From contig NZ_SSXC01000028.1 in the NCBI RefSeq assembly GCF_021699055.1, forward strand, positions 1 through 49,976: a DNA stretch of 49,976 nucleotides. Direction: 5' to 3'. Origin of the DNA: Blastococcus sp. MG754426. GTDB lineage: Bacteria; Actinomycetota; Actinomycetes; Mycobacteriales; Geodermatophilaceae. Positions 1 to 49,976 of this stretch are shown here, piece after piece. The notes under the pieces are model-generated. The model was not told the origin of the DNA, ran no database searches, and saw only the letters and a list, made by a program, of their open reading frames with translations. The number at the start of each line of letters is the position of its first letter. Positions within the stretch are counted from its first letter, which is position 1. The translations under genes and the position numbers were made by a program.

Positions 1-1
1 C

Positions 2-206
2 ACCCGCATCGTGCTGGGCCCCGAGGGTCAGCCCCTGGACGTGGGCCGCACCCCGGCCCCTCCGCAGGGGCCCGCCGCGAGCCTGCGAGTGGCGGGGGGC
101 GGAGGGGTCCTTTCATTCGCCGGTTGCGACGCCCCGGCCCACTGGTGCGACGTGCACCACCTGGTGCACTGGGCCGACGGCGGGGACACCTCCCTGGAGA
201 ACTCCG
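2..206 (+). pseudogene. HNH endonuclease (DUF222-type) gene, 5' side fragment interrupted by an integrative element
   Basis: The frame enters from the left edge and shows the end of the DUF222/HNH family core: LDVGRT, then FAGCDAPAHWCDVHH and HWADGGDTSLENS. These are the first half of the HNH zinc/nuclease site. Between LDVGRT and FAGC the reading is low-complexity and does not match the usual family stretch (roughly RRL...RRAL.VRDGGC), while the +1 frame there reads RPLRRG, so small compensating indels are likely and the gene was probably already damaged. After the Ser of LENS the homology stops at the AACTCCG core. The rest of the HNH motif (LLCERHH) lies about 4 kb away at 4203. The start codon is outside the window. 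Confidence 0.85.
200..206 (+). other. attL core (AACTCCG)
   Basis: This is the left copy of the 7-bp core shared by both element edges. To its left is HNH coding sequence. To its right the HNH homology ends abruptly and the cargo gene starts 48 bp later. Crossover inside this core is inferred from the frame restoration. Confidence 0.75.
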
Positions 207-253
207 CCCATCGGCAGGGCATCCCCCCGAGCGCATGTGTCAGGGTGTGAGTC

Positions 254-1714
254 ATGCGAGTTCTCTGCCTCGATTGCAGGCTTGGCATCGACGCCGATGA
301 CTACAGCTTCGGATCCACGATTTCTCTGTACGACTATGACGTCGTCATCTGGGACCCAGCGAACTCGCTAGAGGACTACACACTCCATTCCACGACCTAC
401 ATGGGGCTCCCTAGTCTCGCCACACACAAGTCAGCCGCGTTGCAACGAGACGTCGCGCGGCGACGGACAGAGTTCCTTGAATTCATAAATCTCGGGCGCA
501 CTTTGATCGTCTTCGTCCCTGGCGCAACCGAGGTCTATATTGACACTGGCGAGCGGCAGCATTCCGGAACTGGGCGAAACCGAGCTACGACGAAGATCGT
601 CAAAGAGTTCGACATCATGAAGGCCGTGCCAGCCAATATTGAGCTGAAGCCAGCGGCTGGATTTGAGATGGAAGCGGCTAGCGACCTGATCGGCCCGCTT
701 TTTCGGCGCACTCCTGGCGCTTGGCTCTACCGATCCGTCTTGGAGAAAGAAGACACTCTTCGGCCCCTGTTGCACGTTAAGGGGACTCGCAAGATTGTGT
801 CGGGAATGATCCGGCAAAAGAATAGTGGCGGCTTGTTACTGCTGCTCCCCGACCTAATCCTCGATGATTCTGACGAAGACGCTGGAGGAACGGAAGAGTC
901 TGCCGGGGAAAGCTCCTCTCTCAGGGACGCGTCTCTCGCACTCCTGGACTGGGTCAGGTCTTTAACCACCGAAGAGGAAGCGAAGGTTCCAGACTGGGCG
1001 AGCCGGTTCCTTTTTGCAAGCGAGCTCGAACGGACCGAACGCCGATCGAAACTGGAGGCGGAATTGTCTGAGACGCTGGCCCGCCTCGATTTGCTCAAGG
1101 CGGAGGAAGCCCAGGAAGCGCAGTGGAAGGTGCTTATCCATGGCGGCGGAGAGTCACTGGAGCGCCAGGTGGCCCGCGCATTCGAGGTGTTCGGCTTCAC
1201 TCTCGAAGACACGGTAAAGGGGCGAAGTGACCTCCGCGCCGTTCGAGGGGACGCGCGTGCGGTGGTCGAGGTCAAGGGCCTCGCCAAGAGTGCGGGCGAG
1301 AAGCATGCCGCCCAGCTTGAGAAGTGGGTGTCCGACGAGCTGGCCAACGGAAAACCGGCGAAGGGCATCCTCGTGGTCAACGCCTGGCGCGATATTCCAG
1401 TGGATGAGCGACGGGAGGACGTATTCCCGGACCAGATGCTGGCGTATTCCGCGCAGCGGAATCACTGTCTGGTGTCGGGACTGCAACTGCTCGCGATGGC
1501 GCGGGCTTGCATTGCTGACCCGTCTCGTGCGGACGAGTTGGCCAGCCTGCTACTGGAGACGACCGGGCGGATCTCCGGATGGGACGACGCTTCTCGTGTC
1601 TTCGAGGCGACAACCACGGACGAAGTAAGCGTGGGCAAGGAAGCCGATCTGCCCTCCGCTGCCGCCGGTCAGATCGAGGGTGAGTCAGCCGAGGAGGAAG
1701 ACCCGAAGGACTAG
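254..1714 (+). CDS. Uncharacterised protein: N-terminal alpha/beta domain, coiled coil, C-terminal PD-(D/E)xK nuclease-like domain
   Basis: 486 aa; I do not recognise the full-length family. Residues 1-200 look like an alpha/beta domain, with hydrophobic strands RVLCL, DVVIWD, TLIVFVP and GGLLLLLPDL. Residues 203-222 are an acidic linker and about 252-292 a charged coiled coil. Residues 296-400 carry a restriction-endonuclease-like pattern: E303 in a helix, D326 (SDL), E339-V-K341 (VVEVKG) and strand ILVVN at 372-376. The tail is acidic. Codon use is clearly more A/T-rich than in the neighbours (AAT, ATT, TTG, AAA are common), a sign of transfer. It is the main cargo of the 4-kb element, directly inside attL. 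By analogy with other island cargo it may cleave DNA, for example in defence or element maintenance; that role is inference. The ATG at 254 is the first start in the frame. Confidence 0.8.
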   Translation: MRVLCLDCRLGIDADDYSFGSTISLYDYDVVIWDPANSLEDYTLHSTTYMGLPSLATHKSAALQRDVARRRTEFLEFINLGRTLIVFVPGATEVYIDTGERQHSGTGRNRATTKIVKEFDIMKAVPANIELKPAAGFEMEAASDLIGPLFRRTPGAWLYRSVLEKEDTLRPLLHVKGTRKIVSGMIRQKNSGGLLLLLPDLILDDSDEDAGGTEESAGESSSLRDASLALLDWVRSLTTEEEAKVPDWASRFLFASELERTERRSKLEAELSETLARLDLLKAEEAQEAQWKVLIHGGGESLERQVARAFEVFGFTLEDTVKGRSDLRAVRGDARAVVEVKGLAKSAGEKHAAQLEKWVSDELANGKPAKGILVVNAWRDIPVDERREDVFPDQMLAYSAQRNHCLVSGLQLLAMARACIADPSRADELASLLLETTGRISGWDDASRVFEATTTDEVSVGKEADLPSAAAGQIEGESAEEEDPKD

Positions 1715-1757
1715 GCGATCCGCCAGGTGCCTGCGTCGACCGCTTGGCGGTGGGGGG

Positions 1758-1883
1758 CCGGGGACACTCTTCCCCCGGACCCCGCAACTGCCGGTTGCGG
1801 TCGTTCCACTTCGCTGACCGCCGCGCGAGGGCGGCGGTCAAGGGTGCCGGAGGCATCGCGTAGCGGCGCGGAGCGCCCTTGAC
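1758..1883. repeat. Cluster of GC-rich inverted repeats downstream of the nuclease-like gene
   Basis: The gap of about 300 bases between the nuclease-like gene and the HTH gene holds no convincing ORF but has four stems in a row: CCGGGG/CCCCGG (1758-1763 with 1773-1778), CCGCAAC/GTTGCGG (1782-1788 with 1794-1800), GACCGCCG/CGGCGGTC (1816-1823 with 1832-1839) and GTCAAGGG/CCCTTGAC (1837-1844 with 1876-1883). They could be terminators for the nuclease-like gene or part of a structured RNA. None is followed by a T run. Confidence 0.5.
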
Positions 1884-1993
1884 GGCCGCGCGCCAGAGTC
1901 GGGGACGGGGCAAGGCGCCGGAGGCGCCCCTTGGGAACGTTGCGAATAGGTACCCCACTGCAGGTCAGAGCCTTGTCCCATAACAACTTTGGT

Positions 1994-2020
1994 TTACGTG
2001 TGCGACAACGTAAGTTGTCG
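1994..2020. promoter_or_regulatory. Overlapping inverted repeats directly upstream of the HTH gene (putative operator)
   Basis: Two nested inverted repeats lie just before the GTG at 2024: TTACG (1994-1998) with CGTAA (2009-2013), and CGACAAC (2003-2009) with GTTGTCG (2014-2020; 4-nt spacer GTAA). A further ACAACTT occurs at 1983-1989. Their position suggests autoregulation by the small HTH protein; this is inferred. Confidence 0.5.
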
Positions 2021-2023
2021 GTC

Positions 2024-2344
2024 GTGAACCGCGCCCAAAGACGGGCCGCAGAGCGGCGCGCGACCAAGCACCGCCCGCGGCCGGGCCTGCTGATCGAATC
2101 GCCGCCACCGGCGGCGCAGCCGCCGAGTGCGGCGAGAGACGTGGCTCCCTCGGTCCCGCCAAGGGTCAACGAGGTCGACATGCTGGTGCGGCTACGCCGA
2201 GCGGCCCAGCGGCGTGCAGAGGCCGAGTCGGCACTGCTGGCCGAGATGCGACAAGCGCGCGCTGCCGGGTTGTCGTTCGCTCGGATCGGCGGCGCAGTGC
2301 AAGTCTCGGCGCAGGCCGTACGGCAACGGCTGCTCCGCGACTGA
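2024..2344 (+). CDS. Small helix-turn-helix protein of the element
   Basis: 106 aa from the GTG at 2024. I chose it over an upstream ATG at 1931 because the protein then begins with MNRAQRRAAERRA, a common start style in actinobacteria, and because the region before it is a palindromic operator. The N-terminal half is basic and proline/alanine-rich. The C-terminal half, from VNEVDMLVRLRRAAQRR, is a helix followed by an HTH-like segment (ARAAGLSFARIGGAVQVSAQAVRQRLLRD), similar in pattern to sigma-like or MerR/Xre recognition helices (LS..RIG.A..VS.QAV.QR). It probably binds DNA and may regulate itself, the cargo or the recombinase. The exact family is not recognised. Confidence 0.6.
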   Translation: MNRAQRRAAERRATKHRPRPGLLIESPPPAAQPPSAARDVAPSVPPRVNEVDMLVRLRRAAQRRAEAESALLAEMRQARAAGLSFARIGGAVQVSAQAVRQRLLRD

Positions 2345-2502
2345 CTGCGAACCTGTCGGACCCATCCGGCAGACTGCACGGGCGCGGCAGAGCCGTCGGG
2401 TCACCCACTCGGGCCCGGCGGCGGGTAGGACCCCAATCCCCGCGTGCGGTGCCTCTATCGAGTCGGTGGGCGGCAGGCTGCTGATGCCGGAGCAGTAACT
2501 GA

Positions 2503-2613
2503 GCCGAGGGCGTAGGCGCCGGGGTCGATCCCTACTGGATCGATGCCTCGGAGCGCGTCGTGCACTGCAACTGTTCTTTCACGTCCCCGACGGGGGCGAC
2601 GTGGCCAAGCTGA
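2503..2613 (+). pseudogene. Short residual reading frame before the small element ORF
   Basis: An open frame without ATG reads GVDPYWIDASERVVHCNCSF followed by TSPTGATWPS and a stop at 2611-2613. Its amino-acid pattern (PYWIDA, HCNC) looks protein-like rather than random. It overlaps the GTG of the next ORF at 2601 by 13 bases. It may be the tail of a lost gene or a tiny gene started at an unusual codon. Low certainty. Confidence 0.2.
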
Positions 2614-2837
2614 CTCCGGCCCAGGTGGCAGAGTGGCTGGCCGCCTCCTGCGCGGCCCAGGGCGTGCCGGTCCGGGTGACCGACCCGCAGGTACTGGCGA
2701 CGGTGGCGGCGCTGTTGCCGCCGCCGGAGGCGGGACCGGCGACCGCGCGGAGCGCGGGCGGGGATCGGCCCGGCGCGGCTCAGCCTCGCCAGACCGCGCG
2801 CACCCGCGATGGGCTCAGCGACCGGGCGCCGGGCTGA
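2601..2837 (+). CDS. Small hypothetical protein next to the serine recombinase
   Basis: 78 aa from a GTG. The first 40 residues (KLTPAQVAEWLAASCAAQG, then VPVRVTDPQVLATVAALL) have a clear amphipathic pattern, and I recall similar small proteins beside serine recombinases in actinobacterial elements (memory, not checked). The proline/arginine-rich C-terminus overlaps the 3' end of the convergent recombinase gene by 58 bases and is probably not structured. The function is unknown; an accessory or excision-related role is only a guess. The frame is open upstream to 2499, so the start could be earlier if a non-standard codon is used. Confidence 0.45.
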   Translation: MAKLTPAQVAEWLAASCAAQGVPVRVTDPQVLATVAALLPPPEAGPATARSAGGDRPGAAQPRQTARTRDGLSDRAPG

Positions 2838-4177
2838 CCGGGTTCGATCACCGCGTGGTCGAGTACCGCTGAGACGATCGCGGCCTGCCGCGACAGGCTC
2901 AGGTCGTCCCACTGGTCGCGCAGGTGACCGCCGTTGCCCGGCAGGCCGGTCAGGGCGTCGGTGCGGGTGAGGGCGGTGAGCTGGCGCTGCCGGTCGGCCA
3001 TGCGCCGCTCGATCGGCTCGCGGGCGGCCCGCCATTCGCGGGCACTGATCTCCTGCTTGCCGAACATCACCGCGAGCCCGTCGAGCTGGGCCTGGTCGCC
3101 GGCCAGCCCGTCGGAGAGCTCGGCGGCGGCGGTGTCCTCGCGCCGGCCGGCCAGCACGTCGGCCAGCTCGGGGCCGTCGAGGCGTTGTAGAACGGCCTCG
3201 ACCAGGAGCGCCTCGAGCGGTTCGGCGACGACGGTGAGCCGCCCGCAGCCGCCGTGGTCGGGGCCTTTGAGGCAGACGTAGCGGCGGGAGTTCTCGCGCG
3301 GGGAGGCGTAGAGCCTTCGGCCGCACTTGCCGCAGCGCAGCAGCCCGGACAGTACGTAGCGGCGCGGTGTGCGGCGTCCGCTGGCCACGCGCTCGGCCAT
3401 GCGGGCCAGCACCCGGTCCCGGTCGGCGGGGTCGATGATCGCGGGCCACTGCGCGGGGCCGACCACTTCGCCCAGGTGCTCGCGCAGTCCGGCGATGCGC
3501 CCGGAGCGCAGCAGCCCGCGCAGCGTCGGGGAACGCCACTCGCGGCCGGTCACCGTGGACACGCCCTGCTCGGTGAGCCAGGTGCACAGCGACCGCAGAC
3601 TTTCCCCGGCCAGGTAGCGGGCGACCAGATGCCGGATCACCTCGGCCTCGTCCGGGCGCACGGTCACCCGGTCGGCCTCGTAGCCGAAGGGTCGGACGCT
3701 GCCGCCGTGCGGGACACCGGAGGCCGCGTTCTGCTCCCACTTGCGTCGCATGCGGCGGCTCTTGGCCGCTGACTCGTTCGCTGCCACCGCCGCCATGATC
3801 CTTCCGATCAGCAGCCCGTCCCCGGTGCCCAGGTCCATGTCCCCGGACACGAACCGCACCTTGCGGACACCGGCGGCGTCCACCGTGGCGACGAACTGCT
3901 CCAACTCCACCGGACGGCGGGTCAGCCGGTCAACGTGGTAGCAGATCACCGCGTCACGTAGGCCGTCGGCCAGGTCGGTGAGCATCTGCTGATAGGCCGG
4001 GCGGCGCTTGCCCGAGTAGGCCGACAGGTCGTTGTCGACGTACTCCTGCGCGACCGGCCAGCCGACCTGCTCCGCCAGGCGGCGGCAGTCCTCCAACTGG
4101 CGGGTGACGCCCAGGGCGCGGCCCTCGGTGTCGCTGCTGATCCGCGCGTAGACCGCCGCCGCTCTGACCTCCGACAT
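2780..4177 (-). CDS. Large serine recombinase (integrase/resolvase family)
   Basis: 465 aa. Residues 5-150 are the resolvase catalytic domain with YARIS (nucleophile Ser14) and the DRLTRR arginines (about 84-88). Residues 160-265 match the recombinase domain, followed by a zinc ribbon with C282, C285, C302 and C311, and a coiled-coil stretch at about 350-405. This is the architecture of phage-type serine integrases that join attP and attB without host factors, though shorter than most phage ones. It starts 26 bp from the attR core and reads inwards, so it should mobilise this 4-kb element. The C-terminus overlaps the small ORF on the other strand. All key residues are present, so it is probably functional. 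Confidence 0.93.
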
Positions 4178-4183
4178 GGGGGC

Positions 4184-4189
4184 AGATTA
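4184..4189 (-). promoter_or_regulatory. -10 box of the recombinase gene (leaderless)
   Basis: TAATCT on the minus strand ends 6 nt before the ATG of the recombinase. The upstream promoter DNA runs through the attR core at 4203-4209, so part of the promoter is host DNA in the integrated state and element DNA in the excised circle. Confidence 0.5.
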
Positions 4190-4202
4190 GCGAAGCGTCG
4201 CA

Positions 4203-4209
4203 AACTCCG
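4203..4209 (+). other. attR core (AACTCCG)
   Basis: This is the right copy of the 7-bp core. The sequence to its right is the second half of the HNH gene, in frame with the first half. The sequence to its left is the recombinase promoter. Confidence 0.75.
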
Positions 4210-4310
4210 GGCTGCTGTGCGAACGGCACCACACGAAGGTGCACCACGGGTTCCGCGTCGAACGCCGACCCGACGGCCGATGGCGCACCTGGCGGCCCGA
4301 CGGCACCGAA
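4203..4310 (+). pseudogene. HNH endonuclease gene, 3' side fragment
   Basis: In frame from the attR core this reads [17 protein letters not shown], then [19 protein letters not shown], the standard end of DUF222/HNH proteins. LLCERHH completes the HNH site begun in the fragment at 2-206. The frame stays open to 4478 and overlaps the upp gene, so the original stop codon seems lost or lies where I cannot recognise it. Confidence 0.85.
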
Positions 4311-4359
4311 GGGGGCACCGGCTGCGAGGACGGCACCCGGTCCCGCCCGCACCGGCCGA

Positions 4360-4365
4360 TACGGT
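4360..4365 (+). promoter_or_regulatory. -10 box of upp (leaderless)
   Basis: TACGGT lies 7 nt before the GTG start, the spacing expected for a leaderless transcript. No Shine-Dalgarno sequence is visible. Confidence 0.5.
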
Positions 4366-4372
4366 GTCCGGC

Positions 4373-4996
4373 GTGCAGCTCACCGTCGTCGACCACCCGC
4401 TGGCCCGTGCCCGTCTGTCCCGGATGCGCGACGAGCGCACGGACAACGCCATGTTCCGCGCCGCGCTCCGCGAGCTGACGCAGATGCTGGTGTACGAGGC
4501 CACCCGCGACCTCGCGATCGCCGAGGAGCCGATCACCACCCCGGTCACCACGACCACGGGGTACCGGCTGGCCGCCCCGCCGCTCATCGTCCCGGTGCTG
4601 CGCGCCGGCCTCGGCATGGCCGACACCGCGCACGGGATGCTGCCGGAGTCGCAGATGGGTTTCGTCGGGCTCGCCCGCAACGAGGAGACCTTCCAGCCCG
4701 AGGCCTACATGGCCTCGCTGCCCGAGAGCCTGGTGGACCGCGACGTCTTCGTCCTCGACCCGATGCTCGCCACCGGCGGTTCGCTGGTGCACTGCTGCGA
4801 GCTGCTGACCGCCCGCGGCACGACGTCGATCACCGTGCTCTGCGCCCTGGCCGCCCCCGACGGGCTGCGCCGGCTCGAGGAGAGCGGCCTGCCGCTGCGG
4901 GTGTTCACCGCCAGCGTCGACGAGGGGCTCAACGACAAGGCCTACATCGTCCCGGGCCTCGGCGACGCCGGCGACCGCCAGTTCGGCGCGGTCTGA
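4373..4996 (+). CDS. upp: Uracil phosphoribosyltransferase
   Basis: 207 aa, the usual length. It converts uracil and PRPP to UMP in pyrimidine salvage. [18 protein letters not shown] at the start, [10 protein letters not shown] and the PRPP-binding stretch [11 protein letters not shown], with GLND near the end, are family hallmarks. The open frame extends upstream to 4217, but that part is HNH remnant. The GTG at 4373 gives the right protein start ([11 protein letters not shown]) and has a -10 box 7 nt upstream. The next gene starts 2 nt after its stop, so the two are co-transcribed. Confidence 0.96.
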
Positions 4997-4998
4997 CC

Positions 4999-5889
4999 GT
5001 GCGCTTCGGGCTGCTCGGCACCGGCCACTGGGCCAGGGCGGTGCACGCCACCGCGCTGGCCGCCCACCCGACGGCCGAGCTCGCCGGGGTGTGGGGCCGG
5101 GACGCCGGGCGCGCCGACGCGCTGGCGGCGGAGTTCGAGGTGCCCGGGTACGGCGACGTCGACGCGCTGCTGGCCGACGTGGACGCCGTCGCCATCGCGC
5201 TGCCCCCGCACGTGCAGGCGCCGCTCGCCGTGCGCGCGGCCGAGGCGGGCAAGCACCTGCTCCTGGAGAAGCCGATCGCGCTGGACGTCGCCGCGGCCGA
5301 CCGGGTGGTCGACGCGGTGCGGGCGGCCGGCGTCGCCTCGGTCGTCTTCTTCACCTTCCGCTTCCAGACGGCGACCTCCACCTGGCTGACGCAGGCCGCG
5401 CGCACCCGTCTCGCCGGGGGAGCGGGCTCCTGGCTCTCCTCGCTCGCCGGCACCCCCTTCGCCGCCTCGCCCTGGCGCCAGGAGCACGGCGCGCTGTGGG
5501 ACATCGGCCCGCACGCGCTGTCGGTGCTGGTGCCGGCACTCGGGCCGGTCGTCGCCGTGCAGGCCGGGGCCGGGCTGCTCGACACCGTCCACCTGGTGCT
5601 CACCCACGAGTCGGGGGCGGCCTCGACCGTGACGCTGTCGCACACGGTGGCGCCCATGTCGGCCGGCATCGAGTTCTACGTGCACGGCGACGCCGGCCGG
5701 CTGGTCCTGCTGCCCGACGTCGAGGCCCCGGTCGAGGCGTTCGGCGTGGCCGTCGACGAGCTGACGTCGGCGGCCGTCGCCGGGGGCACCCACCCCTGCG
5801 ACGTGGGCTTCGGCCGCGACGTCGTCGCCGTCCTCGCCACGGCCGCCCGGGCGCTCGACTCCGGCTGCCGGGAACCCGTCGGGGCGTGA
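4999..5889 (+). CDS. Gfo/Idh/MocA-family NAD(P)-dependent oxidoreductase
   Basis: 296 aa. The N-terminal Rossmann domain starts directly with RFGLLGTGHWAR (G-x-G-x-x) and includes EAGKHLLLEKPIALD, the family EKP motif whose lysine is catalytic. The C-terminal half is the alpha/beta substrate domain (WDIGPHALSVL). Members oxidise or reduce sugars and related compounds; the substrate cannot be told from sequence. GTG start 2 nt after upp. Confidence 0.88.
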   Translation: MRFGLLGTGHWARAVHATALAAHPTAELAGVWGRDAGRADALAAEFEVPGYGDVDALLADVDAVAIALPPHVQAPLAVRAAEAGKHLLLEKPIALDVAAADRVVDAVRAAGVASVVFFTFRFQTATSTWLTQAARTRLAGGAGSWLSSLAGTPFAASPWRQEHGALWDIGPHALSVLVPALGPVVAVQAGAGLLDTVHLVLTHESGAASTVTLSHTVAPMSAGIEFYVHGDAGRLVLLPDVEAPVEAFGVAVDELTSAAVAGGTHPCDVGFGRDVVAVLATAARALDSGCREPVGA

Positions 5890-5899
5890 CGGCTCTCCC

Positions 5900-6466
5900 T
5901 CAGGGGCGGGCCACCCGGTGGCGGAGCATGACGGTCCCGTTGCCGAACCGGCGGGTCTCCAGCAGTTCCAGCCGGGTGAGGTCGTCCGCGTCCGCGAAGA
6001 GCCGCCGGCCGCGGCCGAGCAGCACGGGCGCCACGTAGAGCCGGTACTCGTCCACGAGGTCCAGCCGGCGGAAGGTCGCGGTCAGGTCCGGGCCGCCGAG
6101 CACCATGTCGCCGCCGGGGAGCTGCTGGAGCGCCCGGATCTCGTCCGGGTCGACCGCGTGGCGGACCTCGGTGGCCCACGGCACCTCGTCGCGGGTGCGG
6201 GAGAACACGATCTTCGGCATGGCCCGCCAGATGCCGGCGAACTCCTTCTCCGGGGCGGAGGCGGCCGGGTCCTCGTCGGCCGTCGGCCAGTACGCGGCCA
6301 TCAGCTCCTGGGTGACCCGGCCCTCGAGGAAGGCGCTCGCCGCCGCCAGCTGGGCGTTCATCCAGCTGTGCAGCTCCTCGTCGACGAGGTGCCAGCTGAT
6401 GTCGTGGTCGGGGCCCTCGAAGAACCCGTCGAGGGACACCGACAGGTGGACGACGATCTTCCGCAT
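5900..6466 (-). CDS. Dihydrofolate reductase family protein (RibD C-terminal domain-like)
   Basis: 188 aa. MRKIVVHLSVSLDGFFEGPDHD is the typical start, and GGPDLTATFRRLDLVDEYRLYVAPVLLGRGRRLF is the typical end of stand-alone RibD-C/DHFR-like proteins, which are NADPH-dependent reductases often of unknown substrate. The ATG at 6466 has a strong GGAGG ribosome site 5 nt upstream; the frame extends further but without family similarity. It converges on the oxidoreductase gene with a 10-bp gap. It is not a true FolA. Confidence 0.88.
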   Translation of the reverse strand: MRKIVVHLSVSLDGFFEGPDHDISWHLVDEELHSWMNAQLAAASAFLEGRVTQELMAAYWPTADEDPAASAPEKEFAGIWRAMPKIVFSRTRDEVPWATEVRHAVDPDEIRALQQLPGGDMVLGGPDLTATFRRLDLVDEYRLYVAPVLLGRGRRLFADADDLTRLELLETRRFGNGTVMLRHRVARP

Positions 6467-6548
6467 GCTTCCTCCGCTCGTGGCCAGGCCTGGCGAGAGG
6501 GGAGACCGCACGCGGCGACGGAACTGAGCGGTGCCGGGCGCCTCGATG

Positions 6549-8180
6549 TCAGAGGCCGAGCGCCGCCGACATCTCCGCGCGCAGCTGGTCCAGCTCGTCG
6601 GCACCCCGGCCGCGGGCGGCGATCAGCCCGGCGTCGTCGTGCACCGGGACCACCGTCTCCAGGTAGGCCTTGAGCTTGGGCTCGGTGCCGCTGGGCCGGA
6701 CGATCACCCGGACGCCGTCGCCCAGCAGCCGCACGGCGTCCACCGGCGGCTCCCCGAGCGCGAGGTCGGCGAACTCCACCGGCCGGCCCAGCAGGGTGGC
6801 GGGCGGCGCAGAGCGCAGCCTGGCCATCGCCCCGGAGATGACCGACAGGTCCTCCACCCGCACCGAGAGCTGGCCGGTGGCGAACAGCCCGTGCTCCCGG
6901 GCCAGCTCGTCGAGCCGGTCCAGCAGCGTGCGGCCGGCGGCCTTGAGCTCCGCCGCGAGCAGCGCGACGGCGGCTGCCGCGGAGATGCCGTCCTTGTCCC
7001 GCACCACCGAGGGCGCCACCGAGTAGCCCAGCGCCTCCTCGTAGCCGTACACCAGGGGGGCCGCCTCCGAGCCGGCCCGCATGATCCACTTGAAGCCGGT
7101 CGGCGTCTCCTCCGACGGCACCCCGTGCGCCTCGGCGACGACGTGCATCAGCGAGCCGCTGACCAGCGACGAGGCGTACGTGCCCCGCACGCCGCGGCGC
7201 AGCAGCCAGTCGGCCAGCAGCGCCCCCACCTCGTCGCCGGTGAGCTGCCGGCCACCGACCACCACCGAGCAGCGGTCGGCGTCGGGGTCCTCGGCGATCG
7301 CCACGTCGGCGCGCACCCGGTCGGCCAGGGCCAGCAGCAGGTCCACCGCCCCGGGCTCCTCCGGGTTCGGGAAGGCCACGGTCGGGAAGGCGGGGTCGGG
7401 GGCGTCCTGCTCCGGCACGCCCACCGGCGCAGGCAGCCCCGCGGCCGCGAAGACCGCGCGCGTCGTCCCGGCGCCCACGCCGTGCATCGCGGTGTAGGCG
7501 ACGGTCAGCGCCGAGCGGACGTCGGCGGGCACCCGCTCCGGGTCGACCGCCCGCACGACGGCGCCGACGTAGTCGGTCTCGACGTCGTCCCCGAGCGTCA
7601 GCCAGTCGTCGGAGCGCGGCACGTCGCGCGCGCTGCCCACCGCGGCGATCGCGGCCTCGATCTCCCGGTCGGCCGGTGGCACCAGCTGCGCGCCGTCGCC
7701 GAGGTACACCTTGTAGCCGTTGTCGTCGGGCGGGTTGTGGCTGGCGGTCACCATGATCCCGGCCGCGCACCCCAGGTGGCGGACGGCGAAGGCGAGCACC
7801 GGTGTCGGCAGCGGGCGGGGCATGACCTGCACGGCGAAGCCCGCCCCGGCCAGCACCTCGGCGGAGACGCGGGCGAACTCGTCGGACCGGCGGCGCGCGT
7901 CGAAGCCGATCACCACGCCGCCGCCCGCGTGCCCGGACGCCGTCAGCCAGGAGGCCAGCCCCGCGGCCGCACGGGTGACGACGGCCGCGTTCATGCCGGC
8001 CGGTCCCGCGCGCAGCGGGCCGCGGAGCCCCGCCGTCCCGAAGGTGAGCGGGCCGGCGAACCGGCGGGCGAGCTCGGCGGTGTCCCCGGCGTCGACCAGC
8101 GCCAGGATCTCCGCGCGGTCGCCCTCGTGCGGGTCGGCCGCGGCCCAGGCGCGGGCGGCGTCGAGCAGGTCCTGCGTCAT
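6549..8180 (-). CDS. Phospho-sugar mutase (phosphoglucomutase/phosphomannomutase, PmmB-like)
   Basis: 543 aa. It has the four alpha-D-phosphohexomutase signatures: TFGTAGLRG, the phosphoserine loop GIMVTASHNPP, the metal loop EDPDADR and the phosphate-binding RPSGTEPKLK. It interconverts hexose 1- and 6-phosphates, or ribose/deoxyribose phosphates in some members. Its ATG overlaps the stop of the upstream epimerase gene (ATGA), so translation is coupled. With punA upstream it may feed sugar phosphates from nucleoside breakdown into central metabolism. The same neighbours surround pmmB in mycobacteria. Confidence 0.93.
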   Translation of the reverse strand: MTQDLLDAARAWAAADPHEGDRAEILALVDAGDTAELARRFAGPLTFGTAGLRGPLRAGPAGMNAAVVTRAAAGLASWLTASGHAGGGVVIGFDARRRSDEFARVSAEVLAGAGFAVQVMPRPLPTPVLAFAVRHLGCAAGIMVTASHNPPDDNGYKVYLGDGAQLVPPADREIEAAIAAVGSARDVPRSDDWLTLGDDVETDYVGAVVRAVDPERVPADVRSALTVAYTAMHGVGAGTTRAVFAAAGLPAPVGVPEQDAPDPAFPTVAFPNPEEPGAVDLLLALADRVRADVAIAEDPDADRCSVVVGGRQLTGDEVGALLADWLLRRGVRGTYASSLVSGSLMHVVAEAHGVPSEETPTGFKWIMRAGSEAAPLVYGYEEALGYSVAPSVVRDKDGISAAAAVALLAAELKAAGRTLLDRLDELAREHGLFATGQLSVRVEDLSVISGAMARLRSAPPATLLGRPVEFADLALGEPPVDAVRLLGDGVRVIVRPSGTEPKLKAYLETVVPVHDDAGLIAARGRGADELDQLRAEMSAALGL

Positions 8181-8995
8181 GCCGTGACGTTCTCCGCGTC
8201 GAAGTCGGAGGTCGTGTACTCGCCCCCGACCCGGCGGTGCACCGGGTCGGCGAGGTCGGGCTCCCCGTGGGCGGCGACCAGCGCGGCGGCGTGGCCCTCG
8301 GCGTCGTCGGTGGAGCGGTAGCCCAGCGCCTCGGCGGCGGAGAGGTCCCACCAGCGGCGGGTGTTGTCCGACACCCCCCACACCACGCGGAAGCCCGGCG
8401 ACGGCGCCCGCAGCGCGGCGTCGACGAGCGCGACGGTGTCGGCGGGGGAGAGCCAGGTGGACAGCTGGCGGGTGGTGGTCGGCTCGGCGAAGGCGCTGCC
8501 GATGCGCAGGCAGACGACGTCCAGGCCGTAGCGGTCGGCGTACAGCGAGCCGAGCGCCTCCATCGCGACCTTCGAGACGCCGTAGTAGGTGTCGGGGCGC
8601 GGCGGCGCGTCCTCCTCGCGGAGCAGACCGTCGGCCGGGCGCTCGGTGTACCCCGAGGCGTGGTTGCTGCTGGCCAGCACCACGCGCCCGACGCCGGCCC
8701 GCCGGGCGGCCTCCAGCGCGCAGTAGGTGCCCTCGATGTTGGCGTGCGAGATCGCCGCCCAGGTCGACTCCCCGGAGATGCCGGCGAGGTGGACGACGGC
8801 GGACGTGCCGCGGGTGGCGTCGGTCATCGCGGCCAGGTCCGTGACGTCGGCGACGAGGTGCTCCTCGCCGGGTCGGGGCTCGGGCACCGCCACGACGTCG
8901 AGGCTGCGCACCGCCCAGCCGCGCTCGGGCAGCCCTCCGCGCAGGACCGTGCCGATCCGCCCGGCTGCGCCGGTGACCAGGACGGGCCCGGTCAC
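8177..8995 (-). CDS. NAD-dependent epimerase/dehydratase (short-chain dehydrogenase superfamily)
   Basis: 272 aa. It has an N-terminal TGAAGRIG nucleotide-binding loop, VADVTD, VVHLAG and the catalytic YYGVSK (Tyr and Lys). The length and the region after YGVSK resemble uronate dehydrogenase-like members, but the substrate is uncertain. The GTG start overlaps the stop of punA (GTGA) and the stop overlaps the mutase start, giving a three-gene coupled unit punA - epimerase - mutase. Confidence 0.88.
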
Positions 8996-9801
8996 GGGAG
9001 GCGCTCGATCAGCTGCACCAGCAGGGCCCCCAGCCGCCCGGCGGCCGCCTTGCCCGCCGCCAGCACCTCCTCGTGGTCCAGCGCCTCCCCGGTGATCCCG
9101 GCCGCGGCGTTGGTGACCATCGACAGGCCGAAGACCTCCGCGCCGGCGGCCCGCGCGGCGATCGCCTCCAGCGCGGTGGACATGCCGACCAGGTCGGCGC
9201 CGAGCGTCCGCAGCATGCGGATCTCCGCCGGCGTCTCGAAGTGCGGGCCGGGGAGCTGGGCGTACACCCCCTCGGCCAGCGACGGGTCGAGCTCCCGGGC
9301 GATCGCGCGCAACCGCGAGGAGTAGAGGTCGGTGAGGTCGACGAAGTTCGCGCCCACGAGCGGCGAGCGCGCGGTGAGGTTCAAGTGGTCGGAGATCACC
9401 ACGGCCTGGCCCACCCGGTGCTCGGGGGCCAGCCCGCCGGCGGCGTTGGTCAGCACGACGGTCCGCACGCCCGCGGCGACCGCCGTGCGGATGCCGTGGA
9501 CCACGGGCTCCACGCCGCGCCCCTCGTAGTAGTGGGTCCGGCCGAGGAACAGCAGCACCTTGCGCTCGCCCACCCGCACCGAGCGGATCTCGCCGCCGTG
9601 CCCGAGGACGGTGGGGGCGGCGAAGCCGGGCAGGTCGCCGATCGCCACCGATCCCGCGGTCTCGCCGAACGCGTCGGCCGCGGGCGCCCAGCCCGAGCCC
9701 ATGACGACGGCGACGTCGTGCGGACCGCCGAGCGCGGTGGTCAGGGCGTCGGCGGCCTGCGCGGCCAGGGCGGTGGGGTCGGTCCCGGGGAGCTCGCTCA
9801 C
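8992..9801 (-). CDS. punA: Purine nucleoside phosphorylase (trimeric class)
   Basis: 269 aa. It cleaves (deoxy)inosine or guanosine with phosphate to the base and (deoxy)ribose 1-phosphate. VVMGSGW (phosphate loop), [26 protein letters not shown] and GMSTALEA are signatures of the inosine-guanosine type. GTG start in MSELPGTDP. It is divergent from the carboxylate-amine ligase gene and the first gene of the minus-strand unit. Confidence 0.94.
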
Positions 9802-9902
9802 GCAGGGACGCTAACGCAGCCGCCGGGAACGGGCGCCCGCCCGGCGGCCGGAGCGCGTCGGGCGGGGGACGACGCCGCCCGGTGGGGGAGCGCGGTCGTC
9901 CC

Positions 9903-9908
9903 TAGACT
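9903..9908 (+). promoter_or_regulatory. -10 box of the carboxylate-amine ligase gene (leaderless)
   Basis: TAGACT lies 6 nt before the GTG at 9915. No Shine-Dalgarno sequence is present between them. Confidence 0.55.
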
Positions 9909-9914
9909 GCCGGA

Positions 9915-11120
9915 GTGGAGATCCCCTTCCGTAGCTCCGGTCGCGCCAGCCTCGGCGTGGAGTGGGAGCTCCAGCTCGTCGACCGGGAGACCCGCGAGCT
10001 CGCCCCCGGCGCCGTGGAGATCCTCGAGGCGCTGCGCCCGGACGGGGCCGAGGAGCACCCGAAGGCCAAGCACGAGCTGCTGCAGTCGACGGTGGAGATC
10101 ATCACCGGCGTCTGCACCACGGTCCGCGAGGCCAAGGCCGACCTCGCGGGCACCCTCGCCGAGGTCGTCGCCCAGGCCGACCGGCGGGGGCTCGGGCTGC
10201 TGTGCGCGGGCACGCACCCGTTCACCGACTGGCAGACGCAGGAGATCTCGCCCAAGGAGCGCTACCAGGAGCTCGTCGAGCGCATGCAGTGGCTGGCCCG
10301 CCGGCTGCAGATCTTCGGGGTGCACGTGCACGTCGGCGTCCGGGCGCCGGAGAAGGTCATCCCGATCGTCAACGCGCTGTGCCAGTACGTGCCGCACTTC
10401 CTGGCGCTGTCGTCGTCCTCCCCGTTCTGGGTGGGCTGCGACACCGGGCTGGCCTCGGCGCGCACCAAGATCTTCGAGGGGATGCCGACCGCCGGGCTGC
10501 CCTTCCAGCTCGACGACTGGGACGAGTTCGAGGAGTACATGGAGACGCTCATCTCCACCGGGAGCATCGAGAGCGTCCGCGAGGTCTGGTGGGACATCCG
10601 CCCGCACCCCGACTTCGGCACCGTCGAGCTGCGCATCTGCGACGGGCTGCCCACGCTCGACGAGGTGGGTGCCGTCGCCGCCCTGGCGCAGTGCCTGGTG
10701 GAGCAGTTCGACACCCAGCTCGACCGCGGCTACACCCTGCCCCGCCCCGAGGAGTGGGTCGTGCGGGAGAACAAGTGGCGGGCGACCCGCTACGGCCTCG
10801 ACGCCGAGATCATCGTCGACGAGCACTACGTCGTCCGGCCGGTGCGCGACGCGATCACCGAGCTGGTCGAGGAGCTGATGCCCACGGCCAAGCGGCTGCA
10901 CTGCGAGGCAGAGCTCTCCGACGTGCTGCGCATCCTCGAGGTCGGGGCCTCCTACCAGCGGCAGCGGGCGGTGGCCCTGGCGCACGACGGCGGCCTGGCG
11001 CCGGTCGTGGACGGCCTGCTGGCCGAGCTGCGGGACGGCCTGCCCACCTCCGGCCCCGCGGGCCGGCCCGACGGCCCGGTGCCCGGCCCGGCCGAGTGCG
11101 CGGGCGGTCACGCGGCATGA
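9915..11120 (+). CDS. Carboxylate-amine ligase, glutamate-cysteine ligase family 2 (YbdK-like)
   Basis: 401 aa. The start RASLGVEWELQLVDRET, then AKHELLQSTVEIITG, IFGVHVHVGVR and the ELRICDGLPTL region are GCS2-family hallmarks; the family joins glutamate to an amine using ATP. Many actinobacterial members lack a proven substrate. The C-terminal 25 residues are Pro/Gly-rich. Its stop overlaps the ATG of the M20 hydrolase (ATGA). A leaderless promoter precedes it. It could produce a gamma-glutamyl compound that the adjacent amidohydrolase or the GGCT-like gene handles; that is inference. Confidence 0.9.
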   Translation: MEIPFRSSGRASLGVEWELQLVDRETRELAPGAVEILEALRPDGAEEHPKAKHELLQSTVEIITGVCTTVREAKADLAGTLAEVVAQADRRGLGLLCAGTHPFTDWQTQEISPKERYQELVERMQWLARRLQIFGVHVHVGVRAPEKVIPIVNALCQYVPHFLALSSSSPFWVGCDTGLASARTKIFEGMPTAGLPFQLDDWDEFEEYMETLISTGSIESVREVWWDIRPHPDFGTVELRICDGLPTLDEVGAVAALAQCLVEQFDTQLDRGYTLPRPEEWVVRENKWRATRYGLDAEIIVDEHYVVRPVRDAITELVEELMPTAKRLHCEAELSDVLRILEVGASYQRQRAVALAHDGGLAPVVDGLLAELRDGLPTSGPAGRPDGPVPGPAECAGGHAA

Positions 11121-12454
11121 CCCCGGTCGTCGAGAAGCTGGGTGCGGCGGTCGACGAGTGGGTCGCCGCCAACGGGCCCGCCCTGTCGGCCACGCGGCGG
11201 CACCTGCACGCGCACCCCGAGCTCGGCTACGCGGAGTTCGAGACGACGTCCTTCCTCGAGGAACGGCTGCGCCACCACGGGCTGACCCCGCGCCGGCTGC
11301 CCACCGGCACCGGCCTCACCGTCGACGTCGGGGCGGGTGGGGGGCCGGTGGTCGTCCTGCGGGCCGACATCGACGCGCTGCCCCTGAAGGACCTCAAGGA
11401 CGTGCCGTACGCCTCCACCCGCGAGGGTCTGGCCCACGCCTGCGGCCACGACGTGCACACGACGGTGGTGCTCGGCGTCGCCGTCGCGCTCGCCACGCTC
11501 GACGGGCTGCCCGGCACCGTCCGCTGCGTGTTCCAGCCCGCCGAGGAGACGGTGCCGGGCGGGGCCACCGAGGTGGTCGCCTCCGGCGTGCTCGACGGGG
11601 CCTCGCGTGCCTTCGCCCTGCACTGCGACCCGTCGATCCCGGCCGGGAGCATCGGGCTGCGCACCGGCGCCATCACCGCGGCCTGCGACCGGATGGACGT
11701 CACGCTCACCGGGCCGGGTGGGCACACCGCCCGGCCGCAGCTCACCGTCGACCTCGTCGACGCGCTCGGCCGGCTCATCACCGACGTGCCGGGGCTGCTC
11801 TCCCGCCAGGTCGACCCGCGGACGGGGATGTCCCTCGTCTGGGGGGCGGTCAACGCCGGCGTCGCGGCCAACGCGATCCCGCAGCGCGGCACGCTGCGGG
11901 GCACCGTCCGGGTGCTGGACCGGGACGCGTGGAAGGGGGCCGAGGAGCTGATGCGCTCGCTGGTGGGGCGGGTCGCCGCCGCCACCGGCGCGGAGGTCGA
12001 CGTCGACTACATCCGCGGGGTACCGCCGGTGGTCAACGACCCCCGCGCCGTGGCGTTGCTGCGATCGGCCGCGCTGGCCACCGTGGGCGCGGAGAACCTG
12101 GTGCTCTCGCCGCAGAGCATGGGCGGGGAGGACTTCGGCTGGTTCGCCGACGTCATGCCGATCGCGCTGGCCCGGCTCGGCACCCACGGCGGGGGCGCCC
12201 CCCTCGACCTGCACCGGGGCACCTTCGACGTCGACGAGCGCGCCATCGGCGTCGGCGTGCGGCTGCTCGCCCGCACCGCGCTGCTCGCCCTGGAGGCCGA
12301 CGCCGAGCCGTCCCCGGGCAGCTCAGGGGCACCCCCTCGCACGCGGAGACCGGCCCCCGGAGACACTTCTGCCCGACGAGCCGTCGACGAGAGGCGGGAA
12401 CCGCAGGATGAGCACGACCGACGAGACGACCGGCCAGGGGCCGGCGGCGGCTGA
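11117..12454 (+). CDS. M20-family amidohydrolase (AmiB1/hippurate hydrolase-like)
   Basis: 445 aa. It is a zinc-dependent amidase/aminoacylase: LRADIDALPL, HACGHDVHTT (metal His/Asp), FQPAEET (catalytic Glu region), a dimerisation domain starting at about DVTLTGPGGHTARP, and GGEDFGWF near the end. After LLALEADAEP the protein has about 40 extra polar residues that overlap the start of mutA by 47 bases, so the true functional end is probably earlier. It corresponds in position to amiA1/amiB1 of mycobacteria. The substrate is not defined. Confidence 0.92.
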   Translation: MTPVVEKLGAAVDEWVAANGPALSATRRHLHAHPELGYAEFETTSFLEERLRHHGLTPRRLPTGTGLTVDVGAGGGPVVVLRADIDALPLKDLKDVPYASTREGLAHACGHDVHTTVVLGVAVALATLDGLPGTVRCVFQPAEETVPGGATEVVASGVLDGASRAFALHCDPSIPAGSIGLRTGAITAACDRMDVTLTGPGGHTARPQLTVDLVDALGRLITDVPGLLSRQVDPRTGMSLVWGAVNAGVAANAIPQRGTLRGTVRVLDRDAWKGAEELMRSLVGRVAAATGAEVDVDYIRGVPPVVNDPRAVALLRSAALATVGAENLVLSPQSMGGEDFGWFADVMPIALARLGTHGGGAPLDLHRGTFDVDERAIGVGVRLLARTALLALEADAEPSPGSSGAPPRTRRPAPGDTSARRAVDERREPQDEHDRRDDRPGAGGG

Positions 12455-14362
12455 CGCCGAGGTGCCCGCCGAGCACGCGGTCCCGGAGGACCTGGCGCTG
12501 GCGGCCGAGTTCGACGCGGTGACCCGCGACCAGTGGCGCGAGCTGGTCGCGGGTGTGCTGCGCAAGGCCGGGCGCGAGGACCTGCCCGACCCGGTCGAGG
12601 ACGCGCTGCGCCGGTCGGTCGCGCCGGGCGTGACGGTGGCCCCCCTCTACACGGCCGAGGACGCCGGCGACCTCCCCGCGGGCGTCGGCGTGCCCGGCCT
12701 GCCGCCGTTCGTGCGCGGCGCCCGACCCGCCGGCGGGCCGGCCGGCTCGGCCGAGGTGACCGCCTCCGGGGGCGCCGAGGGCGGCGCGTCCGGCGGGTGG
12801 GACATCCGCCAGCGGCACGCGCACCCCGACGTCGCCACCACCAGGGAGGCGATCGCCGCCGACCTGGAGAACGGCGTCACCTCGCTGTGGCTGGTCCTCG
12901 GCGAGGGGGCGATCCCCGTCGACGCGCTGGGCGAGGTGCTCGCCGACGTCTACCTGGACCTGGCGCCGGTGACCGTGCAGGGCGGGCAGGCGGGCGCGGA
13001 GGCGTTCCTCGACCTGGTCGAGGGCCGCACCGACCTGGCGTCCGGCGGCTCGCTCGGCCTCGACCCGCTCGGCGTCGAGGCCGCCTCGGGGGAGAAGCAG
13101 GACCTCTCCGGCCTCGCCGGGATCGCCCGCCGCGCGGCGGCGCTCAGCACCGGCCCCCACTCGACCCTGCGGACCGTCGTCGTCGACGGCACGGTCTTCC
13201 ACGACGCCGGCGCCTCGGTGGTCGAGGAGCTCGGCTGCTCGCTGGCCGCGGGCGTGGCCTACCTGCGCGCGCTGACCGACGGCGGGCTGACCGTCGACGA
13301 GGCGGCCGCCCAGCTGGAGTTCCGCTACGCCGCCTCGGCCGACCAGTTCACGACCATCGCCGCGCTGCGCGCCGCCCGCCGGCTGTGGGACCGCGTCGGC
13401 GAGGTCAGCGGCGCCTCGCCCGGGGCCCGGGCGCAGCGGCAGCACGCCGTCACCTCGTCGGTGATGACGACCAGGCGCGACCCGTGGGTCAACATGCTGC
13501 GCACCACGGTGGCCTGCTTCGCCGCCGGCGTGGGCGGCGCCGACGCGGTGACCGTGCAGCCGTTCGACGCCGCCCTCGGCCTGCCCGACCCCTTCTCCCG
13601 CCGCATCGCGCGCAACACCCAGAACCTCCTCGTGGAGGAGGGGCACCTCGGCCGGGTGCTCGACCCGGCCGGCGGCTCCTGGTACGTGGAGTCGCTGACC
13701 GACGAGCTGGCGCGGGCGGCGTGGGAGTGGTTCACCGAGATCGAGCGGGCCGGCGGGCTGTCGGCGGCGCTGGCCTCGGGCCTGGTGCGCGACCGGATCG
13801 CGCAGGCGTGGGACGCGCGGGCGCAGCGGCTGGCCACCCGCGCCGACGCGATCACCGGCGTCAGCGAGTTCCCCAACCTGACCGAGAAGCTGCCCGCACG
13901 GCAACCGGCCGCCGACGTGCTGCCGGCCACCGGCGGGCTGCCGCGGGTCCGGGCGGCGCAGGAGTTCGAGGCGCTGCGCGACGCGGCCGACGCCGCCGAG
14001 CAGTCGACGGGGACCCGCCCGTCGGTGTACCTCGCGACGCTCGGCCCGATCGCCCGGCACACCGCCCGGGCGACGTTCGCGGCCAACCTGTTCCAGGCCG
14101 GTGGCCTGGCCACCCCGTCCGGGGACGGCGCCGGCGGGCTGGCCGACGCGGGCACGACCGTGGCCTGCATCTGCGGCACCGACAAGGACTACGCCGAGCA
14201 CGCCGCCGGGCTGGCGGCGGAACTGAGGGCGGCCGGCGCCACGCAGGTGTGGCTGGCCGGCAAGCCCGACCTCGCCGTCGACGGGGTCGACGGGTACGTC
14301 TTCGCCGGGTGCGACGCCCTCGCGGCGCTCCGCACGGTGCACGAGCAGCTGGGAGGAACGGC

Positions 14363-14366
<4 letters not shown>
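12408..14366 (+). CDS. mutA: Methylmalonyl-CoA mutase small (beta) subunit
   Basis: 652 aa. It is the partner of MutB in the alpha-beta enzyme that interconverts methylmalonyl-CoA and succinyl-CoA. It shares the TIM-barrel pattern (VTAPLYT-like [41 protein letters not shown]) but its C-terminal B12-like domain lacks the DxHxxG cobalamin histidine motif (it reads [10 protein letters not shown]), as expected for the non-catalytic subunit. ATG start; the end overlaps the mutB start (ATGA). Confidence 0.95.
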
Positions 14367-16584
<2,218 letters not shown>

Positions 16585-16585
<1 letters not shown>

Positions 16586-17568
16586 TGGGTCGGCCGATCG
16601 ACGTCCCGGCGCTGGTCGAGGGGGTGCTGGCCGGGGACCGCCGGGTGGTGGCGCGCGCCATCACGCTGGTGGAGTCACGCCGGGCCGACCACCGCGAGAA
16701 GGCGCAGGAGCTGCTGGTCGAGCTGCTGCCGTACGCCGGGGGAGCGCGCCGCGTGGGGATCAGCGGCGTGCCCGGCGTGGGCAAGTCGACGTTCATCGAC
16801 CAGCTCGGGGTCGACCTCACGGCGGCCGGCTCGAAGGTCGCGGTGCTCGCCGTGGACCCGTCGTCGGCCCGCTCGGGGGGCTCGATCCTCGGGGACAAGA
16901 CCCGGATGGCGCGGCTGGCGGTCGACCCGCAGGCGTTCATCCGGCCCTCGCCGACCTCGGGCACGCTCGGCGGGGTGGCGCAGGCGACCCGCGAGTCGAT
17001 GGTCGTCGTCGAGGCGGCGGGCTACGACGTCGTGCTGGTGGAGACCGTCGGCGTCGGCCAGTCGGAGATCACCGTCGCGGAGATGGTCGACTCGTTCCTC
17101 TTCCTCACCATCGCGCGCACCGGGGACCAGCTGCAGGGGATCAAGCGCGGCATCCTCGAGATCGCCGACGTGATCGCGGTCAACAAGGCCGACGGGCCGG
17201 CCGCCGCCGACGCCCGCAAGGCCGCCCGGGAGCTGTCCCAGGCGATCCGGCTGCTGCGCGGCCGCGGGAACGGGTGGGACGTGCCGGTGCTCACCTGCGC
17301 CGGGCTGACCGGCGAGGGCCTGGACGAGGTGTGGGCCAAGCTCGTCGAGCACCAGGAGCGGGCGAAGGTCTCGGGGGAGTTCGACGAGCGGCGGCGCGCC
17401 CAGCAGGTGCGCTGGACCTGGCAGCTGGTGCGCGACGGCCTGGAGCACCAGCTCCGGGCGCACCCGGGCGTGCGCGCGGCCGTCCCCGACCTGGAGAAGG
17501 CGGTGCTCGCCGGCGAGCTCACCCCGGCGCTGGCCGCCCGGCAGATCCTGGACACCTTCCGCGCCTGA
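16585..17568 (+). CDS. meaB: Methylmalonyl-CoA mutase-associated GTPase
   Basis: 327 aa. It is the G3E-type GTPase chaperone that guards and reloads the cobalamin cofactor of the mutase. Walker A is GVPGVGKST (residues 61-69). LAVDPSSARSGGSILGDKTRM, ETVGVGQSE (switch region) and NKAD (base recognition) follow, with the C-terminal dimerisation arm. It was once annotated ArgK. It is the last gene of the coupled ligase - M20 - mutA - mutB - meaB run. Confidence 0.96.
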
Positions 17569-17657
17569 CCCGCACCTTCCCCCGCGGTGACGGCGCGACG
17601 ACCGCTCGAAGCGGCGCAGGACCGGTCACGGCGCCATGATCACCGGGGCAGAAGAAC

Positions 17658-18113
17658 TCAGAAGGCGCTGCGGCAGTCCCGGGAGCGCAGCTCGCGCACG
17701 TAGTCGTCGGGTGCACCGGCAGCTTCCGCGGCGTCGGCCATGGCCCCCAGGTGCCGGGCGGAGGGCAGCCCGCCCTCGAAGGCGTCCAGCACGTAGACGT
17801 AGGCCACGACGTCACCGCCCAGGGTGTGCACCCGCAGGTGCACCCGGCGGTAGAGCCCGGAGTCGGCGCCCTCCCACGCGTCCAGGGCCCGCTCGTCGGC
17901 CTCGGTGAGGTCGTAGAGCGCGACGAACACGCCGGGCGAGTCGTCGTCCGCGGGGACCAGGGTCGCCAGGGCGCCCTCCCAGCCCAGTTCCTCGCCGCCG
18001 AACGTCAGCCGCCAGCCGCGGATCCAGCCGGTACCGGTGTGCGGGGACGACGGACACCGGCGCAGCATCTGTGCCGGGTCCATGTTCGACCCGTACGCGG
18101 CGTAGAGGCCCAT
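17658..18113 (-). CDS. Gamma-glutamylcyclotransferase-like protein
   Basis: 151 aa. It begins MGLYAAYGSNMDPAQMLRRCP, with the YGSN motif that binds the gamma-glutamyl group, and has the small beta-barrel pattern (GWRLTFGG, GVFVALYDLTEADERALDAWEG, Y.R..L.V). The fold may cleave gamma-glutamyl amides to 5-oxoproline. The ATG at 18113 is 7 nt after a TAGGCT -10 box and begins exactly at the family start; the longer frame upstream is discarded. It diverges from lpdA, as in mycobacteria (from memory). Confidence 0.85.
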   Translation of the reverse strand: MGLYAAYGSNMDPAQMLRRCPSSPHTGTGWIRGWRLTFGGEELGWEGALATLVPADDDSPGVFVALYDLTEADERALDAWEGADSGLYRRVHLRVHTLGGDVVAYVYVLDAFEGGLPSARHLGAMADAAEAAGAPDDYVRELRSRDCRSAF

Positions 18114-18120
18114 CCCGGCG

Positions 18121-18126
18121 AGCCTA
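18121..18126 (-). promoter_or_regulatory. -10 box of the GGCT-like gene (leaderless)
   Basis: TAGGCT on the minus strand is separated from the ATG at 18113 by 7 nt. Confidence 0.5.
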
Positions 18127-18217
18127 ACCGGGCGGCCGGGACCGGGCGGTGGCGCCGATCCGCACCGCGGCGGGGACAATGGCGGGGACGGACCGCTCGG
18201 CAACGGAAGATGGAGCC

Positions 18218-19621
18218 ATGACCCGCATCGTCATCATCGGTGGTGGCCCGGCCGGATACGAGGCCGCCCTGGTCGCCGCGCAGCTCGGTGCGCAGGTCAC
18301 CGTCATCGAGCGCGACGGCATCGGTGGCGCCAGCGTGCTCACCGACTGCGTCCCCTCCAAGGCCCTGATCGCCGCGGCGGGCGCGATGACGTCGGTGCGC
18401 GACTCCGCCGTCCTCGGCGTGCACGGCGCCGAGCTCGCGACCGTGAGCCTCGACCTCCCGGCGGCCAACCAGCGGGTCAAGAACCTGTCGATGGCGCAGT
18501 CGGCCGACATCCACGCCCGCCTGACCGCCGAGGGCGTGCGGATCGTCGCCGGGCGCGGCCGGCTCGCGGACGAGGAGCCCGGCCTGGCCGCGCACGCGGT
18601 CGAGGTCCTCGACGACGACGGCACGGTCACCGAGGAGATCGCGGGCGACGTCGTCCTCATCGCCACCGGCGCCGACCCGCGGGTGCTGCCCGGCGCCGAG
18701 CCCGACGGCGAGCGCATCCTCGACTGGCGCGACGTCTACGACCTGCAGGAGCCCCCGGAGCACCTGGTGGTCGTCGGCTCGGGCGTCACGGGCGCGGAGT
18801 TCGCCTCCGGCTACCTGGAGGCCGGGGTGCCGGTCACCCTCGTCTCCTCCCGCGACCGGGTCCTGCCGGGTGAGGACTCCGACGCCGCCGAGGTCCTCGA
18901 GCAGGTCTTCCAGTCCCGCGGTGGCCGCCTGGAGCGCGGCCGGGCCGCAGCGGTGACGCGCACCGAGAAGGGCATCGCCGTCGAGCTCACCGACGGGCGC
19001 TGCGTCGAGGGGTCGCACGCCCTCATGACCGTCGGCACCGTGCCCAACACCACCGGGCTGGGGCTGGAGCGGGCCGGCGTGCAGGTGACCGAGTCCGGGC
19101 ACGTCGTCGTCGACCGCGTCTCCCGCACCTCGGTGCCGGGCATCTACGCCGCCGGCGACGTCACCGGCGTCTTCCAGCTGGCCTCGGTGGCCGCCATGCA
19201 GGGCCGGATCGCCATGTGGCACGCCCTCGGCGAGGCGGTCGCGCCGATCAAGCTCAAGACGGTGGCCGCGAACGTCTTCACCCACCCCGAGATCGCCACC
19301 GTCGGCGTGCAGGAGAAGTCGCTCGCCGAGAACGCCGACGTCGAAGCGGTGCGGCTGCCGCTGGCGACCAACGCCCGCGCCAAGATGAGCGACCTGCACG
19401 ACGGGTTCGTGAAGCTCTTCGCGCGGCGGTCCACCGGCGTCATCGTCGGCGGCGTCGTCGTCTCCCCGGGGGCCTCGGAGCTCGTGCTGCCGATCGCGCT
19501 CGCCGTCACCAAGGGGCTGACGGTGGACGACCTGGCGCAGACGTTCGCCATCTACCCGTCGCTGTCGGGGTCGATCACCGAGGCGGGGCGCCGGCTGATG
19601 GGGGCCGACGACCTGGCCTGA
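18218..19621 (+). CDS. lpdA: NAD(P)H-quinone dehydrogenase, LpdA type (flavoprotein disulfide reductase family)
   Basis: 467 aa. FAD loop IIGGGPAGYEAAL (residues 6-18), NAD loop VVGSGVTGAEFASGY, YAAGDVTG and the C-terminal dimer interface are present. The redox-active Cys pair is broken: the first Cys is Ser39 (GGASVLTDC44VPSKAL) and the usual C-terminal His-Glu dyad region reads YPSLSGS. It therefore cannot be dihydrolipoamide dehydrogenase. It matches the mycobacterial LpdA (Rv3303c) type that reduces quinones with NAD(P)H and counters oxidative stress. ATG start with GATGGAG upstream. Confidence 0.92.
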   Translation: MTRIVIIGGGPAGYEAALVAAQLGAQVTVIERDGIGGASVLTDCVPSKALIAAAGAMTSVRDSAVLGVHGAELATVSLDLPAANQRVKNLSMAQSADIHARLTAEGVRIVAGRGRLADEEPGLAAHAVEVLDDDGTVTEEIAGDVVLIATGADPRVLPGAEPDGERILDWRDVYDLQEPPEHLVVVGSGVTGAEFASGYLEAGVPVTLVSSRDRVLPGEDSDAAEVLEQVFQSRGGRLERGRAAAVTRTEKGIAVELTDGRCVEGSHALMTVGTVPNTTGLGLERAGVQVTESGHVVVDRVSRTSVPGIYAAGDVTGVFQLASVAAMQGRIAMWHALGEAVAPIKLKTVAANVFTHPEIATVGVQEKSLAENADVEAVRLPLATNARAKMSDLHDGFVKLFARRSTGVIVGGVVVSPGASELVLPIALAVTKGLTVDDLAQTFAIYPSLSGSITEAGRRLMGADDLA

Positions 19622-19691
19622 CGACAGCCGGGGGAGCATCGCAGCGAGGGACGAGCGAGGAGCGGACCGAGGCGCGGAGCCCGGCCCGACG

Positions 19692-19723
19692 CCCCGGCGC
19701 AGCCCACCCCCGGGGCGCCGGGG
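19692..19723 (+). terminator. GC-rich hairpin downstream of lpdA
   Basis: CCCCGGCGC (19692-19700) pairs perfectly with GCGCCGGGG (19715-19723) over a 14-nt loop. There is no T run, as is common in high-GC actinobacteria. The rest of 19622-19808 shows no gene. Confidence 0.45.
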
Positions 19724-19808
19724 GTCCGTGCGGCTGGTGTGACGGGAGTTCGGCTCAACATCGCCGATCCGGTGCCGATGCGGCCCCGGCCCGCCGAGTC
19801 AGGGGTCG

Positions 19809-21530
19809 ATGTCTCCTGACCACGACCCCCGTCGTCCCCGCGGCCGCCGTCGTCCCGCCCGCCCGCTCGGGCTGGCCGGCGCGGTCCTGGCCGCCGCGCT
19901 CGGCGTCGTCGCGGTGCCCGCGGTGGCCGCCGCGGACAGCGGGACCGCCACGGTCCGGGGCGAGCTCGTGCACGTCTGGGCGGAGGGCGCCGAGGGGCAC
20001 CACGCCGAGGGGGCCGACGACGCCACCCGGCTGAGCTGGGTCGCCACGGCCCAGGGCGCGGTGCGCGTCCCGGCCGAGCAGGTGGCCGACGTCCCGGCCG
20101 GTGCCACGGTCGAGCTGACCGTCGGGCATCCGGTGGAGGACGAGGCCAGCGCCGACGGTCACGACCCGGCCCGCACGGTGCTGGAGAGCGACGTCATCGC
20201 CCCGCCGCCGGTGACCGGGACCGAGCCCCAGCCCGTGCCGCGGGGCGGCCTGACCAACGAGGTCACCGTCGTCCTGGTCGCGCCGGCGGGGACGGACCCG
20301 GACGGCACGCAGCTGGGCGACGTCGTCTCGACGGTCGACGGCCCGGTCGCCCGGTTCTGGTCCGAGCAGACCGGCGGGGCCATCGCCCTCGGCGTCACCG
20401 GCCGGCACGGCTGGGTGCGCACGACCGCCGGCTGCGGGGACCCGCAGGCGCTCTGGGACGAGGTCGCGGCGTCGGTCGGGTTCGCCGCCGGCCCCGGCAG
20501 GCACCTGGTGCTCCGGCTGAGCGGCCAGGCCGCCGGGCTGCCGGCCTGCTCCTACGCGCTGGCCCAGGTGGGCACCTCGCCGGCGTCGGGCGGGCGGCTC
20601 TACGTCCGCGACGGCGGCGCCTCGGTGCTCGCCCACGAGCTCGGGCACAACTTCGGCCTCGGCCACTCCTCGGGGGAGCAGTGCGACGGCGCGGTGGAGG
20701 GTGGCACCTGCCGCACCGCCGGCTACCGCGACTACTACGACGTGATGGGCGCCTCCTGGGCCCAGCTCGGCTCGCTCAACGCCGTCCAGGCCGCCGCGCT
20801 CGGGGTCCTGCCCGGGGACGCCCAGCGGACCGTCTCGGTGGGGGAGGGCGCCACCAGCGTTCGCCTGGCGCCGCTGGCCGGCGGTACCGGGCTGCGGGCG
20901 CTCCGGCTGGTGGACGCCGAGGGCGTCGCCTACTGGCTCGAGTTCCGCGCCCCGACCGGCCGCGACGCGTGGCTCGGCACCCGGGACAACGTCTACCGTC
21001 TCGACGCCGGGGTGCTGCTGCGCCGGACGGGCCAGTTCCCCGACACCTCGCTGCTGCTGGACGGCACGCCCGGCCCGGCCGACCGCTGGGAGGCCGACCT
21101 CCAGTTCGCGCTGCCGTCCGGGATCGCGGTCCCGCTGTCCGGGGGCGACTTCACCGTCGCCGTGCGGGACGTCGACGCGGGCGGGGCGGTCGTCGACGTG
21201 GTCCCGGCGCCGCGGCCCGCCACGGCGGCCGCCGCGGCGCCGGAGCAGCCCGGCCAGGGCAGCGGCTCCCGGCTCGGTGCCGTGGCCGGGGCCCCGGTCG
21301 GCGACGCCGGGCCGGCCGCGGCGGCCGAGCCGGAGGTGGCGGCGCAGCCGCCGGTGCCGTGGGCGCCGGCGGTCACGATCGCGGTGCCGCAGCGCGGCGT
21401 CCCGCTCGAGCCGGTCGCGGACAGCTCGAGCTCCTTCGGCGGCCTGCTGCTGCCGGGCGCCGCGGCGGCGCTCACCGGTGCGGCCCTGCTGCTGGTCCAG
21501 GCGCTGCGCCGGCATCGCCTGCGCGGGTGA
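19809..21530 (+). CDS. Secreted, membrane-anchored zinc metallopeptidase (reprolysin/gametolysin-like metzincin)
   Basis: 573 aa. A basic N-terminus and hydrophobic stretch (LGLAGAVLAAALGVVAVPAVAA) form a signal peptide. The zinc site is HELGHNFGLGH with H276, H280 and H286 and Glu277 as base, followed by a Met-turn-like YYDVMG. Two Cys pairs flank the site. The C-terminal Ala/Pro-rich region leads to a transmembrane helix (LLLPGAAAALTGAALLLVQAL) and a basic RRHRLRG end, so the protein is anchored outside the cell. It is a clear paralogue of the next gene, which lacks the anchor. The substrate is unknown. Confidence 0.87.
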   Translation: MSPDHDPRRPRGRRRPARPLGLAGAVLAAALGVVAVPAVAAADSGTATVRGELVHVWAEGAEGHHAEGADDATRLSWVATAQGAVRVPAEQVADVPAGATVELTVGHPVEDEASADGHDPARTVLESDVIAPPPVTGTEPQPVPRGGLTNEVTVVLVAPAGTDPDGTQLGDVVSTVDGPVARFWSEQTGGAIALGVTGRHGWVRTTAGCGDPQALWDEVAASVGFAAGPGRHLVLRLSGQAAGLPACSYALAQVGTSPASGGRLYVRDGGASVLAHELGHNFGLGHSSGEQCDGAVEGGTCRTAGYRDYYDVMGASWAQLGSLNAVQAAALGVLPGDAQRTVSVGEGATSVRLAPLAGGTGLRALRLVDAEGVAYWLEFRAPTGRDAWLGTRDNVYRLDAGVLLRRTGQFPDTSLLLDGTPGPADRWEADLQFALPSGIAVPLSGGDFTVAVRDVDAGGAVVDVVPAPRPATAAAAAPEQPGQGSGSRLGAVAGAPVGDAGPAAAAEPEVAAQPPVPWAPAVTIAVPQRGVPLEPVADSSSSFGGLLLPGAAAALTGAALLLVQALRRHRLRG

Positions 21531-21609
21531 TGCGCCCCACATCCGGATCCAGTTCCGCCGTGCCCCCGCCGATGTGCTGGGAGTAGTCCCCCCGGCCCAG
21601 GAGCTCCGC

Positions 21610-24144
21610 GTGCGCGACAGCCACCGATCCCGACACCTGCGCGCGTCCGTCCTGGTCGCCGCCGGTGCCGCTTTCCTCACCGTGTTCGCCGCCCCGGCGA
21701 CCCAGGCGCAGGACGACACGGTCACCCCCGGCGAGACGGTCGTCGGCGAACTCGTCCAGGCGTACGCCGATCCGGCCGTGGCCCCCGAGAGCGGGCACGT
21801 CCACGAGGACGGCGAGCACCAGGACGGCGGGCACGGGGCCGGGCTGCTCAGCTGGGTCCGCACGGACGACGGTGACGCCGTCCGGGTGTCGACCGCGGAG
21901 CTCCCGCCGGTCGAGGTCGGCTCCACGGTCGAGGTGACCGTGGGGGACGAGGTCGTCGACGAGGCGTCCGAGCAGGGCATGGAGCCGGCGCGCGAGGTGC
22001 TGGCCACCGAGGTGCTGGCCGCGCCGGAGGAACCGGTCGCGGCGTCCACCACCAGCACGACCACGGTGAACCACCCCGTGACCGTGGTGATGCTGCAGCC
22101 GGCCGGCGCCACCCGGGACGGGACCACGCTGGCGCAGGTCGAGAACGCCGTCAACGGGCCGGTCGCCGACTTCTGGGCGGAGCAGACCGGCGGCGCCGTC
22201 CGCCTCGGCACGGTCGCCGGCTTCGACTGGACGACCCAGTCCACGACCTCGTGCACCGACCCCTTCGCGCTCTGGAACGAGGCGGCGGCCCGGGCGGGGT
22301 GGACCTCCGGCCCCGGCAAGCACCTCCTGGTGTACGTCCCCGCCGGCTCGCCCGGCTGCTCCCACGGCCTCGGCACCATCGGCAACGGACTGGGCTCGGG
22401 GGGCCTGGCCTACGTGCAGGCACCCGGGCTCGCGGTCATCGCCCACGAGTTCGGCCACAACTTCGGCCTCGGCCACTCCTCCCGCCGCCAGTGCGACGGC
22501 GTCGTGGTCGGTGGCCCCTGCCAGATCACCGGCTACGACGACATGTACGACGTGATGGGGATCGACTGGGGGCCGGTCGGGTCCCTCAACGCGCCGCAGG
22601 CCGCCCTGCTGGGCGTGCTCCCGACGGGCACCCCGAGCTTCTCGGCGGGCGCCGCGACCACCCGGTTCACCCTCTCGCCGGTGGGCAGCCGCACGGGCAC
22701 GCGGGCGGTCCGGCTCGTCGACGCCGACGGGGTCGTGTACTGGCTGGAGTACCGGACGCCCACGGGGCGCGACAGCTGGCTCGGGACGTCGACCAACTGG
22801 CCCGGCCTGCAGAGCGGGGTCCAGCTGCGCGAGTCCACCGACGCGCTCGGTGACACCTCCTGGCTCCTGGACGGCACCCCGTCCGGGCAGGCCGACTGGT
22901 ACTCGGACGCGGGCGTCGTCATCCCGCAGGGCACCCCGGTCACCTTCGGCCGCGCGCCCTTCGCCGTGACGGTCCTGGAGGCGACGAGCTCCTCCGCCGT
23001 CGTCGAGGTGGTCGCCGGTGACCCCGTCGAGCTGGCCTACCAGCGGCTCGGCGGGGCCGCGGTGCTGGGCGCCGCGACGACCGGCAAGCTGTGCGGGCTC
23101 CGTGACGGCGGCTGCTTCACCCACTACGAGCGGGGATCGATCTACTGGTCGCCGGCCACCGGGGCGCGCGGCGTCATGCACTCGCCGCGGGACCGGTGGG
23201 CCTCGCTGGGCTGGGAGAACGGGCTGGGCTACCCGGTGACCGACACGGTCTGCGGGCTGCGGGGCGGCGGCTGCTTCCAGCACTTCCAGCGCGGCTCCCT
23301 GTACGCGACCGGCGCCCAGGCGCGGGCGTACCTCACCCAGGGGCGCACGCGGGACCGGTGGGCCGCGTCGGGCTGGGAGAACGGCCTGCTCGGTTACCCG
23401 GTCTCCGACACGGTCTGCGGGCTCCGCGACGGCGGCTGCTTCCAGCACTTCCAGGGCGGGTCGGTGTACTCGTCCGCCGGCACGGGGACGCGGTTGATCG
23501 GCACGGCGGTCCGGCAGCGCTGGGCGGCGACGGGCTGGGAGAACGGCCGGCTCGGCTACCCGGTGGGCGACCAGGTCTGCGGGCTGCCCGACTCCGGCTG
23601 CTTCGTGCACTTCCAGGGCGGGTCGGTCTACACCTCGGCGTCGACCGGGGCGCACGACCTGGTCGGTCCGGTCCGCGACCGCTGGGCGGCCTCCGGGTGG
23701 GAACGGGGGCCGCTCGGCTACCCGGCCGGCGACACCGTCTGCGGCATCCGGGGCGGTGGCTGCTTCCAGCACTTCCAGCGCGGCTCGGTGTACTGGTCGC
23801 CGGCGACGGGGGCGCGGCTGGTCGACCCGGCCACGCGCGGCGTCTGGGCCGCCTCGGGCTGGGAGAACGGCGCCCTGGGCTACCCGGTGACCGACCAGGT
23901 CTGCGGGCTGCCCGACTCCGGCTGCTTCGTGCACTTCCAGGGCGGGTCCGTGTACACCTCGGCGAGCAGCGGGAGCCACGCCGTCGGGGGCTGGGTGCGC
24001 GACGCGTGGGCGTCGCTCGGCTGGGAGCGCGGCCTGGGGTACCCGGTGGAGGGGCGGCGCTTCTTCACCGACGGCGAGTCCCAGCGGTTCCAGAGCGGGA
24101 CGCTGCGGCTGGACTACCGGACCGGTCAGGTGCGAAGGATCTGA
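21610..24144 (+). CDS. Secreted zinc metallopeptidase with C-terminal LGFP repeats
   Basis: 844 aa. A signal peptide (ASVLVAAGAAFLTVFAAPATQAQ) is followed by a propeptide-like His-rich stretch (HVHEDGEHQDGGHG), then a metzincin domain with HEFGHNFGLGH (H279, H283, H289) and Met-turn MYDVMG. From about residue 475 on there are about seven LGFP-type repeats of about 53-55 residues (GWENG.LGYPV..CGL..GGCFQHFQ.GSVY), often found in proteins attached to the actinobacterial cell wall. The GTG at 21610 is preceded by AGGAG at a good distance and starts just before the signal peptide. It is a tandem paralogue of the previous gene. It may remodel envelope proteins or digest external protein. Confidence 0.88.
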   Translation: MRDSHRSRHLRASVLVAAGAAFLTVFAAPATQAQDDTVTPGETVVGELVQAYADPAVAPESGHVHEDGEHQDGGHGAGLLSWVRTDDGDAVRVSTAELPPVEVGSTVEVTVGDEVVDEASEQGMEPAREVLATEVLAAPEEPVAASTTSTTTVNHPVTVVMLQPAGATRDGTTLAQVENAVNGPVADFWAEQTGGAVRLGTVAGFDWTTQSTTSCTDPFALWNEAAARAGWTSGPGKHLLVYVPAGSPGCSHGLGTIGNGLGSGGLAYVQAPGLAVIAHEFGHNFGLGHSSRRQCDGVVVGGPCQITGYDDMYDVMGIDWGPVGSLNAPQAALLGVLPTGTPSFSAGAATTRFTLSPVGSRTGTRAVRLVDADGVVYWLEYRTPTGRDSWLGTSTNWPGLQSGVQLRESTDALGDTSWLLDGTPSGQADWYSDAGVVIPQGTPVTFGRAPFAVTVLEATSSSAVVEVVAGDPVELAYQRLGGAAVLGAATTGKLCGLRDGGCFTHYERGSIYWSPATGARGVMHSPRDRWASLGWENGLGYPVTDTVCGLRGGGCFQHFQRGSLYATGAQARAYLTQGRTRDRWAASGWENGLLGYPVSDTVCGLRDGGCFQHFQGGSVYSSAGTGTRLIGTAVRQRWAATGWENGRLGYPVGDQVCGLPDSGCFVHFQGGSVYTSASTGAHDLVGPVRDRWAASGWERGPLGYPAGDTVCGIRGGGCFQHFQRGSVYWSPATGARLVDPATRGVWAASGWENGALGYPVTDQVCGLPDSGCFVHFQGGSVYTSASSGSHAVGGWVRDAWASLGWERGLGYPVEGRRFFTDGESQRFQSGTLRLDYRTGQVRRI
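23035..24110 (+). repeat. Tandem LGFP repeat array inside the peptidase gene
   Basis: The LGYPV-coding segment recurs at about 23224, 23391, 23551, 23716, 23875 and 24036, with a period of about 160 bp and long near-identical stretches such as those coding GGCFQHFQ and GCFVHFQGGSVYTSAS. A conserved Cys pair (CGLRDGGC-like) occurs in most units, which may form a disulfide within each repeat. Confidence 0.85.
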
Positions 24145-24150
24145 GCACGA

Positions 24151-24182
24151 GGGCCCGCCGGCGCAGGTGCGCCGGCGGGCCC
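24151..24182. terminator. Perfect 14-bp stem, bidirectional terminator between convergent genes
   Basis: GGGCCCGCCGGCGC (24151-24164) pairs exactly with 24169-24182 over loop AGGT. It lies between the stops of the LGFP peptidase (+) and the carboxylase alpha gene (-), so it can end both transcripts. Confidence 0.7.
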
Positions 24183-24199
24183 TTCCGCACCCGGGGCGG

Positions 24200-25963
24200 T
24201 CAGCCCTCGGCGTCGGCGATGGTGCAGAGGACCGCGCCGCTGGTGACCGAGGCGCCGACCTCGGCGGCCAGGCCGGAGACCGTGCCGGCCTTGTGCGCGG
24301 TGATGGGCTGCTCCATCTTCATCGCCTCCAGCACGACGACGAGGTCGCCGGCCTCGACGGTGGCGCCGTCCTCGACCGCGACCTTGACGATCGTGCCCTG
24401 CATGGGCGAGGTGAGGGAGTCGCCGGACGCGGCCGAGCCGCCGTGGCCCGATCCCCGCTTGCGGGGCTTGGCCGCGGCACCGGGCGCCGCGGCGGCCCCT
24501 CCGGCGGCGAGCCCGGCGGGCAGCGACACCTCGAGCCGGCGGCCACCGACCTCGACGACGACGGTCTGCCGGGGCGTCTCCTCGTCGTGGCCGGCGGGTG
24601 CGGCGCTGTAGGGCGGGACCTGGTTGTCCCACTCGGTCTCGATCCAGCGGGTGTGCACCGTGAAGGGCTCGCTGGTGAAGGCCTCGTCGCGGACGACGGC
24701 GCGGTGGAACGGGATGACCGTGGGCATGCCCTCGACGACGAGCTCGTCCAGGGCTCGGCGGGCGCGCTGCAGGGCCTCCTGGCGGGTGGCACCGGTGACG
24801 ATCAGCTTGGCGAGCATCGAGTCGAACGCGCCCGCGACCTCGCCGCCGGTCTCCACGCCGGAGTCCCAGCGCACGCCCGGGCCCTGCGGGATCTCCAGGC
24901 GCTCCACCGGGCCGGGGGCCGGCATGAAGTTGCGGCCGGCGTCCTCGGCGTTGATGCGGAACTCGATGCTGTGGCCGCGGGGGTCCGGGTCCTCGGTGAT
25001 CTCCAGCGGGAGGCCCTCGGCGATGCGGAACTGCTGGCGGACCAGGTCCAGCCCGCTGGTCTCCTCCGAGACGGGGTGCTCGACCTGCAGCCGGGTGTTC
25101 ACCTCGAGGAAGGAGATCGAGCCGTCGGTGCCGACGAGGTACTCCACCGTGCCGGCGCCGTGGTAGCCGGCCTCCCGGCAGATCGCCTTCGCCGACTCGT
25201 GGATGCGGGCCCGCTGCTCGTCGGTGAGGAACGGCGCCGGGGCCTCCTCGACCAGCTTCTGGTTGCGCCGCTGCAGCGAGCAGTCGCGGGTGCCGACGAC
25301 GACGACGTTGCCGTGGGTGTCGGCGAGCACCTGGGCCTCGACGTGGCGGGGCTTGTCCAGGAACCGCTCGACGAAGCACTCGCCGCGCCCGAAGGCGGCG
25401 ACGGCCTCGCGGACCGCGGAGTCGAACAGCTCGGGGATCTCCTCCATGGTGCGGGCGACCTTGAGGCCGCGGCCGCCACCGCCGAACGCCGCCTTGATGG
25501 CCACCGGCAGGCCGTGCTCCTCGGCGAAGGCCACGACCTCGTCGGCGCCGCCGACCGGGTCCTTGGTGCCGGGCACCAGGGGCGCGCCGGCCTTGGTGGC
25601 GATGTGCCGGGCGGCGACCTTGTCCCCGAGGTCGATGATCGCCTGGGGGGAGGGGCCGATCCAGGTCAGCCCGGCGTCGAGGACGGCCTGGGCGAAGTCG
25701 GCGTTCTCCGAGAGGAAGCCGTAGCCGGGGTGGATGGCGTCCGCGCCGGACTGCTTCGCCGCATCCAGGATCTTGTCGATCACGAGGTAGGAGTCGCCGG
25801 GCGTGGTGCCGCCCAGGGCGAAGGCCTCGTCGGCCACGCGGACGTGCAGCGCGTCGCGGTCGGGCTCGGCGTACACGGCCACGCTGGTCAGGCCGGCGTC
25901 CTTGCAGGCGCGGGCGACGCGGACCGCGATCTCGCCGCGGTTGGCGATCAGGACCTTCTGCAC
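24200..25963 (-). CDS. accA3: Acyl-CoA (acetyl/propionyl-CoA) carboxylase alpha subunit: biotin carboxylase plus biotin carrier
   Basis: 587 aa. The biotin carboxylase domain (about 1-450) has [23 protein letters not shown], the ATP loop [12 protein letters not shown] and [12 protein letters not shown]. The C-terminal carrier domain has EAMKMEQ with biotinylated Lys549. It carboxylates biotin with ATP and bicarbonate for the AccD partner. GTG at 25963 with GGGAGAG upstream; the longer frame is upstream DNA. With accD and accE it should form the propionyl/acetyl-CoA carboxylase complex that supplies methylmalonyl-CoA to the mut operon and malonyl-CoA to lipid synthesis. BirA is encoded nearby. 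Confidence 0.96.
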
Positions 25964-26044
25964 GGGGCTCTCCCTCTCGTTCGGACGGCTCGGACTGTAG
26001 CCAGGCGGGCGGGGCGTCGCCGACCGCGGGGTGGCCCGCGCCCG

Positions 26045-26068
26045 GGCATGGCGACATGTCGACATGCC
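26045..26068. promoter_or_regulatory. 24-bp near-perfect palindrome between accA3 and the sulfotransferase gene
   Basis: The half GGCATGGCGACA (26045-26056) is mirrored by TGTCGACATGCC (26057-26068) with one mismatch. The core CGACATGTCG (26052-26061) is fully symmetric. It sits 82 bp upstream of the accA3 start, in the divergent promoter region, and looks like a repressor site. The regulator is unknown. Confidence 0.55.
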
Positions 26069-26179
26069 GATCGGATTACGCCTCCCGCCGGAACGGGTCC
26101 GACGTCTTTACGGTTGGTGACCGACTGGCAACTCACCGCACGCAGAGCGCGGCACACGGAACGTCTGGAGCTCGCACCC

Positions 26180-27475
26180 ATGATCGTCCACTTGCACATC
26201 GGGACCCCCAAGTCCGGGACGACCTACCTGCAGCGCCTCATGGCCAGGAACCGGGACCGGCTGGCCGCCGACGGGGTGCTGTGGGCCGGTCGGGTGTGGG
26301 CCGACCAGGTGCACGCCGTCCGCGACGTGCTGGACGTGCACCCGGGCGGTCAGCGGTCCGACGAGGCGGCGGGCGCCTGGGACCGCTTCGTGGCCGAGGT
26401 CGACGCCTGGGAGGGGCGGGCGGCCGTCCTCTCGATGGAGTGGCTGGTGCACGCCACCCCGGCGCAGGTGGGGTACATCGCCGGTTCGCTGCGGCACCAC
26501 GAGGTGCGGGTCGTGGCCACCGCCCGTGACATCGCCCGGGCGGTGCCGTCGCAGTGGCAGGAGCAGATGCAGAACTGGGCCACCTGGACCTGGGAGGAGT
26601 ACCTCGACGCGGTCACCAGCGACGAGCCGTTCGAGCGGGAGGCCGGCCGCCAGTTCCACACCGACCACGACCTGGGCCGGATCATGCGCACCTGGGCCGA
26701 GGCCGTCCCCGCCGACCGGATGCGCCTGGTGACCACCCCCGGGCGCGGTGCGGACGACGCCCTGCTGTGGCGGCGGTTCGCCGAGGCCATCGAGGTGGAC
26801 CCCGAGGGCTACGACACCCGTGTGCCGGAGCTCAACGAGTCGCTCGGGGCCGCGTCGGCGGAGCTCATGCGCCGGATCAACGTGACCACCCGGGAGCAGG
26901 GGCTCCAGTGGCGACTGGGCGACCCGCTGCTCAAGTGGGGCCTGGCCAAGGGGGTGCTCAGCGGGCGTCGCGGGCAGGAAGCCCGGCTGGTGCTGCCGGC
27001 GGAGCACCACGAGTGGGCGGTGCTGGAGTCCAAGCGGCACATCCGCCAGGTCGAGGAGCTGGGCATCCCCGTGATCGGGTCGCTCGAGGAGCTGGTGCCG
27101 CAGCCCGCCGTCCTCGCGGAGCCGTTGGTCACCGCGCCGGAGGAGCTGCTCGACGCGGCGGTCGACGGCGTGGCAGGGCTGGTGGTGGCCCTCGCGGCGC
27201 AGGGTGAGGCGGACCGGCTCGCCGCCGCGGAGGCGCAGCGGCGCGCCGCGGACGAGACCGAGCGCCTCGCCGCGGAGGTCGAGCGGCTCGCCGCGGAGGC
27301 GCGGGCGGCCGAGGCGGCGCGCACCTCGGCGCGGGCGAAGCGCGTGCTGGCGCGCGCGATCCGACGCGGCGCCCGCCCGGTAGTCCGCGTGGCCCGCCAG
27401 GGGGCGGCCCGCCTGGCGGGCGCCGCTCACGGTCCCTCGGGGGTGTGGGCCCGACCCGAGGTCAGCGCAGGCTGA
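26180..27475 (+). CDS. Sulfotransferase family protein with C-terminal coiled coil
   Basis: 431 aa. The start MIVHLHIGTPKSGTTYLQRLM is the PAPS-binding 5'-phosphosulfate loop (TPKSGTT). A second family segment, VVATARDIARAVPSQWQ, follows. Residues of about 365-410 form an Ala/Glu-rich coiled coil, then a basic Arg/Ala tail that could contact membranes or nucleic acid. It should transfer sulfate from PAPS to a glycan or small acceptor. The ATG has TGGAG 9 nt upstream. It diverges from accA3; no sulfation partner lies beside it. Confidence 0.8.
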   Translation: MIVHLHIGTPKSGTTYLQRLMARNRDRLAADGVLWAGRVWADQVHAVRDVLDVHPGGQRSDEAAGAWDRFVAEVDAWEGRAAVLSMEWLVHATPAQVGYIAGSLRHHEVRVVATARDIARAVPSQWQEQMQNWATWTWEEYLDAVTSDEPFEREAGRQFHTDHDLGRIMRTWAEAVPADRMRLVTTPGRGADDALLWRRFAEAIEVDPEGYDTRVPELNESLGAASAELMRRINVTTREQGLQWRLGDPLLKWGLAKGVLSGRRGQEARLVLPAEHHEWAVLESKRHIRQVEELGIPVIGSLEELVPQPAVLAEPLVTAPEELLDAAVDGVAGLVVALAAQGEADRLAAAEAQRRAADETERLAAEVERLAAEARAAEAARTSARAKRVLARAIRRGARPVVRVARQGAARLAGAAHGPSGVWARPEVSAG

Positions 27476-27781
27476 GCACGGCACATGCGTGACAGATCCG
27501 GCCGACTCGGCGGATGCGACCGCCCGAGATGCGGCCAGGGCGTCCGACCAGGAAAGGCTGCGAAACCCGTCCTGTGCTGCCCACTCGTGGACAGCGGCCG
27601 ATGCGTTCCCCGCGGAAACGCGCTCAAGGTGCGCAGCGGCCCAGACGTCCAGCGGGAACGCCTGCGCCGACGGGTTGTGTCCCTGAGCGGCCCACCAAGA
27701 GACGCCCTGGGGCGACCTTGGCAGTGAGACGGGGTTGTCACACCGTCGTGCCACGACTACTCACGGCTAGTGTTTGACGAC
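27476..27781. other. Intergenic stretch without a convincing gene
   Basis: Several short frames overlap here on both strands. The best-looking is on the minus strand at about 27485-27754, containing WWAAQGHNPSAQAF and VWAAAHLERVSAGNAS with high third-position GC. It has no recognised family and runs on into the antisense of the sulfotransferase. It may be a gene remnant. Confidence 0.3.
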
Positions 27782-28348
27782 GTGACTCTGTCGTCGTGGG
27801 TTGCCCGGGCCCTGGGGGACCTCGATTCCAGCGTCTCCGTCGTCGTCTTCACGACGTCGGAGAGGGAGGTGCGCCGCATGGACGTGGAGACCGGGCCATG
27901 CGTTGCAGCAGGCGGCCGCAAGCGTGCACTCGCCGGCCTTACCCGCCAGGACCATGGGGAGACGCCCCGGCATACAGCGGCCCTGCTGACCGCGCTCACA
28001 GGTGAGCCCGCCGCCGGTGCCTTGGAGGTCGTCGCTAGGAAAGGCAAGGGTGTTCTGCACGTTTGCACCGAACGCTTCGTCAACGCGATGGCGGACGCGC
28101 GTGAGGAACTTGATCAACTCGCTGTCGAGGACCAGGCGAGAGGGAGCCGTCTTCGGGACGCGCGGATGGAGCAGTTCGACAAGGCCTGGCGCACCGCGAC
28201 CAAGTGGCCCCGACGGGTCGAGTCGACGTCGCATCGGCTTGAGCGGCTGCACTGGGCGGTGAGAGCGCGCGAGCGCGAACACGCGCTCTACTGCTGGCAC
28301 GGCCCGTCTGCACCGATGTACGAGGTGGTCGCACATCCGGGTCCATGA
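27782..28348 (+). CDS. Hypothetical protein
   Basis: 188 aa from the GTG at 27782, chosen because a TAGTGT box (27768-27773) lies 8 nt upstream, as at other leaderless starts here. A GTG at 27770 would add four residues. Segments include SVSVVVFTTSEREVRRMDVE, ALEVVARKGKGVLHVC and a charged helical C-terminal half ending in ALYCWHGPSAPMYEVV. I recognise no domain. Base composition is less GC-biased than in the flanks. A frame of similar length exists on the other strand, but its product is Cys/Arg/Pro-rich and less plausible. Confidence 0.5.
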   Translation: MTLSSWVARALGDLDSSVSVVVFTTSEREVRRMDVETGPCVAAGGRKRALAGLTRQDHGETPRHTAALLTALTGEPAAGALEVVARKGKGVLHVCTERFVNAMADAREELDQLAVEDQARGSRLRDARMEQFDKAWRTATKWPRRVESTSHRLERLHWAVRAREREHALYCWHGPSAPMYEVVAHPGP

Positions 28349-28450
28349 CGTGAGGCCATGAGCCGCTGGGGCCTGCCCCTGAAGCCGCTTTCAGGGCGAG
28401 TCCGCGACTGGCCGCTAGCCCTTCGATGCCCTCGCCCTCACCAGCCGGGC

Positions 28451-29059
28451 TCAGCGGCGCCAGAGGTCGGTGATGGTCAGCCCGCGCCTGCCCAGCTGCG
28501 TGCGGAGGACCGTCAGCGAGAGCCCCACCACCGCGGCCGGGTCGCCCTCGACGCGGCGGACGAACGGTGCGCCGAGGCCGTCGAGCGTGAACGCGCCCGC
28601 CACCGCCAGCGGCTCCCCGGTGGCCAGGTAGGCCTCCACCTCCGGCGGCGTCGGGTCGGCGAAGTAGACGACCGTGGACGCCACGGCGACGTCGCGGCTG
28701 ACCACGGCGCCGTCCCGGACGTCGAACAGCGCCTGACCGGTGTGCAGGATGCCCGAGCGCCCGGCCATCCGCCGCCACCGGTCGCGCGCCTCGGCGGCGT
28801 CCGCGGGCTTGCCCTGGGGCTTGCCGCCGAACTCCAGGAGGGAGTCCGCGCCGATGACGAGCGCGTCGGTCTCCCGCTTGGCGACCGCCGCGGCCTTCGC
28901 GGCGGCCAGGAGCGCGACGTGCTCGGCCACGCGCGGGGCCGAGTAGGCCGACTCGTCGACGTCGCTGACCACGACCTCCGGCGACAGCCCGGCCTGGCGC
29001 AGCAGGGACAGCCGGGCCGGCGACGCCGAGGCCAGCACCAGCCGGCGTTCCGCGGTCAC
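28451..29059 (-). CDS. maf: Maf-family nucleoside triphosphate pyrophosphatase
   Basis: 202 aa. LVLASASPARLSLLRQAG is the Maf signature; VIGADSLLEF and the GKP region follow. It hydrolyses non-canonical or pyrimidine NTPs to NMP and PPi, and overexpression blocks septum formation in Bacillus. Its GTG overlaps the stop of accE (GTGA), so it is the last gene of accD-accE-maf, an arrangement shared with mycobacteria. Confidence 0.94.
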   Translation of the reverse strand: MTAERRLVLASASPARLSLLRQAGLSPEVVVSDVDESAYSAPRVAEHVALLAAAKAAAVAKRETDALVIGADSLLEFGGKPQGKPADAAEARDRWRRMAGRSGILHTGQALFDVRDGAVVSRDVAVASTVVYFADPTPPEVEAYLATGEPLAVAGAFTLDGLGAPFVRRVEGDPAAVVGLSLTVLRTQLGRRGLTITDLWRR

Positions 29060-29268
29060 GCGAACCTCCCCGCGGCCCGCCAGCCACCGGGACCGGCGCG
29101 CAGCGCGCCCCGGTGGGCGTCGCCGTAGGAGGCCCAGGCGCCGACCGGGGTGGGCCGGCGGCGCGGGCGGCGCTGCGACAGCGCGGCGACGACGACGGTG
29201 AGCGCCGCCAGCTCCTCCGCCGTCGGCTCGCCCTTGACCACCCGCAGCAGCGGGGTCCCCTCGGTCAC
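29056..29268 (-). CDS. accE: Acyl-CoA carboxylase epsilon subunit
   Basis: 70 aa. [24 protein letters not shown] is the hallmark of the small AccE/PccE subunit that bridges AccA and AccD in actinobacterial carboxylases. The C-terminus is basic, with WASYGDAHR. The GTG overlaps the accD stop (GTGA) and the stop overlaps the maf start, so all three are translationally coupled. The longer frame upstream is a shadow of accD. Confidence 0.92.
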
Positions 29269-30893
29269 AGCGGGATGTTCCCGTGCTTCTTGGGCGGCAG
29301 GGTCTGCCGCTTGTTGGCCAGCACCCGCAGCGCCTTGGTGACCTGGACCCGGGTGTGCGAGGGCGGGATCACCGCGTCGACGTACCCGCGGTCGGCGGCG
29401 ATGTAGGGGTTGGCGAGGGTGTCCTCGTACTCGGCGATCAGCTCGGCGCGCTTGGCGTCGGGGTCCTCGGCCGCGGCCAGCTCCTTGCGGTAGAGGATGC
29501 CGACGGCGCCCTGCGCCCCGACGACGGCGATCTGCGCCGTCGGCCAGGCCAGGTTGACGTCGGCGCCCAGGTGCTTGGAGCCCATGACGTCGTAGGCGCC
29601 GCCGTAGGCCTTGCGGGTGATCACCGTGACCTTCGGGACGGTGGCCTCGGCGTAGGCGTAGATCAGCTTCGCGCCGCGGCGGATGATGCCCTCCCACTCC
29701 TGCGACGTGCCGGGCAGGAAGCCGGGGACGTCGACGAAGGTGAGCACCGGGATGTTGAACGCGTCGCAGGTGCGCACGAAGCGGGCGGCCTTCTCGCTGG
29801 CGTCGATGTCCAGCGTGCCGGCGAACTGGGTGGGCTGGTTGGCCACGACGCCGACCGGCCGGCCCTCGACCCGGCCGAAGCCGATGAGGATGTTGGGTGC
29901 GAAGAGCGGCTGCACCTCGAGGAACTCGCCGTCGTCGAGCACGTGCTCGATGACGGTGTGCATGTCGTAGGGGGTGTTCGCCGAGTCCGGGATGAACGCG
30001 TCGAGCTCGCGGTCCTCGTCGGTCAGCGCGTCGGGGAGGACGGTCTCGACCGGGGCCATCTCGACCGCCGGCAGCGGGTCGAGGTTGTTGCTCGGCAGGT
30101 AGGACAGCAGCGCCTTGACGTAGTCGAGCGCGTCGTTCTCGTCCTCGGCCAGGTAGTGCGCGACGCCGGACTTGGTGTTGTGCGTCCGCGCGCCGCCCAG
30201 CTCCTCGAGCGAGACGTCCTCACCCGTCACGGTCTTCACGACGTCGGGGCCGGTGATGAACATCTGGCTGGTCTTGTCGACCATGACGATGAAGTCGGTG
30301 AGCGCGGGGGAGTAGACGTGCCCACCGGCGGCCGGGCCCATCACCAGCGAGATCTGCGGGATGACGCCGGAGGCGTGCACGTTGCGCTGGAAGATCTCGC
30401 CGTACAGGCCGAGGGAGACCACGCCCTCCTGGATGCGCGCGCCGCCGCCCTCGTTGATGCCGATGACCGGGCAGCCGTTCTTGATGGCGAAGTCCTGCAC
30501 CTTGACGATCTTCTCGCCGTAGACCTCGCCGAGGCTGCCGCCGAAGACGGTCACGTCCTGGGAGAAGATCGCCACCGGCCGGCCGTCGACGGTGCCGTAC
30601 CCGGTGACGACGCCGTCGCCGAACGGGCGCTTCTCCGCCATGCCGAAGTTGGTCGAGCGGTGGCGGGCGAACTCGTCGAACTCGGTGAACGAGCCCGGGT
30701 CCAGCAGCGCCTCGATCCGCTCGCGGGCGGTCATCTTGCCCGCGGCGTGCTGCTTCTCCACCGCGCGCTCGGAACCCGCGTGGACGGCCTCCTGCACCCG
30801 GCGCTCGAAGTCGGCGAGCTTGCCCGCGGTCGTGTGGATGTCGACGTCGTCGGGGACGTGCTCCCCGGCGTTCTGCAGTTCGGCGGCACTCAC
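29265..30893 (-). CDS. accD: Acyl-CoA (propionyl-CoA) carboxylase beta subunit
   Basis: 542 aa. It is the carboxyltransferase that moves carboxyl from biotin to propionyl-CoA or acetyl-Co[53 protein letters not shown] (oxyanion hole) and [21 protein letters not shown] (second oxyanion hole) are AccD5/PccB hallmarks. Asp in the position after [10 protein letters not shown]... favours propionyl-CoA in the family, but I cannot fix the specificity. GTG start. It diverges from birA. Confidence 0.95.
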
Positions 30894-31065
30894 GCGTCCT
30901 CGTTCTCCTCGCTGGCGCTCGGCGGCCGCCGTGGCGGCGCTGCTGTGCTCGGGGCGTGGCGCGGAGACCGGCCACGGGTTCCGTAGCGTAGGGGAGCGGC
31001 TCGCCGCCTTCCCTCCGGAGTCCCCACCGCCGAGCGCGAGCGCCCTGTCCGCCGCCGTCCCTGGC

Positions 31066-31071
31066 TACCGT
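31066..31071 (+). promoter_or_regulatory. -10 box of birA (leaderless)
   Basis: TACCGT lies 6 nt before the GTG at 31078. Confidence 0.5.
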
Positions 31072-31077
31072 CTCCCC

Positions 31078-31920
31078 GTGCCCGACACACCCTCCTCGCG
31101 CTGGTCCGATCTCGAGCGACCCGGCCTCGACGCCGCCGCCCTGCAGGCCGCCCTCACGCGCGACACCGCCCTGTGGCGCTCGATCGAGGTGGTGCAGGAG
31201 ATCGGCTCCACGAACGCCGCGCTGGCCACCGCCGCCGCGGACGGCGCCCCCGAGGGCACCGTGCTGGTGGCCGAGCACCAGGTCACCGGACGCGGTCGCC
31301 TGGACCGGGTGTGGACGTCGCCGCCCCGCGCCGGCCTCACCGTCTCCTTCCTCCTGCGCCCCGACGTGCCCGCCGCCCGCCGTGGCTGGCTGCCGCTGCT
31401 CACCGGCGTGGCGCTGGCCGAATCGGTGCGGGACGTCACCGGCGTGCTGGCGACGGTGAAGTGGCCCAACGACCTGCTGGCGCGGGACGGGCGCAAGCTC
31501 GCCGGCATCCTCGCCGAGTCGGTCGGCGGGGCCGGTGAGGCGCCGGGCGTCGTCGTCGGCGTCGGCCTCAACGTCTCGACGACGGAGGCAGAGCTCCCGG
31601 CGACCGGTACGTCCCTGTCGGCCGTGACCGACGGGACCGTGGACCGCGGTCCGGTGCTGCTGGCCTTCCTGCGGGCGGTCGAGCGGCGCTACGCGGCGTG
31701 GCGCGAGGCGCTGGGCGACCCGGTCGTCTCCGGGCTCGCCCGGGACTACCTCACCTGGTCCTCGACCGTCGGCAGCACCGTCGAGGTGTCGATGCCCGAC
31801 GGGTCGGCGCTCGTGGGCACCGCGCGGGCGATCGACTGGGACGGCCGGCTGGTGCTCGACACCGCCGAGGGGCAGGTGGAGCTCGCCAGCGGCGACGTCC
31901 GGCACGTCCGGCGCGCCTGA
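31078..31920 (+). CDS. birA: Biotin-[acyl-CoA carboxylase] ligase, monofunctional
   Basis: 280 aa. It makes biotinyl-AMP and attaches biotin to AccA3 Lys. EIGSTNAAL, GRGRLDRVWTSPP (biotin/ATP loop), VKWPNDLL and KLAGILAES are present. There is no N-terminal winged-helix, so unlike E. coli BirA it is not a repressor. The GTG at 31078 with its -10 box gives a start close to the family start. It is transcribed away from accD, whose complex it serves. Confidence 0.94.
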   Translation: MPDTPSSRWSDLERPGLDAAALQAALTRDTALWRSIEVVQEIGSTNAALATAAADGAPEGTVLVAEHQVTGRGRLDRVWTSPPRAGLTVSFLLRPDVPAARRGWLPLLTGVALAESVRDVTGVLATVKWPNDLLARDGRKLAGILAESVGGAGEAPGVVVGVGLNVSTTEAELPATGTSLSAVTDGTVDRGPVLLAFLRAVERRYAAWREALGDPVVSGLARDYLTWSSTVGSTVEVSMPDGSALVGTARAIDWDGRLVLDTAEGQVELASGDVRHVRRA

Positions 31921-31990
31921 CGGTCCGAGGCGGACGCGCCGGGGGCGTCGCGCACCCCGCCCGCGACCGGATCGGCGGCATCCTGGTGGG

Positions 31991-32530
31991 GTGCCGTACC
32001 CCGACAAGCTGCTCGCCGACGACGAAGAGGTCGTGCGCCACCTGCACCCCCACTGGCTGACCCTCGTCCGCCCGGTGCTCCTCTTCCTGCTCGTCGTCGG
32101 GGGCGCCTCCTTCGGAGCCGCCCTGGTGCCCCCGGGCCGGCAGCAGGGGGTCTACCGGCTGGCGATCGTGGGCCTCGCCGTCGTGCTCCTGCTCGTCCTC
32201 GTCGTCGTGCCGCTGCTGCGCTGGCGGACGACGCACTACGTGGTCACCACCCACCGGCTGCTCTTCCGCGAGGGCATCCTCGCCCGCCGCGGGCGGGACC
32301 TGGGGCTGTCCCGGATCACCGACGTCTCCTACAGCCAGAGCCTCTGGGAGCGGATCGTCAACTCGGGCACGCTCACCATCGAGACCGCCGGCGACAGCGG
32401 CCCGACGGTGCTCCACCGGATCCCCGACAGCGACGGCGTGCAGCACCTGCTCAACGTGATGATCGAGGAGGACGCCGAGCGCCGGGCGCAGCAGGGCGCC
32501 GGGTGGCACGGGGACCACGGCGACTTCTGA
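31991..32530 (+). CDS. PH domain-containing membrane protein
   Basis: 179 aa. Two transmembrane helices (VRPVLLFLLVVGGASFGAAL and LAIVGLAVVLLLVLVVVPLL) are followed by a bacterial PH/bPH2 domain (RTTHYVVTTHRLLFREGILARRGRDLGLSRITDVSYSQ). The function is unknown; the mycobacterial gene in the same place between birA and gtrA/purK is of the same type. GTG start with TGGTGGG just before it. Confidence 0.88.
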   Translation: MPYPDKLLADDEEVVRHLHPHWLTLVRPVLLFLLVVGGASFGAALVPPGRQQGVYRLAIVGLAVVLLLVLVVVPLLRWRTTHYVVTTHRLLFREGILARRGRDLGLSRITDVSYSQSLWERIVNSGTLTIETAGDSGPTVLHRIPDSDGVQHLLNVMIEEDAERRAQQGAGWHGDHGDF

Positions 32531-32680
32531 CGGGACTCCTGTGACGGGTGTGCCGTGGCTTGGCACCACCTGCCCACAACTCCGATTGCAGACTGTGATC
32601 GTTCGAGTTCAGTCCGTCGACCTCACCGGTCTAGCGTCGGTGCGGGCCCGGAGACCGGTCCCGCCCGAACGAACTGGGGG

Positions 32681-34201
32681 ATGTCTGTGTCGACGCGCGC
32701 GCACGTGGCCGAGGGTCGCTCGGGGACCGGCGCGCCGAGGCGGGACATCAGGGCCCTCACCGGGCTGCGGGCGGTCGCCGCCACGTGGGTCGTGCTCTAC
32801 CACGTCGCCTGGCTCTCGTCGGCGTACCTGGACCAGCTCCCGGCGCTGCACTCCCTGCTGCGCGCCGGGTGGACCGGCGTCGAGCTGTTCTTCGTCCTCA
32901 GCGGTTTCGTCATCGCGCACAGCTACCTGGACGAGATGGGCGCGCGCTGGCGGACCGGTGAGTCCCTCCGCTTCCTCTTCAACCGGCTGGCCCGGGTCTG
33001 GCCGTCCTACGCCGTCGTCACCGTGGTCGCCTTCGCCTGGCTGTTCGCGATCGGGCAGGCCGGCTGGGCCGTCGACGTGGTCGCGCGCCACCCCGAGGCG
33101 ACGGTCGGGGAGCTCGCCCGCCAGCTGACCATGACCCAGATGTGGGGCGAGGGCGTCCTCACCGGGCAGAGCTTCAACCCGCCGGGCTGGTCGATCAGCG
33201 CCGAGTGGTTCGCCTACCTCCTCTTCCCGGTGCTGGCCCTCCTCCTGCGACCCTTGCGACGGCTCCCGGCGGTGGTCCTGCTGGGGCTCGGCTGCGCCGC
33301 GATGGTGCCGCTGTTCCTCAACGCCTACCTCCACGGCACTCCGGACGTCGCCACCAGCTGGGTGCTGCGGATCGGCTGCTGCTTCGTCGCCGGCATCCTC
33401 GCCTGCCTGGCCTTCCACGCCACCCGTCCCTCCGTGCGGTCCGAGCAGTGGGGCCTGGTCCTGTCGGTGGTCTGCGTCGTCGGTGTGGTGACCGGCAGCA
33501 TCTGGGCCCACTGGCGGGCGGGTGTCGCGGGCGGCGGCGACTACGCCGGTATCGTGACGATCCTCTACCCGGTGCTCATCGTGGGGCTGGCGCTCAGCGA
33601 GCGCGGGCCGTCACGGTGGCTCTCGTCCGGTCCGCTGGTGTACGGCGGCCGGATCTCCTACTGCCTCTACCTGGTGCACTTCGTGGTCATGGACGTGGCG
33701 ATCACCGTGGCCTGGCAGGACGTGTCGCGGCGCGGCCAGGTGACGCCGGCGGTGGCCCTCGCCATCCCGGTCATCGTGCTCGTCTCGATGGCGCTGGCCG
33801 CGGTCCTGCACCAGGCGGTGGAGGAGCCCGCCCGGCGCCGGATGCTGGCCCTCTGGACCCGGGTCGCCGCCCCGGCCGAGGGGCGCCGCCCGGCCGCTCG
33901 CGAACGGATCCCGGCCGGCGGCGGGGTGGGGGGCGGCGACGCGCCCGAGCACGTCGAGCCGGTGACGGCACGGCTGGCCGGCCACGTGCGACCGCGATGC
34001 ACGGCGACCGGCGGTCGGCCGGGGCGGAGCTGCCGCCGCGGCGCGCGCTGCCGCCGCTGCCGGCCCAGGAGACGCCGGCGCGGACGCGCACCCGTCCCGA
34101 GGTCGCCGGGCGCGTGCGCTGACGCGGGCAGACCTCCCGGGGCCGACCGTGACGGATCCGTCACGGCGCGCCTGGGCGGAACTGTCGGACCCCCTCTCTA
34201 G
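32681..34201 (+). CDS. Acyltransferase 3 family membrane protein
   Basis: 506 aa. RDIRALTGLRAVAATWVVLYHVAW is the family start with the catalytic-type His. FFVLSGFVIAHSYLDEM, RFLFNRLARVWPSYAVV, SFNPPGWSISAEWFAYLLFP and about ten hydrophobic helices follow. Such proteins acylate envelope sugars or lipids (OafA-like). After about residue 385 the sequence turns into a long Arg/Pro/Gly-rich tail that overlaps the sbcD promoter; its biological meaning is doubtful. Start: ATG 32681; GTG 32687 is an alternative better spaced from the GGGGG ribosome site. Confidence 0.87.
   Translation: MSVSTRAHVAEGRSGTGAPRRDIRALTGLRAVAATWVVLYHVAWLSSAYLDQLPALHSLLRAGWTGVELFFVLSGFVIAHSYLDEMGARWRTGESLRFLFNRLARVWPSYAVVTVVAFAWLFAIGQAGWAVDVVARHPEATVGELARQLTMTQMWGEGVLTGQSFNPPGWSISAEWFAYLLFPVLALLLRPLRRLPAVVLLGLGCAAMVPLFLNAYLHGTPDVATSWVLRIGCCFVAGILACLAFHATRPSVRSEQWGLVLSVVCVVGVVTGSIWAHWRAGVAGGGDYAGIVTILYPVLIVGLALSERGPSRWLSSGPLVYGGRISYCLYLVHFVVMDVAITVAWQDVSRRGQVTPAVALAIPVIVLVSMALAAVLHQAVEEPARRRMLALWTRVAAPAEGRRPAARERIPAGGGVGGGDAPEHVEPVTARLAGHVRPRCTATGGRPGRSCRRGARCRRCRPRRRRRGRAPVPRSPGACADAGRPPGADRDGSVTARLGGTVGPPL
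34147..34166. promoter_or_regulatory. Perfect 20-bp palindrome upstream of sbcD
   Basis: CCGTGACGGA (34147-34156) is exactly mirrored by 34157-34166. It lies 32 bp before the sbcD -10 box, inside the end of the acyltransferase frame, in the position of an operator. It does not match the actinobacterial LexA box I know. Confidence 0.55.
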
Positions 34202-34204
34202 CTT
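34199..34204 (+). promoter_or_regulatory. -10 box of sbcD (leaderless)
   Basis: TAGCTT lies 8 nt before the ATG at 34213 and spans the stop codon of the acyltransferase frame. Confidence 0.5.
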
Positions 34205-34212
34205 CTGCGCCC

Positions 34213-35361
34213 ATGCGGCTCCTGCACACCTCTGACTGGCACATCGGCCGCACCCTGCACGGCACCGATCTGCTCGCCGAGCAGGAGGAGGTGCTGGGCG
34301 GGCTGGCCTCGGTCGTCGCGAGCGAGCGGGTCGACGTCGTCGTCGTGGCCGGTGACGTCTACGACCGCGCCGTTCCCTCCGCCGACGCCACCGCGGTGCT
34401 GGACCGGGTCGTCGGCCGGCTGCTGGCCACCGGCGCCCGGGTGGTGCTCACCCCCGGCAACCACGACTCCGCCCGGCGGCTGGGCACGTTCTCCGGGTTG
34501 CTGAGCGCGGCGGGCCTGCACGTGCGCGCGGCCACCGCCCGGCTCGACGAGCCGGTCCTGCTGGCCGACGAGCACGGGGAGGTCGCCGTCTACGGCATCC
34601 CCTACCTGGAGCCCGAGGTGGCGCGGCACGAACTCGGGGTCCCCGGTGCCCGCGGGCACGAGGCGGTGCTTCGCGAGGCGATGGACCGCGTGCGCGCCGA
34701 TCTGTTCCTCCGGCCGGGCGCGCGCTCGGTGGTGCTCGCGCACGCCTTCGTCGGGGGCGGGGTGGCCAGCGACAGCGAGCGGGACATCTGCGTCGGCGGT
34801 GTGGACCTGGTGCCCGGCGCGGTGTTCGACGGCGTCGACTACGTGGCGCTCGGGCACCTGCACCGCCCGCAGACCCTCACCCCGCGCATGCGCTACAGCG
34901 GCTCGCCGCTGGCCTACTCCTTCGGCGAGGCCGGGCAGCAGAAGCAGGCCTGGCTCGTCGACCTCGACGCCGCCGGGCTGGCCGGCGTGCGCCCGGTCGC
35001 GCTGCCCACCCCGCGGCCGCTGAGCGTGCTCGCCGGCACGCTGGAGGAGCTGCTCGCCGACCCGGCCCACGAGGCAGCGGAGCAGCACTTCGTCTCCGCC
35101 CGGCTCACCGACCCGGCACGGCCGGCCGACCCCATGCGCCGGCTGCAGACCCGCTTCCCGCACTGCGTGCACCTGGACTGGACGGGGGCCGGGGCCTCGA
35201 CCGGGGGCGGCAGCTACCAGGAGCGGATGCGGGGGCGCAGCGCGCTGGAGATCGCGGGCGAGTTCGTCAGCGCGGTGCGCGGTGTCCCGGCGAGCGCCGC
35301 CGAGCGGGAGCTGCTGGCGCGGGCGCTGGGCGCCGCCGACCGCGAGGAGGCGACCCGATGA
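34213..35361 (+). CDS. sbcD: Exonuclease subunit SbcD (Mre11-like)
   Basis: 382 aa. Metallophosphoesterase motifs are present in order: TSDWHIG, VAGDVYDR, TPGNHDS, and ALGHLHRPQ with the His pair. With SbcC it makes the Mre11-Rad50-type nuclease that cuts hairpins and blocked DNA ends. The stop overlaps the sbcC ATG (ATGA). The first ATG after the -10 box was used. Confidence 0.95.
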   Translation: MRLLHTSDWHIGRTLHGTDLLAEQEEVLGGLASVVASERVDVVVVAGDVYDRAVPSADATAVLDRVVGRLLATGARVVLTPGNHDSARRLGTFSGLLSAAGLHVRAATARLDEPVLLADEHGEVAVYGIPYLEPEVARHELGVPGARGHEAVLREAMDRVRADLFLRPGARSVVLAHAFVGGGVASDSERDICVGGVDLVPGAVFDGVDYVALGHLHRPQTLTPRMRYSGSPLAYSFGEAGQQKQAWLVDLDAAGLAGVRPVALPTPRPLSVLAGTLEELLADPAHEAAEQHFVSARLTDPARPADPMRRLQTRFPHCVHLDWTGAGASTGGGSYQERMRGRSALEIAGEFVSAVRGVPASAAERELLARALGAADREEATR

Positions 35362-38318
35362 GGCTGCACCGGCTGTCCCTGACGGCGTTCGGCCCCTTCG
35401 CGGGCACGGTGGAGGTCGACCTCGACGAGGTGGGCCGCGACGGGCTGTTCCTGCTGTGGGGGCCCACCGGCGCGGGCAAGACCACGCTGCTGGACGGCGT
35501 CGTCTTCGCCCTCTACGGGCGGGTCCCCGGTGCCCGCGGCGAGGAGAAGCGGCTGCGCAGCGACCACGCCGACGCGGCCACCCGCACCGAGGTCAGCTGC
35601 GAGCTGACCCTCGGGGAGGAGCGGCTCCGGGTCGTGCGGCGGCCCGAGCAGCAGCGGCCGAAGAAGCGCGGCGAGGGCTGGGCGACCGAGCAGGCCAAGC
35701 TGGTGGTCTCCCGGCTCACCGACGGCGGGTGGGAGCCGGTCAGCACGCGCATCGACGAGGGCTCGGAGCACCTGCGCGCCCGGCTCGGGCTGGACGTGCA
35801 CCAGTTCTGCCAGGTGGTGCTGCTCCCGCAGGGCGACTTCGCGCGCTTCCTGCGGGCGGAGCCGGAGCACCGCACCGAGCTGCTCCGCACGCTCTTCGAC
35901 GTCGACCGCTTCGCCCGTGCCGAGGAGTGGCTCGCCGAGGAACGGACGGCGGTCCGCGCGCGCACCGAGGAGGCCCGCCACCAGCTCGGTGCCCTGCTGG
36001 ACCGCGTCGCCCAGGCCGCCGACGTCGACGTGCCCGAGGAGCTCGCCCCCGAGCTGGTGGGCGCGGGTGCCGGCGGGGGCGTGCTCCGCTGGGTCGCCGA
36101 CGTCCGCGCGACCGCGGAGGCGCGGCTCGCGTCGGCCACCGCGCGCGCGGACGCGGCCGCCGCCGAGGTGGCCGCCGCGGACACCGAGCTGGCCGGGGCC
36201 CGCGCGCTCGCCGCGCGGCACGTCCGGCGGGACCAGGCGGCAGCGGAGCTCGCCGACCTCGAGCGGCGCGAGCCGGGGCTCACGCGCCTGCGGGCCGAGC
36301 GCGACGCCGCTCGACGGGCCGAGCCGCTGCGCGACGTGCTGGACGCCGCGGGTGCGGCCGGCCGCGCGGCCGAGCGGGCCGCCGCGGTGCTGGCCGGCGC
36401 CGTCGCGGCGTGGCAGCCGGTCGCCGGCGGCCGCCCGGCCGACGGCCTGGTGGCGCGCGAGCTGCGGGACGGGGCCGCCGAGGCGCGTGCGCTGCTCCCC
36501 GAGGTGGACCGCGCCCGTGCCCTGGAGCGGTCCGTCGCAGCGCTCGCCCGGCAGGTCGGCGAGCTGACCGGGCGGTGCCGGGCGGGGGAGCAGGACCTCG
36601 CCGCCCTCCCGGAGCAGGTCGCCGGGCAGGAGCAGGAGGTGGCCCGGGCGCGGGCGGCCACCGCGGAGCTGCCGGGTCTGCGCGCGTCGCTGGAGTCCGC
36701 CGAGGCGGCGCTCGTGGCCGGCCGGGCGGCGGCGGAGCTGGACGGGACGCTCCACGGGCTGCGCGAGGACACCGCGTCCGCGCGCGACGCCCGCGCGGAC
36801 GCCCGGGAGCGCTGGCTGGACCTGCGCGCCCGGCGGCTGGACGGCATGGCCGCCGAGCTCGCCGCCGGGCTCACCGACGGCGCAGACTGCCCGGTCTGCG
36901 GCGCCGTCGAGCACCCGCGGCCCGCAGCACCGGGTGGCGAGCGGGTCACGGCCGCCGACGAGGACGCCGCCCGCGTGGTCGCCGACGCCGCGGAGGCAGC
37001 GCTCACCGCGGCGACCGGACGCCTGGAGGCGGCGGAGCGGGAGCTCGCCGGCCTGCGGGCGCGCGCCGGCGAGCTGCCGCCGGAGGAGCAGGCGGGCCGC
37101 GTCGCCGAGCTCACCGCAGCGGTGCGCACCGCGACCGGCCTGGCCGCGGGGCTCGCCCCGGCCGAGGCTCGCCTGCGCGAGCTGGTCGGCCGGCGGGAGG
37201 AGGTGGCCGCCCGCCTCGGTGCCGACCGGGAGGAGCTGCGCGCGCGGACCGCCGAGCGGGACGCACTGGGCGCCGGGCTCGCCGAGCTCACCGCGCGGCT
37301 GGCCGCCGCCCGCGGGGAGGACGCCGACCTCGCCGCCCGCGTCGCCCGGCTGTCGGCGGCCGCCGACGCCTGCGAGGCGGTGGTCGCCGCCGAGGTGGAT
37401 GAGCTGCGCACCCGCGTCGAGGCGGAGGCGGCCCGCCGGGCGGCGGAGGAGCGGGCCGTGACCGCCGGGTTCGACGACGCCCGCGCCGCGGAGTCCGCGC
37501 TGCCCGGCCCCGGCCGCCTGGCCGAGCTGGACGGCCGGCTCGACGGGCACGACCAGCGGGTGGCCGTCCTGCGCGCCCAGCTGACCGACCCGGAGCTCGC
37601 CGACCTGCCCGCGCGGCCCGACCTGGCGGCGCTCGAGGCCCGCTGCGCCGGGGGCACCCGCCGGCGGGAGGAGGCGGTGGCCGAGCTGGAGCAGGCGCGC
37701 CGCTGCACGGGCTCGCTGGAGGAGCTGGTGGGGCGGGTCAGCGCGGCCGAGCTCACGCTGGCCGAGCTGCGGGCCTGGAGCGACCAGGTGACCGCGCTGG
37801 CCGACCTGGCGCACGGCCGGGGGGCCAACGCACGCCGGATGCGGCTGCAGTCGTTCGTGCTGGCCGCCCGCCTCGAGCAGGTCGCCGAGGTGGCCAGCCG
37901 GCGGCTGCTGGACATGTCGGGCGGGCGCTACACCTTCCTGCACAGCGACGCCCAGGGCCGGCACGGTGCCCGCGGTGGCCTGGGGCTGGACGTGTTCGAC
38001 GAGTACACCGGGGCCCGGCGGCCCACCAAGACCCTGTCGGGCGGGGAGAGCTTCATGGCCTCCCTGGCGCTGGCCCTGGGGCTCGCCGACGTGGTCACCG
38101 CGGAGACCGGAGGGGTCCGCATCGACACCCTCTTCGTGGACGAGGGGTTCGGCACGCTGGACGCGCAGGCGCTGGACGCGGTGATGACGGTGCTCGACGA
38201 GCTCCGTCGCGGCGGGCGCACGGTGGGCGTCATCAGCCACCTCGAGGAGCTGCGGACCCGCATCCCGACGCGGCTCGAGGTCGTCGCCGGCCGCAACGGC
38301 TCGCGCCTGGCCGGGTGA
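35358..38318 (+). CDS. sbcC: SMC-family ATPase SbcC (Rad50-like)
   Basis: 986 aa. Walker A is GPTGAGKTT (35-43), long Ala/Glu/Arg-rich coiled coils flank a central zinc hook CPVC (C511, C514), and near the end are the ABC signature LSGGESFMASLALALGLAD and Walker B LFVDEGFGTLD. It drives the SbcD nuclease by ATP-dependent clamp movement. It is fully intact and translated with sbcD. Confidence 0.95.
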   Translation: MRLHRLSLTAFGPFAGTVEVDLDEVGRDGLFLLWGPTGAGKTTLLDGVVFALYGRVPGARGEEKRLRSDHADAATRTEVSCELTLGEERLRVVRRPEQQRPKKRGEGWATEQAKLVVSRLTDGGWEPVSTRIDEGSEHLRARLGLDVHQFCQVVLLPQGDFARFLRAEPEHRTELLRTLFDVDRFARAEEWLAEERTAVRARTEEARHQLGALLDRVAQAADVDVPEELAPELVGAGAGGGVLRWVADVRATAEARLASATARADAAAAEVAAADTELAGARALAARHVRRDQAAAELADLERREPGLTRLRAERDAARRAEPLRDVLDAAGAAGRAAERAAAVLAGAVAAWQPVAGGRPADGLVARELRDGAAEARALLPEVDRARALERSVAALARQVGELTGRCRAGEQDLAALPEQVAGQEQEVARARAATAELPGLRASLESAEAALVAGRAAAELDGTLHGLREDTASARDARADARERWLDLRARRLDGMAAELAAGLTDGADCPVCGAVEHPRPAAPGGERVTAADEDAARVVADAAEAALTAATGRLEAAERELAGLRARAGELPPEEQAGRVAELTAAVRTATGLAAGLAPAEARLRELVGRREEVAARLGADREELRARTAERDALGAGLAELTARLAAARGEDADLAARVARLSAAADACEAVVAAEVDELRTRVEAEAARRAAEERAVTAGFDDARAAESALPGPGRLAELDGRLDGHDQRVAVLRAQLTDPELADLPARPDLAALEARCAGGTRRREEAVAELEQARRCTGSLEELVGRVSAAELTLAELRAWSDQVTALADLAHGRGANARRMRLQSFVLAARLEQVAEVASRRLLDMSGGRYTFLHSDAQGRHGARGGLGLDVFDEYTGARRPTKTLSGGESFMASLALALGLADVVTAETGGVRIDTLFVDEGFGTLDAQALDAVMTVLDELRRGGRTVGVISHLEELRTRIPTRLEVVAGRNGSRLAG

Positions 38319-38328
38319 GCGGCGGGGC

Positions 38329-39060
38329 TCAGCCCTCCTCGAGCGCCTTCTGCACCACGGTCGCGTTGAGCGAGGCGAGCTCCGGGCGGGACCGCATCAG
38401 CTCGACGAGTTCCCGCCACGACGGGGCCCGGTCCCCGATCGCGGCGACCACCGCGTCGAGGAGGGCGGCGTCCTCGGGGGTGTCCAGGGTCAACCGGAGA
38501 TCGGCGGCCGCCGGGCGCACCACCAGCCCGCTGAGCCGGAACAGCTCCGGGTGGCTCCACACGTAGGAGGTGACGTGCGCCCGGTGGTAGCCCTCCGCCT
38601 CCCGCCCGGCCCGCAGCAGCGCCCCCGCCGTGACCAGCTCCGCGTCGAGCCCCCGGGGCAGGGTGCGCTCGAGCGTCGTCGCCACGTAGTCGCAGGACGC
38701 CGGCGCCGCCCGCCACAGCGCGACCACGGCGCGCAGCAGGTCGGGGTCCAGCAGCGGGCAGTCCGAGGTCAGCCGCAGCACCGCGTCCGCCGGGTGCTGC
38801 TCGAGGGCCAGCAGGTAGCGGGCCAGCACGTCGTCGGCGTCGCCACGGACCACCTCGGCGCCCTCGGCGCGCGCGGCGCCGGCGACCGCGTCGTCCTCCG
38901 GCAGCGTGCTCGTCGCGACCACCACGCGGTCGAGGCAGCCGCTCTCCCGCGCGGCCCGCAGGACCCAGGAGAGGACCGGTCGCCCGCCGAGCGGGCGCAG
39001 CACCTTGCCGGGCAGCCGGGTGGAGCCCATCCGGGCCTGGACGACGGCAGCCACGCGCAT
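38329..39060 (-). CDS. Cytidylyltransferase-like protein (SpsF/PseF family)
   Basis: 243 aa. VVQARMGSTRLPGKVLRPLGGRPVL is the nucleotide-binding start of the CMP-sugar synthetase (COG1861) family; RLTSDCPLLDPD supplies the metal-binding Asp. In sialic/pseudaminic-type pathways such enzymes activate the sugar with CTP. Given the adjacent pseB-pseC-pseI genes it may be the CMP-pseudaminic acid synthetase, but SpsF homologues also have other roles. The ATG at 39060 gives the family start; an in-frame ATG at 39069 has no space for a ribosome site. Confidence 0.82.
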   Translation of the reverse strand: MRVAAVVQARMGSTRLPGKVLRPLGGRPVLSWVLRAARESGCLDRVVVATSTLPEDDAVAGAARAEGAEVVRGDADDVLARYLLALEQHPADAVLRLTSDCPLLDPDLLRAVVALWRAAPASCDYVATTLERTLPRGLDAELVTAGALLRAGREAEGYHRAHVTSYVWSHPELFRLSGLVVRPAAADLRLTLDTPEDAALLDAVVAAIGDRAPSWRELVELMRSRPELASLNATVVQKALEEG

Positions 39061-39143
39061 GCCGGTCATCCTGCCCGACCCGGGAGAGGGGCCCCGGCTG
39101 TGACACCATCGCGAGGGCTCGACCGAACACGAGGGAGCAGTAC

Positions 39144-40139
39144 GTGACCCACCTGACCGGCCCCACCTCGCTGGACGGCGCATCCGTCCTCGTCACGGGG
39201 GGCACCGGCTCCTTCGGCAAGGCGTTCGTCCAGCGCGCGCTGGAGCTCGGCGCGACCCGGATCGTCGTCTTCAGCCGGGACGAGCTCAAGCAGTCGGACA
39301 TGCGCGCCCAGTTCGGCGACGACGAGCGGCTGCGCTGGTTCATCGGCGACATCCGCGACCGCGAGCGGCTGCGCCGGGCCATGCACGGCGTCGACTTCGT
39401 CGTCCACGCCGCCGCGCTCAAGCAGGTGGACACCGCCGAGTACAACCCCGTCGAGTACATCCGCACCAACGTCAACGGCTCGGAGAACGTGGTCGAGGCC
39501 GCCATCGACGCGGGCGTCCGCAAGGTGGTGGCGCTCTCCACCGACAAGGCGTCCAGCCCGATCAACCTCTACGGCGCGACCAAGCTCTGCGCCGACCGGC
39601 TGTTCATCTCGGCCAACCACTACGCCGCCCACCAGGAGACCCGCTTCAGCGTGGTCCGCTACGGCAACGTCATGGGCAGCCGCGGGAGCGTCATCCCGCT
39701 GTTCCGTCGGCTGGCGGAGGAGGGCAAGCCGCTGCCGATCACCGACCGCCGCATGACGCGGTTCTGGATCACCCTGCCGCAGGCGGTGGACTTCGTCGTC
39801 TCCTCGCTGGACCTCATGGACGGCGGCGAGCTGTACGTCCCGCGCATCCCCAGCACCCGCCTGCTCGACCTGGTCGAGGCGATCGCGCCCGGGGCCGAGA
39901 CCGTCGAGGTCGGCATCCGCCCGGGCGAGAAGCTGCACGAGGAGATGATCGCCGCCGACGACTCGCGGCGGACCCTGCTCATCGGCGACCGGTACGTCAT
40001 CACCCCCTACCTGGCCGGCTGGGGCTACCAGCCGCCGGCGGGGGAGCAGATGGCCGACGGCTTCGCCTACCGCTCCGACACCAACGACCTGCTCCTCGAC
40101 GTGCCCGGGCTCCGCGAGCTCATCGCCGGGCTGGACTGA
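39144..40139 (+). CDS. pseB: UDP-N-acetylglucosamine 4,6-dehydratase (inverting)
   Basis: 331 aa. It is an extended SDR with TGGTGSFG, FIGDIRD, HAAALKQVDTAEYNP and YGATK, and VRYGNVMGSRGSVIPLF typical of PseB/FlaA1. It converts UDP-GlcNAc to the 4-keto-6-deoxy sugar, the first step of pseudaminic acid synthesis. GTG start with GGGAG 8 nt upstream. It is followed by pseC after 4 bp and divergent from the cytidylyltransferase. Confidence 0.94.
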   Translation: MTHLTGPTSLDGASVLVTGGTGSFGKAFVQRALELGATRIVVFSRDELKQSDMRAQFGDDERLRWFIGDIRDRERLRRAMHGVDFVVHAAALKQVDTAEYNPVEYIRTNVNGSENVVEAAIDAGVRKVVALSTDKASSPINLYGATKLCADRLFISANHYAAHQETRFSVVRYGNVMGSRGSVIPLFRRLAEEGKPLPITDRRMTRFWITLPQAVDFVVSSLDLMDGGELYVPRIPSTRLLDLVEAIAPGAETVEVGIRPGEKLHEEMIAADDSRRTLLIGDRYVITPYLAGWGYQPPAGEQMADGFAYRSDTNDLLLDVPGLRELIAGLD

Positions 40140-40143
40140 CCGG

Positions 40144-41271
40144 ATGCTGCCCTACGCCCGCCAGTCGGTGGACGAGTCCGACGTCGCCGCGGTCGCCGCG
40201 GCGGTCAGCGGCGAGTACCTGACGACGGGACCGGCGGTCGCCCGTTTCGAGGCCGACCTCGCCGGCTGGACCGGCGGCCACCCGGCGGTGGCGGTCACCT
40301 CGGGGACCGCGGCGCTGCACACCGCCTACGCGGCCGCCGGCGTCGGGGCCGGCCAGGAGGTCGTCGTCCCGACGCTGACCTTCGTCGCGACCGCGGCCAC
40401 CGCCGCGCTCCTGGGCGCCCGGGTCGTCTTCGCCGACGTGGACGAGCGCACCGGCTGCCTCGACCCGGCCGCGGCGGCGGCCGCCGTCACCGACCGGACC
40501 GCCGTCGTCACGGCCGTCGACTACGCGGGCCTGCCGGCGGACATGGACGCGCTCCGCGCGGTCGCCGACGACGCCGGCGCGCTGCTGATGGAGGACGCGG
40601 CCCACTCGATCGGCACCGTCTGGCGCGGCCGCCCCGTGGGCTCGCTGGCCGACCTCACCACGCTGAGCTTCTTCGCGACCAAGAACCTCACGACGGCCGA
40701 GGGCGGCGCGGTGGTGAGCACCTCCCCGGGGCTGGTCGCCCGCGCCGCGGCCTTCCGCAACCACGGGCTCGTGCGCGACCCGCGGGAGCAGCGCTGGCCC
40801 GACGAGGGCCCGTGGCACCAGGAGGTGCACGCCCTCGGCCTGAACTACCGGTTGCCCGACGTCCTCTGCGCCCTGGGTTCCAGCCAGCTGGCGCGGCTGG
40901 CCGGCTTCGTCGCCCGCCGAGCCGAGATCAGCGCGCGGTACGACGCCGCGCTCGCCGACGTCCCGGAGGTGCGCACGCCGCACCGGCCGGACGACGCGAC
41001 CGTCGCCTGGCACCTGTACCCGGCGCGGGTCCCGGCCGAGGCCCGGAAGGCGCTGTTCGAGCACCTGCGGGCCGCGGGCATCGGCGTGCAGGTCAACTAC
41101 GTCCCCGCCCACTGGCACCCCGCCTTCGCCGACCTCGGTTACCGCCGCGGGGAGTGCCCGGTCGCGGAGCAGTGGTACCGGGAGGAGATCTCGCTGCCGC
41201 TCTTCGTCGGGTTGGCCGACGACGACGTCGACCGGGTCTGCGAGCTGGTCCGGCGGTTCTTCGGCGCCTGA
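40144..41271 (+). CDS. pseC: UDP-4-amino-4,6-dideoxy-N-acetyl-beta-L-altrosamine transaminase
   Basis: 375 aa. It is a PLP-dependent DegT/DnrJ/EryC1 aminotransferase; SFFATKNLTTAEGG contains the PLP-binding Lys180. LPYARQSVDESDVAAVAAAV and the end (NYVPAHWHPAFADLGYRRGECPVAEQWYREEISLPLF) match PseC rather than other sugar aminotransferases. It aminates the product of PseB. ATG 4 bp after pseB. Confidence 0.93.
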   Translation: MLPYARQSVDESDVAAVAAAVSGEYLTTGPAVARFEADLAGWTGGHPAVAVTSGTAALHTAYAAAGVGAGQEVVVPTLTFVATAATAALLGARVVFADVDERTGCLDPAAAAAAVTDRTAVVTAVDYAGLPADMDALRAVADDAGALLMEDAAHSIGTVWRGRPVGSLADLTTLSFFATKNLTTAEGGAVVSTSPGLVARAAAFRNHGLVRDPREQRWPDEGPWHQEVHALGLNYRLPDVLCALGSSQLARLAGFVARRAEISARYDAALADVPEVRTPHRPDDATVAWHLYPARVPAEARKALFEHLRAAGIGVQVNYVPAHWHPAFADLGYRRGECPVAEQWYREEISLPLFVGLADDDVDRVCELVRRFFGA

Positions 41272-41284
41272 GCGCCGGCTCCGC

Positions 41285-42343
41285 TCAGCTGCCCGCGGCC
41301 CCGAGGACGTCCCAGCCCAGCGGGGTCCCGGCGGGCACCGCCCGGGCGAACGGCCGCCCGACGACGTCGTCCCACCGCGCCGGGGGCAGCCCGCCGCCGG
41401 GCCGCAGGGCGCGGACCGTGCCGGGACCGACGACGTCACCGGCGGCGACGTCCGCCACGACCCACAGGGAGCGGCGCATCCGGGCGGTCTCCTCCTCTCC
41501 CGGGCGCACGCCGAACCGGGGTGCCGGGGCGACCGCCGCCCGCGCCGCGGTGCACTCGCGCACCAGGTCGCCGAGCTCGGTGGGCACCAGGGAGAACGCG
41601 GAGTCCACCCCGCCGCCGTCGCGGTCCAGCATCACGTGCTTCTCGACCGCGACCGCGCCGAGGGCGACAGCGGCCACCGGGACGCCGATGCCCGGCGTGT
41701 GGTCGGAGAGCCCCACGGGCACCCCGAACGCCTCCCGCAGCACCGCGATGTTCGCCAGGTGGCTGGCCGCCGGGTCGGCCGGGTAGGCGGCGGTGCAGCT
41801 CAGCAGCACGAGGTCACCGGAGCCGGCGTCGCGGGCGGCCGACAGGGCAGCCTCGATCTCGGCCAGCGTCGCCATGCCGGTCGAGAGGACGACCGGCTTG
41901 CCGGTCGAGGCGACCAGCCGGATCAGCGGCAGGTCCACCAGCTCGGCCGAGGCGATCTTGTAGACGGCGCAGTCCAGGCTCTCCAGCAGCTCGACGGCGC
42001 CGGCGTCGAAGGGGCTGGAGAAGGGGACGAGGCCGCGCTCGCGGGCGTGGGCGAACAGCTGCGCGTGCCACTCGTAGGGCGTGCCGGCCTCGCGGTACAG
42101 GTCGAACAGCCGCCGGCCGCCCCACAGCCCGTGCTCACCGCTGATGCGGAACGGCTCGCCGTCGGAGTCCAGCGTCATCGACTCGGCGCGGTAGGTCTGG
42201 AACTTCACGCTCTGGGCGCCGGTCGCCGCTATGGCGTCGATCGTGTCCAGGGCACGCTGCAGGCTGCCGTCGTGGTTGGCCGACAGCTCGGCGATCACCC
42301 ACGGGGCGCCGCCGCCGGTGAGCAGGCGGTCGAGGGCGCTCAC
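41285..42343 (-). CDS. pseI: Pseudaminic acid synthase
   Basis: 352 aa. A NeuB-type barrel (WVIAELSANHDGSLQRAL, VKFQTYRAESMTL, GLWGGRRLFDLYREAGTPYEWH) is followed by a C-terminal SAF (antifreeze-like) domain from about 290. The LW.GR.L..LY.EA.TP.EWH stretch separates PseI from sialic-acid NeuB. It condenses the 2,4-diacetamido hexose with phosphoenolpyruvate. Its start overlaps the stop of the coiled-coil gene (GTGA), and it converges on pseC. Confidence 0.93.
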   Translation of the reverse strand: MSALDRLLTGGGAPWVIAELSANHDGSLQRALDTIDAIAATGAQSVKFQTYRAESMTLDSDGEPFRISGEHGLWGGRRLFDLYREAGTPYEWHAQLFAHARERGLVPFSSPFDAGAVELLESLDCAVYKIASAELVDLPLIRLVASTGKPVVLSTGMATLAEIEAALSAARDAGSGDLVLLSCTAAYPADPAASHLANIAVLREAFGVPVGLSDHTPGIGVPVAAVALGAVAVEKHVMLDRDGGGVDSAFSLVPTELGDLVRECTAARAAVAPAPRFGVRPGEEETARMRRSLWVVADVAAGDVVGPGTVRALRPGGGLPPARWDDVVGRPFARAVPAGTPLGWDVLGAAGS

Positions 42344-42801
42344 GACCGGCCCTGGGGGGCCGTCCGCTGCTCGAGCCGGCGGAGCCGCTCCTCGTAGGCG
42401 GAGACCAGCGACAGCCGGGCCCGCACCCGGGCGTGCTCCTCCCGGACCACGTCGAGCAGGAGGCGCGCCTCCGGGAGGTCGGCCAGCTCTCCGGTGAGCA
42501 CGGTCGGCCGGGCCACCTGCTCCAGCCGGGTCTCGAAGGCGGCGGCCTGCGGCGCGAGGCGGGCCAGCTCGTTGGCCGACCAGGAGGACTCGCGCTCCAC
42601 CGCGTCGAGGCGGTGCTGCACCTCGCCGAGCCGCTTCTCCACGTCGGCCCCGCGGTCGGCCAGCTCGTGGGTGCGGTGCCCGAGGTCGTCGAGGTGGCGC
42701 CGCATGTCGGCGACCTCGCCGCGCAGCCCCTCGATCATCTCCTCGACCCGCCAGGCGACGGACCGGTTGATGCGGTGGGTCAGCTTCGTGCGGAGCCTCA
42801 C
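42340..42801 (-). CDS. Coiled-coil hypothetical protein in the pseudaminic acid cluster
   Basis: 153 aa. It is nearly all charged helix (EEMIEGLRGEVADMRRHLDD, EKRLGEVQHRLDAVE, EERLRRLEQRT) with no membrane segment. The GTG at 42801 has a near-ideal GGAGGAG ribosome site 5 nt upstream, so I preferred it over the longer frame. It is coupled to pseI by overlap. It may be a scaffold or tail of glycan assembly, as in long-chain regulation modules, but nothing proves this. Confidence 0.72.
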   Translation of the reverse strand: MRLRTKLTHRINRSVAWRVEEMIEGLRGEVADMRRHLDDLGHRTHELADRGADVEKRLGEVQHRLDAVERESSWSANELARLAPQAAAFETRLEQVARPTVLTGELADLPEARLLLDVVREEHARVRARLSLVSAYEERLRRLEQRTAPQGRS

Positions 42802-42853
42802 GGGATCTCCTCCATCTCGGTGGCGCCCCGCCGGTCGGCCGGGCGCGGGGGCG

Positions 42854-43516
42854 TCAGGACCAGAGGGTCGTGCGGCCGGCCGCCGCCCAGCGGCGGAACA
42901 GCTCGGCCTCGAGGGCGATGCGGTGCTCGGGCCCCACGATGCAGTCGTCACCGGAGGCGTGCGCCCACCGGGTCTGCTCGGGGTCGTCGACGAAGCTGTA
43001 GCCGGCCAGCTCCAGCCGGGCCTCCGGGAAGGTCGTGCGGGCCCACCAGGCGGCCATGGTGCCGGTGGTGGACCACAGGCCCTCCGTGCGCGAGTCCAGC
43101 CCGAGGTCCTCGGAGAGCGGCAGCGTGAGGTCGTCGTTGTTGACGTGCAGGTGACCGAGGTCGGCGGGCCACCACGACGGCACCAGGTCCGGCTCCCAGT
43201 GCAGCCGCCCGGGCTCGACCATGAGGTGCATCCGGTCCTGGTAGCCGGCGAAGAACCACGGCGTCGCCCGCAGCGCGCGGTTGAAGAAGACGACGTCCGC
43301 GCGCATGCCGTAGGTCTGCTCCGCGGGGGAGTCGTCGAGGCGGAACCCGTTCACCCGCACGACGAGGTCGCAGCCGTCGATGGCCGCGGCGCGCTCCGGG
43401 TCGGGGTCCAGGGGCTTGTTGCCGACGACGGCGACGGACCGTACGGCAGGGTCCCGCGCGTACGCGACGGCGAGGGACCGGATGCGGTCCCGGCGCTCCT
43501 GGGCCTGGTCTGACAC
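42854..43516 (-). CDS. Glycosyltransferase family 29 (sialyltransferase)-like protein
   Basis: 220 aa. It resembles bacterial GT29 proteins: VAVVGNKPLDPDPERAAAIDG then CDLVVRVNGF corresponds to the sialylmotif L region, and LWSTTGTMAAWWA then LELAGYSFVDDP to motif S. These transfer sialic or related sugars from CMP. In this cluster it is the best candidate for the transferase that places pseudaminic acid on an acceptor. The assignment is by pattern only. GTG start 73 bp from the GtrA gene's stop. Confidence 0.65.
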   Translation of the reverse strand: MSDQAQERRDRIRSLAVAYARDPAVRSVAVVGNKPLDPDPERAAAIDGCDLVVRVNGFRLDDSPAEQTYGMRADVVFFNRALRATPWFFAGYQDRMHLMVEPGRLHWEPDLVPSWWPADLGHLHVNNDDLTLPLSEDLGLDSRTEGLWSTTGTMAAWWARTTFPEARLELAGYSFVDDPEQTRWAHASGDDCIVGPEHRIALEAELFRRWAAAGRTTLWS

Positions 43517-43589
43517 GCAGCGACGGTAACCCGGCCGGGCGGCCGGAGCGGTCGAGCGACCGGATCGGCGGTCGCCTGCGTCGCCGCAG

Positions 43590-44084
43590 TCACAGGCGCC
43601 CCGTGGCCACCTCCGCCGACGGGCGCCCCGGCCGGTCCGCCACCCCGGCGGGGAACACCCACCGCCGGTAGACGACGAAGCGGACGACGGTGCCGACGGC
43701 GATCGCCACGACGTTGGCCGCCTGGAGCACGACGGCCGACTCCTGGCCCAGCGGGTAGCGCACGAGGGCCACGATGCCCAGGCTCAGCAGCAGGGTGGCG
43801 ACGTTGACCAGCGCGAACAGCGAGTACTCGCGCGGCAGCCCGGTACGGGCGCGGCGGCTGAACGACCAGAACCGGTGGCCGAGGAACGCCAGCGACGTCG
43901 ACACCACCCCCGCGACCAGCTTCGCGGTCACCGCGCCCGCGTCGAGGTGGGCGTAGAGCAGCTGGAACAGGCCGAGGTCGACCAGGAAGCAGGCGGCCCC
44001 GACGACCCCGAAGGCGCCCAGCTCGCGCGCCAGGCGGCGTTCCCCCCGGCGCAGCAGACCGCGCAACCGGTGGATTGGTCCCAC
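43590..44084 (-). CDS. GtrA-family membrane protein
   Basis: 164 aa. Four hydrophobic helices with the family features: LGAFGVVGAACFLVDLGLFQLLY, STSLAFLGHRFWSF, ANVVAIAVGTVVRFVVYRRWVF. GtrA-like proteins are thought to move lipid-linked sugars across the membrane. GTG at 44084 lies 8 nt after a TACAGT -10 box; the longer frame is antisense of purK. It is divergent from purK, as in mycobacteria. Confidence 0.87.
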   Translation of the reverse strand: MGPIHRLRGLLRRGERRLARELGAFGVVGAACFLVDLGLFQLLYAHLDAGAVTAKLVAGVVSTSLAFLGHRFWSFSRRARTGLPREYSLFALVNVATLLLSLGIVALVRYPLGQESAVVLQAANVVAIAVGTVVRFVVYRRWVFPAGVADRPGRPSAEVATGRL

Positions 44085-44092
44085 GTCGAGCC

Positions 44093-44098
44093 ACTGTA
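44093..44098 (-). promoter_or_regulatory. -10 box of the gtrA gene (leaderless)
   Basis: TACAGT on the minus strand is 8 nt before the GTG at 44084. Confidence 0.5.
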
Positions 44099-44144
44099 CG
44101 GAGCTACCCGCCCGGTGCCGCGTCTCCGGTCGCGGCGGCCGGGA

Positions 44145-44150
44145 TAGCCT
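44145..44150 (+). promoter_or_regulatory. -10 box of purK (leaderless)
   Basis: TAGCCT is 7 nt before the GTG at 44158. No ribosome site is seen. Confidence 0.5.
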
Positions 44151-44157
44151 CCGATCC

Positions 44158-45369
44158 GTGCCTGCCGCCCTGGACCCGCGAACCGGTCTGCCCGTGGTCG
44201 CCGTGGTGGGGGGTGGGCAGCTGGCCCGCATGATGCAGCAGGCCGCGATCGCCCTGGGGCAGTCGCTGCGGGTGCTGTCCGCGGGGCCGGAGGAGTCCGC
44301 AGCCCTCGTCAGCGCCGACGTCCGGATCGGCGACCACCGCGACCTGGGTGACCTGCGAGCCCTGGCCGAGGGCGCCACGGTCGTCACCTTCGACCACGAG
44401 CACGTGCCCACCGAGCACCTGCGCACCCTCGTCGCGGAGGGCACCCGGGTGGCACCCGGCCCGGAGGCGCTGGTCCACGCGCAGGACAAGCTGGTGCTGC
44501 GCCGCGCGCTCAGGGAGGCGGGGGAGCCGCAGCCGGCCTGGGTGGAGGCGCACACCGTCCACGACGTCACCGCCTTCGCCGACGAGGTCGGCTGGCCGGT
44601 CGTGCTCAAGACCCCGCGCGGCGGCTACGACGGCAAGGGTGTCTTCGTGGTGCACGGGCCGGATGCGGTCGCCGAGCTGCTCGAGCGGCACGGCACCCTC
44701 CTGGCGGAGGAGCGCGTGCGCATGGTGCGCGAGCTGTCGGCGCAGGTGGCCCGGTCGCCGTTCGGCCAGGTCGCGGTGTGGCCGGTGGTCGAGACCGTGC
44801 AGCGCGACGGGGTCTGCGCCGAGGTGTACGCCCCCGCCCCGGGTCTCTCCGACGAGCTGGCGACCGCGGCGCAGGAGCTGGCGGTGCGCATCGCCGACCG
44901 CCTCGGCGTCGTGGGCATGCTCGCCGTGGAGCTGTTCCAGACCGCCGACGGGGTGCTGGTCAACGAGCTGGCCATGCGCCCGCACAACTCCGGGCACTGG
45001 ACCATCGAGGGCGCGCGCACCGGCCAGTTCGAGCAGCACCTGCGCGCCGTCCTGGACTACCCGCTGGGTTCCACGGAGATGGTCGCCCCGGCGGTCGTGA
45101 TGGCCAACGTGCTCGGCGGCGCCGCTGCGCGGGAGGACTGGTCCGGGCCGGCGCTCGACGAGCGGATCCACCACCTCATGGCGCACTGGCCCGACGTGAA
45201 GCTGCACTGGTACGGCAAGACCCAGCGCCCGGGCCGCAAGCTCGGCCACGTCACCGCGCTCGGCGCCGACCTCGCCGAGGCGCGGGCGCGGGCGGTCGCC
45301 GCGGCCCGCTACCTGGCCGACGGCGTCGTCGACCCGGCCTTCGCCTTCCCGCACGACCCCGAGCACTGA
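44158..45369 (+). CDS. purK: 5-(carboxyamino)imidazole ribonucleotide synthase
   Basis: 403 aa. It is an ATP-grasp enzyme that carboxylates AIR on the amino group with bicarbonate. [31 protein letters not shown] and [15 protein letters not shown](GA) are PurK signatures. The partner PurE lies 10 bp downstream. Leaderless GTG start. Confidence 0.96.
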
Positions 45370-45379
45370 GGAGCAGGGC

Positions 45380-45886
45380 ATGAGCGACCCGGTCGTCGGC
45401 ATCGTCATGGGCAGCGACTCGGACTGGCCGGTGATGCAGCCGGCCGCCGAGGCCCTGGCGGAGTTCGGCGTCGCCTGGGAGGCGCACGTGCTGTCGGCGC
45501 ACCGCACCCCACGCCGGATGCTCGACTACGCCGAGGCCGCCGCCGGCCGCGGGCTGCGGGTGATCGTCGCCGGCGCCGGTGGGGCGGCCCACCTGCCGGG
45601 CATGGTCGCCGCGGCCACGCCGCTGCCGGTGATCGGCGTGCCCCGCCCCCTGGACCGGCTCGACGGCCTGGACAGCCTGCTCTCCATCGTGCAGATGCCC
45701 GCCGGCGTGCCGGTGGCGACGGTGGGGATCGGCGGTGGCCGGAACGCCGGTCTCCTGGCCGTGCGCATCCTCGCCGCGGGGGACGCGGAGCTGCGGGGCC
45801 GGGTCGAGCGGTTCCAGGCCGAGCTCGCCGAAAGCGTCGTCGCGCGGGACCTCACCCTGCAGGAGCGCCTCGCGACCGGCGGGTAG
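45380..45886 (+). CDS. purE: N5-carboxyaminoimidazole ribonucleotide mutase
   Basis: 168 aa. [40 protein letters not shown] and [15 protein letters not shown] are PurE class I hallmarks. It moves the carboxyl of PurK's product to carbon. ATG 10 bp after purK with a GAGGAG ribosome site. Confidence 0.96.
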
Positions 45887-45896
45887 TCGGACGTCC

Positions 45897-45902
45897 TACG
45901 AT
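45897..45902 (+). promoter_or_regulatory. -10 box of the acyl-CoA dehydrogenase gene (leaderless)
   Basis: TACGAT is 7 nt before the GTG at 45910, only a few bases after the purE stop, so the gene can also be transcribed on its own. Confidence 0.5.
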
Positions 45903-45909
45903 CGGAGAC

Positions 45910-47064
45910 GTGGGTACGAACAGCGGGCTGTACGCGTTGACCGAGGAGCACGAGGCCATCCGCGAGGCGGTGCGCGACATCGCCGAGCGGGAGATCGCCC
46001 CGTACGCCGCCGAGGTGGACGCCGAGTCCCGCTACCCGATCGAGGCGCAGAAGGCGCTCACCGCCGCGGGCTTCCACGCGACCCACATCCCCGAGGAGTA
46101 CGGGGGCGAGGGCGCGGACGCGATCGCGACCTGCATCGTCATCGAGGAGGTCGCCCGGGTCGACGTCAGCGCCTCGCTGATCCCCGCGGTGAACAAGCTG
46201 GGCTCGATGCCGGTGATCCTCTCCGCCGACGAGGCCCTCAAGCAGCAGGTGCTGGGGCCCATCGCCGCCGGCGAGGCGATGATCAGCTACGGCCTCTCCG
46301 AGCGCGAGGCGGGCTCCGACGCCGCCGCCATGAAGACCCGCGCCCGGCTCGAGGGCGACACCTGGGTGCTCAACGGGACCAAGGCCTGGATCACCAACTC
46401 CGGCGTCTCCGAGTGGTACACCGTCATGGCCGTGACCGACCCGGAGAAGGGGCCCAACGGCATCTCCGCGTTCGCGGTGCACCGCGACGACGCGGGCTTC
46501 GCGGTGGGGCCCAAGGAGCGGAAGATGGGCATCAAGGGCTCGCCCACCTGCGAGCTCTACTTCACCGACTGCACCATCCCCGCCGACCGGATCATCGGCG
46601 CGCCGGGCACCGGCTTCAAGACCGCGCTCCGCACGCTGGACTTCACCCGGCCGACCATCGGCGCGCAGGCGGTCGGGGTCGCGCAGGGGGCGCTGGACGC
46701 CTCGGTGGCCTACGTGAAGGAGCGCAAGCAGTTCGGCAAGGCCGTCGGTGAGTTCCAGGGCGTGCAGTTCATGCTCGCCGACATGGAGATGAAGATCCAG
46801 GCGGCCCGCCACCTGGTCTACGTCGCCGCCGCCGCGGGGGAGCAGGGCCGGCCCGACGTCACCCGGGTCTCGGCCGCGGCCAAGGCGTTCGCCTCCGACA
46901 CCGCGATGCAGGTGACCACCGACGCCGTCCAGCTGTTCGGCGGGGCCGGCTACACCCAGGACTTCCCGGTCGAGCGGATGATGCGCGACGCGAAGATCAC
47001 CCAGATCTACGAGGGCACCAACCAGGTGCAGCGCATGGTGATCGCGCGGAGTCTCCTCAGGTAG
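45910..47064 (+). CDS. Acyl-CoA dehydrogenase
   Basis: 384 aa. It is an FAD-dependent short/medium-chain type: GLSEREAGSDAA and KAWITNSGVSEWYTVMAV bind FAD and substrate, RKQFGKAVGEFQ is the family helix motif, and IYEGTNQVQR contains the catalytic Glu368. It corresponds in place to fadE25 in mycobacteria. It could feed the propionyl-CoA/methylmalonyl-CoA route from branched or odd chains. Leaderless GTG start after purE. Confidence 0.94.
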   Translation: MGTNSGLYALTEEHEAIREAVRDIAEREIAPYAAEVDAESRYPIEAQKALTAAGFHATHIPEEYGGEGADAIATCIVIEEVARVDVSASLIPAVNKLGSMPVILSADEALKQQVLGPIAAGEAMISYGLSEREAGSDAAAMKTRARLEGDTWVLNGTKAWITNSGVSEWYTVMAVTDPEKGPNGISAFAVHRDDAGFAVGPKERKMGIKGSPTCELYFTDCTIPADRIIGAPGTGFKTALRTLDFTRPTIGAQAVGVAQGALDASVAYVKERKQFGKAVGEFQGVQFMLADMEMKIQAARHLVYVAAAAGEQGRPDVTRVSAAAKAFASDTAMQVTTDAVQLFGGAGYTQDFPVERMMRDAKITQIYEGTNQVQRMVIARSLLR

Positions 47065-47071
47065 GGCGCCG

Positions 47072-47109
47072 GCCCGGGCCTCCTGGTCGGTCCGGCACCG
47101 TGCCCGGGC
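47072..47109. terminator. GC-rich inverted repeat between convergent genes
   Basis: GCCCGGGC at 47072-47079 recurs at 47102-47109. Being self-complementary, the copies can pair over a 22-nt loop between the stops of the acyl-CoA dehydrogenase and MFS genes. Confidence 0.35.
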
Positions 47110-47118
47110 GGGCCCGGT

Positions 47119-48441
47119 TCAGCGTCCGTCGGCGCCCGGGTCCCCGTCGGACGTCGTCCGCGCCGGCCGCCGGTGGGTCTCGTACATGCGCACGGTGACG
47201 GCGAGGGCGGAGCCGGCACTGACGGCCGCGGCGGCCCAGACAGCGGCGTGCAGACCCAGGAGGTCGGCCACGATCCCGCCGAGGACGGCGCCGACGGCAT
47301 AGCCGAGGTCGCGCCAGACCCGGTAGACGCCCACGGCCCGTCCGCGCCAAGCGGGGTGTGCCACGTCGCCGATGACCGCGAGCAGGGTGGGGTAGACCAT
47401 CGCGGTGCCGGCTCCGAGCAGCGCGGTGCCGGTGGCCCACCCGGCGAAACCGTCGGATGCGGCGATGACCGCGAGGGCGACGGACTGGATGGCCATGCCG
47501 GCGGTGACGAGGTGCTTGCGCCCGATCCGGTCGGACAGGGCGCCGGTGATCAGCTGCCCGGCTCCCCACACGCCGGGGTACAGCGCGAACAGCAGGCCGA
47601 TCTGCCCCACGGGCAGGTCGGCGGTGGCGAACAGCAGCGGGAACAGGCCCCAGGAGAGGCCGAAGTTGAGGTTGTTGACCAGCCCGGCCTGGCTGGCCGA
47701 GGACAGCGCGGGCTCCTTGAGGCTGGTCTGGGCCCAGATCTGGCGGTCGGTGAGGCCGGCGTGCAGGTGGTCGTGGCGGCCGTCGGCGCGGGGGACGTGC
47801 GTCCCCGCCTCGAGGTGGGCGTGGCCGCGGGTCTCCCGCACGAACGCGCCGGACAGCAGCAGGGCCAGGGCGATGTAGAAGAGCCCGAGCAGGAAGGGCG
47901 CCGGGCGCAGGCCGTACTCCCCGGCCAGGTAGCCGGCGAGCAGGGAGGTGACCGCGACCGCGCCGTAGCCGGCCGCCTCGTTGAGACCCATCGCCAACCC
48001 GCGCTGCCTGGGACCGACCAGGTCGATCTTCATGACCACGGTGGTGGACCAGGTGAGTCCCTGGTTGATGCCGAGCAGCACGTTCGCCGCCACGACCCAG
48101 CCCCAGTTCGGGGCGGCGATCAGCATCAGCGGCACGGGGACCGCGAACAGCCAGCCGACCAGCAGCACAGGCTTGCGCCCGTAGCGGTCCGACAGCGTGC
48201 CGGCGAACCAGTTGGCCGCCGCCTTCGTGATCCCGAACGCGGCCACGTAGGTGAAGACGAAGGTGTAGCCGGTCAGCCCGAACTGGCTCTCGGCGAGCAG
48301 CGGCAGAACCGTCTGCTGCTGGCCGACCATGCCACCCACCAGGGCGTTGACCGCGACGAGCAGGGCGAACTGGGCGGCGTTCTGCCGCAGGCCCAGTTCG
48401 ACCCGGCCGGCGCGGCTCACGTGCGGCTCAGCGTTCGGCAC
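47119..48441 (-). CDS. MFS transporter with His-rich central loop
   Basis: 440 aa, about 12 transmembrane helices. The MFS motif SDRYGRKPVLL follows helix 2, and SDRIGRKHLV repeats it in the second half. The central loop (about 205-232, GHAHLEAGTHVPRADGRHDHLH) has six His, suggesting metal binding. It is downstream of thioredoxin (6-bp gap), so both follow the CsoR/CstR-type operator. The substrate is unknown. Confidence 0.85.
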   Translation of the reverse strand: MPNAEPHVSRAGRVELGLRQNAAQFALLVAVNALVGGMVGQQQTVLPLLAESQFGLTGYTFVFTYVAAFGITKAAANWFAGTLSDRYGRKPVLLVGWLFAVPVPLMLIAAPNWGWVVAANVLLGINQGLTWSTTVVMKIDLVGPRQRGLAMGLNEAAGYGAVAVTSLLAGYLAGEYGLRPAPFLLGLFYIALALLLSGAFVRETRGHAHLEAGTHVPRADGRHDHLHAGLTDRQIWAQTSLKEPALSSASQAGLVNNLNFGLSWGLFPLLFATADLPVGQIGLLFALYPGVWGAGQLITGALSDRIGRKHLVTAGMAIQSVALAVIAASDGFAGWATGTALLGAGTAMVYPTLLAVIGDVAHPAWRGRAVGVYRVWRDLGYAVGAVLGGIVADLLGLHAAVWAAAAVSAGSALAVTVRMYETHRRPARTTSDGDPGADGR

Positions 48442-48447
48442 GGCCGA

Positions 48448-48816
48448 TCAGGCGGTGCGGCGCTGGTCGGCGAGGTCGGCGCGCACCCGGTCCATGTCCA
48501 GCCCGCGCACCGCGGCGACGAGCCCCTCCAGCGCCTCGGCGGGCAGGGCGCCGGGTTCCGCGAACACGAGGACGCCGTCGCGGAAGGCCATGAGGGTCGG
48601 GATCGACCGGATCCCGGCAGCGGCGGCCAGCTCCTGCTCGGCCTCGGTGTCGACCTTGCCGAAGACGATGTCCGGGTGCCGCTGCGCCGCGGCTTCGAAG
48701 ACCGGTGCGAAGGCCCGGCAGGGACCGCACCAGGCGGCCCAGAAGTCGACCAGCACGATGCCGTCGCGGTCGACGGTGTCCTGGAAGGTCGAGGCGGTGA
48801 GGGCGGTCGAGCTCAT
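48448..48816 (-). CDS. Thioredoxin
   Basis: 122 aa. The active site is WCGPC with C30 and C33; [13 protein letters not shown] holds the cis-Pro. The ATG has AAAGGA upstream. It is the first gene after the ATACCC-N4-GGGTAT operator and precedes the MFS transporter, in a group with rhodanese and TauE/SafE, which fits reduction of protein or low-molecular-weight persulfides. Confidence 0.93.
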
Positions 48817-48838
48817 GATGTGGTCCTTTCGGCGTCGG

Positions 48839-48854
48839 ATACCCGCGGGGGTAT
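48839..48854. promoter_or_regulatory. CsoR/CstR-type operator (ATACCC-GCGG-GGGTAT)
   Basis: A perfect 6-bp inverted repeat with a 4-bp spacer lies 22 bp upstream of the thioredoxin start. It has the form of operators bound by the copper sensor CsoR and persulfide sensor CstR (known for Bacillus copZA and Staphylococcus cst). No csoR gene is inside this window. Confidence 0.7.
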
Positions 48855-48887
48855 GAACCGGCCAGGGTCGCGCCGTGTTCCCGCCGG

Positions 48888-49679
48888 TCAGCCGAAGAGC
48901 GAGATCAGGCTCGAGGTGGCGGTGTAGGCCGCGACGGCGAGGAGCAGGACGGCGAAGACGCGGGTGAGCGTCGTCCCGGACACCCGGCTGGCGACCCGCG
49001 CACCGCCGAGCGAGCCCGCGACGGCGGCCAGCGTGAACGGGACGATCACCGCCCAGTCGAACTGCGCTGTCCCGGCCCGGGCCAGCAGGGCGCCACCGGA
49101 GTTGATCGAGATGACGACCAGCGACGTGCCGACCGCGCGCGGCATGGACATGCCCAGGGCGAGGGTGAGCGCCGGGACGATCACGAAGCCGCCGCCGACG
49201 CCGAAGAGGCCGGTCATGAAGCCGACGAGCAGGCCGGCGCCGGCGATCCGTCCGATCCACCCGGCTGTCCGGCGTCGTGCGGGCTGTGGTGCGTCACCCT
49301 CTTCTCGCGGGAGCGTCTCGTCTCCGCTGCTGGCGAGCATGCCCACGGCGGCGACGACGATCACCGTGGCGAAGCCGAGCAGGAGGACATCGGGGTCCAC
49401 CAGCCGGTTGACCACGGTCCCGGCGAAGCCGGCCGCGATGCCGGTGATCCCGAAGGCGACGCCCACGCCCCAGCGCACCCGGCCGCTGCGGGCGTGCCCG
49501 AGCGCGGCGATGGCCGAGGTGATGCCGACGATGAACAGGCTGCTGGTCGTGGCCGCGCGCGCGTCCTGGCCGATGACGTAGACCAGGGCCGGGACGGTGA
49601 GGACGGATCCGCCACCCCCCAGGGCGCCCAGGCTGAGACCGATGAGCAGGCCGAGCCCGAGCGTGGCGGCGACGATCAC
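48888..49679 (-). CDS. TauE/SafE-family sulfite exporter-like permease
   Basis: 263 aa, about eight helices in two halves. [20 protein letters not shown] in the first half and [31 protein letters not shown] in the second are the duplicated family motif. It may export sulfite or another organosulfur anion. The GTG overlaps the rhodanese stop (GTGA), so they are coupled. Confidence 0.92.
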
Positions 49680-49976
49680 GCGACGGCGCCCGGTTTCCCG
49701 TCGTCGGTGACGACCGGGAGGCCTGCCTGCGCCCACGCCTGCATGCCGCCGGTCAGGTTGTGCACCCGCACGCCGGCAGCGGCCAGGGCGTCGGCGGCCT
49801 TGCCCGAGCGGTTACCCGAACGGCAGACGGCGACGACCGGCCGGTCCCGCGGCACCGCCTCCGGGGTGAGGAGACCGAGCGGCAGGTGCTCGGCCTGCGG
49901 GGCGTGGCCCGCTGCCCACTCCTGTGGCTCGCGGACGTCGAGGAGCACGGCCTCGCCCCGCTCGAGCAGTTCGGCG
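49676..49976 (-). CDS. Rhodanese-like domain protein (5' end outside window)
   Basis: At least 99 codons; the frame runs off the right edge. LLDVREPQEWAAGHAPQAEHLPL and VVAVCRSGNRSGKAA (loop CRSGNRS with the catalytic Cys) identify a single rhodanese domain that transfers sulfane sulfur. Coupled to the TauE/SafE gene and near thioredoxin and the CsoR/CstR-type site, it fits a sulfide/persulfide detoxification cluster. It could also be the end of a larger multidomain protein. Confidence 0.88.
   Translation of the reverse strand, partial: AELLERGEAVLLDVREPQEWAAGHAPQAEHLPLGLLTPEAVPRDRPVVAVCRSGNRSGKAADALAAAGVRVHNLTGGMQAWAQAGLPVVTDDGKPGAVA

Follow-up and report, generated by a model that had tools for sequence, protein, structure and literature searches.

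What broke the DUF222-type HNH gene at the start of this contig, and what kind of DNA was inserted? The window, i.e. the whole stretch of 49,976 nucleotides that was analysed, carries an island at positions 207-4209 (4003 bp) encoding a large serine recombinase of 465 aa. We consider it likely that this island is a compact integrative element with a serine recombinase, the Asn codon of an HNH motif as target, the dinucleotide AA as crossover and a putative nuclease as cargo.

Interruption of the HNH gene

The broken gene and its neighbour were located as follows.
1..206, forward strand: 5′ portion of the interrupted HNH gene (DUF222 type), forming the B half of attL; truncated by the contig start
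4209..4478, forward strand: 3′ part of the HNH gene, positions 287-326 of our own HMM profile; joined frame
4372..4996, forward strand: presumably upp (uracil phosphoribosyltransferase); neighbour and marker for finding empty sites

The earlier note had reported AACTCCG at both edges and a complete HNH site after fusion of the outer flanks. Both observations held. One copy lies at each island edge (200-206 and 4203-4209), and positions 1-206 fused to 4210 onward gave a single open HNH frame, which terminates within upp. The 5′ part reads ...DVHHLVHWADGGDTSLENS and maps to positions 225-292 of our profile.

For the upp frame no Pfam match was returned; a relative of it was present in all 23 genomes of the genus. 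The uninterrupted HNH gene in front of upp, which the earlier note had proposed to search for with the joined sequence, was found in 8 of the 22 other genomes (L043, L048, L049, L051, L054, L055, L057 and L058, all with upp). Across the junction 136-220 bp of the joined 240 bp aligned with 81-90% identity; the match in L043 is cut by a contig end. Furthermore, the window's own genome holds an uninterrupted HNH paralogue (G000:C13) with 92.8% DNA identity across the junction, and the joined HNH protein was 91% identical to it over 102 aa. No close match across the core was detected in the stretch examined of the 14 other genomes, some of which matched more distantly related HNH genes weakly.

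The repeat was judged separately. Six 7-mer pairs are common to the two edge regions of 110 bp each, and at least one shared 7-mer was found in 663 of 1000 shuffles of these regions. A shared 7-mer is therefore expected by chance, and the repeat alone was dropped as evidence. It is position and homology, not the 7-mer, that decide for a real insertion. Judged by its sequence, the 4003-bp island splitting the HNH gene is confirmed. A tRNA as target was ruled out, the window being without tRNA.

Attachment sites and crossover

For the attachment sites the following parts were assigned.
200..202, forward strand: codon AAC for the Asn of H-N-H, with the presumed attL crossover dinucleotide AA at 200-201
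203..226, forward strand: attP arm P, on the attL side; forms an imperfect inverted repeat with P′
4178..4202, forward strand: attP arm P′, on the attR side; immediately precedes the start codon of the recombinase gene; GGGGGCAGATTAGCGA..., fits the family consensus
4203..4209, forward strand: right AACTCCG copy, with the presumed attR crossover dinucleotide AA at 4203-4204

According to the earlier note, the exact insertion point, the empty site and the circular attP can all be read from the window. Empty sites were indeed found, and a 52-bp attP could be composed from the two island ends. The 7-mer, on the other hand, does not appear to be the true core. In the relatives the identity between the two edges ranged from 2 to 12 bp and lay around AA in all but one. 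This AA forms the first two bases of AAC, which encodes the Asn of the H-N-H motif. Most likely the core that was exchanged consists only of the 2 bp AA within AACTCCG, and the 7-bp repeat would be a coincidence around this crossover. The crossover was placed by a matrix of the P′ arm alone. Because 37 training sequences served to define the AA position, its placement is independent only for the remaining ones.

Short identity between attL and attR, an attP of about 50 bp and inverted arms, as known for large serine recombinases, were all found. The attP of about 52 bp has inverted GGGGNCA-N-ATTAGCGA arms. For 25 loci the mean self-complementarity was 25.8 of 52 positions, compared with 12.5 of 52 in shifted controls; the window's own attP reached 22 of 52 and lies inside the range of its controls (maximum 26).

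The recombinase, its relatives and their targets

2780..4177, reverse strand: large serine recombinase (integrase), 465 aa; PF00239, PF07508, PF13408

The recombinase exceeded the Pfam cut-offs for PF00239 Resolvase (7e-27), PF07508 Recombinase (2e-13) and PF13408 Zn_ribbon_recom (1e-10), and its profile matched the TP901-1 and A118 integrase chains. By these matches it is the predicted catalyst of attP x attB recombination. In the genome scan 133 relatives were confirmed and the best 80 kept; the closest are those of L075 (88%) and L076 (83%).

The earlier note had called for a search for further islands with homologous recombinases in HNH genes, and these were found in number. The HNH Asn codon is the site of 39 of the 76 full-length related recombinases, although three of these loci (L087, L108 and L146) are without a clean motif. 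One such island lies in the window's own genome, where a recombinase with 58% identity splits another HNH gene at the same codon. With an independent HMM the left half of the HNH gene ended at profile positions 290-292 in 26 of 28 scan loci. Right halves adjoined the recombinase in 8 of 80 scan loci by HMM, seven starting at 287-290 and that of L075 at 301; a looser motif found right halves in 36 of 80.

TT instead of AA stands at the centre in 16 of the 76 recombinases, and the HNH left half reads reversed in seven of these. Left edges of the TT-type elements were searched for and not found. Eight of the 76 sit in a CpaF-type ATPase gene, at its Walker-A Lys codon; the target of L131 matched CpaF at E 2e-37. 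A motif search for the left edges of the CpaF type failed; a family search found both halves in the two genomes tried, with the ATPase gene split at profile positions 154-157 around about 4.0 kb. The class of other targets comprises 13 of the 76. Together with 9 of the 16 TT recombinases, 22 of the 76 are without an assigned target.

These findings suggest the following course. The recombinase would have joined the attP of a circular element with the Asn-coding stretch of a DUF222/13E12-type HNH gene, with crossover at the AA of the AAC codon. The site would recur in paralogues and distant genera because selection for protein function limits change in and around the Asn codon, so that the family may find targets widely in Actinomycetota. 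The orientation would be set by the central dinucleotide, elements with a TT attP being inserted the opposite way. The earlier note had also supposed a recurring safe harbour. Recurrence was confirmed and extends beyond the genus, with phiRv1 in REP13E12 as a precedent, but "safe" applies to a limited degree: since the insertion breaks the HNH gene at its motif codon, the gene would have to be dispensable or redundant.

Layout of the elements

2423..2565, forward strand: conserved non-coding block; candidate replication origin or leader
2601..2837, forward strand: small ORF, conserved, 78 aa from a GTG start; runs towards the recombinase gene (convergent) and overlaps its 3′ end
1931..2344, forward strand: possible helix-turn-helix ORF, 137 aa, weak (PF13404, E 0.0049, below cut-off)

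Elements with both edges are mostly 3-6 kb in size. They combine the recombinase, a small conserved ORF, often an HUH replication protein (Rep) and interchangeable cargo, and this compact layout recurs across genera. Our own profile of the small ORF matched 70 of 84 loci at E<1e-3, Rep-less loci included. The M. avium plasmid pS2b has a relative of it annotated as a CDS, flanked by the genes for the recombinase and the replication initiator. Guessed from its position, the small ORF is probably a candidate recombination directionality (excision) factor, which would reverse the integration reaction.

By HMM search of all 80 loci, Rep was detected in 51 of the 71 with enough sequence, two of them as fragments. 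The replication family PF23343 was matched by 21 of 22 proposed Reps. As many relatives carry this protein, the circle is probably able, once excised, to replicate or to be mobilised. No Rep or Rep remnant was detected by HMM in the window, and Rep is also absent in L075 and L076. In these two, similarity to the island is confined to the 1.8 kb on the recombinase side, with 85% and 80% DNA identity, respectively. The non-coding block stands directly upstream of rep in the sister elements L065, L067, L072, L114 and L135. A structured RNA at this position was rejected: no Rfam match was obtained in four sources, and folding was not above that of shuffles (z 0.67). The 137-aa ORF had no match in L075-L078. 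A Mycobacterium branch carries another replication initiator and an FtsK/SpoIIIE gene.

Cargo

254..1714, forward strand: cargo gene without known family, 486 aa; PD-(D/E)xK-nuclease-like in its C-terminal half (GRSDLRA..AVVEVKG)

The cargo protein of the window matched no Pfam, PADLOC or NCBIfam family, and no defence model. We take GRSDLRA..AVVEVKG to be a PD-(D/E)xK motif. Two homologues (53% and 48% identical) were found in other genomes of the order, and D..ExK is retained in all three proteins. Among 396 genomes of the phylum none beyond the gene itself was detected, and in viral contigs none was confirmed. A PDB profile search gave four weak matches to a response regulator (E 0.38-0.82), which were not used. 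The cargo gene encodes a putative nuclease and would most likely be a defence gene.

The elements vary in their small cargo, which appears to be of anti-phage type in several cases. Thoeris, TIR, SIR2 and AIPR were identified in relatives, and seven islands contain known defence domains. Strict anti-phage domains were found in 8 of 32 cargo proteins, picked by eye from 53, and in 0 of 20 flanking ORFs (p 0.014). With PADLOC the flanking control also matched, with three strong families among 37 ORFs; aggregated PADLOC counts are thus used as support only.

Alternative explanations

That unrelated HNH fragments stand beside a recombinase by misassembly or chance is hardly conceivable. It is true that the window starts where the contig breaks off within a gene present in several copies (10 DUF222 matches in this genome, 7 above cut-off), but the same arrangement at the same codon occurs in many assemblies, including complete chromosomes such as L080. 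It is very improbable that the island is what a phiRv1-like prophage or phage satellite left behind after losing its phage genes. phiRv1 does have a serine recombinase, lies in REP13E12 (PMC9317374) and was termed PICI-like (PMC10654092). By Pfam, however, no phage structural domain was found in the window ORFs or the scanned cargo proteins. IMG/VR yielded only three recombinase relatives (31-39%) from 118 pattern matches, and all 600 matches in phage records were below 60%, the top-ranked among the 30 listed having 35.8%. Phage origin was rejected as main reading on these weak matches. In addition, the scans made revealed no phage or satellite genome with this recombinase subfamily at the HNH codon, and the compact layout with both edges recurs across genera.

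The missing Rep in the window, L075 and L076 could also indicate a degenerate, immobile island and thus the fossil of an old insertion. We regard this as improbable: the recombinase gene and the small ORF are both uninterrupted, the island retains its two att arms, and a recombinase module 80-85% DNA-identical to L075 and L076 beside an unalignable remainder suggests traffic. An integrative mobilizable element (IME), whose Rep is really a relaxase and whose circle is moved by the conjugation apparatus of a helper, is possible but rather unlikely. In Firmicutes, both serine recombinases and Rep-type relaxases are known from IMEs (PMC5704250, PMC7563843). The Mycobacterium branch has a replication initiator together with an FtsK/SpoIIIE gene, a combination also seen in AICE-type elements. 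In contrast, no relaxase family was matched in the scanned proteins, Rep falls in a replication family, and the window is without it.

The compact integrative element remains our preferred reading. In a wider version, which could equally well prove right or wrong, an undescribed family of compact elements of Actinomycetota would shuttle small anti-phage modules into motif codons starting with AA (HNH/DUF222 Asn, CpaF Walker-A Lys), and the orientation would switch with the central dinucleotide. The Rep-less element of the window would keep the pre-rep block and could use the Rep of the second island in trans; its cargo would be a new nuclease defence gene. One insertion would thereby open a readable system in which many natural att sites share one codon and the effect of the central dinucleotide on orientation can be followed in naturally occurring variants. 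The DNA that interrupts DUF222/HNH genes at the Asn codon may be a simple hunting ground for defence genes, and recombinases with readable att sites are candidate integration tools for Actinomycetota. The elements are also a possible reason for interrupted multicopy DUF222/HNH genes.

Comparison with known systems

The closest likeness is to phiRv1 of Mycobacterium tuberculosis, likewise a serine recombinase element in a repeated HNH/DUF222-type sequence. REP13E12 has been grouped with HNH/DUF222 (PMC10589994), and for phiRv1 an attB of 40 bp and an attP of 52 bp were described (PMC4111918). The likeness is one of gene family, and phiRv1 is prophage-like or PICI-like, whereas the present elements are mostly 3-6 kb with small cargo.

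Durrant et al. 2022 (PMC10083194) reported conserved coding sites, such as those in magnesium chelatase and prolyl isomerase, each targeted by diverse large serine recombinases; DUF222 does not occur in the main text of that paper. In contrast to those recombinases, one subfamily here keeps one codon across genera, and target or orientation changes around the same dinucleotide. The Firmicutes IMEs also combine recombinase, Rep-family protein or relaxase, cargo and gene disruption (PMC5704250). An IME has its own relaxase or oriT and is mobilised by a helper. The present elements stem from another phylum and include defence-type cargo.

Tn7-like transposons differ from the serine-recombinase elements in recombinase chemistry and target. 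They also carry variable defence cargo on a fixed mobility module (PMC8649781). The cargo of the present elements is smaller. Actinomycete integrative conjugative elements (AICEs) possess a replication initiator and an FtsK/TraB-type transfer gene. The window-island loci L155 and L166 gave no match by tblastn with the pS2b proteins and do not group with AICEs by this search; the same proteins matched the Mycobacterium branch, L109 and L165.

Insertion site and empty site

The island (window 207-4209, 4003 bp) splits a DUF222/13E12-type HNH nuclease gene at the Asn codon of H-N-H. As proposed in the earlier note, AACTCCG was located at both edges (200-206 and 4203-4209), and fusion of the sequence outside them restores a single HNH reading frame. 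At least one common 7-mer also occurred in 663 of 1000 shuffled pairs of the 110-bp edge regions; thus, the shared 7-mer by itself means little. At the sequence level, the insertion is proven by comparison with related genomes and with a paralogue. The uninterrupted HNH gene expected in front of upp was identified in eight of 22 other genomes of the genus, with alignments to parts of the joined 240 bp that span the junction at 81-90% identity (one is interrupted at a contig end). For the remaining 14 no close match at the joined site upstream of upp was detected. Within the same genome, an uninterrupted HNH paralogue matches the joined sequence at 92.8%.

Further islands with homologous recombinases at HNH genes, a search suggested in the earlier note, were found, including a second one in the same genome. 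This second island (C218) splits a different HNH gene at the same codon. The recombinase of this island is 58% identical, and the element encodes an HUH Rep and a cargo protein of 815 aa with AAA-type matches below cut-off. A third DUF222-HNH gene (C209, locus L074, 4030-5480) carries an insertion with a transposase-like ORF, putatively of IS3 type, about 10 bp past the Asn codon. A CTG duplication is possible there.

A precedent is phiRv1 in REP13E12 (PMC9317374). Among the open-access papers listed for DUF222 or 13E12 together with serine integrases, and for small serine-recombinase elements that combine Rep with defence genes, none describing the present family was found.

Features of the window island:
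Large serine recombinase, 465 aa, start codon abutting the right att arm
2601-2837, small ORF, convergent
2423-2565, conserved non-coding block
HTH ORF, doubtful
Cargo gene, 486 aa, GC 0.60 versus 0.75 in the rest of the window

Recombinase family and targets

In one GTDB genome scan, 133 relatives of the recombinase were confirmed, of which the best 80 were retained. In 36 of these 80, a motif search identified the 3' portion of an HNH gene immediately ahead of the recombinase. With an HMM built on uninterrupted DUF222-HNH proteins, the left (5') half ends at profile 290-292 in 26 of 28 scan loci with a left half downstream (exceptions: L082 at 297, L100 at 266). The right half was detected by HMM in only 8/80; seven start at 287-290 and L075 at 301.

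The crossover was placed at a fixed distance by a P'-arm weight matrix (P' being the recombinase-side arm of attP), with the core excluded from the scan. Training used 37 HNH sequences, so the position in these is given by construction. For HNH targets, the bases at the placed crossover are AA of the Asn codon (in L112 and L123, GA of an Asp codon); for genes of CpaF-type ATPases they are the AA that opens the Walker-A Lys codon, and for a mainly mycobacterial group TT. An automatic rule assigned 76 full-length recombinases (nine shorter ones were left out) to HNH forward (39; L087, L108 and L146 without clean motif), TT (16), CpaF (8) and other (13). In seven TT cases (L084, L086, L088, L089, L090, L093, L104), inspection of the opposite strand by eye revealed the left half of an HNH gene terminating at the crossover codon, with four of them also supported by HMM; the remaining nine TT cases and the 13 others have no assigned target. 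Target labels cluster on the recombinase tree, with 15 changes versus 33.5 when shuffled; the CpaF label needs five.

The CpaF loci are L124, L125, L126, L131, L136, L150, L068 and L069. The L131 flank aligns from the Lys onward with CpaF chains of solved structure (E 2e-37). The T2SSE-family gene is split in both genomes tried (those of L131 and L124): one part ends at profile 157 and the other starts at 154-155, with gaps of about 3970 and 4080 bp. These two cases are islands of about 4 kb with both gene halves present.

The left codon was located by motif in 25 of 32 loci. Edge identity comprises 2 to 12 bp around AA, L123 excepted and L140, with an evidently wrong left codon, set aside. 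Self-complementarity of the composed 52-bp attP averages 25.8/52 versus 12.5 (maximum 26) for shifted halves, a score somewhat favoured because it was used to pick the left position among candidates. For the window attP it is 22 (shifted-half maximum 26).

Layout of the elements

The 31 islands with both edges measure 3.1-5.9 kb between the recombinase start and the left edge; the exceptions are L147 (1.2 kb, recombinase truncated) and L070 (8.5 kb). In the latter, larger element (3519-7913, genome G057) the recombinase is frame-broken, and the cargo includes a 1464-aa RHS-repeat protein.

Of the 71 scan loci that extend 2.5 kb or more beyond the recombinase start, 51 encode an HUH Rep (near full length in 49, as fragments in two). 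It was not found in the window, L075, L076 or the mycobacterial group. Pfam PF23343 matched 21 of 22 proposed Reps. The Rep proposed for L083 was a wrong pick and gave a poor alignment row. Most mycobacterial loci carry a different replication initiator and an FtsK/SpoIIIE gene. On M. avium plasmid pS2b (L164, 5965-10826), the recombinase is followed in a row by the small ORF, the replication initiator and the FtsK/SpoIIIE gene, resembling an integrative conjugative element; no HNH gene can be read in the flank of this copy.

The small ORF family was detected in 70/84 loci (E<1e-3). It accompanies the HUH Rep, the mycobacterial-type initiator or neither, and is therefore the best candidate for a directionality factor. 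In five sister elements the non-coding block (2423-2565) is conserved ahead of rep, and Rep-less elements retain it too; a further copy lies in locus L170. It is a possible replication origin.

Cargo genes

By codon-position GC, 53 cargo ORFs of at least 120 aa were chosen. Strict anti-phage domains were identified with Pfam in 8 of 32 picked by eye and scanned individually, from seven islands: AIPR (twice), SIR2_2 (twice), TIR_2, ThsA macro, ThsB TIR and CAP12 TIR. None was found with Pfam in 20 flanking ORFs, taken from 48 drawn the same way (Fisher p 0.014). Seven further cargo proteins have looser links (PIN_8, RelA/SpoT, DUF4062, AAA/nSTAND, AbiJ-like below cut-off, AAA_15/21 with DUF3226); AAA_21 is also matched by an ABC transporter among the flanking ORFs. 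With PADLOC, 131 families were obtained for 37 cargo proteins versus 27, three of them strong, for 37 flanking ORFs. In L114 (Goekera deserti, 12716-14522) the cargo comprises ThsA macro and ThsB TIR genes by Pfam. A ThsC (HIT) match of PADLOC to one of the 37 cargo proteins is presumably the third cargo gene of this locus.

The window cargo (486 aa) is without match in Pfam, PADLOC and NCBIfam. Judged by the company of its sister cargos, it may be a defence gene, which is a guess. Of 397 genomes of the order, only the window's own and two more encode it, and a D..ExK pattern is kept in all three homologues. Near the homologue in locus L160 lies a putative tyrosine integrase gene.

What the first reader, a model, noticed from the sequence alone, without database searches (positions are those of the whole stretch)
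200..4209. A 4.0-kb serine-recombinase island with exact edges in an HNH gene
Both edges show AACTCCG. Fusing the outer sides recreates ...[22 protein letters not shown], a complete HNH site in one frame. So the exact insertion point, the empty site and the circular attP can all be read from this window. DUF222/HNH genes are multicopy in these genomes, so they could be a recurring safe harbour for such islands.
Basis: partly seen in the sequence, partly recalled or inferred. Interest (0 to 1): 0.85.

Follow-up and report, generated by a model that had tools for sequence, protein, structure and literature searches.

The report
Serine-recombinase island in an HNH gene
A 4-kb mobile island with a DNA-cutting-enzyme-like gene has spliced itself, at one conserved codon, into a repeated bacterial HNH gene, and related islands with different cargo, some of it of known antiviral kinds, sit at the same codon in other bacteria.

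Summary
AACTCCG lies at 200-206 and 4203-4209; the joined flanks give one HNH frame. The own genome has two uninterrupted paralogues (93-95%), and relatives have open HNH genes before upp. The insert carries a large serine recombinase (LSR), a conserved small ORF, an HTH-like ORF and a PD-(D/E)XK nuclease-like gene found in 1 of 112 family genomes.

The outer side of the LSR start shows the same HNH codon region in 20 of 23 loci at 56% identity or more and in 13 of 18 further mycobacterium-like loci. Eleven islands were delimited at both ends: AA of the Asn codon is the only stretch shared by both edges in all, and attP symmetry peaks there. Cargo differs between islands and includes Thoeris, SIR2-like and Fic proteins.

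Precedent: phiRv1 uses the DUF222/HNH repeat REP13E12 in M. tuberculosis, so this is a new variant of a known kind. Excision, the small ORF's role and defence by the nuclease-like cargo are inferred.

The parts
2..202 (+). Left half of the host DUF222/HNH gene (frame ...DVHHLVHWADGGDTSLEN), cut by the contig start; its frame stops 15 codons into the island
   Evidence: (HNH E 0.0067, below cut-off); paralogue C13 matches DUF222
200..206 (+). attL core AACTCCG; likely crossover dinucleotide AA at 200-201 (first two bases of the HNH Asn codon)
254..1714 (+). Cargo ORF, 486 aa: PD-(D/E)XK nuclease-like C-terminal domain (D326, E339 and K341 invariant in a 34-row alignment); no Pfam or PADLOC family
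   Evidence: 1 of 112 family genomes
1931..2344 (+). ORF of 137 aa with weak helix-turn-helix similarity (PF13404, E 0.0049, below cut-off); no match in the 27 other loci searched
2601..2837 (+). Small ORF of 78 aa, convergent with and overlapping the recombinase 3' end; conserved stretch around S-C-x-x-Q-G-V-P-V-x-V-T-D-P; candidate recombination directionality factor (inferred)
2780..4177 (-). Large serine recombinase, 465 aa (Resolvase, Recombinase, zinc beta ribbon); start codon 25 bp inside the right edge
4150..4204 (+). Right attP arm; holds TTAGCGA, conserved in most of the 11 islands as (T)TAGCGA; AA at 4203-4204
4203..4209 (+). attR core AACTCCG
4203..4478 (+). Right half of the host HNH gene ([17 protein letters not shown]...)
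4217..4996 (+). upp (uracil phosphoribosyltransferase) ORF as listed; its true start is probably later

Best explanation
This is a small integrative island moved by its own large serine recombinase. On a circular form, the recombinase recognises attP (island ends joined, dyad centred on AA). It recombines attP with attB, the DNA that encodes the conserved Asn region of the HNH motif in a DUF222/HNH gene, giving attL and attR around AA and splitting the HNH gene in front of upp. Because these genes are multicopy and the motif is constrained at the protein level, the island readily finds a target, and losing one copy is probably tolerated. The island belongs to a family with a fixed right-end backbone (recombinase plus small ORF, often with an HUH-type Rep gene) and an exchangeable cargo slot at the left. 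Here the slot holds a PD-(D/E)XK nuclease-like gene, perhaps an antiphage gene. Shown by sequence: edges, empty sites, the target codon, recurrence, the backbone, variable cargo. Inferred: circularisation and excision, the small ORF as directionality factor, tolerance by the host, defence by the cargo.
For: Joined frame, uninterrupted paralogues and relatives. LSR domains. 20 of 23 distinct LSR loci at 56% identity or more (window included) abut the HNH codon region, 14 forward and 6 reversed, and 13 of 18 further mycobacterium-like loci do so, reversed (8 by motif, 5 by eye); the forward and reverse motifs occur in 43 and 78 of 20,000 random 160-bp windows. 11 islands delimited on both sides, all joined frames open. 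AA is present at both edges in 11 of 11; mean attP dyad score peaks there, 10.8 of 22 pairs, next 8.9, other shifts 3.8-7.3. A clade of 22 recombinases, support 100/99, holds 20 HNH-inserted rows. Small ORF matched in 27 of 28 loci, Rep in 17 of 28. 16 cargo proteins of 10 islands do not match each other at E 0.01. Nuclease fold of the window cargo.
Against: No read data, so no excised circle was seen. The window island lacks the Rep gene of most relatives and may be stuck. Three of the 23 loci do not show the codon clearly: L074 only Asn-Leu, L070 a degraded right half, L084 beside the 3' end of an HNH gene. Five of the 18 further loci show no HNH half (L154, L155, L156, L161, L162), and 7 more listed hits at 56% or more were not examined. 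L083, counted as reversed, is degraded. The attB dyad averaged over 11 islands is best at shift +1, not 0 (9.1 against 7.9). No Foldseek match of the cargo reaches E 0.001, and PADLOC finds nothing in it.
Confidence: 0.9

Rival explanations
1. A fossil: the island was inserted once by the recombinase and is now an immobile remnant.
For: No Rep gene, unlike 17 of 28 related loci; no relative with the same cargo in 112 family genomes.
Against: The recombinase is full length with all three domains, the small ORF is open, and both edges keep the core and a readable HNH frame.
Confidence: 0.25
2. A phage-derived element like phiRv1 (prophage or satellite) that lost its virion genes.
For: phiRv1 has a serine recombinase and sits in REP13E12 (PMC9317374, passage), a DUF222/HNH repeat (PMC10589994, passage).
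Against: No virion domain in the window ORFs or the cargo ORFs that were scanned; the mycobacterium-like elements were not scanned. The top-ranked phage match of 600 records is 35.8% identical, and all 600 are below 60%. Relatives carry plasmid-type Rep genes.
Confidence: 0.1
3. The HNH product itself acts as a homing nuclease and draws insertions into its own gene; the recombinase is a passenger.
For: Another HNH copy of the genome (C209) has an IS-like insert within about 10 bp of the same codon.
Against: In the forward group the recombinase start lies 40-44 bp from the conserved Cys of the HNH right half, and attP is a dyad centred on the join. Related recombinases abut a different gene (CpaF-like Walker A) in similar geometry.
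Confidence: 0.03
4. Assembly artefact: repeated HNH genes were wrongly joined around a separate replicon.
For: Contigs end inside HNH copies; C145 starts 199 bp before the island.
Against: Ten other islands, including one on a 1.06-Mb contig (L062, G089) and two in single-contig genomes (L067 in G021, L131 in G619), have the same anatomy.
Confidence: 0.03

Closest known systems
phiRv1, prophage-like element of Mycobacterium tuberculosis (integrase Rv1586c, target REP13E12)
   Same: Serine recombinase; target is a multicopy DUF222/HNH gene family (PMC9317374 and PMC10589994, passages; the 2002 and 2005 Bibb papers were seen only in reference lists).
   Different: 9.3 kb and prophage-like, core GGTTGGCCGTGG (PMC3986857, table passage). 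The window island has no phage domain in the ORFs scanned and core AACTCCG/AA. Whether phiRv1 uses the same codon is untested: a pattern built on that guess gave 0 of 198 genomes.
AICEs (actinomycete integrative and conjugative elements), the minority with serine recombinases
   Same: Integrase plus Rep module in relatives; PMC3218068 (passages) counts 19 of 144 AICEs with serine recombinases, some in protein genes. The order rep - small gene - int resembles pSAM2 (recalled).
   Different: No FtsK-type transfer domain in the window ORFs scanned; 3-5 kb, smaller than known AICEs (recalled).
Integrative and mobilizable elements (IMEs) with serine recombinases
   Same: Serine recombinase inside a dispensable gene; rolling-circle Rep-like proteins as possible relaxases (PMC5704250, passages).
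   Different: The window island has no Rep or relaxase match; no oriT was sought.
Large serine recombinase target survey (PMC10083194, 2022)
   Same: Site-specific LSRs that hit one gene family, for example a magnesium chelatase gene (12.4% of site-specific integrases; passages).
   Different: HNH does not occur in the main text held.
Thoeris defence system
   Same: A relative of the island (L066) carries ThsB, ThsA (macro) and ThsC within 1.8 kb.
   Different: The window cargo is a different, uncharacterised nuclease-like gene.

Membership tests
Element integrated by a large serine recombinase | Recombinase with Resolvase, Recombinase and zinc-ribbon domains near one end | tested here: met
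   start codon 25 bp inside the right edge
Element integrated by a large serine recombinase | Short identical core at both ends and dyad-symmetric attP about a central dinucleotide | tested here: met
Element integrated by a large serine recombinase | Empty attB in related genomes or paralogues | tested here: met
Element integrated by a large serine recombinase | Excision to a circle | not testable with these tools
   no reads available
phiRv1-like element | attB in a DUF222/HNH (REP13E12-type) gene | tested here: met
   host gene family: paralogue C13 and left halves of relatives; phiRv1 side from papers
phiRv1-like element | Phage structural genes | tested here: not met
   no virion domain in the window ORFs scanned
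phiRv1-like element | Same core sequence and codon | tested here: inconclusive
   published core differs; pattern test 0 of 198 genomes
AICE | FtsK/TraB-type transfer protein and Rep | tested here: not met
   neither found in the window island
IME | Own relaxase or oriT | tested here: inconclusive
   no Rep or relaxase match in the window island; oriT not sought
Mobile defence island | Cargo belongs to a known defence family | tested here: inconclusive
   window cargo: no PADLOC hit, nuclease fold only; relatives: Thoeris, SIR2-like, Fic
Insertion sequence | Transposase | tested here: not met
   the recombinase is an LSR and no transposase domain was found in the ORFs scanned; terminal inverted repeats were not searched for

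The most novel reading that the evidence does not exclude
An undescribed family of minimal integrative elements (mostly 3-5 kb) in Actinomycetota consists of a large serine recombinase, a conserved small directionality factor and usually an HUH-type Rep. Each element ferries one exchangeable defence module into DUF222/HNH genes at a single codon, so the multicopy HNH genes act as a genome-wide rack for swapping immune systems, and reading the cargo at this codon would find new defence genes, including the nuclease-like gene of the window.
Probability: 0.45. Interest if true: 0.78.

Novelty: new variant of a known kind. Interest (0 to 1): 0.62.

Why it matters
It gives sequence-exact att sites for a clade of serine recombinases that reads DNA coding for one protein motif, hence candidate integration tools with predictable targets. 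It also points to a simple rule for finding small mobile cargo, part of it defence: look between the two halves of a split HNH gene. Two recombinase islands at the same HNH codon in one genome (this one and C218) make competition for multicopy attB sites testable.

Tried and rejected
Rejected: the 7-bp repeat as proof by itself (10 copies in the window over both strands). Rejected: an insertion sequence (the recombinase is an LSR). Rejected: a tRNA target (no tRNA gene in the window).

Led nowhere: Pfam and PADLOC on the cargo ORF; sequence search of solved structures for the cargo; the single genome-contig scan, whose one close relative has the length and match positions of G060:C410; promoter scan; the guess that the phiRv1 core falls on the same codon (0 of 198 genomes); paper searches for HNH/DUF222 or REP13E12 with serine recombinases, or for small defence-carrying serine-recombinase elements, where no paper describing this family came up in the listings. 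The att-site papers PMC4015280 and PMC4748531 (passages) gave no phiRv1 site letters.

Labels and rows: the automatic motif class put L089 (by eye CpaF-like), L092, L113, L114 and L115 (by eye ComM/magnesium-chelatase-like) with reversed HNH; these were relabelled by eye, and L081 and L083 added as reversed HNH. L050 and L053 are counted once. From the tree, L050, L093, L106 and rows covering under 330 residues of the query were dropped. The first all-against-all of island ORFs missed the real L061 cargo and showed one 50-residue match between two small ORFs antisense or next to Rep genes (L065, L131); it was redone with 16 hand-picked cargo ORFs from 10 islands (none for L129).
Full report
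1. The observation. AACTCCG is at 200-206 and 4203-4209. Joining base 206 to base 4210 gives one frame reading TRIVLGPEGQPLDV...[39 protein letters not shown]. As a query, this joined sequence aligns unbroken over bases 1-306 to two further HNH genes of the same genome, C58 (95%) and C13 (93%), and both are open across the site. The window is contig C145 from its first base, so only 199 bp lie left of the island. In relatives an HNH gene stands in front of upp: in G003 one match runs through query bases 1-456, HNH and upp matches lie within 140 bp of each other in G002, G011, G013, G018 and G021, and 0.7 kb apart in G022 (a capped listing). Frames were read for G013, G021 (533 aa), G022 (529 aa) and G003, and all four are open through the site. 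The cargo gene occurs in 1 of 112 family genomes, and the best recombinase in the 22 other genus genomes is 53% identical. So the 4 kb is a strain-specific insert.

2. Anatomy. From left to right: a 486-aa cargo ORF (254-1714, +, G+C 0.600), a 137-aa ORF with weak HTH similarity (1931-2344, +), a 78-aa small ORF (2601-2837, +), and a 465-aa large serine recombinase (2780-4177, -) with Resolvase, Recombinase and zinc-ribbon domains. The cargo has no Pfam or PADLOC family. Its AlphaFold2 model (34 sequences, mean pLDDT 88.7, pTM 0.53) matches PD-(D/E)XK nucleases in one domain: EndoMS with probability up to 1.00, Holliday-junction resolvases up to 0.98, Cap4 up to 0.60. No E-value is below 0.001. 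D326, E339 and K341 are invariant in the 34-row alignment. A source names one homologue, P0050, a PD-(D/E)XK nuclease family protein.

3. The same codon again and again. I collected recombinase relatives from 23 genus, 112 family, 397 order, 394 class and 396 phylum genomes (the samples overlap, and loci are capped at 30 per search), and read the DNA just outside the recombinase start. Of 23 distinct loci at 56% identity or more, the window included, 14 show the right half of an HNH gene by motif, and 6 the left half in the opposite orientation, 4 by motif and 2 by eye, one of these (L083) degraded. The other three are L070 (degraded right half), L074 (only Asn-Leu) and L084 (recombinase beside the 3' end of an HNH gene). 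A further search of 198 genomes of the genus of G304 (unnamed; Mycobacterium by inference) gave 18 more loci at 57-60%: 13 show a reversed HNH left half, 8 by motif and 5 by eye, and 5 do not. Seven more hits at 56% or more had no locus and were not examined. In 20,000 random 160-bp windows the forward motif came up 43 times and the reverse motif 78 times. In a tree of 67 recombinases from the first set, 22 rows form a clade with support 100/99: 14 forward (with the degraded L059 and L070), 6 reversed, and L074 and L084. L087, also HNH-inserted, falls outside with weak support, beside rows inserted in the Walker A motif of a CpaF/TadA-like ATPase gene (these target names are by eye).

4. Exact crossover. 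Eleven islands could be delimited at both HNH halves: 4.0 kb (window), 3.3, 3.6, 4.8, 5.4, 4.7, 5.1, 3.1, 8.6, 4.3 and 4.9 kb. One of them (5.4 kb, contig C218) is a second island of this same genome with a 58% identical recombinase. All 11 joined frames are open. Of nine left halves scanned, seven match DUF222 over the cut-off and two (L065, L131) match no family. The counted identical core runs from 3 to 8 bp; in L129 and L130 the third base of the codon differs (AAC, AAT). AA, the first two bases of the Asn codon, is at both edges in 11 of 11 and is the only stretch common to all. Mean attP dyad symmetry peaks at AA (10.8 of 22 pairs; next 8.9; other shifts 3.8-7.3). The mean over attB and attP also peaks there (9.4, next 7.7); attB alone peaks one base later (9.1 against 7.9). 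For the window itself both sites peak at AA among the ten shifts tried (13 and 10 of 24). AA is therefore the likely central dinucleotide.

5. A backbone with exchangeable cargo. Among 28 oriented loci, three of which supplied the queries, the small ORF is matched in 27 (all but L141), in 25 of them within about 600 bp of the recombinase 3' end. A Rep gene is matched in 17 of 28. Four Reps were scanned (L062, L065, L129, L132), and all match REP_ORF2-G2P over the Pfam cut-off, L062 also RepSA. The window, L060 and L061 have no Rep match. L060 and L061 share an HTH-like ORF (59%), but the window ORF in that place has no detected similarity to it. Sixteen cargo proteins of 10 islands do not match each other at E 0.01. 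L066 carries ThsB, ThsA and ThsC (PADLOC E 3.6e-91, 1e-131, 2.3e-70); L132 a SIR2-like protein; L062 a Fic protein (SoFic E 3.9e-22); L067 a NOV_C protein; L065 an AAA protein below cut-off; L130 a PIN/RHH pair and an RHS-repeat protein; L060, L061 and L131 no known family; in L129 no clear cargo ORF was called. So 3 of 11 have clear defence-type cargo, and the window is a plausible fourth. Among loci without a delimited left edge, L064 has a DndB-like, L133 a PIN_8 and L142 a DUF4062 protein; cargo ORFs of L063, L141 and L143 match no Pfam family.

6. How it most likely works. The recombinase pairs attP with the HNH motif DNA, cuts at AA and exchanges strands, splitting the gene. The reverse reaction in other serine integrase systems needs a directionality factor (PMC3783163, passages), and the small ORF is the best candidate here because it is the most constant partner. 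This is inference: its model has two helices with mean pLDDT 71.5, and the names given for its 20 database homologues, where there is one, say only hypothetical protein. The Rep of the relatives could copy the excised circle or act as a relaxase (inference; PMC5704250, passages, describes such use in IMEs).

7. Known relatives. phiRv1 of M. tuberculosis has a serine recombinase and lies in REP13E12 (PMC9317374, passage), a DUF222/HNH repeat (PMC10589994, passage), so the target gene family has a precedent. Its core differs (PMC3986857, table passage), my test of a shared codon was negative (0 of 198 genomes), and I could not place its integrase in the tree. AICEs with serine recombinases (PMC3218068, passages) and IMEs (PMC5704250, passages) share modules but not all defining features. 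A large LSR survey (PMC10083194, passages) stresses a magnesium chelatase gene, does not name HNH in its main text, and found no enrichment of target sites in or near defence genes, which is a statement about targets, not cargo. PMC11706625 (passages) links another nuclease family to AICEs and defence genes, with tyrosine integrases. No paper describing this element family was seen in the search listings, which cover open-licence PMC papers only.

8. Verdict. New here: the codon-level target, the AA centre, both orientations, the constant backbone and the changing cargo. Excision and function remain to be shown.

Noticed in passing
L031 (G000:C209:9000-17000), about 3036-4475: Another DUF222/HNH gene of the same genome is split by an IS-like element with two transposase-like ORFs (IS3-type by eye, not scanned), within about 10 bp of the codon used by the islands.
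   Followed up: partly
L031 4476-4574 against window 4211-4309: 99 bp of the right HNH part are 100% identical between C209 and the window although the left parts are 83% identical, which suggests gene conversion between HNH paralogues.
   Followed up: no
L065 (G000:C218), about 943-6308: A second island of the same family in the same genome, 5.4 kb, with a Rep gene and an 815-aa AAA protein, in an HNH gene without a detectable DUF222 match.
   Followed up: yes
L075, L082, L088, L089: Related recombinases abut the Walker A codons (KTTLLNCL-type) of a CpaF/TadA-like ATPase gene; L092, L113, L114 and L115 abut a ComM/magnesium-chelatase-like gene (names by eye).
   Followed up: partly
L071-L073, L080, L081, L083 and 13 loci among L147-L164: Mycobacterium-like genomes carry the HNH insertion in opposite orientation; three such loci in one genome (G304).
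   Followed up: partly
L034 (G019:C152) near 9068: An HNH gene whose reading follows the HNH motif to ...NSGLL and then changes to unrelated sequence, a breakpoint 12 bp after the Asn codon.
   Followed up: no
G000 contigs C13, C58, C145; G019 contigs C153, C232: Contigs of draft assemblies end inside HNH copies, so split HNH genes will be undercounted in short-read assemblies.
   Followed up: no
window 4239-4478: The right HNH frame runs on past the usual gene end into upp, so the HNH gene may have lost its own stop codon apart from the island.
   Followed up: no
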